Source of the DNA: Hydrogenobacter sp.
Lineage (GTDB): Bacteria; Aquificota; Aquificia; Aquificales; Aquificaceae
NCBI GenBank assembly: GCA_041287335.1
Contig: JBEULM010000038.1
Span: forward strand, 1-41,505
Direction: 5' to 3'
DNA: 41,505 bases
The number at the start of each line of letters is the position of its first letter. The first letter of the stretch is position 1. Position numbers and translations under genes: made by a program. Below, in pieces: positions 1-41,505 of this stretch. A model generated the notes under the pieces. That model was not told the DNA's origin, made no database searches, and saw nothing but the letters and a program-made list of their open reading frames with translations.

Positions 1-1309
1 CCCCACAAGCCTTATAAACCCTCGTTGTTAATGTACCGTGTGGAATTTGAATTCCCTCAAAAGATACAGGCTTTACATCCGATATGTCCGTTGTTAATGT
101 ACCGTGTGGAATTTGAATACGGAAAAAGACGGGGAGATCAAAAGGATAAGCGTAGAGTTGTTAATGTACCGTGTGGAATTTGAATTATTTTTGAACCTGC
201 TCGCCTCGTCTAATATCAGTGCAAACTTGTTGTTAATGTACCGTGTGGAATTTGAATGTCAATCTTGTGAGTTTTTATGTAGCAGGTGGTTATGGTTGTT
301 AATGTACCGTGTGGAATTTGAATGTTAATAATCCAAACGGTCAGGTATTAAACCCGGGGGTTGTTAATGTACCGTGTGGAATTTGAATGATGTTTTTGTA
401 AATGGTTGCATCTGTGGACCCACGGTTGTTAATGTACCGTGTGGAATTTGAATGTGATGTAGTGTTTGATTGTGTATTATCGGGGTCAAAGTTGTTAATG
501 TACCGTGTGGAATTTGAATTTTACCGCGTCGAAGTTATGGGCGCTCGGGTCTGTATGTTGTTAATGTACCGTGTGGAATTTGAATTCTCAACTGCTTCTT
601 GGTTTAGCACTATGTTGCTCAGTTGTTAATGTACCGTGTGGAATTTGAATCCTCATAATCTATTTCGTAGTCCGTGCCTTCCGTGTATGTTGTTAATGTA
701 CCGTGTGGAATTTGAATTCAGGTGTTGCAACTTCTTCCCTTCTTCTTTGTCTTCGTTGTTAATGTACCGTGTGGAATTTGAATTTTCAGAGTCCACAGCC
801 AGCACCTTTTTGTCCAGAAGTTGTTAATGTACCGTGTGGAATTTGAATCCGTATTTGGATACACTTCTTCCGTGTGGTGAACTGGGTTGTTAATGTACCG
901 TGTGGAATTTGAATGCGACTAATTCTGTCATCACTATAAATAACATCATTTGTTGTTAATGTACCGTGTGGAATTTGAATCATTATGGAATTTTAAATGC
1001 TCCTTGTCGTATTCATGTTGTTAATGTACCGTGTGGAATTTGAATGTTTTCTCTTACAAGCGGGAATGGTGGGAGAAAATGCTGTTGTTAATGTACCGTG
1101 TGGAATTTGAATCGTAGAGGTAGAGGTGGTAATGGCGGGGGTCGTTTTTGTTGTTAATGTACCGTGTGGAATTTGAATCGAGAACAGCAGATTGCGTTGA
1201 TGACTGATGATAAGGTTGTTAATGTACCGTGTGGAATTTGAATATAGGGTATAGTTCTTTTATATTTGTGTTATATTTGTGTTGTTGATGTGGCATGCCC
1301 AATTTAAGC
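1..1309 (+). CRISPR. CRISPR array, 29-nt repeats, 20 repeat copies, left end cut by the window
   Basis: Nineteen identical 29-nt repeats start at 24, 90, 157, 229, 295, 360, 425, 491, 557, 622, 689, 755, 820, 886, 952, 1017, 1084, 1150 and 1215. A twentieth, decayed copy lies at 1281-1309. Spacers are 36-38 nt except one of 43 nt (186-228), and none is duplicated. Each repeat begins GTTGTTAATG and ends GGAATTTGAAT. The A/T-rich GAAT end resembles the 3' ATTGAAAC-type tag of type I-B/III repeats in thermophiles, so the array is probably read on the plus strand with its leader left of the window and the decayed copy as the distal end. Bases 1-23 would be a partial spacer or leader. There are no cas genes here, so the type is inferred. 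Short open frames in this stretch are only the repeat translated again and again. Confidence 0.98.
1281..1309 (+). repeat. Decayed terminal CRISPR repeat overlapping the secF stop codon
   Basis: This copy keeps GTTGTT at its start and the AATTT core near its end, but matches the consensus repeat at only about 19 of 29 positions. It is spaced 37 nt after the last perfect repeat, exactly like a normal repeat-spacer unit. Degeneration is typical of the leader-distal end of an array. Its last 6 nt (1304-1309) contain the stop codon of the convergent secF gene, so array and gene directly abut. Confidence 0.85.
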
Positions 1310-2170
1310 TTTTTGAAGCCCCACTTTAAAAAACTTTCTTTTTATATCCAGCATTAAAGCACTTGCAACAAATATGGAAGACAGAGTACCAACAGCTATA
1401 CCTATAACAAAGGCAAACATTATATTAGACAAAACAGGACCGCCCAAGAGGAATAAGGCAAAAGCCACTACAAAAACTGTCATAGAGGTCATAAGAGTTC
1501 TCGCTAAAGTTTGATTTATTGACAAATTTATTATCTGTTTAAGGTCTGCTGTCTTTCTAATCTTCAAGTTCTCCCTTATCCTGTCAAAAACCACAACTGT
1601 GTCTGATACAGAGTAACCAGCAACTATAAGAAAGGAAGCCACTACATCAAGATTTATCTCCTTCTGCGTAAGAGAGTAAGCGCCTATAACTACAAGCACA
1701 TCGTGAGCGAGAGCGATTATACCGCTAAGAGACCATACGGGTTCAAACCTGTATCCTAAATAAAGGAGTATTCCACCTATAGCTACGAGAAGTGACCACA
1801 TGGCTTTTTTCCTAAGTTCACTGCTTATAACTCCACCTATGGTTTCCATACTTACTATTTCTGCATTCCCGAGCTTTCTGAGAGCATCAAGAGCTTTTTC
1901 CTTTGGTTCTCCAATTTTGAGTTTTACTAAGACAGTACCGGAAGCTGTATCTTGAACTTGCACAGAGCTTAATCCTGCTTTTTCCACAGCCTCTCTCACT
2001 TTACCTATGTCAACTTTTGGGAAGTATCTTACCTCTATTACCGTTCCTCCAGTGAAGTCAAGTCCAAGATTGAGACCTTTCCAGTAAAGTGAAAGGATGC
2101 TTACGATCACTAGAACCGCAGAGATTACATACGCATAAAACCTCAAAGCCATAAAGTCTATCTGTTTCAT
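1304..2170 (-). CDS. secF: Protein translocase subunit SecF
   Basis: SecF, 288 residues, a normal length for the family. It is an inner-membrane RND-type protein that with SecD uses the proton gradient to help pull proteins through SecYEG. A first membrane segment at about residues 11-28 is followed by the conserved LGLDFTGGT motif (about 35-43), a periplasmic P1-like domain, then five more hydrophobic segments. The conserved 'GYSVSDTVVVFDRIREN' signature of the fourth segment is present. It follows the mgtC-like gene by 11 nt on the minus strand and is probably the last gene of that unit. SecD is not in the window, so secD and secF are not adjacent here. The stop codon lies inside the decayed end of the CRISPR array. 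Confidence 0.95.
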   Translation of the reverse strand: MKQIDFMALRFYAYVISAVLVIVSILSLYWKGLNLGLDFTGGTVIEVRYFPKVDIGKVREAVEKAGLSSVQVQDTASGTVLVKLKIGEPKEKALDALRKLGNAEIVSMETIGGVISSELRKKAMWSLLVAIGGILLYLGYRFEPVWSLSGIIALAHDVLVVIGAYSLTQKEINLDVVASFLIVAGYSVSDTVVVFDRIRENLKIRKTADLKQIINLSINQTLARTLMTSMTVFVVAFALFLLGGPVLSNIMFAFVIGIAVGTLSSIFVASALMLDIKRKFFKVGLQKA

Positions 2171-2181
2171 ATAGGAGTATT

Positions 2182-2847
2182 TTACAATATTTCTAAACTC
2201 CTGATACTCTTTTCTTTTAGGAGTTTATTTAGAAGTATGTATTTCATCTCTTGCGTAAGCTCACTTTCTACGCTTATCTGAAATCCACCATTTATTTTTG
2301 ATATCTTCCGTAATCTAAAGTTACCTATAAGATCCCTCAAGTAAGATATAGGATCTTCCACATAATCAATAGTTATATCTATTACATACCTGTTACCTGT
2401 GTTGATAAATTCCCTCTCTATCTTGCTCATTATGGAAAGGGTAAGAAGTAAAAGTAGGAACGCAAACACAGATAAAAGATACATACCCGCACCTATGGAA
2501 AGACCTATACCGGCTGTTGTCCAAAGGCTTGCCGCTGTGGTAAGACCTTTTATGGAAACACCTATCCTTATGATAGCGCCTGCGCCAAGAAACCCTATAC
2601 CAGTTATAACTTGGGAAGCTATCCTTGAAGGATCAACGCCTGTCCCTTGACCGTACGAGTAAGGTATATACAGAGAAAGTATGCTCATAAGAGCAGAGCC
2701 GAGTGCAAGGACAGAGTGAGTCCGAAAACCTGCCGGTTGTCTTCTCTTTTCTCTCTCCAACCCAATGAGAGATCCAGCAATAAAGGAGAGAGAAAGCCTC
2801 AACAAACCTTCCCAAAGAGGGAAAGGTAAATGTTCCGCAAAATTCAT
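2182..2847 (-). CDS. MgtC/SapB-family membrane protein
   Basis: A 221-residue protein with an N-terminal MgtC domain: about five hydrophobic segments in residues 10-140 and the family signature 'GSLIGLEREKRRQPAGFRTH' (about 26-45), followed by 'GIGFLGAGAII'. The C-terminal 70 residues look like a small soluble ACT-like regulatory domain. MgtC proteins are tied to growth at low Mg2+ and, in pathogens, to inhibition of the F1Fo ATPase; the role in a free-living thermophile is unknown. It starts 14 nt after the exporter ATPase. A TAAAAT hexamer at 2854-2859 lies 6 nt before the ATG, so it may have its own promoter in addition to operon read-through. Confidence 0.85.
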   Translation of the reverse strand: MNFAEHLPFPLWEGLLRLSLSFIAGSLIGLEREKRRQPAGFRTHSVLALGSALMSILSLYIPYSYGQGTGVDPSRIASQVITGIGFLGAGAIIRIGVSIKGLTTAASLWTTAGIGLSIGAGMYLLSVFAFLLLLLTLSIMSKIEREFINTGNRYVIDITIDYVEDPISYLRDLIGNFRLRKISKINGGFQISVESELTQEMKYILLNKLLKEKSIRSLEIL

Positions 2848-2861
2848 ACCACCATTTTAGA

Positions 2862-3629
2862 TTAGGGTGAGCTTTCTGTAAAGACCTTAGTGCTATCACA
2901 AATATACTTTTCCAAAACTTCTTCCGTTTTTCCCATCTCACGTATAGTGTGATTGTCTATCCACATTACCCTGTCACACACGCTTCTTATTTCCTCAATA
3001 GAGTGCGAGACAAAGATCATAGTAACTCCCTTATCCTTAAACTCTTTCATTTTTTTCAGGCATTTCTTCTGAAAATTTACGTCACCCACAGCCAGAACCT
3101 CATCTATGAGGAGTATGTCAGGATCAAGATGCGCCACTACGGAAAAGGCAAGTCTCGCTACCATACCTGAGGAATAAGTCCTTAGGGGTTGGTCAATAAA
3201 TTCACCCAGTTCCGAAAATTCTATTATGCTGTCCATTTTTTTCATAACTTCTTTTCTCGTCATACCCATAAGAACACCGTTGAGGATTATATTTTCCCTA
3301 CCTGTCAACTCTTTGTGGAATCCCGCACCAAGCTCCAAAAGTGGGTAAACTTTCCCCCTGACTGTAATTTTACCCTTTGTGGGCTTTATTACACCTGCTA
3401 TCAAACCCAGTATGGTACTTTTACCCGCACCGTTTTTACCTATTATCCCAAATGTTTCACCTTTATAGACCTCAAAGGATACATCTCTGAGAGCTTCAAA
3501 GTGACGATTTCTCAGCTCCCTGAGGGATGAAGGTAGAGTCAGTAAGAACTTTTTTAATCCTGCGGTCATGTGAGAATAAAAAGGATAAGACTTACTTACC
3601 CTTTCAAAAATGATGACCGTTTGGTTCAT
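2862..3629 (-). CDS. Polysaccharide/O-antigen exporter ATP-binding protein (Wzt/KpsT type)
   Basis: ABC ATPase that with the upstream permease should export an undecaprenyl-linked or capsular polysaccharide across the inner membrane. Walker A is GIIGKNGAGKST, the signature is 'LRTYSSGMVARLAFSV' and Walker B is 'DILLIDEVLAVGD', the last typical of the Wzt/KpsT/TagH branch. The ATG at 3629 is preferred over one eight codons upstream because it sits in a TAATG overlap with the permease stop and has GAGG about 7 nt upstream. At 255 residues it lacks the C-terminal sugar-binding extension of Wzt proteins that recognise a specific O-antigen cap, so it resembles KpsT. No glycosyltransferases lie in the window. 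Confidence 0.88.
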   Translation of the reverse strand: MNQTVIIFERVSKSYPFYSHMTAGLKKFLLTLPSSLRELRNRHFEALRDVSFEVYKGETFGIIGKNGAGKSTILGLIAGVIKPTKGKITVRGKVYPLLELGAGFHKELTGRENIILNGVLMGMTRKEVMKKMDSIIEFSELGEFIDQPLRTYSSGMVARLAFSVVAHLDPDILLIDEVLAVGDVNFQKKCLKKMKEFKDKGVTMIFVSHSIEEIRSVCDRVMWIDNHTIREMGKTEEVLEKYICDSTKVFTESSP

Positions 3630-4444
3630 TACAAAACCTCTGCGAACTTCCAAGACAGCTTCTTAAAAAGTGCGTAACCTGAAAGAAATATAACGAAAGC
3701 GTAGAAATAGCTTAGCAACATAAAGTGAATGTCAAGAGGCTCATCCAAGAATAATCTTCTCCAGTTTATCAAGAGTCCGGATATAGGATTGAGATAGAGT
3801 ATGTATCTGTAATTATGCGGTATCATATCCTCACTGTAAATGACGGGTGTCAAGTAAAACAAAAGGGTAAGAAGTATACTCACCAGCCTATCTAAATCAC
3901 GAAAAAAAAGATGCAGAGAAGAAACCACAAGGGATACACCGTAGTTAATCATAAATTGTGGCAAAAAAAGGCATATCAAATATAAGACAAACCAAAGACT
4001 CGGACTTTTATCATAAAAATACATAAAAAGTAATATGACCGGCAATGATAGGAGAAAGTGCAAAGAGTGATTTATAACTGACGAGAGAGGTATAAGCTCT
4101 CTGGGAAAGTTAAGCTTTTTTATAAGAGAAGCGTTATCCATAAGCACAAAAAGGGAAGAGCTTACCGAGTTAGAAAACCACTGCCAAGGGAACAATCCCG
4201 TTATTAAAAAGAGAGGATAGTCCTCCAGTCTAACTTTCATAAAAACTTTAAAGGCTAAGTAAAACATTAAAGCGAAGGCAAGGGGATGCATAACAGACCA
4301 AAAATACCCAAATACGCTATTTTTGTACCTGACCTTTATTTCCTTCTGGGTGAGAACATATACAAGATCAAACAGATACACGATCATAGGAAAATTATAA
4401 AACTGACTGTAGAGATTACGTTTTATCGTTATGATAAAGATCAT
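3629..4444 (-). CDS. Polysaccharide exporter ABC-2 permease (Wzm/KpsM type)
   Basis: Inner-membrane permease with six predicted hydrophobic segments. The N-terminal 'LTQKEIKVRYKNSVFGYFWSVMHPL' region is the hallmark of Wzm/KpsM/TagG-type ABC-2 permeases, and the 'YLTPVIYS' and 'LNPISGLL' stretches near the C-terminus also fit. The ATG at 4444 is chosen; an in-frame TTG at 4462 is possible but would place the start on top of the promoter of the divergent gene at 4479. It is translationally coupled to the ATPase through TAATG. The substrate is unknown; lipopolysaccharide O-chain is plausible given rfaE1 elsewhere in the window. Confidence 0.87.
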   Translation of the reverse strand: MIFIITIKRNLYSQFYNFPMIVYLFDLVYVLTQKEIKVRYKNSVFGYFWSVMHPLAFALMFYLAFKVFMKVRLEDYPLFLITGLFPWQWFSNSVSSSLFVLMDNASLIKKLNFPRELIPLSSVINHSLHFLLSLPVILLFMYFYDKSPSLWFVLYLICLFLPQFMINYGVSLVVSSLHLFFRDLDRLVSILLTLLFYLTPVIYSEDMIPHNYRYILYLNPISGLLINWRRLFLDEPLDIHFMLLSYFYAFVIFLSGYALFKKLSWKFAEVL

Positions 4445-4466
4445 AAAATAAGACCCTAACAATCTC

Positions 4467-4472
4467 TATAAT
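4467..4472 (+). promoter_or_regulatory. -10 element for the gene at 4479
   Basis: A perfect TATAAT ends 6 nt before the ATG at 4479. With normal -10 to start spacing, transcription would begin at or beside the A of the start codon. A GGTGGT between the two could act as a weak ribosome site only if transcription starts further upstream. Confidence 0.5.
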
Positions 4473-4478
4473 GGTGGT

Positions 4479-4688
4479 ATGGAAAAGCTCAGGTGTTTGG
4501 TTATAGACCTTGAAGGAACTACCAAAGAGATAACACAGAGACTCAACGAGGTTATTTCAGGTATAGAACAAGAAGGGGGAACCGTTAAAGATGTGAAGGT
4601 TACTCACGCGAGAGAACATGGTATAGATGGTTTTGTGGTACTCTACACGATAACTTATAAAGTATCCAGAGAGATATCAGAGGAATGA
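4479..4688 (+). CDS. Small conserved-looking protein of unknown function
   Basis: A 69-residue soluble protein with no family that can be named. It alternates likely beta strands (LRCLVIDL, FVVLYTITYKV) with one amphipathic helix (about residues 14-32), giving a small alpha/beta pattern with no cysteines beyond Cys6 and no signal peptide. It overlaps the next gene by 4 nt (ATGA), so the two are co-translated and probably act together or are at least co-expressed. The start is supported by the -10 element just upstream and by the tight coupling downstream. Confidence 0.65.
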   Translation: MEKLRCLVIDLEGTTKEITQRLNEVISGIEQEGGTVKDVKVTHAREHGIDGFVVLYTITYKVSREISEE

Positions 4689-4906
4689 TAATTGAGGTGA
4701 GAGCAAAACCTAAAGCAAAAAAGGAGTATGTGAAGGTAATTGCTGACAGTTTGTATGAAGTTGCGACTAAAGAGCCTCCGCAAGAGGGGAGAGCTAACGA
4801 AAGGATAGCTGAGCTTCTTTCCGAACACTTTGGCATACCCAAAAACCGTGTAAAACTGATAAAAGGAGAAAGGTCAAGGGTTAAACTTTTTCGGTTAGAT
4901 TTATGA
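4685..4906 (+). CDS. DUF167 / YggU (UPF0235) family protein
   Basis: A 73-residue protein matching the DUF167 family: an initial strand 'IIEVRAKPKAKKEYV', then the conserved 'EPPQEGRANERIAELLSEHFGIPKNRVKLIKGERSRVK' core. Structures of the family show a small alpha/beta fold; its biochemical role is not established. It is coupled to the preceding gene by ATGA. Its last 26 nt overlap the 3' end of the convergent gph gene. Confidence 0.88.
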   Translation: MIIEVRAKPKAKKEYVKVIADSLYEVATKEPPQEGRANERIAELLSEHFGIPKNRVKLIKGERSRVKLFRLDL

Positions 4907-5516
4907 TATCCGCTGGTTTTGAAAGAATAAAGTCGGGTTTTACACCATCCAATCTTACATAACCCCATGTTGCAAGTGCTGTCCAGACACCTGCATCTTT
5001 ACCTGCACGCACATCGGCATCCGTATCACCTATCATTATGGCATGCTCATTGTCCACATTCAAAGAGTCCAACACTTTTCTTACAGGCAATGGGGAAGGT
5101 TTTTTTTCTGGAAAAGTGTCTCCGCCTACTATAATGTCAAAGTACTGGGAAAGATTTAGTCTTCTAAGTATTTCAACAGAAAGATCTTCCATCTTGTTGG
5201 TTACAACAGCAAGGTAATTTCCTTCTGCCTTAAGGTACGTCAAAACCTCTTTGATACCTTCGTAAGACCTCGTGTAAACTACCGGGTTCTCCCTGTAATA
5301 TTTCCTAAAAAGCTTCAGAGCAATTTCCACCTCATTGTCTGGAAAAAGCTTCTCTATAAGCTTTCTCGCTCCACCTCCGATCAATTTCTTTATATCTTCA
5401 GGACACACCTCATCTTTTCCCAGATCACGAAGTACGCTGTTTACACACATGCCTATATCTAAGTGAGAGTCTATAAGTGTTCCGTCAAGATCAAAAATGA
5501 AAAGCTTCAGGCGCAT
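4881..5516 (-). CDS. gph: HAD-family phosphatase, phosphoglycolate phosphatase-like
   Basis: A 211-residue haloacid-dehalogenase hydrolase. Motif I FDLDGTLIDS (residues 8-17) supplies the nucleophile and acid Asp, a helical cap follows, motif II is 'VVTNK', motif III is the Lys in 'KKPSP', and motif IV is 'MIGDTDADVRAG'. The length and cap type fit Gph, which dephosphorylates 2-phosphoglycolate, but beta-phosphoglucomutase-like or pyrophosphatase (PpaX) activity cannot be excluded from sequence. Its first codons overlap the 3' end of the thioredoxin-like gene by 10 nt, so the two form a coupled pair. Confidence 0.82.
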   Translation of the reverse strand: MRLKLFIFDLDGTLIDSHLDIGMCVNSVLRDLGKDEVCPEDIKKLIGGGARKLIEKLFPDNEVEIALKLFRKYYRENPVVYTRSYEGIKEVLTYLKAEGNYLAVVTNKMEDLSVEILRRLNLSQYFDIIVGGDTFPEKKPSPLPVRKVLDSLNVDNEHAIMIGDTDADVRAGKDAGVWTALATWGYVRLDGVKPDFILSKPADIINLTEKV

Positions 5517-5992
5517 TTCCTCTCTTTCAGATATTCCTGAAGCTTTTTCCTTGTATATTCGTTATCCTTAACGTAGTCCAAAACGCACGCAAAAGTTTCA
5601 GGTTCTAAATAACCGGGGATGCTGAGGACTATGTCACCCTTTCTGTCGTAAAAGAGAAGGTAAGGGAAAGAATTTACACCCAACATCTTTGCAATCTGAT
5701 TTTCTTCACTTACACCCTCTTCCTTACCGAACTTGTATCTGACCTTTGCGTTACTTTCATAAAGTAGCTTGTATACATCTATACCCGCAAGAGCCTTCTT
5801 TAACCTTTCATCACTGCGCATGTCTTTATCCAACTGCTTGCAATAAATACAGCTCTCACTCTCCACTATTAGGAGATTGTGTTCACCCTTAGGTGTTATA
5901 TCTTTTATCTCTGCGGAACTTTGGCTTTTGCTCGTTTTACAGGAAAAAAGTGTTATCATCAAAAGGATAAATATAGGAACTAACTTTCTCAT
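5507..5992 (-). CDS. Thioredoxin-fold lipoprotein (SoxW/DsbC-like)
   Basis: An exported thioredoxin-like protein. The N-terminus MRKLVPIFILLMITLFSC is a lipoprotein signal with a Leu-Phe-Ser-Cys lipobox, so it is probably anchored in the periplasm. The mature part has a thioredoxin fold with an active site ESCIYCKQL (CxxC) and a cis-Pro in 'NSFPYLLFYD'. The insertion between active site and cis-Pro resembles SoxW or thiol:disulfide interchange proteins of sulfur oxidisers. The start at 5992 is preferred because it opens the signal peptide; ATGs at 6010 and 6034 would only lengthen the n-region. Its role could be to keep periplasmic c-type cytochromes or Sox proteins reduced. Confidence 0.8.
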   Translation of the reverse strand: MRKLVPIFILLMITLFSCKTSKSQSSAEIKDITPKGEHNLLIVESESCIYCKQLDKDMRSDERLKKALAGIDVYKLLYESNAKVRYKFGKEEGVSEENQIAKMLGVNSFPYLLFYDRKGDIVLSIPGYLEPETFACVLDYVKDNEYTRKKLQEYLKERKCA

Positions 5993-6047
5993 ACTGAATA
6001 TTTTATGCATAGCTAACTCTTCAGACAAGTTCAAGAAGTCATTGTGT

Positions 6048-6053
6048 TATCAT
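6048..6053 (+). promoter_or_regulatory. -10-like element for hemE
   Basis: TATCAT, 5 of 6 matches to the consensus, ends 8 nt before the hemE ATG at 6062. There is no Shine-Dalgarno sequence in the T-rich stretch between, so a leaderless or very short-leader mRNA is likely. Confidence 0.45.
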
Positions 6054-6061
6054 TTTTTTCT

Positions 6062-7072
6062 ATGAAAGACAGTCCTCTTTTGAAAAGTTTAAGAGGGGAA
6101 ATCTTAGAGAGATTTCCTGTGTGGCTTATGCGTCAAGCAGGAAGGTATATGAAGGAATATAGGGAATTAAGGAAAAAGGAGAGAGACTTTTTAAGCTTCT
6201 GTAAAAATGTAGAACTGGCTATTAAGGTAAGTCTTCTCCCCCTTGAACTTCTGGGTGTTGATGCTTTGATAATATTCTCGGATATACTTGTCCCCCTTGA
6301 GCCTATGGGTGTTTCTGTTGAGTTTAAGAATGGGGAAGGTCCCACAATTTTCTGGAATGGGAATATCAAAAGCCTCAAGAGGATATCTTATAACTCCGTG
6401 GAGTTTGTCAATGAGATAATAAAAGGTGTTAAATCTGCTCAAAAGGAGGTCCCGATTATAGGGTTCTGCGGTGCGCCTTTTACCTTACTCTCATACATGA
6501 TAGAGGGTGGATCAGGGAAAGAAGTGAAGAACACCAAGTTATACATGTGGAAAGGAGAAGGATACCACACCTTGATGAATCTGCTTGTGGAAAACCTACT
6601 TGAGTATGTTAAAGGGCAGGTTCTCGCCGGTGCGGACATCATCCAGATTTTTGACAGCTGGGCTATGTACCTTCCTTATGAGGACTACAAAGATTATGCG
6701 GAAACGTACCTAAGGAAACTTTTTGAGGGAATAAAAAAACAGTTTGATGTACCACTCATTTATTTTTACAGAGGTTCTGGTTCTTTTCTGCACGTCTTGG
6801 AGGATCTTCCCGTAGATGCTATCTCTGTTGACTGGACTGTTGATATGGTCGGTGCTATGAAGGACATTAAAAAAGCTTTTCAAGGAAATCTTGATCCGAG
6901 CGTGTTATACACCGATGAAGACACAATACAGAGGAAGGTACTTGAACTTCTCAGGTGTATCCCGAGAAAGACGAAGTATATCTTTAACCTCGGACATGGG
7001 CTTATGCCTGATATGGATTTTCAAAAGGTTAAACTCCTTGTAGATACAGTAAAAAGCTACAAAATAGCATGA
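6062..7072 (+). CDS. hemE: Uroporphyrinogen decarboxylase HemE
   Basis: HemE decarboxylates the four acetate groups of uroporphyrinogen III to give coproporphyrinogen III, the branch committed to heme. The signature FPVWLMRQAGRYMKEYR is at about residues 19-35, with the substrate-binding Arg pair, and 'GFCGAPFTLLSYMIEG' and the C-terminal 'NLGHGLMPD' motif follow. 336 residues is normal. The ATG at 6062 is chosen over one at 6044 because family members start a few residues before this point and a -10 element sits just upstream. It heads an operon: it overlaps trm1 by 4 nt (ATGA). Confidence 0.95.
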   Translation: MKDSPLLKSLRGEILERFPVWLMRQAGRYMKEYRELRKKERDFLSFCKNVELAIKVSLLPLELLGVDALIIFSDILVPLEPMGVSVEFKNGEGPTIFWNGNIKSLKRISYNSVEFVNEIIKGVKSAQKEVPIIGFCGAPFTLLSYMIEGGSGKEVKNTKLYMWKGEGYHTLMNLLVENLLEYVKGQVLAGADIIQIFDSWAMYLPYEDYKDYAETYLRKLFEGIKKQFDVPLIYFYRGSGSFLHVLEDLPVDAISVDWTVDMVGAMKDIKKAFQGNLDPSVLYTDEDTIQRKVLELLRCIPRKTKYIFNLGHGLMPDMDFQKVKLLVDTVKSYKIA

Positions 7073-8181
7073 TAAGAGAGGGAAAAGTCTTTCTTGATAT
7101 AAAGCTACCTCAGGTTATATCCTCGCGTATGCCTGTCTTTTACAACCCTGATATGGTTGTAAACAGGGATATGAGTCTTTTGATCGTTTTAGCTTTTGTC
7201 GGTGAAGGTGCTGTTGTATGTGATCCAATGGGCGCAAGCGGTGTGAGGAGTCTTAGGTTTCTCCTTGAGGCAGGGGCATCCAAAGTCATATACAACGATA
7301 TAAACCTAAAAGCTTTGGAGGAATTTAAAAGACTTATAGAGATAAATGGTGCTGATGGTTCTAAAATAGAATTCTATTCGGAAGATGCCTCTTTGCTTTT
7401 GAGAAAGCTGAAGGGATGTGACTATGTGGATATAGATCCTTTTGGATCGCCTGTAACATTCTTAGAGAGTGGGATTCTCCCCGTGAAGAGATCCGGTCTT
7501 TTAGGTGTTTCCGCGACAGACACCGCGGTGCTTTCTGGAACTTATCCTTTGACGTGTATAAGAAGATACGGTTCAAAACCGTTGCTTGAAGCTGAATTTT
7601 ACCACGAAGTAGGTATAAGGATACTCATAAAAAAGGTTGTAGAAGAAGGAGCTAAAATGGATTTTGCCATTATACCTATATTTTGTTACTCTCACAAGCA
7701 TCACTTTAAAGTCTTCTTCAAAAAGGAGTTAGGTGCAAGGAGAGCTGATGAAGTATTGAAAAATCTTGGATACATCACATACTGTTCAAACTGTCTGTAT
7801 AGGGAAGTTGCGCGCTTGGAAAGTATGAAAGAGTTCTGTCCAATTTGCACAAATAAAATGCTCTATGCTGGACCTTTGTGGATCGGTAAGCTCTGGGATG
7901 AAAAGCTCGTAGATAAAGTATGGGAGCTGAAAGATAGGATCATCCTAAGTCAAAATAGTCTAAAACTCCTCAAAAGAATAAAGGAGGAGGCAAAGAAACA
8001 AACTGTGGGCTTTTACACACTTTCTGCAATAGGAGAAAGGTTAAAAGTAAGCAACCTACCTACACTGAAAAAGATAATTTTCCTCACAGATGGTACAAGA
8101 ACTCACTTTAGTGGAGAAGGCTTTAGAACGCTTTTGAATCATAGAGATCTTCTCAAACTTGTGGAGAACATAAAAGGATGA
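7069..8181 (+). CDS. trm1: tRNA (guanine-N2)-dimethyltransferase, archaeal/eukaryal type (Trm1)
   Basis: A 370-residue Trm1-family enzyme that makes N2-methyl- and N2,N2-dimethylguanosine in tRNA (position 26, and also 27 in the Aquifex enzyme) using S-adenosylmethionine. Visible are the 'NPDMVVNRDMS' motif, the SAM-binding 'VCDPMGASGVRSLRF', the catalytic 'YVDIDPFGSPVTFLES' motif, and a zinc site made by 'CSNC' and 'CPIC' about 15 residues apart. The family is otherwise almost restricted to archaea and eukaryotes; Aquifex is the well-known bacterial exception, which supports placing this organism in the Aquificales. It is coupled to hemE and to the next gene by ATGA overlaps. Confidence 0.93.
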   Translation: MIREGKVFLDIKLPQVISSRMPVFYNPDMVVNRDMSLLIVLAFVGEGAVVCDPMGASGVRSLRFLLEAGASKVIYNDINLKALEEFKRLIEINGADGSKIEFYSEDASLLLRKLKGCDYVDIDPFGSPVTFLESGILPVKRSGLLGVSATDTAVLSGTYPLTCIRRYGSKPLLEAEFYHEVGIRILIKKVVEEGAKMDFAIIPIFCYSHKHHFKVFFKKELGARRADEVLKNLGYITYCSNCLYREVARLESMKEFCPICTNKMLYAGPLWIGKLWDEKLVDKVWELKDRIILSQNSLKLLKRIKEEAKKQTVGFYTLSAIGERLKVSNLPTLKKIIFLTDGTRTHFSGEGFRTLLNHRDLLKLVENIKG

Positions 8182-8726
8182 GCTATTACAGAGAACTCAA
8201 AGACAGCATTCTTTCTCTGAAGGAGGTTTTCTTTTTATCACCGAGGGAGATATGGTTTTTGAAGTTTCTGGAAGATGCGGAATATCCCCTGGAGGTTGTA
8301 AAAGAAGGCATAGAAGAGTTTTATCTGAGTATCTCTCCAGAAAAAAGGTCAAAAACGCCGCTGTTTTTCTCTTTTGAATATGTAAAAAGAGCGTACGAAA
8401 GATACGCACTCAAAAGAGGAAGGCAAGTAAAAATGAATTGGCTTAAAATATACAAGGAAAAGTTGGAAAGTGTTAAACATCTCTTAAAGGATGCAAATCT
8501 TCCCAAAATAGAACCAAAGGATGAAGCACAGGCTGAGAATATATTAATATCTATTGAAAATGTATTGGTAAAAAGGCTCTGGGAAGCTATGCCAAAAGAG
8601 AAAAAAAATAAAATTCTTAGAAAATACTCCCAATTTAGAGAGAACGAAGAGCTTTTTAAACTCATGATAAAGCATGAGATCATGAAAAACTATGGTATAA
8701 AACCGCTGTCTCTTTATGTTTCCTGA
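8178..8726 (+). CDS. Conserved-looking hypothetical protein, helical
   Basis: A 182-residue protein, highly charged (Lys/Glu-rich) and predicted mostly helical, with no signal peptide, no membrane segment and no cysteine. No family is recognised. 'LSPREIWFLKFLEDAEYPLEVVKEGIEEFY' near the N-terminus has the rhythm of a winged-helix or DnaD-like helical bundle, which is only a suggestion. It is translationally coupled to trm1 (ATGA) and ends inside the 3' end of the convergent trpE (13-nt overlap). Being third in the hemE-trm1 unit says little about its function. Confidence 0.72.
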   Translation: MSYYRELKDSILSLKEVFFLSPREIWFLKFLEDAEYPLEVVKEGIEEFYLSISPEKRSKTPLFFSFEYVKRAYERYALKRGRQVKMNWLKIYKEKLESVKHLLKDANLPKIEPKDEAQAENILISIENVLVKRLWEAMPKEKKNKILRKYSQFRENEELFKLMIKHEIMKNYGIKPLSLYVS

Positions 8727-10192
8727 TCTTCCGCTATACTGACAGCTTTCATAAGAGCCTTTGCCTTATTTACACTTTCCCACCATTCCTTTTCTGGCTG
8801 AGAATCTGCCACTATACCTGCACCAGCTTGAATGAAAACTTCTTCTCCTCTCAATACAGCCGTTCTTATTGCTATCGCCATATCCATATTGCCTTGGAAG
8901 GATATGTAGCCTACAGAACCTGCGTACACACCTCTCCTCTCTGGCTCCAGTTCTTCTATGATCTGCATGGCTCTGACTTTTGGAGCGCCAGATACTGTTC
9001 CAGCAGGAAAGGTAGCCTTGATAACATCTACAGCATCCAAACCATCCTGCAGTTCACCTATAACATCGCTTACTATATGCATCACGTGAGAGTATCTTTC
9101 CACCCTCATAAAGTCTTTTACCTTTACGCTTCCCGGTTTGGATACTCTTCCTATATCGTTTCTTGCAAGATCAACGAGCATTAGGTGTTCCGCACGCTCC
9201 TTTTCGTCTCTCAAAAGATCCTCTTCCAATGCTCTATCTTCTTCTTCCGTCTGCCCTCTCCTTCTCGTTCCTGCTATAGGTCTCGTCTGTATTTTCCCTT
9301 CCTCAAGTCTTACAAGCACCTCAGGTGAAGATCCTATAACTTTTATATGACCTAAATCCAGATAGTACATGTAAGGTGAGGGATTCAAAAATCTAAGCAC
9401 CCTATATATGTCTTCAGGTTTTCCCCTAAACGCCTTACTAAATCTCACGGATGGTACAACTTGAATAACATCACCTGAAGCTATGTATTCTTTTGCTTTA
9501 ATTACAACCTCTTTAAACTCTTCCTTACTCATGTTGCAATGCCACTGAGACAGATCAGGCTCCTTGTCCCTGTAGTTTACCGGAAAAACGTACTTTCTAA
9601 ATATATCCTCCTTTACGGATTGTATGCTCGCCTTTGCCTTCTCATATTCTTTCTCAATATCCGTGTCTGTAAACAAAGGAGAAAGGATCTTTATCTTACC
9701 CGTAAGGTTATCATGTATTATCACAAGATCGGTAAGTACCATAAATATGTCATAAATCCCGATGGTATCGGGTTTTTCGTCCTTTACAGGTTCGTAGTAT
9801 TTTACTATGTCATAACTTATGTATCCTACAAACCCTCCCCAAAAGCGTGGTAACCTATTATCCCTATAAGGAGTGAAACTTTTCGTAAGTGTTCTGAGTA
9901 TATTGAGAGGATCCTTACTCTCAAAACACCATACCTTACCCCTTTTAAATATCTCACCGTACCCCTTTCTGTATTTGAAGGTAAAAGAGGATGACCTTAT
10001 TATAAAAGAGTATCTCCCCCATTTTGTACCTCCCTCAGCACTTTCCAGAAGGATGTTGTACTGTCCTTCCTTTCTTAACTTGAGGAAAAGAGAGAGTGGG
10101 GTTTCCGTATCAGCAAGAACCTCGGTAAATAATGGTATAACACTGTAGTTCTTTGAAAGTTCCTTTACATCTTCCAAACTAAAGCTCAGCAT
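8714..10192 (-). CDS. trpE: Anthranilate synthase component I (TrpE)
   Basis: TrpE converts chorismate plus ammonia, delivered by TrpG, to anthranilate, the first step of tryptophan synthesis. The 492-residue protein has the N-terminal regulatory domain with the tryptophan-binding '[17 protein letters not shown]' region (the LLES element of feedback-sensitive enzymes), and the catalytic core '[13 protein letters not shown]', 'SSPEVLVR', '[10 protein letters not shown]', '[15 protein letters not shown]', '[15 protein letters not shown]' and 'YAGSVGYIS'. TrpG is not adjacent, so trp genes are scattered. A TAAAAT hexamer 6 nt before the ATG suggests a leaderless transcript, so no leader-peptide attenuator is possible from this promoter. 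Confidence 0.96.
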
Positions 10193-10219
10193 AAAAAGAT
10201 TTTATCACCTGTCCTTCGG

Positions 10220-10262
10220 GAGAGTGACCTACTCCATCTTATAGAAGATGGAGCTTCTTGCT
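10220..10262 (-). repeat. Hairpin resembling the right end of an IS200/IS605-type element
   Basis: A perfect 9-bp inverted repeat, CTCCATCTT (10232-10240) and AAGATGGAG (10245-10253), encloses a 4-nt loop. Read on the minus strand, the segment runs AGAAGC, hairpin, TAGGTCAC. That layout resembles the subterminal palindrome and flank at the 3' end of many IS200/IS605/IS1341 elements, where it also forms the 3' part of the TnpB guide RNA. No tnpA or tnpB is near, so it would be a solo end or a small non-autonomous element. A T6 run at 10264-10269 could make it look like a plus-strand terminator, but no plus-strand gene ends here. The family assignment is from memory of such ends, not from a search. 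Confidence 0.4.
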
Positions 10263-10270
10263 GTTTTTTG

Positions 10271-10603
10271 TTAAAGAGGCTTCTCATCATTTAAGTATAC
10301 TATCCCTTTTATAACACGGTACATATAATAAATGAACATAGCAGAAAGTACTACAAAACCTATAAAGACAGGTATAGTTAATATTCCAAGAATGCCTACT
10401 ATTAAGGTGATCCAAAAAGTTTTTATCTGATAGTTAAAGTGGGACTCAATGTAAGTACCTTTAGCATCTTCCCTCTTGATGTATGCTACTATAACACCTG
10501 CTACGATCGGAATAAACCCGATGAACAGTCCAGCCATATAAAGTATATAAACGAGTAAGGCGTTATTCCTCAGCCTCTTAATGGATAGATCCCTGCCTTC
10601 CAT
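10271..10603 (-). CDS. DUF4870-family small membrane protein
   Basis: A 110-residue protein with four hydrophobic segments (about residues 14-38, 58-78 and 80-102, the first probably double). The pattern of a polar 'AYIKREDAKGTYIESHFNYQIKTFW' loop between helices 2 and 3 is the signature of the DUF4870/Tic20-like family of uncharacterised bacterial membrane proteins. AGGTGGT 3 nt before the ATG is a good ribosome site. The function of the family is not known. The stop codon lies directly beside the T-run of the IS200/IS605-like hairpin. Confidence 0.75.
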   Translation of the reverse strand: MEGRDLSIKRLRNNALLVYILYMAGLFIGFIPIVAGVIVAYIKREDAKGTYIESHFNYQIKTFWITLIVGILGILTIPVFIGFVVLSAMFIYYMYRVIKGIVYLNDEKPL

Positions 10604-10647
10604 ATTACCACCTGACTTTATTTTAGATTAAACTAACTTTATAATGG

Positions 10648-12504
10648 ATGAAGGAAAGATGGAAGGCTATTGGTAGCCTATTAGAAGGAGAGTTTGATCT
10701 CATAGTTCAAGCAAGTTACGAAGGGTGGGGTGCAGGTTACGATCCCAAGTTTCTACCTTTATTGGAAATGTGGGCAAGGGGGGAACTGCAGGACATACCA
10801 TCGCACGTCAAAAAACCCTTAGGTGTGGTCTTTAGCATACCGGATCTTTTAAGAAAGAGTGAGGAATACATAGTGAATTCAGTAAGACACGAGATAAGCT
10901 ACCTTCTAAACGCTGACCTTCCCATATGGAGGGCTGGGCAGAGGGAGTTTTTCAGATTCGGTTACCAACCAACTGCCTTCGTTGTGCTTTATGCTGTGCT
11001 TGAGTCTATTAAAGCTGATGAACGTATCCTTAAGGACCACCCTGACAGCAGGTATATTTTAAAGCGCAGATACGAAGAGATACTCGCAAGCTTAAGGGAT
11101 ATTTACCCTTATCACGAGTTCGCTTTAGGGTTTTTGAAGCTATGGCTTTCAAATCCTGAGGAGGTGCACCCAACTGTTCGCAGGCTCGTTTTATCCCTTG
11201 AGAGCTTTCTTAAAGATTACTTAGCCGCAGATAGTCAGCAAGCTTATTCCCTTCTTATGGAGGATGTATTTGGTAAGTACAGGGTATGTATAGAAGAGTC
11301 ATCAGAACTCAATTATATAGATATGCTCATTGAAGAGGCGTCTGGAAAGAGGAAAGAAGGGCATAAAGGTAGGATAATGACAGACATACTCAAAAAACTA
11401 CCCAAAGAGGAACAGGAATTGATTAAGAGCTTCCGTATATCCGGGGAGATCCCTCAAGAAATAAGGCGCGAGATACTCAAAAAGCTGAAGAGTTTTCCAG
11501 ACTGGATGAGAGACTATATTAAGCAGATGTCTTACATGAGCCTACTCGAAAAAGATATGGAGTTTCTCTCCCACTTTCTTCCAAAAACATTACAAATAGA
11601 AATGGAACACAGAGGATTTTTGTCCTTCATACTCAAAGGGTGGGAAGAAAATGCTTCGGAAGGTTCAGGTTCGATTAAAGGTGATTTTAAAGAGGAGTCT
11701 GAAAAAGATAGAAGATACAGGAGAGAGTTCGGACTAAATCAAGAGGAATTCAGAAGGTATCACACCATTATGAGAAGCGTAATGCCTTTTGTGGAATCCA
11801 TGAAGAAAAGATTCCAAAGACTTCTTCCTGAGAGTGAAGAAGGGTGGATTTGGGGATATCCGCACGGAAGACGCATAGATTACAGAAGGATACACATGGA
11901 AATACCAACGAAAAGAGGACTCATATATCAAAGGAGGCTACTACCTGAAAAAAAACAGCTTGCTTTTAAACTGCTTTTAGATATTTCCTCTTCTATGAAA
12001 AAGGAAGACAAAATAGAAAATGCGGTAAAATCTCTTTTGCTTTTCAGCGAGGTGCTAAACGATATGAAAATGCCCTTTTCCATAGATACTTTTAGCGAAA
12101 AAGTGTTTAGTATAAAATCCTTTGAGGAAGATTACATAGCTTCACGCGCAAAGATAGTGAGGCTTGAAGATCTTCTCGGCGGTGGGACAAACATAGAAAA
12201 AGCCCTGCTTGTGTCAGGCGAGGATCTTGAAATATTCTGCAAGAAGAACTCCATTCGCGGTGTTATGATCATCTTTTCAGATGGCGAACCTACAAAGGGT
12301 CTGAGAGGTGAACCCCTAAAAGATCTGATAAGGCAGTTAAAGGGTAAATTTCCTATAGTTGGTATAGGTGTGGGTGAAATCAAGAACTTTGTGGAGGAAT
12401 ATTTTGAAAAAACAGGTTTAAAGATTAGAGATGTGTCCATGCTCCCATCAGCTTTTTTCCTCGTTATGGAAAACCAGTTTAAAAGGCTGCAGTTTTCACC
12501 TTAG
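10648..12504 (+). CDS. VWA-domain protein, CoxE/NorD/CbbO-like
   Basis: A 618-residue cytosolic protein. The last 190 residues form a von Willebrand factor A domain with a complete metal site: DISSSM (about residue 448), a Thr in 'GGGTNIEKAL' and an Asp in 'IIFSDGEPTKG'. The upstream 430 residues are helical and charged, with the pre-VWA segment 'GRRIDYRRIHMEIPTKRGLIYQRRLLPEKKQ' seen in NorD/CbbO/CoxE-like proteins. Those proteins normally work with a MoxR AAA+ ATPase as chaperones that activate metalloenzymes, but no MoxR gene is adjacent here. TATAAT lies 2 nt before the ATG, too close to be its own promoter unless translation starts later. The target is unknown. Confidence 0.75.
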   Translation: MKERWKAIGSLLEGEFDLIVQASYEGWGAGYDPKFLPLLEMWARGELQDIPSHVKKPLGVVFSIPDLLRKSEEYIVNSVRHEISYLLNADLPIWRAGQREFFRFGYQPTAFVVLYAVLESIKADERILKDHPDSRYILKRRYEEILASLRDIYPYHEFALGFLKLWLSNPEEVHPTVRRLVLSLESFLKDYLAADSQQAYSLLMEDVFGKYRVCIEESSELNYIDMLIEEASGKRKEGHKGRIMTDILKKLPKEEQELIKSFRISGEIPQEIRREILKKLKSFPDWMRDYIKQMSYMSLLEKDMEFLSHFLPKTLQIEMEHRGFLSFILKGWEENASEGSGSIKGDFKEESEKDRRYRREFGLNQEEFRRYHTIMRSVMPFVESMKKRFQRLLPESEEGWIWGYPHGRRIDYRRIHMEIPTKRGLIYQRRLLPEKKQLAFKLLLDISSSMKKEDKIENAVKSLLLFSEVLNDMKMPFSIDTFSEKVFSIKSFEEDYIASRAKIVRLEDLLGGGTNIEKALLVSGEDLEIFCKKNSIRGVMIIFSDGEPTKGLRGEPLKDLIRQLKGKFPIVGIGVGEIKNFVEEYFEKTGLKIRDVSMLPSAFFLVMENQFKRLQFSP

Positions 12505-13249
12505 AAAGGTCTCCCAAACCTTTCTTTAGAAACTCTCTTACAAAAGGCACATTTGATGATAGTATATCTTGAGGAGTTCCTATCTGCGCCATCTCACCAT
12601 CTTTTAAAACCATAAGTCTGTCAGATATACCAAAGGCGGAGACCAGATCGTGAGATACAACTATGGAAGTAGTGCCGGTTCTTTCCCTCAGAGAAAGTAT
12701 AAGTTCATCTATCATTCTACTGGTTATAGGATCAAGGCCCGATGTAGGCTCATCGTATATGACGAGTCTTGGGTCAGTTGCTATAGCTCTGGCTATACCT
12801 ACTCTCTTTTTCATACCTCCCGAAAGCTCAGAAGGATAGAGGTCAAGAACATCTTCATTGAGACCAACCAGCTTTAGTTTTTCAAGAGCAAGATCCTTTA
12901 CTTCTTTCTCGCTCATATTAGTACGTTCCAGATAATAAAAACCCACGTTTTCCCAAACCTTCAGACTATCAAAGAGTGCCGCACCCTGAAATACGTATCC
13001 TATATTCTTCCTTAAAATATCAAGCTCCGTGATATTGAGTGTGTTTATATCCTTCCCGAACACCACCACTCTACCACTGGTGGGTTTCCACAGACCTACT
13101 ATACATTTGGTTATAGATGTTTTCCCGCTCCCGCTCCCACCTATTATGGTGAATATCTCCCCCTCAAAAACTTCAAAATCTATGTTCTTGAGTATCTGTC
13201 TATCACCTATACTAAGATAGAGACTTTCAACTTCAACTACTTTTTTCAT
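12479..13249 (-). CDS. MlaF-type ABC transporter ATPase (lipid trafficking)
   Basis: A 256-residue ABC ATPase of the MlaF/Ttg2A branch that works with an MlaE permease and MlaD substrate protein to move phospholipids between membranes. Walker A is GGSGSGKTSITK, the Q-loop is 'VFQGAALFDSLKVWENV', which is characteristic of MlaF, the signature is 'LSGGMKKRVGIARAI' and Walker B is 'LVIYDEPTSGLDP'. MlaE and MlaD homologues are not in the window. It overlaps the preceding FMN-protein gene by 4 nt and the convergent VWA gene by 26 nt. Confidence 0.85.
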   Translation of the reverse strand: MKKVVEVESLYLSIGDRQILKNIDFEVFEGEIFTIIGGSGSGKTSITKCIVGLWKPTSGRVVVFGKDINTLNITELDILRKNIGYVFQGAALFDSLKVWENVGFYYLERTNMSEKEVKDLALEKLKLVGLNEDVLDLYPSELSGGMKKRVGIARAIATDPRLVIYDEPTSGLDPITSRMIDELILSLRERTGTTSIVVSHDLVSAFGISDRLMVLKDGEMAQIGTPQDILSSNVPFVREFLKKGLGDLSKVKTAAF

Positions 13250-13683
13250 GCTCGCCTCATAGCCTCTATAACCGTACTGTCAAGCTCGACCATTTTTTCC
13301 ACATTACCTGTGTGCGCAAAGGGTATTATACCCGTTACGGTACCACCGGGAAAGAGATTGTCCTCAACTTTATCTATATGAAGTTCAAACACGGACACGG
13401 GGAATTTTACATCCTCTATCCTTTCAAGAACCATCCGTACGTTGCCATAGCATGTGAGAGCTTTGTTGGGTGAGAAAAGCATAACGCATGCTTTGCCTCT
13501 CTCTTGTAGGTTCTTTGCACTTTTAGATCCGGAGCTGAGAGCAATACGTAGAGTCTTCTCATTGATAGGATACACCCAGGTTATGAAGGTCAGATGTACA
13601 TTACCCTCTGTGTCAGCTGTTCCAAGCACCACAGGAAATACACCTAAGCTCTTTATAAGGTCTATAAGGTCTGCAGGTAGCAT
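13246..13683 (-). CDS. Pyridoxamine 5'-phosphate oxidase-like FMN-binding protein
   Basis: A 145-residue split-barrel protein. 'FPVVLGTADTEGNVHLTFITWVYPINEKTLRIALSSGSKSAKNLQERGKACVMLF' is the classic N-terminal FMN-binding pattern of the PNPOx-like superfamily, including the basic residue near the phosphate site. It is far shorter than true PdxH and lacks its C-terminal dimerisation motif, so a pyridoxal role is unlikely; small members often bind flavin, F420 or heme. GGAGG lies 7 nt before the ATG. It is the first gene of a two-gene unit with the MlaF-like ATPase, but no functional link is evident. Confidence 0.8.
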   Translation of the reverse strand: MLPADLIDLIKSLGVFPVVLGTADTEGNVHLTFITWVYPINEKTLRIALSSGSKSAKNLQERGKACVMLFSPNKALTCYGNVRMVLERIEDVKFPVSVFELHIDKVEDNLFPGGTVTGIIPFAHTGNVEKMVELDSTVIEAMRRA

Positions 13684-13797
13684 CTTACAACCTCCACTAC
13701 TTTAAAGTTATTGGCAAAAGATAAGGCGAATCCTCATCTATGTCAATGGCTATTGAGAGTTTTCTTTCTAAGCAAGTAGGATAGTTTAGTTTATTTA

Positions 13798-13826
13798 TTG
13801 ACATATAATTTTTTAAATAGTAACAT
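13798..13826 (+). promoter_or_regulatory. Sigma-70-type promoter of the NlpC/P60 gene
   Basis: A perfect TTGACA (13798-13803) is followed after exactly 17 nt by TAACAT (13821-13826). The transcript would start about 13833 and carry the GGGGGAG ribosome site at 13834-13840, so this gene is not translated from a leaderless mRNA. Confidence 0.55.
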
Positions 13827-13846
13827 TTTATGTGGGGGAGTTTAAG

Positions 13847-14344
13847 ATGGTGGGTGTTATAACTCTAATAGTGTGGATGTTATCCTCTGTGTATATGTCT
13901 TTTGCCTTTCCAGAAAGTTCAAAAGAGGACGAAGTGGTTATTACCGCACTATCACTCATAGATAGAAGATACAAATTCGGTTCGGAAAGCTCTCAAGCAA
14001 TGGACTGCTCGGCTTTCGTACAGAAGGTTTTTCTAATAAACGGTATAAATCTTCCCAGATCGGCAAGAGAACAGGCAAATTACGGTATCCCTGTAAAAAA
14101 GCAGGACTTAAAACCTGGGGATTTACTCTTTTTTGCAACCTACGCAAGTTATCCCTCGCATGTAGGCATATATTTAGGTGATGGGAAAATGATACATGCC
14201 TCCACTACTCAAGGTATCATCATAAGCAAAATAGATGAACCTTATTGGGAAAAGAGATTCCTTTTTGCTAAAAGGATACTGCGAGACCAAAATGAGGATG
14301 AAATAAAGGATATTATCTTGGAAAGCTTGAGGGACAAATTTTAG
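13847..14344 (+). CDS. NlpC/P60 cell-wall endopeptidase, exported
   Basis: Peptidoglycan hydrolase of the NlpC/P60 family, which cuts gamma-D-Glu-diaminopimelate or related peptide bonds in the periplasm. The start ATG at 13847 follows GGGGGAG by 6 nt; a GTG at 13832 would put the ribosome site inside the gene. Residues 1-22 form a signal peptide ending near 'MSFAFP'. The catalytic Cys is in 'MDCSAFVQKVF', and the catalytic His is in 'YPSHVGIYLGDGKMIHAS' with the third polar residue after it. The protein is a single domain without SH3 or LysM modules. The 3' end overlaps mnmH by 32 nt. Confidence 0.9.
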   Translation: MVGVITLIVWMLSSVYMSFAFPESSKEDEVVITALSLIDRRYKFGSESSQAMDCSAFVQKVFLINGINLPRSAREQANYGIPVKKQDLKPGDLLFFATYASYPSHVGIYLGDGKMIHASTTQGIIISKIDEPYWEKRFLFAKRILRDQNEDEIKDIILESLRDKF

Positions 14345-15359
14345 AGTATGTATCAAAAATTTTTATAAGTTCCGCCTTGCACCTTTGTATATCGCTACAA
14401 TTAATCGTATAAATAGGTTTCTTGCTCACCCTATACCTTCTGTCGTAGTGGGTCTCTATGAGGAATTTTACGAGAGTTTCATACTTTTTGTTTTTTAGCA
14501 TATTTAACGCCTCGGTATAGTCACTTTCACCCAAATACTTTTTTATCCTTTCAAGGGATTGCCTCACTTCTTCCTCCCACCCTTCCACTTTTGTATATTC
14601 CTCAAGTATATTTTTAACTCTGTTTTCCATGCTGTTTTCCAGCTCTATGAATACACCTTCCTCTTTTTTGCTCCATAGAACATCTGGCAGATGTATGTTC
14701 CCTACACATCTGCTTTCGTCCTCAATAAAAGCATAATCACAGTTTATACCTCTCAAACTCTCGTACAATAGAGCATCAAACATCTTTTGGGAAACTTTTG
14801 TCTTCTTGCCTACCTTACCGAATACAGAACCTCTATCCTGGGCGAGATCTTCAAGATCAATTACAGGTAAGCCCTCCATCTTCAGTAATCTCAGGATCTT
14901 GCTTTTCCCTACACCAGTTTTTCCAGTAAGAACGAGGAAGTTTACACCCCGTAGCCTGTTTTGGATATCTTGCAGTATAAACTGCCTGTAAGCTCTGTAT
15001 CCACCCTTTAGTCTTATAACCTGTATACCCGCTGAAGATAAAGCTTTACAAAGTTCCTGACTTCTCATACCTCCCCTCCAGCAATAAACTATCACATACC
15101 GATGGTTGTCTTTTAGTTTTCTGAAACTATCAAAGATCCTTGCGAGTTTACTTTGAGCTATTGAATATCCAAAATCCTTAGCTTTTTGTGTGCCTTGAGT
15201 TCTGTATATGAAGCCTATGATCTTCTTTTCCTCATCTTCAAAGATGGGTAAGTTTATGGCACCAGGTATGTGAAACTCGTTATACTCAGAAGGACTTCTT
15301 ACGTCTACAAGTACCTTATCTTCAAGATTGTAAAGCTCATGAGCTTCTATTTCCAGCAT
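14313..15359 (-). CDS. mnmH: tRNA 2-selenouridine synthase (MnmH/SelU)
   Basis: A 348-residue enzyme that replaces the 2-thio sulfur of wobble 2-thiouridine with selenium in tRNAs for Lys, Glu and Gln, using selenophosphate and passing through a geranylated intermediate. An N-terminal rhodanese domain starts 'VLVDVRSPSEYNEFHIPGAINLP' and carries the catalytic Cys in VYCWRGGMRS. A P-loop domain follows with LTGKTGVGKSK. The ATG at 15359 is used; longer frames upstream run through the promoter of the divergent gene. Its presence implies selenophosphate synthase (SelD) elsewhere in the genome. Confidence 0.92.
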   Translation of the reverse strand: MLEIEAHELYNLEDKVLVDVRSPSEYNEFHIPGAINLPIFEDEEKKIIGFIYRTQGTQKAKDFGYSIAQSKLARIFDSFRKLKDNHRYVIVYCWRGGMRSQELCKALSSAGIQVIRLKGGYRAYRQFILQDIQNRLRGVNFLVLTGKTGVGKSKILRLLKMEGLPVIDLEDLAQDRGSVFGKVGKKTKVSQKMFDALLYESLRGINCDYAFIEDESRCVGNIHLPDVLWSKKEEGVFIELENSMENRVKNILEEYTKVEGWEEEVRQSLERIKKYLGESDYTEALNMLKNKKYETLVKFLIETHYDRRYRVSKKPIYTINCSDIQRCKAELIKIFDTYSKICPSSFPR

Positions 15360-15371
15360 GGCAACTTTGGA

Positions 15372-15383
15372 ATTATAATTATA
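15372..15383. promoter_or_regulatory. Overlapping divergent -10 elements
   Basis: Only 28 bp separate the divergent starts at 15359 and 15388. In it ATTATAATTATA holds TATAAT on the plus strand (15374-15379, 8 nt before the plus start) and TATAAT on the minus strand at 15372-15377 and again at 15378-15383 (18 and 24 nt... measured as 12 and 18 nt from the minus start). Polymerase probably cannot use both directions at once. Confidence 0.45.
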
Positions 15384-15387
15384 AAGT

Positions 15388-15879
15388 ATGTACGCAAGAG
15401 TTATCTTCACCCTTTTGCTGATCCTTTGCGTATCCTTTGGGGCTGAGGGTGCCAAATTTATACAGACACAGTACACTAAACCATTTAAGGCTGTGGTAGA
15501 ATTTTACTTTGATAATCCTGAAAAGATAGGTCCGGCTTTGGGTTGGGTATCTAACTTGGTGTACGTACTTTCCAACCCACCTTACAACTATTCTCCTGAG
15601 GATATAGATATAGTTGTTGTATCTCACGGTAGGGAGCTTCCTGTATTCGCCAAAGAGAATAGAAAGAAGTACGAAAGCATAGTAGAGAGGATAGAGAGTC
15701 TAAGTTTTTACGGCGTGAAGTTCACAGTTTGCTCCATGGCGGCAAGGCAGTTTTACGGATACTCGGAGAAGGATTTTTATCCTTTCGTAACGCTTGTACC
15801 TTCTGCTCTCACGGAGTTAATTCATTGGCAGCAAATGGGTTACGGGTTACTGATACCTCAAGTTTTGGAAGTAAAGTAA
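15388..15879 (+). CDS. Exported DsrE-family-like protein
   Basis: A 163-residue protein with an N-terminal signal peptide (MYARVIFTLLLILCVSFGAEG) and a mature part that looks like the DsrE/DsrF/YchN fold: 'FKAVVEFYFDNPEKIGPALGWVSNLVYVL', 'DIDIVVVSHGRELPVFA', and a Cys in 'YGVKFTVCSMAARQFYG' at the place where DsrE-type proteins carry their persulfide cysteine. Cytosolic DsrE proteins shuttle sulfane sulfur; exported versions occur in sulfur-oxidising bacteria but their role is not settled. A -10 element ends 8 nt before the ATG. The rpoZ gene follows after 23 nt. Confidence 0.75.
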   Translation: MYARVIFTLLLILCVSFGAEGAKFIQTQYTKPFKAVVEFYFDNPEKIGPALGWVSNLVYVLSNPPYNYSPEDIDIVVVSHGRELPVFAKENRKKYESIVERIESLSFYGVKFTVCSMAARQFYGYSEKDFYPFVTLVPSALTELIHWQQMGYGLLIPQVLEVK

Positions 15880-15902
15880 TAATTTAACAGAGGAGGTTTT
15901 TC

Positions 15903-16130
15903 ATGAGTAGGAGACCTAACGTGGAGATGGCATTAAAGCTCGTATCTTCAAGGTATGAGCTTGTGCATGCTGCAGCTAAAAGGGTAGAACAACTTATGCA
16001 ATACGGTGAAGATATATTCGTAAAGGACAAAACAAAAGGGGATCTCGTGAAAAAAACCTTCCAAGCTATTGAAGATATAGCCAGCGGTAAGGTAAGGGTA
16101 TTGAAGGTGGACAATGGGGAGAGTTCATGA
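15903..16130 (+). CDS. rpoZ: RNA polymerase omega subunit
   Basis: A 75-residue omega subunit that chaperones and stabilises the beta-prime subunit of RNA polymerase. The family core 'RPNVEMALKLVSSRYELVHAAAKRVEQL' is clear, followed by a helical tail. AGGAGG about 7 nt upstream supports the start. The last 17 nt overlap the transglycosylase gene, an unusual partner for rpoZ, which in many bacteria sits with gmk and spoT. Confidence 0.9.
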   Translation: MSRRPNVEMALKLVSSRYELVHAAAKRVEQLMQYGEDIFVKDKTKGDLVKKTFQAIEDIASGKVRVLKVDNGESS

Positions 16131-17805
16131 GAAAGTATTTTTCTTTCTGATCTTTTTATTCGCCTTTTCTCCGAGGCTATCCATCTCTCAGGATATTCTA
16201 CCACAAGAGTATAAGCTCCTTTCCGAATATCTCAAAAGTAGGGACGAAAAGATAGGAAGAGATATCTTAAAAAGCTATCCTGATGCTGTCTTTTTGGAGG
16301 ATCTAAAGCTCATGCTTTCGGAAGATGCATACGCCAGAGGGGATCTCAAGAGTGCGAGGAGTTATTTGGAGAGCATAAACTTGAGTAGATTAAAACCAGA
16401 TCTTCTCAGCAAGTATGCGGAACTTTGGAAAGATCTTGACCTTGACAAGAAGAAAGCTCTTCTTTTGGATCCAACTCTTTTTAGGGATTTCATAGGAAGT
16501 GTTGATCTGGATGATGATGAGGCTATAGGAGTTGCTCAAAAGCTGATAAGACACAGATACTATTACGATGCATTGAGGGTACTTTCAGGAGTAAGAGAAA
16601 AAAAAGCCTGTTATTATGTGGGATTGGCATACATGCATGCTGGTGATAAGGAAAGGGCTGAAGAAACCTTTCAATCATGCGATGATGAAAGGGGAAAGCT
16701 TCCACTCGTAGGTATATATATAAAAGAAGATAAAGAGGACAAAATTAGGGAAACTATCTTGAAGCTAAGAAGCGATCCTATAAGGAACAGTGTACTCTTT
16801 CTCGTAGGAAGACACTACCTTTACAAAGGAGATTACCAAAAAGCCAAAGAATACATATCTCTTATGACTGACAGCTATAAAAAATTTTTCAATTTAGGTC
16901 TTGTGAGTTTTATAGTGGGAGATTACGAAGATTCTATACACAACTTCATAAGAGCTTACTACTTTGCGAGTAATGAAAGCGAGATCTCTCAGTCATGCTT
17001 TTGGGTTTATAGGTCTTATGTTATGGAAGGGAGGGAGGATGCGGGTTTGAGGTATTTGGTGGAAGCTACAAAAGGCGACGGGTTTTACTCAGCTGTTGCA
17101 AAACTTAAAGTAGGTGAATCTATAGCTCACAGGGTACTCAGACGTGTCTTTTCAGATGGCGGTATCCCTCTACAGGCTAACGTTATAAAAGCTATAAGGG
17201 ATGCTGGTTTTTACTACTACTCAAGACTTGAAGCTTTCAAAAGGATAGATCTTCTTTCGCCTACGGATATTATAGCTATATCCAGATTTGATCCCTTTCT
17301 TGCTATAAGGCTTGCATTGAGAAAATACGGAAGTAGGTCAGATGTATACAATTCCGTGGCATTCCCATTACCTTACAGAGAGTATGTTTACGAAGCATCT
17401 GAAAGGTACGGAGTTAGTTCTCAGCTTGTGTGGGCTGTTATGAGGCAAGAGAGTCTTTTTGATCCCTTCGCTGTATCCATATCAGGAGCTAAGGGTCTGA
17501 TGCAACTCATGGATAGCACCGCAAGGTGGATGGCTAATAAGTTGGGTATGGAGCTTCAAAATGTATTAGATCCGAAAATTAACGTGTTTTTAGGAACCGC
17601 TTATCTAAAGTATCTTTACGAGATATGGAGCGGTGATCTTGTTAAGGTTCTTGCGAGCTACAACGCTGGAGAAAACAAAGTAAGGTCTTGGAAGTCTTAC
17701 GATGATCCTTATCTCTTTATTGAAACTATACCTTTTAAAGAAACAAGGGAATATGTAAAGCGTGTACTATACAATTACTACGTTTATAAAGATCTTTTAC
17801 AGTGA
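16114..17805 (+). CDS. Periplasmic lytic murein transglycosylase (Slt70-like)
   Basis: A 563-residue exported enzyme that cleaves the MurNAc-GlcNAc bond of peptidoglycan and forms 1,6-anhydro-MurNAc ends. The signal peptide is about residues 7-25 ('VFFFLIFLFAFSPRLSIS'). A long region of helical hairpin (TPR-like) repeats fills roughly residues 30-420, as in the Slt70 ring. The C-terminal SLT domain carries the catalytic Glu in 'AVMRQESLFDP', then 'SGAKGLMQLMDSTA', 'GTAYLKYLYE' and 'LASYNAGENKV'. The gene starts inside rpoZ and ends overlapping hemL by 9 nt. Confidence 0.92.
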   Translation: MGRVHEKVFFFLIFLFAFSPRLSISQDILPQEYKLLSEYLKSRDEKIGRDILKSYPDAVFLEDLKLMLSEDAYARGDLKSARSYLESINLSRLKPDLLSKYAELWKDLDLDKKKALLLDPTLFRDFIGSVDLDDDEAIGVAQKLIRHRYYYDALRVLSGVREKKACYYVGLAYMHAGDKERAEETFQSCDDERGKLPLVGIYIKEDKEDKIRETILKLRSDPIRNSVLFLVGRHYLYKGDYQKAKEYISLMTDSYKKFFNLGLVSFIVGDYEDSIHNFIRAYYFASNESEISQSCFWVYRSYVMEGREDAGLRYLVEATKGDGFYSAVAKLKVGESIAHRVLRRVFSDGGIPLQANVIKAIRDAGFYYYSRLEAFKRIDLLSPTDIIAISRFDPFLAIRLALRKYGSRSDVYNSVAFPLPYREYVYEASERYGVSSQLVWAVMRQESLFDPFAVSISGAKGLMQLMDSTARWMANKLGMELQNVLDPKINVFLGTAYLKYLYEIWSGDLVKVLASYNAGENKVRSWKSYDDPYLFIETIPFKETREYVKRVLYNYYVYKDLLQ

Positions 17806-19071
17806 TCCCAAAGCTTTTTTTATCTTTTCAAGTGCTATATCTATATCCTCTTGAGTGTGAGCAAGACTTAAAAACCACGCTTCAAACTGGGAAGGTGGTA
17901 TAAGGATTCCTTGACCAAGCAATGCTCTGAAAAACTTTCCAAACATATCTACGTCAGAAGCTTTAGCACTTTTAAAGTCTCTCACATCACCTCTTGTAAA
18001 AAATAAAGTAAACATGGAAGCTATCCAATTTATCCTATGCGGAATACCTTTCTCTTTTAAAAGTTCGGATATGCCATCGACCAGTTTCTTGGTAAGAAGT
18101 TCCAAGTAACTGTAAGGTTTTTCCTTTGTTAGCATTTCAATGGTCTTTATACCAGCCACCATAGAGAGAGGGTTTCCGGAAAGTGTGCCTGCCTGATAGA
18201 CAAAACCTTGCGGTGATACCAAGTCCATTATCTCCTCTCTACCTCCATAAGCACCTAAGGGCATCCCTCCACCAAGTATTTTCCCAAGACACGTAATATC
18301 TGGATTTATACCGAAAAGTTCCTGAGCGCCACCCAATGAAACTCTAAAGCCTGTTATGACTTCATCAAATATGAGCAAGGCTCCGTACTTTTCTGTTTCT
18401 TTGCGAAGTACCTTAAGAAACTCAAAATCAGGAACTACAACTCCCATATTTCCCGCAACAGGCTCAACTATTACACAAGCTATATCCTCCCCATATTTAT
18501 TAAATGCTTCTTTAACAGCCAAATGGTCATTGTATGGAAGCACCAATGTCAGTTTAGCTAATTCTTCCGGAACACCTGCGGTGCCAGGAACTCCAAAGGT
18601 AGCAACTCCCGAACCACCGCTCACCAAAAGACTGTCGTAATGTCCATGATAACAACCGTCAAACTTAACTACATACTTTCTTTTGGTGTAAGCTCTGGCT
18701 AACCTTATAGCTGACATGGTAGCTTCGGTACCTGAAGATACGAACCTCACCTTTTCAATGGAAGGCACAAGTTGACAAACCATTTGGGAAAGAGTGATTT
18801 CATGCACGTTAGTAAGTCCATAAGAAAGCCCTTTCTGTGCCTGTTGGAATATGGCTTCAACTACTAAAGGGTGAGAATGTCCCAATATGAGTGGACCCCA
18901 TGAGCAAAGAAAGTCTATGTACTCTTTACCTTCCACATCCCATATTTTTGAACCCTTAGCCTTTTCCACAACTATGGGATTCCCACCTACAGCCTTAAAG
19001 GCTCTTACCGGAGAGCTTACGCCCCCGGGCATGTATCTTTTTGCCATTTCAAAAAGATCAGTATTCCTCAT
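17797..19071 (-). CDS. hemL: Glutamate-1-semialdehyde 2,1-aminomutase
   Basis: HemL converts glutamate-1-semialdehyde to 5-aminolevulinate, the last step of the C5 route that feeds heme and siroheme. The 424-residue class III PLP enzyme shows 'MPGGVSSPVRAFK' at the N-terminus, 'VSSGTEATMSAIRLARAYT', 'KFDGCYHGHYDSLLV', 'LLIFDEVITGFRVSLGGAQ' and the PLP Lys in 'ITCLGKILGGGMPLGAYGG'. A TATTCT hexamer ends 6 nt before the ATG, suggesting its own near-leaderless promoter downstream of the fluoride cluster on the same strand. Confidence 0.96.
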   Translation of the reverse strand: MRNTDLFEMAKRYMPGGVSSPVRAFKAVGGNPIVVEKAKGSKIWDVEGKEYIDFLCSWGPLILGHSHPLVVEAIFQQAQKGLSYGLTNVHEITLSQMVCQLVPSIEKVRFVSSGTEATMSAIRLARAYTKRKYVVKFDGCYHGHYDSLLVSGGSGVATFGVPGTAGVPEELAKLTLVLPYNDHLAVKEAFNKYGEDIACVIVEPVAGNMGVVVPDFEFLKVLRKETEKYGALLIFDEVITGFRVSLGGAQELFGINPDITCLGKILGGGMPLGAYGGREEIMDLVSPQGFVYQAGTLSGNPLSMVAGIKTIEMLTKEKPYSYLELLTKKLVDGISELLKEKGIPHRINWIASMFTLFFTRGDVRDFKSAKASDVDMFGKFFRALLGQGILIPPSQFEAWFLSLAHTQEDIDIALEKIKKALGSL

Positions 19072-19090
19072 ATTTTTAGAATAACATAGG

Positions 19091-19414
19091 TTAAGGAGCT
19101 CTAAGTATCTTAACCTTTTCTAAGGTTATAAGTCCACCGCTTATAAACTTTGCAATTTCCGGAAGTACAGCCTTTATGTTCTCTTCACAATCTATTATCT
19201 CAACAACTATTGGAAGGTCAGAAGATAACTTGAAAAGACCAGCTTTGTGTATTACTGATGACTTTCCGTAACCTAATATGCCTCTAAAGACAGTAACACC
19301 TGCTATATTTTTACTTTTGCAAAATTCAGTTATGTATTTATAAAGTGGTTTCCCCTCGTACTTGTCATTTTCACCAAAAAAGATACGAACTAAAAGCGCT
19401 TCTTCGCACTTCAT
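19091..19414 (-). CDS. DUF190-family PII-like protein (fluoride cluster, downstream copy)
   Basis: A 107-residue DUF190 protein with 'LVRIFFGENDKYEGKPLYKYI', 'GVTVFRGILGYGKSS' and 'LPIVVEIIDCEENI', the conserved pattern of a ferredoxin-like, PII-type trimer fold. DUF190 genes often neighbour crcB/fluC and are suspected to modulate the channel, possibly by binding a nucleotide; this is not proven. It overlaps crcB by 4 nt and is about half identical in motif positions to the copy upstream of crcB, so the pair arose by duplication. Confidence 0.88.
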   Translation of the reverse strand: MKCEEALLVRIFFGENDKYEGKPLYKYITEFCKSKNIAGVTVFRGILGYGKSSVIHKAGLFKLSSDLPIVVEIIDCEENIKAVLPEIAKFISGGLITLEKVKILRAP

Positions 19415-19785
19415 AGTACTCTTCCTGTATTATAACCCAAAAGCGTTACAAAAATACCCACAAAAACACTCAAGAAAATGTAAAACATACCTTTAAAAAC
19501 CTCACCGTTCATGAAGAGATTGTAACTCTCGTAAGAAAAAGTGGAAAACGTAGAAAAGCCTCCAAGAAAACCTGTTATCAGGAAGGCTCTGATAGCGGGT
19601 GATACTGCAAGTTTTTCAACAAAATAAGAGAAGAAAAAACCTATCAAAAAGCACGCAATGAGATTTACCACGAGTGTTCCAAAGGGGAAATCTATACCCA
19701 CTTTATCCTGTAAAAATTTGGAAAGATAGTATCTAAAAATTGAGCCTAAAGCACCTCCCAAAGCTATAGCTATTGCCAAACCCAT
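19411..19785 (-). CDS. crcB: Fluoride channel FluC/CrcB
   Basis: A 124-residue Fluc channel that lets fluoride leave the cell as a dual-topology dimer. Four membrane segments are visible, with the early 'GGALGSIFRYYLSKF' motif, the polar-track Asn in 'GTLVVNLIACFLIGF', and the signature 'GFLGGFSTFSTFSYE' holding the Phe-box and the central Na+ site. It overlaps both flanking DUF190 genes (4 nt and 16 nt), so the three are co-translated. No fluoride riboswitch motif was seen upstream of the cluster. Confidence 0.93.
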   Translation of the reverse strand: MGLAIAIALGGALGSIFRYYLSKFLQDKVGIDFPFGTLVVNLIACFLIGFFFSYFVEKLAVSPAIRAFLITGFLGGFSTFSTFSYESYNLFMNGEVFKGMFYIFLSVFVGIFVTLLGYNTGRVL

Positions 19786-20081
19786 ATCTGAGCCTTCTCC
19801 AGGCTTATGAGTCCACTTTTCAAATACTTGCTCACTTCTTCCAAAATCCCTTCCACTTTCTCCTCCTCATCAACAAACTCTATTACTACAGGAAGATCGT
19901 AAGACATAACCTCAATACCTTCATAATGATAATGTCCGGTAGTTCCATATCCTAAAATGCCTTTTAATACAGTTGCTCCACCTACACCTTTATCTTGCAA
20001 TACTTTTAAGATCCTAGAATAAAGAGGTTCACTTTCAAACTCCTCGCTCTCTTTTAGAAACACACGAACCAGCACATGCAT
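19770..20081 (-). CDS. DUF190-family PII-like protein (fluoride cluster, first gene)
   Basis: A 103-residue DUF190 protein sharing 'LVRVFL', 'EPLYSRIL', 'GATVLKGILGYGTTGHYH', 'DLPVVIEFVDEEEKV' and 'SGLISLEKAQIW' with the other copy. The ATG at 20081 is used because a TATAAT on the minus strand (20088-20093) lies 6 nt upstream and the homology begins here; longer frames would cross that promoter. It heads the DUF190-crcB-DUF190 unit. The His-rich 'GHYHYEG' segment, absent in the second copy, may mark a different ligand. Confidence 0.88.
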   Translation of the reverse strand: MHVLVRVFLKESEEFESEPLYSRILKVLQDKGVGGATVLKGILGYGTTGHYHYEGIEVMSYDLPVVIEFVDEEEKVEGILEEVSKYLKSGLISLEKAQIWVWQ

Positions 20082-20087
20082 GAGAAT

Positions 20088-20093
20088 ATTATA
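20088..20093 (-). promoter_or_regulatory. -10 element of the fluoride cluster
   Basis: A perfect minus-strand TATAAT ends 6 nt before the ATG at 20081, consistent with a leaderless mRNA. It is back to back with the hypB promoter, so the two divergent units share less than 75 bp of control DNA. Confidence 0.5.
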
Positions 20094-20095
20094 TC

Positions 20096-20123
20096 TTGTC
20101 CTTCTACTTTTACGGTGTATATT
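20096..20123 (+). promoter_or_regulatory. Sigma-70-type promoter of the hypB/group 2 hydrogenase operon
   Basis: TTGTCC (20096-20101), a 16-nt spacer and TATATT (20118-20123). The transcript would start near 20130 and carry the CGGAGGA ribosome site just before the hypB ATG at 20155. No sigma-54 element was seen here, unlike many hydrogenase operons. Confidence 0.45.
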
Positions 20124-20154
20124 TAAAGAATGAATAACTATTCGGAGGATTACC

Positions 20155-20880
20155 ATGTGCAGAGAGTGTGGTTGTTCGGTAAATCACCAGCACGTTCAGC
20201 ATTCGGAGGATAAAAAGACTATTGAGGTGTTTACCAAAATACTTGATGCCAATGACAAGCAAGCTCAGGAAAACAGGGAGCATTTCCAAGAGTACGGTGT
20301 TTACTGTATAAACTTGATGAGCTCGCCCGGAGCTGGAAAAACAAGTCTCCTTGAAAAAACTATAGAGTTTGTAAGCGATGAGCTTAGGATAGGAGTCATA
20401 GAAGGAGATCTTGAAACTAATAGAGACGCTCAAAGGATAAAGGCGAAAGGCGCACCAGCTTACCAGATAACCACGGGAAATGCTTGCCATCTTGATGCCT
20501 TTATGGTTCACGAAGGTATTCATCACCTACCTTTGGAAGAGCTTGATGTGGTTTTTATAGAAAATGTAGGAAATCTCGTGTGTCCTGCATCTTACGATGT
20601 AGGAGCGCACCTTAACGTAGTTCTCCTATCAGTGACTGAAGGGGAAGACAAGCCAGAGAAGTATCCGGTAATGTTCAGATGCGCTGATCTCATGTTAATA
20701 ACGAAGATAGACCTTTTACCTTATGTGGATTTTTCCGTGGATAAGGCAGTAAGCTCGGCAAGGAAACTAAAGCCTAACATGGATTTTATAACACTGTCCG
20801 CAAAGACTGGGGAAGGTATAGAGAATTGGATAGACTACCTGAAGTTTAAATTGAGGATCTACAAAAGGGTTGCGAAATGA
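20155..20880 (+). CDS. hypB: Hydrogenase nickel-insertion GTPase HypB
   Basis: HypB is the GTPase that, with HypA, inserts nickel into the large subunit of [NiFe]-hydrogenase. This 241-residue copy begins with MCRECGCSVNHQH, a CxxCxC metal-binding motif plus nearby histidines rather than a long His-rich store. The P-loop is SSPGAGKTSLLE, and 'IEGDLETNRDAQRI', 'GNACHLDAFMVH', 'ENVGNLVCPA' (with the shared metal-site Cys) and 'ITKIDLLPYV' follow. It heads an operon of six coupled genes; its stop overlaps the small-subunit start by 4 nt. Confidence 0.96.
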   Translation: MCRECGCSVNHQHVQHSEDKKTIEVFTKILDANDKQAQENREHFQEYGVYCINLMSSPGAGKTSLLEKTIEFVSDELRIGVIEGDLETNRDAQRIKAKGAPAYQITTGNACHLDAFMVHEGIHHLPLEELDVVFIENVGNLVCPASYDVGAHLNVVLLSVTEGEDKPEKYPVMFRCADLMLITKIDLLPYVDFSVDKAVSSARKLKPNMDFITLSAKTGEGIENWIDYLKFKLRIYKRVAK

Positions 20881-21734
20881 ACGTACTTTGGCTACAGAGA
20901 CTTTCATGTTGCGGTAACACTCATTCCCTTTTAAACTGTGAAACCTTTGACTCTCTCCTCAAGGAAGTAAACTTTCTGTTTCATCCCTCCCTATCTGTAG
21001 GAGATGAGGAGGAGATCTTAAGTGAGGTGTTAAAAGGGGCTATGAAGGTGAACCTCCTTGTAATTGAGGGTGCTGTAAGGGGAGATGACAAAAAGATAAG
21101 AGAACTTTGCTACATCGCGGATTACGTTATGGCTGTTGGTAGCTGTGCCTCCTATGGTAACATACCCGCTTTAAAAGATTATAGGGTCTTTGGGCTTCAA
21201 TACAGGTTTAAAGAAGCGGGAGGGCTTTTGGGAAAGGACTTTATCTCAAAGGGCGGGCTTCCAGTCATAAATGTATCGGGCTGTCCAGCTCATCCCGAAT
21301 GGATAGTTGGGGTCATAAGGAGCTTGTCTAAGGGTATAAAACCTGAGCTTGACAACTACGGAAGACCAAAAGAGTTTTACTCGAGTTTGACACATTGGGG
21401 ATGCACACGAAATGAGTATTTTGAGTGGAAGATAGAACCGGAAAGCTTAGGTTCTAAAAAGGGCTGTTTATTTTATAACTACGGATGTAGGGGTCCGATG
21501 ACATATTCTTCGTGCAACATAATACTCTGGAATGGTGTTAACTCAAAAACCAGAGCTGGTACACCATGTTTTGGTTGTACTGAGTTTGATTTTCCCAGAG
21601 TGGGACTTTTTGAAACTAAGCAATTTGCAGGTTTACCAGCAGAGTTGCCCATAGGTGTATCAAAGAGAGGCTACATAATGCTCTCAGGTATTGCAAAAGT
21701 TTTTGCACCAGAGAGGTTAAAAATTGAAGGTTGA
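20877..21734 (+). CDS. Group 2 [NiFe]-hydrogenase small subunit, cytosolic
   Basis: A 285-residue electron-transfer subunit with iron-sulfur clusters. It has no Tat signal and no C-terminal anchor, so it stays in the cytosol. 'LTHWGCTRNEYFEWK', 'GCLFYNYGCRGPMTYSSCN' and 'TPCFGCTEFDFP' match the medial/distal cluster region of HupS/HupU-type group 2 proteins. The proximal motif reads LSCCGNTHSLLN: the second canonical Cys is replaced by Asn, as in cyanobacterial HupS, and there is an extra Cys beside the first. The best fit is the Aquificales branch of group 2 (called 2d in hydrogenase classifications). Overlap with hypB and the large subunit indicates strict coupling. Confidence 0.9.
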   Translation: MNVLWLQRLSCCGNTHSLLNCETFDSLLKEVNFLFHPSLSVGDEEEILSEVLKGAMKVNLLVIEGAVRGDDKKIRELCYIADYVMAVGSCASYGNIPALKDYRVFGLQYRFKEAGGLLGKDFISKGGLPVINVSGCPAHPEWIVGVIRSLSKGIKPELDNYGRPKEFYSSLTHWGCTRNEYFEWKIEPESLGSKKGCLFYNYGCRGPMTYSSCNIILWNGVNSKTRAGTPCFGCTEFDFPRVGLFETKQFAGLPAELPIGVSKRGYIMLSGIAKVFAPERLKIEG

Positions 21735-23040
21735 GAAAAGACTGCTTGCAAGAGTAGAAGGTACAGCTGAGCTTGAGCTTATTTGGAAGGATGGACATAT
21801 TTATGATGCCAAGGTAAGAGTAGCAAGCTCAAGGGGTATTGAAAGGGTACTTGAGGGAAGACCCTTTATGGACGCACTTGCGATAACACCCAGGGTATGC
21901 GGTATATGTGGGCATGCTCATTTAATGGCGTGTGTAAAAGCTCTTGAAGATGCTATAGGACAGGTAAAACTATCCCAGAAAGCAAAACTCGTGAGGGACA
22001 TAACGCTGATGATAGAGATGGTACAAAATCACATAAAGTGGTTTTACCTCTTCGTGATGCCGGACTTTATAAGACTCGGTGAGAAACTTGAAGAATTTGA
22101 ACCTTTTAGGGGTAAAAAGTGGAAAAGCGCCATAAGTATCGCGTCGGAAGCTGTCAAGATAATAGCCATATTCGGCGGTCAATGGCCGCACTCTTCTTAC
22201 GCTGTTCCCGGAGGCATCACATCAAATTTTACGAACGCTGATCTTTCAAAGGCTTTATCTATACTTGATAAAGTTACGGATTTCTTTCTTGAAGAAACAG
22301 TTGGTATGAGTATGGAGAGTTTTCAATCCTCTAAAAAGTTTGGCTATTGGGAAGAACTAAAAGGTGATGTGAAACTCTTTGCAGAACTTTGCGCCAAGTA
22401 TGGGCTTGACAAGATAGGTTTATCTTACGGAAGATTCTTAACAGGGGGTGAAGTATTTCCTTGTATAAGTCCAGGTCACTTCACAGGAGAAAAGAAGTTA
22501 TGTTCCTTGAACATATCAAAGATAAAAGAGACTGATATTTCTCCATACTCAGGTGCAAAAGTGGTACGTTACAATGGACTACCTTATGAAACAGGACCAT
22601 TATCTCGGCAATTTCTTTCAGGTAATCCCTTCATCAAGAGGCTTTACAAAATCTACAGAGATAGTTATATGGTTAGAGTACTTTCCCGTCTTCTTGAGAT
22701 CTGGGAACTTATAGATGCCACAAGGGAGAAACTTCTTTACCTATACGCCCTTATAAAAGAACCATCTTACTACACCCTCCATCAAAAACCGGAAAAGGTT
22801 ACAGGTGAAGGCATAGGTATAGTTGAAGCGGCAAGAGGTACCCTCATACATAACGTGCGTATAGAAAAAGGTACTGTGATCAAGTATGACATTATAACCC
22901 CGTCGGTGTGGAACTTAGGACCCAGGTGTGAAAGATATTTAGGTGTAGCCGAAAGAGCTATGATCGGCTTGAAAAATCCCATACATGCGGAGATGGTTTT
23001 GAGAAGCTTTGATGCTTGTTCCGTATGTACAACTCATTAG
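21724..23040 (+). CDS. Group 2 [NiFe]-hydrogenase large subunit without C-terminal extension
   Basis: A 438-residue catalytic subunit. The N-terminal nickel ligands are in RVCGICGHAH and the C-terminal pair in DACSVCTTH, after which the protein stops at once. Ordinary large subunits carry a 15-30 residue tail after this His that a protease removes; this one needs no such step, a trait known from sensory HoxC/HupV proteins. The usual Pro of DPC is Ala here. The start is a TTG at 21724 with AGAGG upstream, inside the small-subunit gene. At 438 residues it is shorter than cyanobacterial HupL. It may supply low-potential electrons for carbon fixation or act as a sensor; sequence alone does not decide. 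Confidence 0.9.
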   Translation: MKVEKRLLARVEGTAELELIWKDGHIYDAKVRVASSRGIERVLEGRPFMDALAITPRVCGICGHAHLMACVKALEDAIGQVKLSQKAKLVRDITLMIEMVQNHIKWFYLFVMPDFIRLGEKLEEFEPFRGKKWKSAISIASEAVKIIAIFGGQWPHSSYAVPGGITSNFTNADLSKALSILDKVTDFFLEETVGMSMESFQSSKKFGYWEELKGDVKLFAELCAKYGLDKIGLSYGRFLTGGEVFPCISPGHFTGEKKLCSLNISKIKETDISPYSGAKVVRYNGLPYETGPLSRQFLSGNPFIKRLYKIYRDSYMVRVLSRLLEIWELIDATREKLLYLYALIKEPSYYTLHQKPEKVTGEGIGIVEAARGTLIHNVRIEKGTVIKYDIITPSVWNLGPRCERYLGVAERAMIGLKNPIHAEMVLRSFDACSVCTTH

Positions 23041-23053
23041 GAGGAGGTATAAT

Positions 23054-24055
23054 ATGAAGAGGGTTCTTCTCTCACATGGTGGTGGTGGGGAAGATACATG
23101 GAGGCTTATAAAAGAAGTTTTTTTGAGACACCTATCCAACGAGTATCTTAATAAACTTGAAGATGCGGCTTTGCTTGAGGTAGATTCAAAAATAGCTTTT
23201 ACCACAGATTCCTTTACCGTAAATCCTATCTTTTTCAAAGGCGGGAATATAGGAAAACTTGCAGTTGCGGGAACGGTAAACGATCTATCCGTTATGGGAG
23301 CAAAGCCCATTTATATGTCCTTAGGATTCATCATAGAGGAAGGTTTCCCTTACGAAGAACTTGAGAGTATAGTGATCAGCATGAAAGAAGAAGCACAAAA
23401 GTCTGGCGTGCTTGTGGTTGCTGGTGACACAAAAGTAGTCCCGCGAGGTAACGTAGACGGTCTTTTTATAAGCGCATCCGGTATAGGTAAAGTGCTTTAC
23501 GAAGGTATCTCTTGCAGTAACGTAAAGGCTGGGGATGTAATAATTGTATCTGGTGGAATAGGTGAGCATGGTGCCTGCATACTCGCTCAAAGGGAAGGTA
23601 TTCAAATGGATGTGGAACTTGAGAGTGATTGTAGGAGTTTATGGGATCTTATAGAAAAGATCATTAAATCCGGCGTGGAGATACATGCCATGAGAGATCC
23701 AACAAGGGGCGGGCTTTCAGCGGTTTTATACGAATGGGCGATAAGTTCGCGTGTATCTTTCTTAATTGACGAGGAAAACATACCTATTAAAGAACCAGTT
23801 GTTGGGCTTTGCGAACTTTTGGGTCTTGAACCTTACCACCTCGCCTGTGAAGGTAGGGTCGTTATAGCTCTTCCCGAAAAGGATGCGGAAAAGGTACTCA
23901 ACGTAATTAGAAATCATCCTGACGGGGAAGATGCTCGGATAATTGGCAAGGCTATTCCGGTGGAAGGTTCTCCTAAGGTTATCCTCCGAACTTTTTACGG
24001 TACACACAGGGTACTTGATCCCCCTGCTGGTGAGCTTCTGCCGAGGATATGCTGA
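23054..24055 (+). CDS. hypE: Hydrogenase maturation protein HypE
   Basis: HypE dehydrates the carbamoyl group received from HypF into the thiocyanate that becomes the cyanide ligand of the active-site iron. The ATG at 23054 follows AGGAGGAGG and opens the typical 'LLSHGGGGEDTWRLI' motif; a longer frame from 23009 lies inside the hydrogenase gene. ATP-grasp-like AIRS/PurM motifs 'AFTTDSFTV' and 'VVAGDTKVV' follow, and the protein ends in LLPRIC, the invariant C-terminal Cys that carries the cyanide. Length 333 residues is normal. Confidence 0.96.
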   Translation: MKRVLLSHGGGGEDTWRLIKEVFLRHLSNEYLNKLEDAALLEVDSKIAFTTDSFTVNPIFFKGGNIGKLAVAGTVNDLSVMGAKPIYMSLGFIIEEGFPYEELESIVISMKEEAQKSGVLVVAGDTKVVPRGNVDGLFISASGIGKVLYEGISCSNVKAGDVIIVSGGIGEHGACILAQREGIQMDVELESDCRSLWDLIEKIIKSGVEIHAMRDPTRGGLSAVLYEWAISSRVSFLIDEENIPIKEPVVGLCELLGLEPYHLACEGRVVIALPEKDAEKVLNVIRNHPDGEDARIIGKAIPVEGSPKVILRTFYGTHRVLDPPAGELLPRIC

Positions 24056-24056
24056 T

Positions 24057-24413
24057 ATGCATGAATTTTCCATAGTTCAGAGTCTTATAGAACTCATAGA
24101 GCAATACGCACAAGAAAATAGGGCTAAGAAGGTTACAAAGGTAGTTGTGAGCTTAGGTATACTTTCCGGTGTAGAACCTCACCTTCTTGAGCTTGCCTTC
24201 AACACTTTCAAAGAAGGAACCGTTGCGGAAGATGCCTTATTCGTGGTTGAGCTGGAGAGGTTGAAAATCAAGTGCAAAGAATGCCATACGGAAAGCGAAA
24301 AGGATCAGCTCAACATCCTTTGTCCAGTTTGTGGCTCTACAGACACGCAAATTACGGGCGGTCAGGATATGCTTCTAAAAAGCCTTGAATTGGAGTGTGA
24401 AGATGAGACTTAA
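24057..24413 (+). CDS. hypA: Hydrogenase nickel chaperone HypA
   Basis: HypA binds Ni2+ through its N-terminus and hands it to the hydrogenase large subunit together with HypB. It opens MHEFSIVQSLIELIEQ, with the Met-His-Glu nickel site, and has a structural zinc site CKECHTES...CPVCGS in the second half. Its 118 residues are standard. The ATG at 24057 is one nucleotide after the hypE stop; longer frames would spoil the N-terminal metal site. The 3' end overlaps hypF by 11 nt. Confidence 0.96.
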   Translation: MHEFSIVQSLIELIEQYAQENRAKKVTKVVVSLGILSGVEPHLLELAFNTFKEGTVAEDALFVVELERLKIKCKECHTESEKDQLNILCPVCGSTDTQITGGQDMLLKSLELECEDET

Positions 24414-26631
24414 AATAAATCTGAAAGGTGCAGTTCAAGGGGTAGGCTTTAGACCATTCGTTTATCGTATAGCTACTGAGCTTGGACTCAAAGGGTGGGT
24501 GATAAATGACTCCTCAGGCGTTGAGATAGAGGTTGAGGGCAAGGAGGAAGTTTTGCAGAAATTCTTGTTGCGATTGAGTGAGGAAAAACCACCTCTGTCC
24601 CACATATACTCACAAGAGATTGAGTACCTTGATGATGCAGGATACAACACTTTTGAGATAAGAAAGAGTAAGGGTGAAGGGAGAAAAGAGGTACTGGTGT
24701 TACCTGACATAGCTACTTGCGATGAATGTTTGAGGGAACTTTTTGATCCAGCCGATAGAAGATACCTATATCCCTTTATAAACTGTACCAACTGTGGACC
24801 GAGATTTACCATAATTGAAAAACTTCCTTACGATAGACCTCATACGACTATGAAGCTCTTTACTATGTGTGAGAATTGTCACAAAGAGTATGAAGATCCT
24901 GCAAATAGAAGATTCCACGCCCAGCCTAATGCCTGTCACATGTGTGGACCATGGCTTAGTCTTTACGGAAGTGACCGCAGACTATTAGGTGAACGTAATG
25001 AAGCGCTGAGACTCCTCATCAAAGCTTTAAGGGATGGTCTTATAGTGGCGGTAAAAGGGATAGGAGGCTTTCATCTTATGTGCGATGCAACAAAAGAAGA
25101 TACCGTTAAACTCCTAAGAAAGAGGAAAAAAAGATCAGAAAAACCTTTTGCGGTTATGTTCAGAGATATACAGCAGGTAAATCTCTATGCTGAACCAACA
25201 GAATTTGAAAAGGCACTACTTTTGTCTCCCGAAAGACCTATAGTTTTAATAAAAAAGCGTAAAGAGCTTGCACCTTCGGTGGCACCGGCACTTAAAAGGA
25301 TAGGAGCTTTTCTGCCTTATTCACCTCTTCATCACATAATTTTGAGTTCCCTTGACTTTCCTTTGATAGCCACATCCGGTAACCTATCCGACGAGCCTAT
25401 AGTAAAAGACAACGAAGAAGCTCTTGAAAGGCTCTCAGCTTTTGCGGATATGATCCTCATACACAACAGGGACATAAAGAGGAGGTGTGATGACTCCGTT
25501 GTTAAGGTAGTTGGAGGAGTAGCGCTTCCCGTAAGAAGATCAAGGGGATACGCTCCTATGCCGATAAAACTTCCCTTTAAACTCAGCAGAAAAGTTTTAG
25601 CTCTTGGAGGTATGTTGAAAAACACCTTCGCTATAGGTTTTGATGATACTGTAATACTCAGTCAGCATATAGGTGATGTGGAAAATATAGAAACGCTCAA
25701 AAGTTTTGAATGTATGGTTTTTGATCTTATGGAGCTTTATGAGTTTGAACCTGATGTTGTTGTGTGCGATATGCATCCGAGATACGAAACTACCCGATGG
25801 GGAGAAGTATTCTCTCAAGCTAAAGGGATACCCATAATAAAAGTACAACACCACTATGCGCACATACTTTCGTGCATGGCTGAAAGGGGTATAAAAGAGG
25901 ATGTTTTGGGAATAGCATGGGATGGTACCGGTTACGGCGAGGACGGAACCCTCTGGGGTGGTGAATTCATGGTTTGCAATTACGGAAATTACGACAGGGT
26001 TTTTCACATAAAACCCTTCAGATTGATAGGTGGGGAAAAGGCTGTCAAAGAACCCAGAAGGGTAGCTCTTTCTGTACTTTTTGAGCTTTACGGTAAAGAG
26101 GTCTTTGATATGGAAATAGAAACGGTAAGATCCTTTACAAATATGGAACTTGCGAATCTTTATAATGTATGGATCAAGGGAATAAACTCTCCTTACTCAA
26201 GTTCAGTGGGTAGGCTTTTTGATGCTGTTGCTTCCATCATAGGTGTGAGACACACCCTCTCTTACGAAGGTCAAGCCGCCATGATGATAGAAGATCTCTA
26301 TAATCCTTTAGTAAGGGATCATTACACCTTTAGTCTGGAAAGATCACATATAGATTGGAGACCTATGTTCTATGATCTCATAAAAGACACAGATCGTGAG
26401 AAAATACCTTCAAGATTTATAAACACCCTTGCGAAAGTTTGCCTTGAGGTATCTTTGAGGGTAGGCATTGAGAATGTGTGTTTATCTGGTGGTGTTATGC
26501 AAAATGATCCCCTTGTGAGCAAAATCAAAGAGCTTCTTACGGAGAGGGGCTTTAAAGTTCACACACACCAAAGGGTACCACCTAATGATGGCGGGTTATG
26601 TTTAGGACAGGCTGTCTATAGTTCCCTTTGA
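24403..26631 (+). CDS. hypF: Carbamoyltransferase HypF
   Basis: HypF uses carbamoyl phosphate and ATP to carbamoylate the HypE C-terminal Cys. The 742-residue protein shows the full domain series: acylphosphatase ('KGAVQGVGFRPFVYR'), two zinc fingers ('CDECLRELFDP...NCTNCGPRFT' and 'MCENCHKEY...ACHMCGPWL'), YrdC-like nucleotide domain ('AVKGIGGFHLMCDA', 'KRSEKPFAVMFRD'), and the Kae1-like domain with 'VQHHYAHILS' and 'LSGGVMQNDPLV'. The start at 24403 gives the acylphosphatase its normal N-terminus. It ends the plus-strand hyp operon and overlaps the convergent HupH-like gene by 16 nt. hypC and hypD are not in the window. Confidence 0.97.
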   Translation: MRLKINLKGAVQGVGFRPFVYRIATELGLKGWVINDSSGVEIEVEGKEEVLQKFLLRLSEEKPPLSHIYSQEIEYLDDAGYNTFEIRKSKGEGRKEVLVLPDIATCDECLRELFDPADRRYLYPFINCTNCGPRFTIIEKLPYDRPHTTMKLFTMCENCHKEYEDPANRRFHAQPNACHMCGPWLSLYGSDRRLLGERNEALRLLIKALRDGLIVAVKGIGGFHLMCDATKEDTVKLLRKRKKRSEKPFAVMFRDIQQVNLYAEPTEFEKALLLSPERPIVLIKKRKELAPSVAPALKRIGAFLPYSPLHHIILSSLDFPLIATSGNLSDEPIVKDNEEALERLSAFADMILIHNRDIKRRCDDSVVKVVGGVALPVRRSRGYAPMPIKLPFKLSRKVLALGGMLKNTFAIGFDDTVILSQHIGDVENIETLKSFECMVFDLMELYEFEPDVVVCDMHPRYETTRWGEVFSQAKGIPIIKVQHHYAHILSCMAERGIKEDVLGIAWDGTGYGEDGTLWGGEFMVCNYGNYDRVFHIKPFRLIGGEKAVKEPRRVALSVLFELYGKEVFDMEIETVRSFTNMELANLYNVWIKGINSPYSSSVGRLFDAVASIIGVRHTLSYEGQAAMMIEDLYNPLVRDHYTFSLERSHIDWRPMFYDLIKDTDREKIPSRFINTLAKVCLEVSLRVGIENVCLSGGVMQNDPLVSKIKELLTERGFKVHTHQRVPPNDGGLCLGQAVYSSL

Positions 26632-26993
26632 AACAAAATTTTTAATCTATCCTCAAGTATCCTGATGGATTCTTCCATATCCTCTCTCTGAGAAGATGCC
26701 ATGCGTGGAAATGCGGTTATTTCAATAGTTTCTAAAATGGGTTTGTTATCCCTATCAAAGAATACACCTATCCACACACCGTATATGCCTGTCTCTCTCC
26801 ATTCAGCGGGCTGTGTCTTTGACTCAAGCCTTATCTTTACCTGACCTTCACCTAAAGTGTCAAGTATGGCTATCCTATCTTCTTCGGTTATGGGTATTTT
26901 GTTAATGTATATGATGTGTTCCTTGCCTTTTTCGTAAAGGTCTTTGAGAGCATGGAGTATTTCGTTCAGTATAGCTGGGGCATTCATAAGCAT
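26616..26993 (-). CDS. HupH/HyaF C-terminal-domain protein, hydrogenase maturation
   Basis: A 126-residue protein matching only the C-terminal domain of HupH/HyaF: 'NEILHALKDLYEKG', 'INKIPITEEDRIAILDTLGEGQVKIRL', 'EWRETGIYGVWIGVFF' and 'ETIEITAFPRMA'. Full HyaF proteins are over twice as long. HyaF/HupH help assemble the iron-sulfur clusters of O2-tolerant membrane hydrogenase small subunits. The ATG at 26993 is preferred, with AGAGAGG 8 nt upstream. It is the last gene of the group 1 hydrogenase operon and overlaps the HyaE-like gene by 10 nt. Confidence 0.82.
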   Translation of the reverse strand: MLMNAPAILNEILHALKDLYEKGKEHIIYINKIPITEEDRIAILDTLGEGQVKIRLESKTQPAEWRETGIYGVWIGVFFDRDNKPILETIEITAFPRMASSQREDMEESIRILEDRLKILFQREL

Positions 26994-27298
26994 GATATAA
27001 ACCTCTCTACGTATTCGTTCCATGCTTTTATACCATCCATAACTTCCACACATTCACCGTTTTTAAAGATCACCAAAGATGGCAGTCTAAAATCTTCCAG
27101 TATTTTCATATTTTCATCCGCGCATATGGAGAAAAATTCTATCTTATGACCGAAAACTTTTTCAAGTTCCGGAACAACTATGTCTGTATCAAAAATCTCC
27201 TTTATCTTATCCCTCTTTAGTTCCGACCTTACATAAAGCACGAAACTCATCCTTCTTTCTTTCAGCTTTTGTAATTGATCAAGACAGATCTTTTGCAT
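26984..27298 (-). CDS. HyaE/HupG-like thioredoxin-fold hydrogenase chaperone
   Basis: A 104-residue thioredoxin-fold protein with no CxxC: the fold is indicated by 'RRMSFVLYVRSE', 'IEFFSICADENMKILEDFRLPSLVIFKNGE' (with cis-Pro) and a C-terminal helix. HyaE/HupG proteins lack the redox cysteines in the same way and bind the Tat signal of the O2-tolerant hydrogenase small subunit before export. Its place between hupD and the HupH-like gene in the operon matches the hya/hup order, which supports the call more than sequence alone. GAGG stands before the ATG. Confidence 0.75.
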   Translation of the reverse strand: MQKICLDQLQKLKERRMSFVLYVRSELKRDKIKEIFDTDIVVPELEKVFGHKIEFFSICADENMKILEDFRLPSLVIFKNGECVEVMDGIKAWNEYVERFISCL

Positions 27299-27767
27299 GC
27301 TTGACCTCTATACCCCATTCTCTCAATTGATCCAATACCTCATTCAAAAGCTTATCAAAGTTATTCCTCACAGTTTGAGAAAGCTCTAAGGATATGTCAA
27401 GACTTTCTGGTTCCATACCTATCACAACTATCTCTTCGGGATACCTACCCGTTATTTCAGCTACCGCCAAAACTTCTTGAATACCTATCTCATGAGCGGA
27501 AACTTTTCTCCTAAAGTAAGTCTTTACTTCATCACCCCTGAACTTGTAAATAAAGCCCGGGGGGTTCCCCCCAAGCACCGCGTCAATTATCAACAATCTG
27601 TCAGTACCTTCCAAAAAGTAGAGAAGATCTAAGCCTAAAGTTCCACCATCTAAAAGCTCCACCTCCGTGTTGAAGGAGTATCTCCTTTTTAGTTCTTCTA
27701 CAGCTTTTATGCCCATGCCTTCGTCCGATAAAAGTACGTTTCCTACACCCAGCACGAGCGTCCTCAT
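27279..27767 (-). CDS. hupD: Hydrogenase maturation endopeptidase HupD/HyaD
   Basis: A nickel-dependent check-point protease of the HycI/HupD family that removes the C-terminal tail of the large subunit after nickel insertion. Metal-site acids are in 'LGVGNVLLSDEGMG' (Glu) and 'LLIIDAVLGG' (Asp), and the His in 'VSAHEIGIQEVL'. Its target must be HupL of this operon, since the group 2 large subunit has no tail. The ATG at 27767 shares a base with the cytochrome stop (TGATG); a GTG just before it is also possible. Confidence 0.93.
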   Translation of the reverse strand: MRTLVLGVGNVLLSDEGMGIKAVEELKRRYSFNTEVELLDGGTLGLDLLYFLEGTDRLLIIDAVLGGNPPGFIYKFRGDEVKTYFRRKVSAHEIGIQEVLAVAEITGRYPEEIVVIGMEPESLDISLELSQTVRNNFDKLLNEVLDQLREWGIEVKHAKDLS

Positions 27768-28474
27768 CACTCCACATCCTTCAAATCAACTGGTTCTTTC
27801 TCAAATACTTTATAACCGCTGAACATGGAGGAAAGTTCTCCGTTCTTTTTGAGAGCTTCTTCTCTGATCACAAGATAAACGTGTAAAACTGCAAAGACGA
27901 TTATAAGCCACGCGAGCCAATGATGCCACATGTGTACCATAAATTCTCCACCAAGAAAGCCAAGGATCCATCCCAAAAGGGAAGACCAAAAACTTCCTGG
28001 GCTGGACATACCGTACATGGCAAAACCTGTCGCTATCATTACAAATATTGCCAGATAAACTAATGGATAAACTGTTCTAGCACAAGCGTTCCTAACATAC
28101 TCTTGACCTTCACCTTCTTTCATCACAAAGATGTACTTTAAAGTGATCTCTTTCAGTCCCATCCAATAATCTCTCCTCCAGATAGCGGGAAAGAGAAGCC
28201 TATCTCTCTTGTTAAACAGCGATATGATCACCCTAAAGATAAAAGAAGCGAGAAGGACATAACCTGCTATAAAGTGTATCTTTCTTATGAAGTCCATAGT
28301 TATGCCTTCCTTGTATGCGTATGTTGCTTCTACACCTACAGGTCCGAGAAAGAAAGGGTTTCCTATATATAGTCCTGTGATAAAAAGGGTTATTATGGTA
28401 AGGAAGTTCACCCAGTGCCATATTCTCAAACCCGGACTGAAAATATACACCTTCTTCGCCTCAATCTCTCTCAT
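27767..28474 (-). CDS. hupC: Hydrogenase b-type cytochrome subunit
   Basis: The di-heme membrane cytochrome that passes electrons from the periplasmic hydrogenase to quinone. Four hydrophobic segments carry the family motifs 'RIWHWVNFLTIITLFITGLYIG', 'RKIHFIAGYVLLASFIFRV', 'YPLVYLAIFVMIATGFAMYG' and 'HMWHHWLAWLIIVFAVLHVYLVIREE', with the heme-ligand histidines. The ATG at 28474 follows AAGGAGG; a longer frame from 28507 would overlap the ribosome site. 235 residues is standard. Confidence 0.95.
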   Translation of the reverse strand: MREIEAKKVYIFSPGLRIWHWVNFLTIITLFITGLYIGNPFFLGPVGVEATYAYKEGITMDFIRKIHFIAGYVLLASFIFRVIISLFNKRDRLLFPAIWRRDYWMGLKEITLKYIFVMKEGEGQEYVRNACARTVYPLVYLAIFVMIATGFAMYGMSSPGSFWSSLLGWILGFLGGEFMVHMWHHWLAWLIIVFAVLHVYLVIREEALKKNGELSSMFSGYKVFEKEPVDLKDVE

Positions 28475-28487
28475 ATTAAAACCTCCT

Positions 28488-30389
28488 TCAGTAACATACA
28501 TTAGCACCTTGCACTTTCACTTCAACTATTTCTTGCCCTTCGGTGTTGTAAAGATGGGTAGAACAAGCAAGGCAAGGATCAAAGGAGTGTATACCCCTCA
28601 GAACTTCAAGGGGTTTATCCACGACCTTAATAGGCGTATCTTTCATACATTCTTCAAAAGCACCCTGCCCTCCCATAGGATCTCTTGGTGAACCGTTCCA
28701 TGTAGTTGGAACTACGCATTGATAATTAGCTATCTTTCCGTCTTTTATTATCACCCAGTGGCCAAGGGCACCTCTTGGTGCATCTGTTATACCTACACCT
28801 TTCGCTTCTTTTGGCCATGTAGAAGGATCCCACTTTTCCATATTTGCAACGGATGTGTCTCCAGCCTTTATATTGTCGTAAAGTTTTTTCAAAAAGTAAA
28901 GATTTGCTGAAACACCCAACTGCGCTTCAAGTCCCCTTGCAGCGGTTCTTCCTACTGTTGTAGGTAGCCATACATGAGGAGGTATATCAAGCACCTTAGA
29001 TACTAAATCTATCTGCTTGACCACCATTTCATCCATCCAGCTCGGCTTTATATGACCTTGCTTTACTCCGGTATAGACCACTATATACCTTGCCAGAGGT
29101 CCCACCTCGCAAGGTTTTCCTCTCCATCTTGGAGACTTTATCCAAGAGTACTTGCCCTGTTCGTCAAGGTACTTCCACTGGGTCTTTGTCCCTTCTTTTG
29201 GTCCTGTATAATTGGGTTCGGTGATGCCATCCCAAGGATGCAGTCCCTTTGTCTCGTCAGGATACTTGTACCAGGAATGAGCTACAAACTCCTGTATAAT
29301 GCCAGGGTCCGCAAAATCCTTGCCTACAAGAGGGTAATACTTAGCTTTGTCCACACCTTCCGCAAAATTTTCTACAACACCGTTGCAGTGGTAAAGTATC
29401 TTGCTGTGATAATCTCCTGTCTTTATACCTTTGTAAGGCTCATCGGGAAACTCACCGTATCCTAATGTCCTCTTCTTTGCAAGTCCTCCACCGTAAACCT
29501 GCCCTTTCTGTGCGTATATGTGCCCTATAGCTAAAAGATCAATAAGGTAAAATAGATTCACCGCTTCAGCCTGAGTGTATATGGCATCCTCAACTACCGC
29601 AAGCCTTTCCGTGTTTATCGGAGCGTTCATATCGTTCATGGATATGGAACAGGTCATCCCACCCACCAAGTAATGAGGATGGGGATTTTTACCTCCGAAA
29701 ATAACTTGAGGAATAAAGAGTTCCCTTTGGACATCAAGCATGTTAAGATAGTGGGCAACAGCCATAAGGTGAACTTCCGGAGGTAACAGTTTGTAATCAG
29801 GGTGATCCCACCAGTGAGCGGCAAATATACCAAGCTGTCCACTTTCCACTATCTTCTTTATCTTTTCTTGGAAGGCTCTAAAATACCCAGGCGTCGCTTT
29901 AGGGAACTTTTTGGGATAAGCTCTATGTCCTATCGGGTCCGGCATAAGTTCTGCAATTGCTCCATATTTTTCAAGGAGCTGGTTTTGAAGTACTGCAGTT
30001 TGAACCGGATCAGCTTTTAAAGCTTCCACAGGAGAAACCCAGTCAAGGGCATGAAGGTGGTAAAAATGTACCAAGTGGTCATGCACCTGCAGAGAGCCAT
30101 ACATGATGTTTCTGATATAGTTTGCGTTTTTGGGAATCTGGATTTCAAGGGCATCCTCTATGCACTTTACGGATGCGTAAGCGTGAATAGATGTACATAC
30201 TCCACATATCCTTTGAGCAAAAGCCCAGGCATCCCTTGGGTCTCTTCCGCGCAGTATGAGTTCAATACCTCTCCACATAGTACCTGAGGACACAGCATCC
30301 TGAACCTTCCCTGACTTCTCATCCACAATAAGCTCAATCCTCAGGTGTCCCTCAATTCTTGTTACTGGATCAACTACCACCCTTGCCAT
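28488..30389 (-). CDS. hupL: Group 1 [NiFe]-hydrogenase large subunit
   Basis: The 633-residue catalytic subunit of the membrane-bound uptake hydrogenase. It begins 'VVDPVTRIEGHLRIEL', has the first nickel ligands in RICGVCTSIHAYASVKCIED and the second pair in FDPCLACSTH. The 20 or so residues after that His form the tail removed by HupD. The protein is exported folded, carried by the Tat signal of HupS. AAAGGAGG before the ATG is a strong ribosome site, 17 nt after the hupS stop. Confidence 0.97.
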   Translation of the reverse strand: MARVVVDPVTRIEGHLRIELIVDEKSGKVQDAVSSGTMWRGIELILRGRDPRDAWAFAQRICGVCTSIHAYASVKCIEDALEIQIPKNANYIRNIMYGSLQVHDHLVHFYHLHALDWVSPVEALKADPVQTAVLQNQLLEKYGAIAELMPDPIGHRAYPKKFPKATPGYFRAFQEKIKKIVESGQLGIFAAHWWDHPDYKLLPPEVHLMAVAHYLNMLDVQRELFIPQVIFGGKNPHPHYLVGGMTCSISMNDMNAPINTERLAVVEDAIYTQAEAVNLFYLIDLLAIGHIYAQKGQVYGGGLAKKRTLGYGEFPDEPYKGIKTGDYHSKILYHCNGVVENFAEGVDKAKYYPLVGKDFADPGIIQEFVAHSWYKYPDETKGLHPWDGITEPNYTGPKEGTKTQWKYLDEQGKYSWIKSPRWRGKPCEVGPLARYIVVYTGVKQGHIKPSWMDEMVVKQIDLVSKVLDIPPHVWLPTTVGRTAARGLEAQLGVSANLYFLKKLYDNIKAGDTSVANMEKWDPSTWPKEAKGVGITDAPRGALGHWVIIKDGKIANYQCVVPTTWNGSPRDPMGGQGAFEECMKDTPIKVVDKPLEVLRGIHSFDPCLACSTHLYNTEGQEIVEVKVQGANVCY

Positions 30390-30406
30390 GCTTTTACCTC
30401 CTTTAT

Positions 30407-31453
30407 TTATTTGGATCTGATCTTGGAAATCACACCGTGAGCAATTGCACCAGCAGCTGCCGCTGCTGTAACAACAGCTCCAACCTTGTCAGGGCTTGCT
30501 TCAACGTTAGGTAATGGAATAGTTGTAAGCCTCTGATAAAAGGGGCTTTTGTCCCAGAAATCCTCTTCAGCACAGCCTATACAACCGTGACCAGCTTGAA
30601 TAGGATAAGAGAGACCGTTGTACCAACGTATGTTTCCGCAAGAGTTGTATGTCGTAGGTCCTCTGCATCCCATCTTGTAAAGACACCATCCCTTTTTAGC
30701 TCCATCGTCATCAAACTTCTCCACAAACTGACCTGCATTGAAAAAGGCTCTTCTGTAGCACGTATCGTGTATACGATTACCGTAAAACTGCTTAGGTCTT
30801 CCCTGAGAATCAAGAGGTGGTATAGAATCAAAAAGAACAAGATACATGATAACACCAGTCATAACTTCAGCTATGGGAGGACAGCCTGGAACTTTTATTA
30901 TAGGCTTGTCCGATATCACCTTGTGTATGGGAACTGCCGTTGTCGGGTTGGGTTTTGCTGCCTGGACGCATCCCCAACTGGCGCATGAACCCCACGCTAT
31001 TACAGCTTTTGCACCTTTCGCAGACTCTTTGAGATTTTCAAGAAAAGCCTTTCCACCCACTACACAGTACATGCCATCTTCACCGAGCGGTGGGTTTCCC
31101 TCAACCGCGAGGATATAGTTTCCCCAGTATTTTTTGATAATTTCCTCCCTATGTCTTTCAAGGGCTTCTCCTGCAGCTGCTGAAAGCGTATCATCGTACT
31201 CAAGGGATATCATGGAAAGCACCACATCCGAGGCAAGCGGTGTGGCTGATCTTATGAAAGATTCCGAACAGCAGGTACACTCAAGACCGTGAATCCACAA
31301 GACTGGTACTCTAGGCTTGGTTTCTAAAGCTTTTACCACCTGAGGTATCATGGAGGGTGACAGACCCATTATACCTGTTATGGTAGTGGCAAATTTTAAA
31401 AAATCCCTCCTGCTAACTCCGTGCCTTTTGAAGGTCTCCCAAAAAGTCTCCAT
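30407..31453 (-). CDS. hupS: Group 1 [NiFe]-hydrogenase small subunit, O2-tolerant type, Tat-exported
   Basis: A 348-residue small subunit. The Tat signal is at residues 14-19 (SRRDFLKF), followed by a hydrophobic stretch and '[15 protein letters not shown]'. The proximal site reads [12 protein letters not shown], with the extra Cys, and '[18 protein letters not shown]' supplies the second extra Cys; these two make the six-Cys [4Fe-3S] cluster of O2-tolerant (group 1d) enzymes. Medial and distal cluster motifs and a C-terminal membrane anchor ('[17 protein letters not shown]') are present. It heads the operon hupS-hupL-hupC-hupD-hyaE-like-hupH-like. AGGAGG stands before the ATG. Confidence 0.97.
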
Positions 31454-31467
31454 AATTAACCTCCTTA

Positions 31468-31485
31468 ATTGAATATTCGTTCAAT
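31468..31485. promoter_or_regulatory. Inverted repeat in front of hupS
   Basis: ATTGAA (31468-31473) and TTCAAT (31480-31485) are perfect 6-bp arms around a 6-nt spacer, directly upstream of the hupS ribosome site. It could be an operator or a small RNA hairpin in the leader. No regulator is known. Confidence 0.35.
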
Positions 31486-31503
31486 AATATGATGAAATAT
31501 ATA

Positions 31504-31517
31504 TTGATATTTGTCAA
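31504..31517. promoter_or_regulatory. FNR/CRP-like box upstream of hupS
   Basis: TTGATATTTGTCAA differs from the FNR consensus TTGAT-N4-ATCAA by one base. It lies about 50 nt before the hupS start and overlaps a minus-strand TTGACA, so a bound regulator could control the hydrogenase operon in response to oxygen or another signal. It is a short A/T-rich match in an A/T-rich gap, so chance is a real alternative. Confidence 0.35.
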
Positions 31518-31551
31518 ATAAAAAATTTTTATGGTAATTATAAGATATACT

Positions 31552-31557
31552 TATAAT
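31552..31557 (+). promoter_or_regulatory. -10 element of the candidate structured RNA
   Basis: A perfect TATAAT whose expected start point, about 31564, falls 3 nt before the 5' strand of the closing helix of the RNA candidate. No strong -35 is visible 17 nt upstream (TTATGG at 31529-31534). Confidence 0.45.
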
Positions 31558-31563
31558 ACGCTA

Positions 31564-31794
31564 AAAGCTATAACCGATATCATAGGCATACAAGCAGGTA
31601 AGCACATATATACCAGTACGCTACCCGCTAAGTTTATAATTGCCTTAATCACTTCATGGTAGCTCACTTTGTCCTTTCCTTGTAATGCTGGCTTGATTCA
31701 AGAAGCATTTTAGCAAGCCTTAGGGTAGGCAAGCCGGTCAGAAGAGATAGTAGCGTAGTTATTTGCTCGTCAGATAGATGTGGTTATGGCGTAC
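31564..31794 (+). ncRNA. Candidate structured RNA, rod-like with central bubble (6S-RNA-like topology)
   Basis: This lies in a 437-bp gap (31454-31890) with no plausible protein. Long-range pairings can be drawn by eye: 31567-31575 with 31782-31790 (9 bp), 31578-31581 with 31773-31776, 31593-31601 with 31759-31767 (9 bp), 31617-31624 with 31750-31757 (8 bp), 31640-31645 with 31727-31732 (6 bp), and a hairpin 31684-31688/31705-31709 enclosing 31692-31695/31699-31702. The helices nest into one long rod with a 15-versus-17-nt bubble and a 15-nt one-sided bulge. Three of the pairs are G-U when read on the plus strand and would be A-C mismatches on the other, so plus is the transcribed strand. A TATAAT stands just upstream. 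A weak hairpin (31841-31860) and T4 might terminate it. 6S RNA fits best in shape; SRP RNA and RNase P RNA motifs were not found. Confidence 0.55.
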
Positions 31795-31824
31795 AGGATA
31801 AACTGTTCTGCCCGCTTTTGTTAA

Positions 31825-32910
<1,086 letters not shown>

Positions 32911-32913
32911 TCA

Positions 32914-32986
32914 CGGGGTGTAGCTCAGGTGGTAGAGCGCTGGCTTTGGGAGCCAGAAGTCAGGGGTTCAAGTCCCCTCACCCCGA
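32914..32986 (+). tRNA. tRNA-Pro, anticodon TGG
   Basis: A complete cloverleaf: acceptor CGGGGTG (32914-32920) pairs with CACCCCG (32979-32985), the D arm carries 'TAGCTCAGGTGGTAGAGC', the anticodon stem CTGGC/GCCAG encloses loop TTTGGGA with anticodon TGG, and the T arm is CAGGGGTTCAAGTCCCCT with the GTTCAAG loop. The CCA end is not encoded (bases after the discriminator A are ATTT). It begins 3 nt after gapA, and its last 19 nt overlap the 3' end of rfaE1 on the other strand. Confidence 0.97.
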
Positions 32987-33933
32987 ATTTTTACATCTTC
33001 CTCCACGTACTCAATAATTTCCTCAAAACTTGGGCTTGCTGTTCCGAGTTTGCCTACCACTATACCAGCGCATACGTTGGCAAGCTCGCACGCTTCTTCC
33101 CAATCAAGACCTGCCAACACGCCTGCTGTAAGCACTGCTATAACTGTATCGCCTGCACCGGTAACATCGTAGACCTGTTTTGCTCTTGCGGGGAATACTT
33201 TGAACTCTCTGTCAAAAAGAGCCATACCCCTTGATCCGAGCGTTACAACGAGCGTCTTCAATCTGAGGCTGTTTTTTAACTTCCAGCCGAGACTTTGAAG
33301 GCTCTCCTCTTCCTGCATTTGTCTTGCCTCCTTTTCATTGGGTGTCATAAGATCTGCACCTATATATAGGTATTTGTTCTTTGGTCTGGGATCAACCGAA
33401 AAAAAGACACCTTTACTCCTTATTCTGTCCATAAGTTCTTTACATACCACACCCTTTGCGTAATCCGAAACTACCACCGCGTCCACATCCACATCAAGCC
33501 TCTCAAGAAGATCCTCTAAAACTCTCCCCTCTATTTTCTCCTTGCTTTCGTTATCTATACGTAGAAGCTGTTGAGATACTGCAACAACACGAGCCTTTTG
33601 AGTTGTTGGTCTGTGCCTATCTTCTATCGTAATATCGTGAATACCTTTCTCTTTGAGAAGTCCACTTACTACATGACCTGCATAATCATTACCAACCACA
33701 CCGCATAGGTAAACCCTTATCCCAAGATTTGAAAGATTACTGGCTACGTTTCCCGCGCCTCCAAGCCGAAACTCTTCCTTTTCTACTTCCACCACAGGAA
33801 CCGGAGCCTCTGGAGATATACGTTCCACTTTACCGAATATATACCTGTCAAGGATAATATCCCCTACCACGAGTATTTTTATATTTCTGAACCTTTCAAA
33901 GGCTCTTGATATAAGCCCCTTATCAAGTCTCAT
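32968..33933 (-). CDS. rfaE1: D-glycero-beta-D-manno-heptose-7-phosphate kinase (RfaE1/HldA)
   Basis: A 321-residue PfkB/ribokinase-fold enzyme that phosphorylates heptose-7-phosphate at C1 for the inner core of lipopolysaccharide. '[31 protein letters not shown]' is diagnostic of RfaE1, followed by '[15 protein letters not shown]', '[10 protein letters not shown]' and the catalytic '[18 protein letters not shown]'. The adenylyltransferase half of HldE is missing, so RfaE2 is a separate protein elsewhere. The last codons, encoding Arg-Gly-Glu-Gly-Thr, are the reverse complement of the tRNA-Pro acceptor and T arm. Confidence 0.93.
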
Positions 33934-35158
33934 TTATAACTTTGACCTCTTCCCCCTCTTCTACAAAAGCCTGATGAAGTTCTCTGACCGCAAGCTCACC
34001 GTATTTGCTTTCGATCAGACACGAGATCTTTATCTCCGATGTGGATATAGCCATTATATTTATGTTGTTTTTGTATAGTACTTCAAACATCTTTGCCGCT
34101 GTGCCGTATGAGCTTTTCATACCTATACCTACAACGGAGATTTTTGCCACGTTATCATCTCTGACCACTTCCTGAGCGCCTATTTCCGTAGCTACTTTTT
34201 TTACTATATCTTCCGCACGCTTAGCATCATTTTTATTTACCGTAAAGGAAAGATCTGTGTATCCTTGATGGGAAACATTTTGAACTATCATATCCACAAC
34301 TATGTGAGCGTCTCCGAGCGCTTTGAATATACTGTAAGCTATGCCTGGTCTGTCAGGTACCCTTACTACGGTGATCCTTGACTCTTTCATTTCTAAGGTT
34401 ATAGCTCTTACCGCTACCTTTTCCATGACTTCCTCCTCCGGCAGTATCCATGTTCCTTCTTTATCCGAGAAGGAACTCCTGACATGGATTCTTACATTGT
34501 ACTTCATAGCGAACTCTATACTCCTTGCCTGCATCACCTTAGCACCTAAGGAAGCCATCTCAAGCATCTCTTCGTAAGATATGCGAGATATTTTTTTTGC
34601 TTTGGGGACTATTCTGGGATCAGCAGTAAAGACACCTTCTACATCCGTGTATATCTCACAATCCGCACTGAGAGCATGAGCGAGAACCACGGCAGACAGG
34701 TCAGATCCACCCCTCCCAAGGGTTGTGATCTCCCAGTTATCGGTAACACCTTGAAAACCCGCAACTATCGGTATGTAACCTTCGTTTATGATGTTTCTTA
34801 TCCTTTGAAGACCTACCTTCAACACTTTCGCTTTCGTGTGTACGTGGTCAGTAATTATAGGCACCTGCCAACCGCAAAGGCTCATCGCTGGATAACCAAG
34901 TTTATTCAGTGTGATAGCAAAGAGAGCTACAGCTTGTTGCTCGCCTGTGGACACGAGCATGTCCATTTCCCTCTCAGGTGGGAAGGGATCTATCTGTTTA
35001 GCTAAGTTTATAAGCCTATCAGTTTCACCAGCCATTGCGGAAGATACAACAACAACCTTGTACCCCTGTTTTACCTTTTCTATAACCCTTTTTGCAGCGT
35101 TTTCTATCCTTTCAAGACCACCTACAGATGTTCCACCAAACTTTACCACCAGATCCAT
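33923..35158 (-). CDS. lysC: Aspartokinase
   Basis: A 411-residue monofunctional aspartate kinase, first step toward lysine, threonine, methionine and diaminopimelate. It begins [18 protein letters not shown], the kinase start motif, followed by '[29 protein letters not shown]' and '[18 protein letters not shown]'. Two ACT domains occupy the C-terminal 150 residues and would bind inhibitory lysine or threonine. The start at 35158 is certain from this motif; a TAAAAT ends 7 nt upstream. It overlaps rfaE1 by 11 nt. Confidence 0.95.
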
Positions 35159-35242
35159 CGGTAATATTTTACGACAATCCCGCCAGAAGGCTCTCTTTTT
35201 CAAAGGAGATATAAATGGCAAAGCTCTTTAGAGATTAAACGT

Positions 35243-35248
35243 TATACT
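35243..35248 (+). promoter_or_regulatory. -10-like element for the gene at 35256
   Basis: TATACT, 5 of 6 consensus bases, ends 7 nt before the ATG at 35256 and has no Shine-Dalgarno sequence after it. Confidence 0.4.
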
Positions 35249-35255
35249 ATACGTT

Positions 35256-36038
35256 ATGCATGTCTTACTTGTAGGTTTCGGGAATATGGGTAAAAAGTAT
35301 CTGCTCAAGCTGGAAGAACTCGGCGAATCTCCAATACTGTGCGATAGAGATCCCAAAAAGGCTACTGATAAGTATCCCTTTTATTGTCATATAGGTGATG
35401 TGAAAGAGGAGATTAAGGCGGTTATAATAGCTGTAGAGCCCTCCGAGCATGTTAGCTTATCAAGAATCTTTTTAAAAAGAGGTATTCCTGTACTTCTTGA
35501 AAAACCTCCAGCACTGAATTATGAAGAATTCAAAGAGATATACAGTTATCCAAATCTTTACGTGTCGGAGGTGGAAACCTTCTCCTCTTGCCTACAATAT
35601 TTTCCAAAAGATGTAAAGAGCTTAAACATTGAAAGATTTGGTAAGGGAAAGGGTTATATATCGCCTCTTTGGGATCTCGCATGGCATGACCTTTACCTCC
35701 TTCAGCTGTTTTTTAAAAGCATTGAGTTAAAAAAAATGGATGTGAACCACGTATGGGAGCTAAAAGGTGAGGCTGATGGAGTACCTTTCATTTTGAAGGT
35801 CGCCTGGGAACATCCTGAACCTTCAAGGAGATGGATAATAAATGAGGGTGATTTGGTACTTGATTTTGCGAAAGAAGAGGTCTGGAAAGATGATAAACTC
35901 CTATCTGGTGAAAAAAGGGATAAGCTAAGGATAATGGTGGAAAGGTTTTTAGCCGGAAGATTTGATCAAAAAAGCAAGGAAAGAGCGATGAAGAATCTCT
36001 TACTTTTGGAAGAAGCTGAACGTTTTTTCCGGATTTGA
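35256..36038 (+). CDS. Gfo/Idh/MocA-like NAD(P)-binding oxidoreductase, short
   Basis: A 260-residue Rossmann protein beginning MHVLLVGFGNMGKKYLLKLEEL, with an acid-ended second strand (ILCDRD), 'VIIAVEPSEHV', and LLEKPPAL in place of the EKP motif of Gfo/Idh/MocA enzymes. 'WDLAWHDLYLLQLFF' matches the catalytic His-Asp segment. It is 60-80 residues shorter than typical members because the beta-sheet domain is reduced. The substrate is not predictable; a sugar or cell-envelope metabolite is a reasonable guess. The last 39 nt overlap the convergent sigma-54 activator gene. Confidence 0.72.
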   Translation: MHVLLVGFGNMGKKYLLKLEELGESPILCDRDPKKATDKYPFYCHIGDVKEEIKAVIIAVEPSEHVSLSRIFLKRGIPVLLEKPPALNYEEFKEIYSYPNLYVSEVETFSSCLQYFPKDVKSLNIERFGKGKGYISPLWDLAWHDLYLLQLFFKSIELKKMDVNHVWELKGEADGVPFILKVAWEHPEPSRRWIINEGDLVLDFAKEEVWKDDKLLSGEKRDKLRIMVERFLAGRFDQKSKERAMKNLLLLEEAERFFRI

Positions 36039-37364
36039 TAACCCTTGTAGTATCCTTTTGAGGGTGATCCTGTTTATACCAAGGTATCTTGCGGTTCTTG
36101 AGTAGTTTTCTTCAAAAAAATTAAAGGCTTCCTCAGCTATGATTCGGGAAACTTTTCCCATTAGTTTGTAATATAAACCTTCTTCCCCTCCCCTAAGAAG
36201 CTTTTTTACCTCATCCCTTAAGACATCTTCAAAATTTTGAGGAACGTATTCGCCCGATTCAACATCCAGGTCTTTTTCTTTGAGAATATCCCCTCTGCAT
36301 AAAACCATAGCCCTTTTTAAAGCGTTCTCAAGTTCCCTAACATTACCTGGCCAGCTGTAGTTTAGAGCCTTCCTTAAAAATCCTTCCGTATAACCTGCAA
36401 TCCTTCTGCCAGTTTCCTTAGAGATATTACTCAGTATGCAGTTTATTAGGATGGGAATGTCTTCCCTTCTTTCTCTTAGAGGTGGTATGTATATTTCAAC
36501 TGTACTTATCCTGTAGTAGAGATCCTCTCTAAAAAATCCTTCCTTTACGAGCTTCCTTATATCCTTATTGGTAGCGCATACGAGCCTGAAGTCGCAATGG
36601 ATCTCTTTTGTACTTCCGAGTCTCCTTAGCTTTTTCTCCTGTAGGACCCTCAAAAGCTTAGGCTGTATATGAAGGGGGAGGTCCCCAACCTCATCAAGAA
36701 AAAGCACACCGCCTCTTGCGGATTCTATAAGCCCTTCCTTTGAGGATACAGCTCCGGTAAAAGCTCCTTTTTCGTATCCAAAAAGTTCAGCTTCAAGAAG
36801 CTCCGGAGGTATGGCTGTGCAGTTAACAGCAACAAAAGGAGCGTTCCACCTTTTGGAAGTCTTCCAGAGAGCTTTAGCGAATATCTCCTTACCTACACCT
36901 GTTTCACCGAGAAGGAGCACCGGTACATCAAGAGCTGAAGCCTTACCTATCTTCAAAAGGACTTCTTTCATCCTACCTTCGGGATTTCCTATTATGGAAC
37001 AAAGTTCTTTACAAAGGTCTCCTGACATATCTTCACCTTCAGCAAGAGGTATGATATTATCATCATCCCTTAAACCACCTTCTAAGTCTGCAATAAGTTT
37101 GTTTAGCCTGCGTCTATCAACTGGCTTTAAAAATACATCATAAAAGCCCAAACTTACGAGCTTTATAGTGTATCCGGGTATGCCCTTAGATGTTATAGCC
37201 ACAGGCACATTACCACCTTCTTTAAGGTCCGGAAGGCACGAAAGCCCTACTGTATCTATATCTACCAAAACTAAAGTTCCTGCAAGTTCCTCAGGAAGTT
37301 CCTCAACCTTTTCAAAGCCCTCCACTGAGAGGGACAAGTCCCTCGTGTATAGAAGCCTTTTCAT
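36000..37364 (-). CDS. Sigma-54-dependent transcriptional activator with atypical receiver domain
   Basis: A 454-residue NtrC-family activator. The N-terminal 100 residues look like a receiver: an Asp at 35 (LVLVDIDT), Thr58 and Lys80 (FLKPVD) fit the phosphoacceptor, switch and Lys positions, but the acidic pair that binds Mg2+ near the N-terminus is missing, so normal phosphorylation is doubtful. The AAA+ domain has Walker A GETGVGKE, the sigma-54 contact loop GAFTGA, Walker B 'GGVLFLDEVGDLP' and the arginine-finger region. The C-terminus 'NYSRTARYLGINRITLKRIL' is a Fis-type helix-turn-helix. Being divergent from a sigma-54 promoter at 37455, it most likely controls the sulfate-reduction operon. 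Confidence 0.93.
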   Translation of the reverse strand: MKRLLYTRDLSLSVEGFEKVEELPEELAGTLVLVDIDTVGLSCLPDLKEGGNVPVAITSKGIPGYTIKLVSLGFYDVFLKPVDRRRLNKLIADLEGGLRDDDNIIPLAEGEDMSGDLCKELCSIIGNPEGRMKEVLLKIGKASALDVPVLLLGETGVGKEIFAKALWKTSKRWNAPFVAVNCTAIPPELLEAELFGYEKGAFTGAVSSKEGLIESARGGVLFLDEVGDLPLHIQPKLLRVLQEKKLRRLGSTKEIHCDFRLVCATNKDIRKLVKEGFFREDLYYRISTVEIYIPPLRERREDIPILINCILSNISKETGRRIAGYTEGFLRKALNYSWPGNVRELENALKRAMVLCRGDILKEKDLDVESGEYVPQNFEDVLRDEVKKLLRGGEEGLYYKLMGKVSRIIAEEAFNFFEENYSRTARYLGINRITLKRILQGLSNPEKTFSFFQK

Positions 37365-37401
37365 GTTTAAAGAATATACAAAATTGTTTATTCATTATAC
37401 A

Positions 37402-37413
37402 TGATAAGTATCA
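37402..37413. promoter_or_regulatory. Palindrome between activator and sigma-54 promoter
   Basis: TGATAAGTATCA is a perfect 12-bp palindrome about 42 nt upstream of the -24 element. A looser pair, AAATTGTT (37381-37388) and AACAACTT (37421-37428), brackets it. Either could be the binding site of the activator encoded alongside, although enhancer sites usually lie farther away. Confidence 0.35.
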
Positions 37414-37454
37414 ATATTTAACAACTTTTCAATCTTTGGAAAGACATCTCAAAT

Positions 37455-37470
37455 TGGCACATAACTTGCA
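37455..37470 (+). promoter_or_regulatory. Sigma-54 (-24/-12) promoter
   Basis: TGGCACATAACTTGCA carries GG at 37456-37457 and GC at 37468-37469 with exactly 10 nt between them, and matches the full TGGCAC-N5-TTGCA consensus. Transcription should start near 37482, leaving a short leader with AGGAGGT before the ATG at 37494. Confidence 0.88.
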
Positions 37471-37493
37471 TATTCAAGGTAGGAGGTGCTCGC

Positions 37494-40145
37494 ATGAAGG
37501 AAGAGCTTGTGGGAAAAAACCCAAGAGAGAAGCTAAAGGCTGAAAAGCATCCTTTGGATATAATTGAGGAGCTTCCCAAGATTATAAAGCAAGGCTATGA
37601 GAACACGCCGGAGGAGGACCTTGTAAGGCTCCAGTGGTATGGGCTTTACCATGACAAGCCAAGGATGGGATACTTCCTTCTTAGGGTAAAAGTGCCTGGG
37701 GGTATTTTAGAGCCAAGGCAGCTCCATGTATTGGGTGAGCTGGCAAAAAGGTTTAACGACTATGCGGAAATAACCTTAAGACAGGATCTACAGCTTCATT
37801 ACATAAGGCTTGAACACCTTCCTGAGGTTTTTGAAAGGCTAAGAGAAGCAGGTCTCTTTCCTGTAGGTGCCTGTGGTGACACAGTCAGGAACATAACCAC
37901 CTGCCCCTTATGTGGGCTTGAAGAAAAGGAGCTTTTTGATGTTAGAAAAACCCTTTATGAGCTTGAAAACTTCTTCCATGACCCTGAAAACAGAGAATAC
38001 TTTAACCTTCCAAGAAAGTTTAAGATAACCCTTTCAGCCTGTCCCTATCACTGCAACATGCCAGAGATGCACGACCTTGCCTTTGTAGGAACAATTCATA
38101 AGGGTAAGGAGGGCTTTGCGGTTTGGGTTGGCGGTGGTCTTTCTTCTACACCAAGGCTTGCAAGAAAGCTTGGTATTTTTGTGGAAAAGGATAGGGTCTG
38201 TGAGGTGGCGATGGCTTTGGTAGAGCTCTGGAGCGAGGAGGATGAAAACAGAAAATCCTTCGTAAAGGCAAGGTTTAAATACATGGTGGATAGGCTCGGT
38301 GTTGAAGGAATAAGGGAAAGGCTTTTGGAAAGGCTGAGCTTTAGACCAGAGGAATTGGAAAAGGAGCCAGAACCTGTAAAAAGATACTTCCATACAGGCA
38401 TAGGAAGGCAGAAGCAGGGAGGTTTTTATTACTTTGGCATTCCCGTGCAGGCGGGAAGGGTAAAGGGAAGCCAGCTTTTAAGCCTCTCAGAACTTGCTCA
38501 AGAGCTTAACCTCTCTGTTAGGCTCTCTCAAAGGCAGAATATCCTGCTGGCAAACATAAGGGAGGAAGACCTGCAAAGGGTTAAGGAAGTGGTAAAAGGG
38601 CTTGGTTTTGAAGTGGATGTGAGCGAAACAAGGGCTATATCCGTAGCCTGCACCAGCGACCCTTTCTGCAACTACTCGGTGGGTCCTGCGAAGGATGCTC
38701 TACTTGAGATACTTGATTACTTAGAAGGTGAGCTTGGAAGGCTTGAGGGTATTAGCATAGGCGTTGATGGATGCCCCCATGCCTGTGCCCACCACTGGCT
38801 AAACGATATAGGCCTTCAGGCAACACACACAAGGCATCCAGATGGCTCGGTGGAAACCACCTACAACCTTGTTTTAAGGGGTGGGTATGGAAAAAGGGCA
38901 AACATAGGAAAGATAATAGCCAAAAAGCTACCCTTAGAAAGGGTAAAGGTCTATTTGAAAAACCTCCTTCTTTCCTTTAAAAACTCTGGGTTTGAAGACT
39001 TTCATGAGTTTTTGAATAAAAAGAGCGATGAGGAGCTTTTAAGCCTTATGGAGGGTAAGGATGTCATGGTGGAGGTTGAAAAAAGGCTTGTAAAGGTGCG
39101 TATATTTGGACCTCTCACACGTTTTTCTGGAGGTCTTTCGGAGGTGGAGCTAAGCGCAAAAACAGTCAGGGAGGCCCTTGAAAGCCTTGAAAGGGAGTTT
39201 GAAGGCTTTAAGGGAAGACTTTTTGACCAAAAGGGAGAGCTAAAGCCCTTTGTAAAGGTCTTTTTAAACGAGGAAGATGTCTCTTACCTGCAGGGTTTGG
39301 AAACAAAACTTAAAGAAGGCGATGAGCTTATGCTCTATCCAGCTCTGGCGGGTGGTGCCCCTTCCTTTGATGAGCTTGAGCTTCACGAGCTTGCCATAGA
39401 CTTTGAGGACAAGACACCTCAGGAACTTATAGCCTGGGCTTTGGAAAACTTCCATCCAAGGCTTTATATAGCTTGGAGCGGTCAGGTTGAGGATATGGTG
39501 CTTTTAGATATGGCTTGGAGGATAAACCCGGAGGTGAGGGTCTTTATGGTGGATACGGGCAGGCTCCACGAAGAGACTTACAGGCTTGCCCAAGAGGTGG
39601 AGGAGAGGTACTGCATAAGTATAGAGGTTTATTTCCCTAAGGCGGAAGATGTGGAGAAGCTCGTGGGTGAGCATGGTATTAACTGCTTTTATAAATCCGT
39701 TGAGTTGAGGCACCTCTGCTGTCATGTGAGGAAGGTAAGACCTCTAATCAGAGCTTTGTCCTGCGTAGATGCTTGGATAACGGGTCTCAGGCGCGAGCAG
39801 TGGGCAAGCAGGCACAACATAATGAAGATTGAGATGGACCATGACCACGGGCAGATAGTGAAGATAAACCCCCTTGCTGACTGGACAGAAAGGGATGTTT
39901 GGGAATACATAAAGAGAAACTATGTTCCTTACAACAGACTTTACGAGAAGGGTTATAGAAGCATAGGTTGTGAGCCTTGTACGAAGGCTGTTGCACCCTT
40001 TGAAGACCCAAGGGCTGGAAGGTGGTGGTGGGAAAAGGACGCACCAAAGGAGTGTGGAATGCACTGCAGTATAGAAACGGGAGGCTTTGAAAAGATTGCG
40101 GACAAACTCTTAAGGGAGGCAAGAGATGGCGATAAGGGTTCTTGA
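37494..40145 (+). CDS. Trifunctional fusion: siroheme sulfite/nitrite reductase, MoaD/ThiS-like domain, APS-type CysH reductase
   Basis: An 883-residue protein with three parts. Residues 1-520 are a ferredoxin-type sulfite/nitrite reductase: 'FNDYAEITLRQDLQLHYI' and 'LSVRLSQRQNILLANI' are the two-fold repeat signatures, and Cys386-x5-Cys392 plus Cys427-x3-Cys431 hold the [4Fe-4S]-siroheme pair. Residues about 530-621 are a ubiquitin-like MoaD/ThiS domain ending YPALAGG (Gly620-Gly621). Residues about 640-883 are CysH: 'YIAWSGQVEDMVLL', 'MVDTGRLHEETY', Cys742-Cys743 and Cys826-x2-Cys829 for a [4Fe-4S] cluster, and catalytic Cys854 in ECGMH, the pattern of APS rather than cluster-free PAPS reductases. 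Together it should take APS to sulfite to sulfide in one chain. The first half also has Cys137/140 and Cys183/187, unusual for this family. Nitrite reduction is an alternative for part one. Confidence 0.9.
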   Translation: MKEELVGKNPREKLKAEKHPLDIIEELPKIIKQGYENTPEEDLVRLQWYGLYHDKPRMGYFLLRVKVPGGILEPRQLHVLGELAKRFNDYAEITLRQDLQLHYIRLEHLPEVFERLREAGLFPVGACGDTVRNITTCPLCGLEEKELFDVRKTLYELENFFHDPENREYFNLPRKFKITLSACPYHCNMPEMHDLAFVGTIHKGKEGFAVWVGGGLSSTPRLARKLGIFVEKDRVCEVAMALVELWSEEDENRKSFVKARFKYMVDRLGVEGIRERLLERLSFRPEELEKEPEPVKRYFHTGIGRQKQGGFYYFGIPVQAGRVKGSQLLSLSELAQELNLSVRLSQRQNILLANIREEDLQRVKEVVKGLGFEVDVSETRAISVACTSDPFCNYSVGPAKDALLEILDYLEGELGRLEGISIGVDGCPHACAHHWLNDIGLQATHTRHPDGSVETTYNLVLRGGYGKRANIGKIIAKKLPLERVKVYLKNLLLSFKNSGFEDFHEFLNKKSDEELLSLMEGKDVMVEVEKRLVKVRIFGPLTRFSGGLSEVELSAKTVREALESLEREFEGFKGRLFDQKGELKPFVKVFLNEEDVSYLQGLETKLKEGDELMLYPALAGGAPSFDELELHELAIDFEDKTPQELIAWALENFHPRLYIAWSGQVEDMVLLDMAWRINPEVRVFMVDTGRLHEETYRLAQEVEERYCISIEVYFPKAEDVEKLVGEHGINCFYKSVELRHLCCHVRKVRPLIRALSCVDAWITGLRREQWASRHNIMKIEMDHDHGQIVKINPLADWTERDVWEYIKRNYVPYNRLYEKGYRSIGCEPCTKAVAPFEDPRAGRWWWEKDAPKECGMHCSIETGGFEKIADKLLREARDGDKGS

Positions 40146-40416
40146 GGTTGTGGATATAAACCTGCTCAAAGAGGAGCTTGAGAAAAGAGGCTGGAAGGAA
40201 GGCAGTTTTAACAAAAAGCCTGCCATGATAAAAGATCTTGGCTCATACCTTTGGTTAGCCTTACTTGAAGAAAAGCCATGTTTTATATCCCTACCTTCCG
40301 AAGAAGACTCAAAGCTTCACAGGGAAGGCATGAGAAGGCTTCAGGAGGAGGTAAAAGAGTTATCTGAAGCTCTTGGCTTCACAATACCTATAAGACTTGG
40401 AGGTTCTAATGTTTGA
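40126..40416 (+). CDS. Small unknown protein of the sulfate-assimilation operon
   Basis: A 96-residue soluble, charged protein, no family recognised. Predicted layout: strand (IRVLEVVD), helix, a central 'GSYLWLALLEEKPCFISLP' with the only Cys, a long helix (about residues 62-84) and a short C-terminus '[10 protein letters not shown]'. The Gly-Gly three residues from the end is noted but the protein does not otherwise look ubiquitin-like. It overlaps the fusion gene by 20 nt and the transporter gene by 8 nt, so it is translated as part of the operon and probably serves sulfate or siroheme metabolism. Confidence 0.65.
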   Translation: MAIRVLEVVDINLLKEELEKRGWKEGSFNKKPAMIKDLGSYLWLALLEEKPCFISLPSEEDSKLHREGMRRLQEEVKELSEALGFTIPIRLGGSNV

Positions 40417-41164
40417 GTATGCACTCTCTGGCTTTTTTATAGCCTTAGCCATAGGCTTGACAGGTGTAGGAGCTGGAACGCTTACCGCACCGCTTTTAAT
40501 CCTTCTGGGGCTTGACCCGGCAAAGGCGGTTGGCTCAGCCCTCAGTTTTTCAGCTTTTGTGAAGTTTCCAGCCTTTGTCTTTCATGCCCTCTATAAAAAT
40601 ATAGATTACAAAACCCTTTTCCTTATGCTTTCTGGCGGTGTGCCTGGTGTCCTTCTTGGCTCCTTTCTACTATCTTTCCTTTCTCATGAAAAGGGTCTGA
40701 AAAATGTCCTCTTCCTTATTATAGGCTTTACTATCCTTCTTAGCATAGCCCTTAACCTTTTTACCACCTTGAGAAATAAAAGGCTTGACCTTACAAGGTA
40801 TAGATTCCTTTTGCCCTTTGCCTGCTTTTTCATCGGGCTTGAGGTAGGTTTTACATCAGCGGGTGCTGGTGCCCTTGGCATGGTCTTACTCCTTTACTTT
40901 ACAAGGCTTGAGCCTTCAAGGGCTGTGGGTGTGGATATAGCTTTCGGCTTAGCTTGTTCTTCTTTTGGTAGTCTTTTCCACTTCCTTGGGAGTAACATAA
41001 ACCCAGAGGTTTTTATTCCCATGTCTTTTGGTGGTCTTCTTGGTGTGTGGCTTGGCACCTACCTAACAAGGAAGATAAATCCAAAGCCTATAAGATTTCT
41101 AATATCCTTCCTCCTGCTCTTGGTGGCAATAAACCTCATAAACAGAGGTATTAACCATGGGTAA
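40409..41164 (+). CDS. TauE/SafE-family sulfur-anion transporter (TSUP)
   Basis: A 251-residue inner-membrane protein with about eight hydrophobic segments and two homologous halves, each opening with a glycine-rich motif ('[30 protein letters not shown]' and '[31 protein letters not shown]'). TSUP proteins move sulfite, sulfate, thiosulfate or organosulfonates; here, import of sulfate or export of surplus sulfite are both plausible. The ATG at 40409 has GGAGG 5 nt upstream; a TTG at 40397 would contain that site. GGC (9 of 28 Gly) and GCC (8 of 20 Ala) are used far more than in hemE (0 of 23 and 1 of 13). Confidence 0.88.
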
Positions 41165-41505
41165 GGTCTATCTCGTAGGGGCAGGACCTGGAGACTTGGA
41201 GCTTTTAACACTTAAAGCCTACAGGCTCATAAGGTCTGCAGATGTTATCCTATACGACAGGCTCGTAAACCCAGAAGTGCTTTTACTCGCAAAGCCTGAC
41301 TGCGAGCTTGTCTATGTGGGAAAGGAGGATGGAAAACATCTCATAGAGCAGGAAAGGATAAACGAGCTTTTGCTTGAGTATGCATATAGCAAAGAGGTAG
41401 TAGTAAGGCTAAAAGGTGGAGACCCCTTCGTCTTTGGAAGGGGTGGAGAGGAAGCCCTCTTTTTGGCACAGCATGGCATAGAGTTTGAAGTGGTTCCGGG
41501 TATAA
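41157..41505 (+). CDS. cobA: Uroporphyrinogen-III C-methyltransferase (SUMT), truncated by the window end
   Basis: The first 116 residues of a SUMT (CobA/CysG-A type), which adds two methyl groups to uroporphyrinogen III to give precorrin-2 for siroheme or cobalamin. It begins [20 protein letters not shown], then '[15 protein letters not shown]' and '[19 protein letters not shown]', all diagnostic; the rest lies beyond base 41505. It overlaps the transporter stop by 8 nt. Its place in the operon is explained by the siroheme needed by the reductase part of the fusion. Whether it continues into a UroS or CysG-B domain cannot be seen. Confidence 0.95.

Follow-up and report, generated by a model that had tools for sequence, protein, structure and literature searches.

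Sulfur carriers and their fusions

The pathway proposed here shares several traits with the cysteine pathway of Mycobacterium tuberculosis (CysO, Mec+ and CysM), namely the fold of the carrier, its Gly-Gly and a JAMM partner. However, CysO is a free protein of 93 aa, whereas the carrier of the Hydrogenobacter locus is covalently joined to both a sulfide-making enzyme and an adenosine phosphosulfate (APS) reductase. A thiocarboxylate pathway to methionine in Wolinella, reportedly described by Krishnamoorthy and Begley in 2011, a study cited in PMC5764234, is said to employ HcyS, HcyD, HcyF and MetY, with a JAMM protease trimming the carrier extension and an E1 enzyme charging the carrier with sulfide from Sir. 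The Wolinella components are separate proteins and not parts of one chain as in the present case, and the MetY-family matches obtained here are limited to weak similarity to the PLP fold.

Fusions of a siroheme sulfite reductase (SiR) to a ThiS-like domain are already known from two examples, in Nocardioides and Acidothermus (Iyer, Burroughs and Aravind 2006, PMC1779556), and represent the nearest described architecture. They resemble the present protein in carrying the ThiS-like domain at the C-terminus of SiR and in their sulfur-assimilation neighbourhoods, but they have no APS reductase (CysH), which in the Aquificaceae protein adds a third catalytic module after Gly-Gly. A further likeness is found in Deinococcus radiodurans, where DRJAMM cuts a linear MoaD-MoaE fusion to expose a C-terminal glycine (PMC8832034; Yang 2018). 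There too a carrier with an internal Gly-Gly precedes an enzyme; however, MoaD-MoaE is a molybdopterin synthase that plays no part in sulfur assimilation, and cleavage, which is proven in that system, is only predicted in this one. No report of a SiR-ThiS-CysH triple fusion or of a repeated origin was found in the open literature searched, in which both the triple fusion and the convergence appear to be undescribed.

Architecture of the fusion protein

The window is a 41,505-nucleotide stretch of a Hydrogenobacter sp. contig (JBEULM010000038.1). It contains a single open frame of 883 codons, preceded immediately 5' of its ATG by AGGAGGT and encoding one 883-aa protein. According to searches of Pfam, NCBIfam and the PDB, its modules are, from the N-terminus onwards, a siroheme sulfite reductase, a ThiS domain and an APS reductase:

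37494..40145, + strand: SiR-ThiS-CysH fusion gene, 883 aa (open frame, Pfam, intact in relatives)
37494..39062, + strand: siroheme/[4Fe-4S] sulfite reductase module, residues 1-523 (Pfam; 1zj8 fold match; K175-x-K177)
39063..39086, + strand: flexible hinge, residues 524-531 (pLDDT <50; columns 506-531 only 23% invariant)
39087..39356, + strand: CysO/SAMP1-like beta-grasp sulfur-carrier domain, residues 532-621 (ThiS E 3.7e-11; 3dwg_C fold match)
39351..39356, + strand: Gly620-Gly621 codons, where thiocarboxylate formation and cleavage are predicted (invariant in fused ThiS domains)
39357..39368, + strand: variable linker APSF, residues 622-625 (0/4 columns invariant; linker start disordered in the model)
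39369..40142, + strand: APS reductase (CysH) module, residues 626-883 (PAPS_reduct; TIGR02055; 2goy fold match)

The joining of a sulfite reductase, a ubiquitin-like carrier and an APS reductase in one frame, as claimed in a preliminary description of this DNA, is thus borne out by the open frame together with the Pfam, NCBIfam and fold matches, which also uphold the identities that the description gave to the domains.

The SiR module is of the two-repeat type, with two stretches each of NIR_SIR_ferr and NIR_SIR (best at 59-119 and 127-282, respectively). It has the features of an assimilatory siroheme SiR of the NirA/SiR superfamily: in addition to the NIR_SIR domains, it carries four cluster cysteines (C386-x5-C392 and C427-x3-C431) and the active-site lysines K175-x-K177, a form that we take to be that of sulfite reductases; tobacco nitrite reductase reads K-W-N at this position, with Asn in place of the second Lys. 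The module scores 339.6 bits against PRK09566, the NCBIfam equivalog of ferredoxin-nitrite reductase, below the curated cut-off of 594. An identity as nitrite reductase is disfavoured by this score, the K-x-K motif, the attached CysH and the operon context. At the other end of the protein, PAPS_reduct matches residues 657-831 (E 6.3e-51), and the CysH module exceeds the cut-off for [4Fe-4S] APS reductases (TIGR02055, 271 bits versus 235.3). Its characteristic motifs (C742C743, C826xxC829 and ECGMH at C854) align with those of 2goy, to which the module is 46% identical in the fold match.

The ThiS match (PF02597; residues 535-621, E 3.7e-11, 43.9 bits versus a cut-off of 22.5) ends on Gly620-Gly621. 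A model of the isolated carrier fragment is a beta-grasp, for which a structure prediction had been proposed earlier, with pLDDT >90 over the first 80 residues and <50 at fragment residues 91-94, which span Gly-Gly and the first linker residues. CysO and SAMP1 are its top fold matches (E about 1e-8), and CysO is the best in the PDB (3dwg_C, E 1.3e-8, TMt 0.86), in agreement with the likeness to CysO noted in the preliminary description. In family sequence and fold, the domain therefore corresponds to the CysO/SAMP1-type carriers of the ThiS/MoaD superfamily; it departs from them in that Gly620-Gly621 is internal in the primary product and does not form a free C-terminus. The full-length protein, modelled with AlphaFold2 from 44 sequences, has a mean pLDDT of 84, with values <50 confined to the joints at 524-531 and 617-624 and to two segments near the C-terminus (856-872 and 879-883). 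Foldseek matches this model to M. tuberculosis NirA (1zj8, E 1.5e-39) and other nitrite/sulfite reductases, followed by the APS reductase 2goy.

Conservation of Gly-Gly

Gly-Gly is invariant in 29/29 fused ThiS domains, whose alignment has just five invariant columns including these two, and no triple fusion departs from it. Within the Aquificaceae fusions all seven columns of YPALAGG are invariant, compared with none of the four that follow (622-625), and invariant columns account for 47% of ThiS and 51% of SiR. Between G003 and G019, dN/dS amounts to 0.07 for ThiS, 0.09 for SiR and 0.04 for CysH, and two closer pairs show zero nonsynonymous changes in ThiS; by these measures, strong purifying selection acts on the carrier, much as on the neighbouring modules.

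The ends of related proteins are informative as well. Outside the Aquificaceae, where a separate cysH is the next gene, most SiR-ThiS proteins stop exactly after Gly-Gly and some bear two-residue tails (AF, GA, GC or AC). The split proteins of Aquificaceae, whose genes are overlapped at their ends by cysH, terminate in ..LAGG plus 2-6 residues (GGAL, GGVS, GGVDNEV, GGVSDEVR). A solo CysO-like carrier, present in the Aquificaceae examined, is encoded in the source genome at L064:7653-7937 (- strand) and ends in PAIAGG-YLT. Its orthologs extend 0-5 variable residues past Gly-Gly, so that most solo carriers would need a trimming protease; the variable tails look as if they were free in sequence and removed.

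Distribution and origin of the fusion

The triple fusion occurs in 9 of 136 Aquificota genomes. Since the frame is intact in all nine, a hidden frameshift or assembly artefact is excluded. Two copies are present in G027, and one full and one partial copy in G085; four genomes (G017, G062, G064 and G066) encode SiR-ThiS with a separate adjoining cysH, and in G063 the CysH part alone was detected at the threshold used. The named matches are Aquificaceae metagenome assemblies, and the fused form is retained across several genera at 69-80% identity. When each species was represented by one genome and a single SiR motif and a single CysH motif served as seeds, a scan yielded 79 loci, 46 of them SiR without ThiS; these counts depend on the seeds and should not be taken as frequencies. 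SiR-ThiS followed by cysH was recovered from at least six other phyla, namely Chloroflexota, Actinomycetota, Acidobacteriota, Rhodothermota, Armatimonadota and Tectomicrobia. The search for the same domain order elsewhere, suggested earlier, added to the nine Aquificota one Anaerolineae genome (L125), in which the linker after Gly-Gly is longer.

Two other arrangements were observed. A different Aquificaceae genus (L063:7809-10694) encodes a 743-aa SiR with an additional C-terminal region of about 200 aa, with a separate cysH next to it. On an Acidimicrobiaceae contig (L151:4640-6886), a single-frame CysH-SiR-ThiS lies downstream of a complete SiR-ThiS and is probably a tandem repeat or a chimeric assembly.

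In 4/4 split Aquificaceae loci (L126, in the region of 3936; L127; L128; L133), the codons GGA GGT of Gly-Gly resemble a Shine-Dalgarno sequence for cysH, the ATG of which overlaps the end of SiR-ThiS, and a small change in length joins both frames. GGAGGT has been retained in three fusions (G014, G027b and L121), together with an in-frame ATG that lies three residues past Gly-Gly and from which free CysH could be produced by internal initiation without proteolysis. This internal start has been lost from the fusion gene of the window and from others on its branch, and no in-frame ATG lies near the CysH start in the fusion genes of G000, G004, G003, G019 and G012.

On the SiR tree, which like the ThiS tree is rooted for drawing only, a single clade of ThiS-bearing SiRs is rejected by an AU test (p-AU 3.7e-39) in which the clade was named after the trees had been seen and long rows were dropped. 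The ThiS tree, built from only 89 alignment columns, groups the fused domains of Aquificaceae with solo carriers, apart from other fused ThiS (100/99). From this evidence, SiR seems to have acquired ThiS on two or more occasions, a single fusion with many subsequent losses being the alternative, and the SiR-ThiS of Aquificaceae would have arisen separately from that found in the other sampled phyla. CysH was appended independently on two lineages, the Aquificaceae and the Anaerolineae genome. The preliminary description had regarded a Gly-Gly between two sequentially acting enzymes as a striking design. Gly-Gly is indeed internal, but its position results from the attachment of a downstream cysH to a SiR-ThiS protein, which in relatives ends at or close to Gly-Gly; the core is therefore SiR-ThiS, and not a design that depends on a Gly-Gly between the two enzymes.

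Candidate partner proteins

A JAMM protease and an E1 enzyme, which the preliminary description had proposed to seek, are each present once in the source genome: the JAMM protein (PF14464, E 1.3e-26) has an intact HxHx7SxxD motif, HSHPDHPDRPSKFD, and the ThiF/MoeB-like E1 (E 1.8e-88) has no rhodanese domain. Fusion-free Aquificaceae also have both, and JAMM extends to genomes with SiR only, so their presence is permissive and not specific; JAMM was found in 36/38 of the SiR-ThiS and SiR-only genomes compared. In G012 the E1 gene belongs to the fusion operon, directly 3' of its sat-like gene; elsewhere, no E1 or JAMM gene was seen beside SiR-ThiS in the Aquificaceae loci read or among the conserved neighbours in other phyla. 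The JAMM gene stands directly beside an aspartate-semialdehyde dehydrogenase-like gene (asd) in 10/12 Aquificaceae, a pair located at L102:1949-3367 (contig C24) in the source genome and at L031-L041 in relatives.

MetB/MetY-like enzymes were not found in the seven Aquificaceae genomes checked. The search for a MetY acceptor (PF01053) returned only partial, weak PLP-fold matches in seven genomes (best 32.7 bits), whereas the controls matched in all 14, and a Wolinella-type HcyS-MetY pathway is rejected on this ground. The DUF39 pathway to homocysteine is likewise rejected, DUF39 being present in 0/10 genomes.

Proposed function and alternatives

The preferred reading, to which a probability of roughly 0.5 is assigned, is that the carrier is tied to its own sulfide source and that cleavage of the triple fusion by JAMM behind Gly621 would expose the acceptor. 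The sulfate-to-sulfide arm of sulfur assimilation would then be one polypeptide built around a sulfur carrier, in which the CysH module would convert APS to sulfite and the SiR module sulfite to sulfide, the latter being accepted by the CysO-like domain hinged to SiR. Because CysH follows Gly-Gly, the primary 883-aa product would be a precursor, from which JAMM would generate SiR-ThiS-COOH and CysH. We infer that the MoeB-like E1 would adenylate Gly621 and that sulfide would attack the adenylate to form a C-terminal thiocarboxylate, which may serve the synthesis of cysteine, homocysteine or cofactors. What sequence establishes is the architecture, the conserved Gly-Gly, free or near-free ends in relatives, the repeated origin and the intact JAMM and E1. 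The invariance of Gly-Gly in fused ThiS, protein ends at or near it, the drop in conservation after Gly621, the purifying selection on the carrier, and a siroheme methyltransferase and sat-like gene in the operon context all favour this reading. So do the repeated joining of ThiS to SiR and of CysH to both, the intact JAMM and the E1 (in G012 within the operon), the tails of most solo carriers and the precedent of DRJAMM. From the free Gly-Gly end of relatives, it seems that sulfide can be handed on only after cleavage of the chain or by reuse of the carrier where it stands. Against it stand a JAMM and an E1 that are not fusion-specific and of which, outside G012, neither was seen beside SiR-ThiS, the possible internal cysH start in three genes and the absence of MetY.

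A serious rival, albeit a rather unlikely one, holds that the chain stays whole and that ThiS is a permanent docking or allosteric module, which holds SiR and CysH together or binds E1 or a sulfhydrylase, Gly-Gly being retained for fold or binding and not for thiocarboxylation. The five fusion genes without an in-frame ATG near the CysH start make an uncut chain the default, and the flexible joints that flank the carrier in the model would suit a swinging or docking module; however, most split relatives end at or just past Gly-Gly, the form required for C-terminal chemistry, conservation falls sharply at Gly621, and the genome also encodes solo carriers and a JAMM. A single mutation, of Gly621, together with a single mass determination would separate the carrier acting in cis from a docking module.

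Less probable still is a near-neutral origin of the fusion as a by-product of translational coupling, in which a small indel removed the stop between overlapping SiR-ThiS and cysH and both halves work as before, with carrier activity lost or taken over by a solo paralog. The overlapping split genes, the double use of GGAGGT, the small length change that separates fused from split forms, the three fused genes that retain GGAGGT and the ATG, and the solo carrier of the Aquificaceae examined would all fit such an origin, but not the persistence of the fused form across several genera, the purifying selection on the carrier with its invariant YPALAGG, or a triple fusion that arose twice. Channelling of APS to sulfite to sulfide in an uncut chain, which had been put forward in the preliminary description, is very improbable as the main selected function: the reactions of the two enzymes follow one another and their modules are joined or neighbouring in the loci read, but CysH is separate in most organisms with SiR-ThiS, and the model, with disordered joints on both sides of the carrier, gives no evidence of a shared cavity.

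A carrier covalently bound to the enzyme that makes its cargo would let cells pass on sulfide without releasing it. Such tethering appears to have evolved at least twice in this family, with the addition of a form that buries the chemically needed C-terminus. An extension of this reading, namely assimilation without free sulfide, in which siroheme sulfide is captured in cis on the enzyme's own ubiquitin-like domain and this carrier, once freed by JAMM from the poly-enzyme precursor, supplies a thiocarboxylate route to cysteine and/or homocysteine that has not been described before, is doubtful; if true, it would go some way towards closing the gap in homocysteine synthesis that has been reported in thermophilic autotrophs, Aquifex and Acidimicrobium among them (PMC5764234). 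The fusion also offers a lead on the homocysteine route of the Aquificaceae, which are hot-spring bacteria.

Genomic context and regulation

The fusion gene is flanked by a predicted promoter, a divergent regulator and further genes on its own strand:

37455..37470, + strand: predicted sigma-54 promoter TGGCAC-N5-TTGCA (near-perfect; the only strict match in the window)
36000..37364, - strand: divergent sigma-54 activator gene, AAA+ NtrC type (Sigma54_activat E 8.4e-67)
40126..40416, + strand: conserved 96-aa ORF overlapping the end of the fusion gene (related ORFs, cluster cl4, in 8 places)
40397..41164, + strand: TauE/SafE-family permease (PF01925 E 9.5e-41)
41157..41504, + strand: uroporphyrinogen-III C-methyltransferase for siroheme synthesis, cut by the contig end (NCBIfam)

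The 96-aa ORF has no Pfam or NCBIfam match. In relatives, the siroheme methyltransferase gene is followed by one that, judging by its sequence, is sat. The motif TGGCAY-N5-TTGCA lies upstream of 12/12 Aquificaceae SiR-ThiS(-CysH) genes, and a divergent sigma-54 activator adjoins the fusion or SiR-ThiS gene in the Aquificaceae loci read, in agreement with sigma-54 sites reported before sulfite reductase in Aquificia (PMC12316311). Further upstream in the window, positions 28488-31453 on the - strand hold a pair of genes that, from sequence alone, were judged to encode the large and small subunits of a [NiFe]-hydrogenase.
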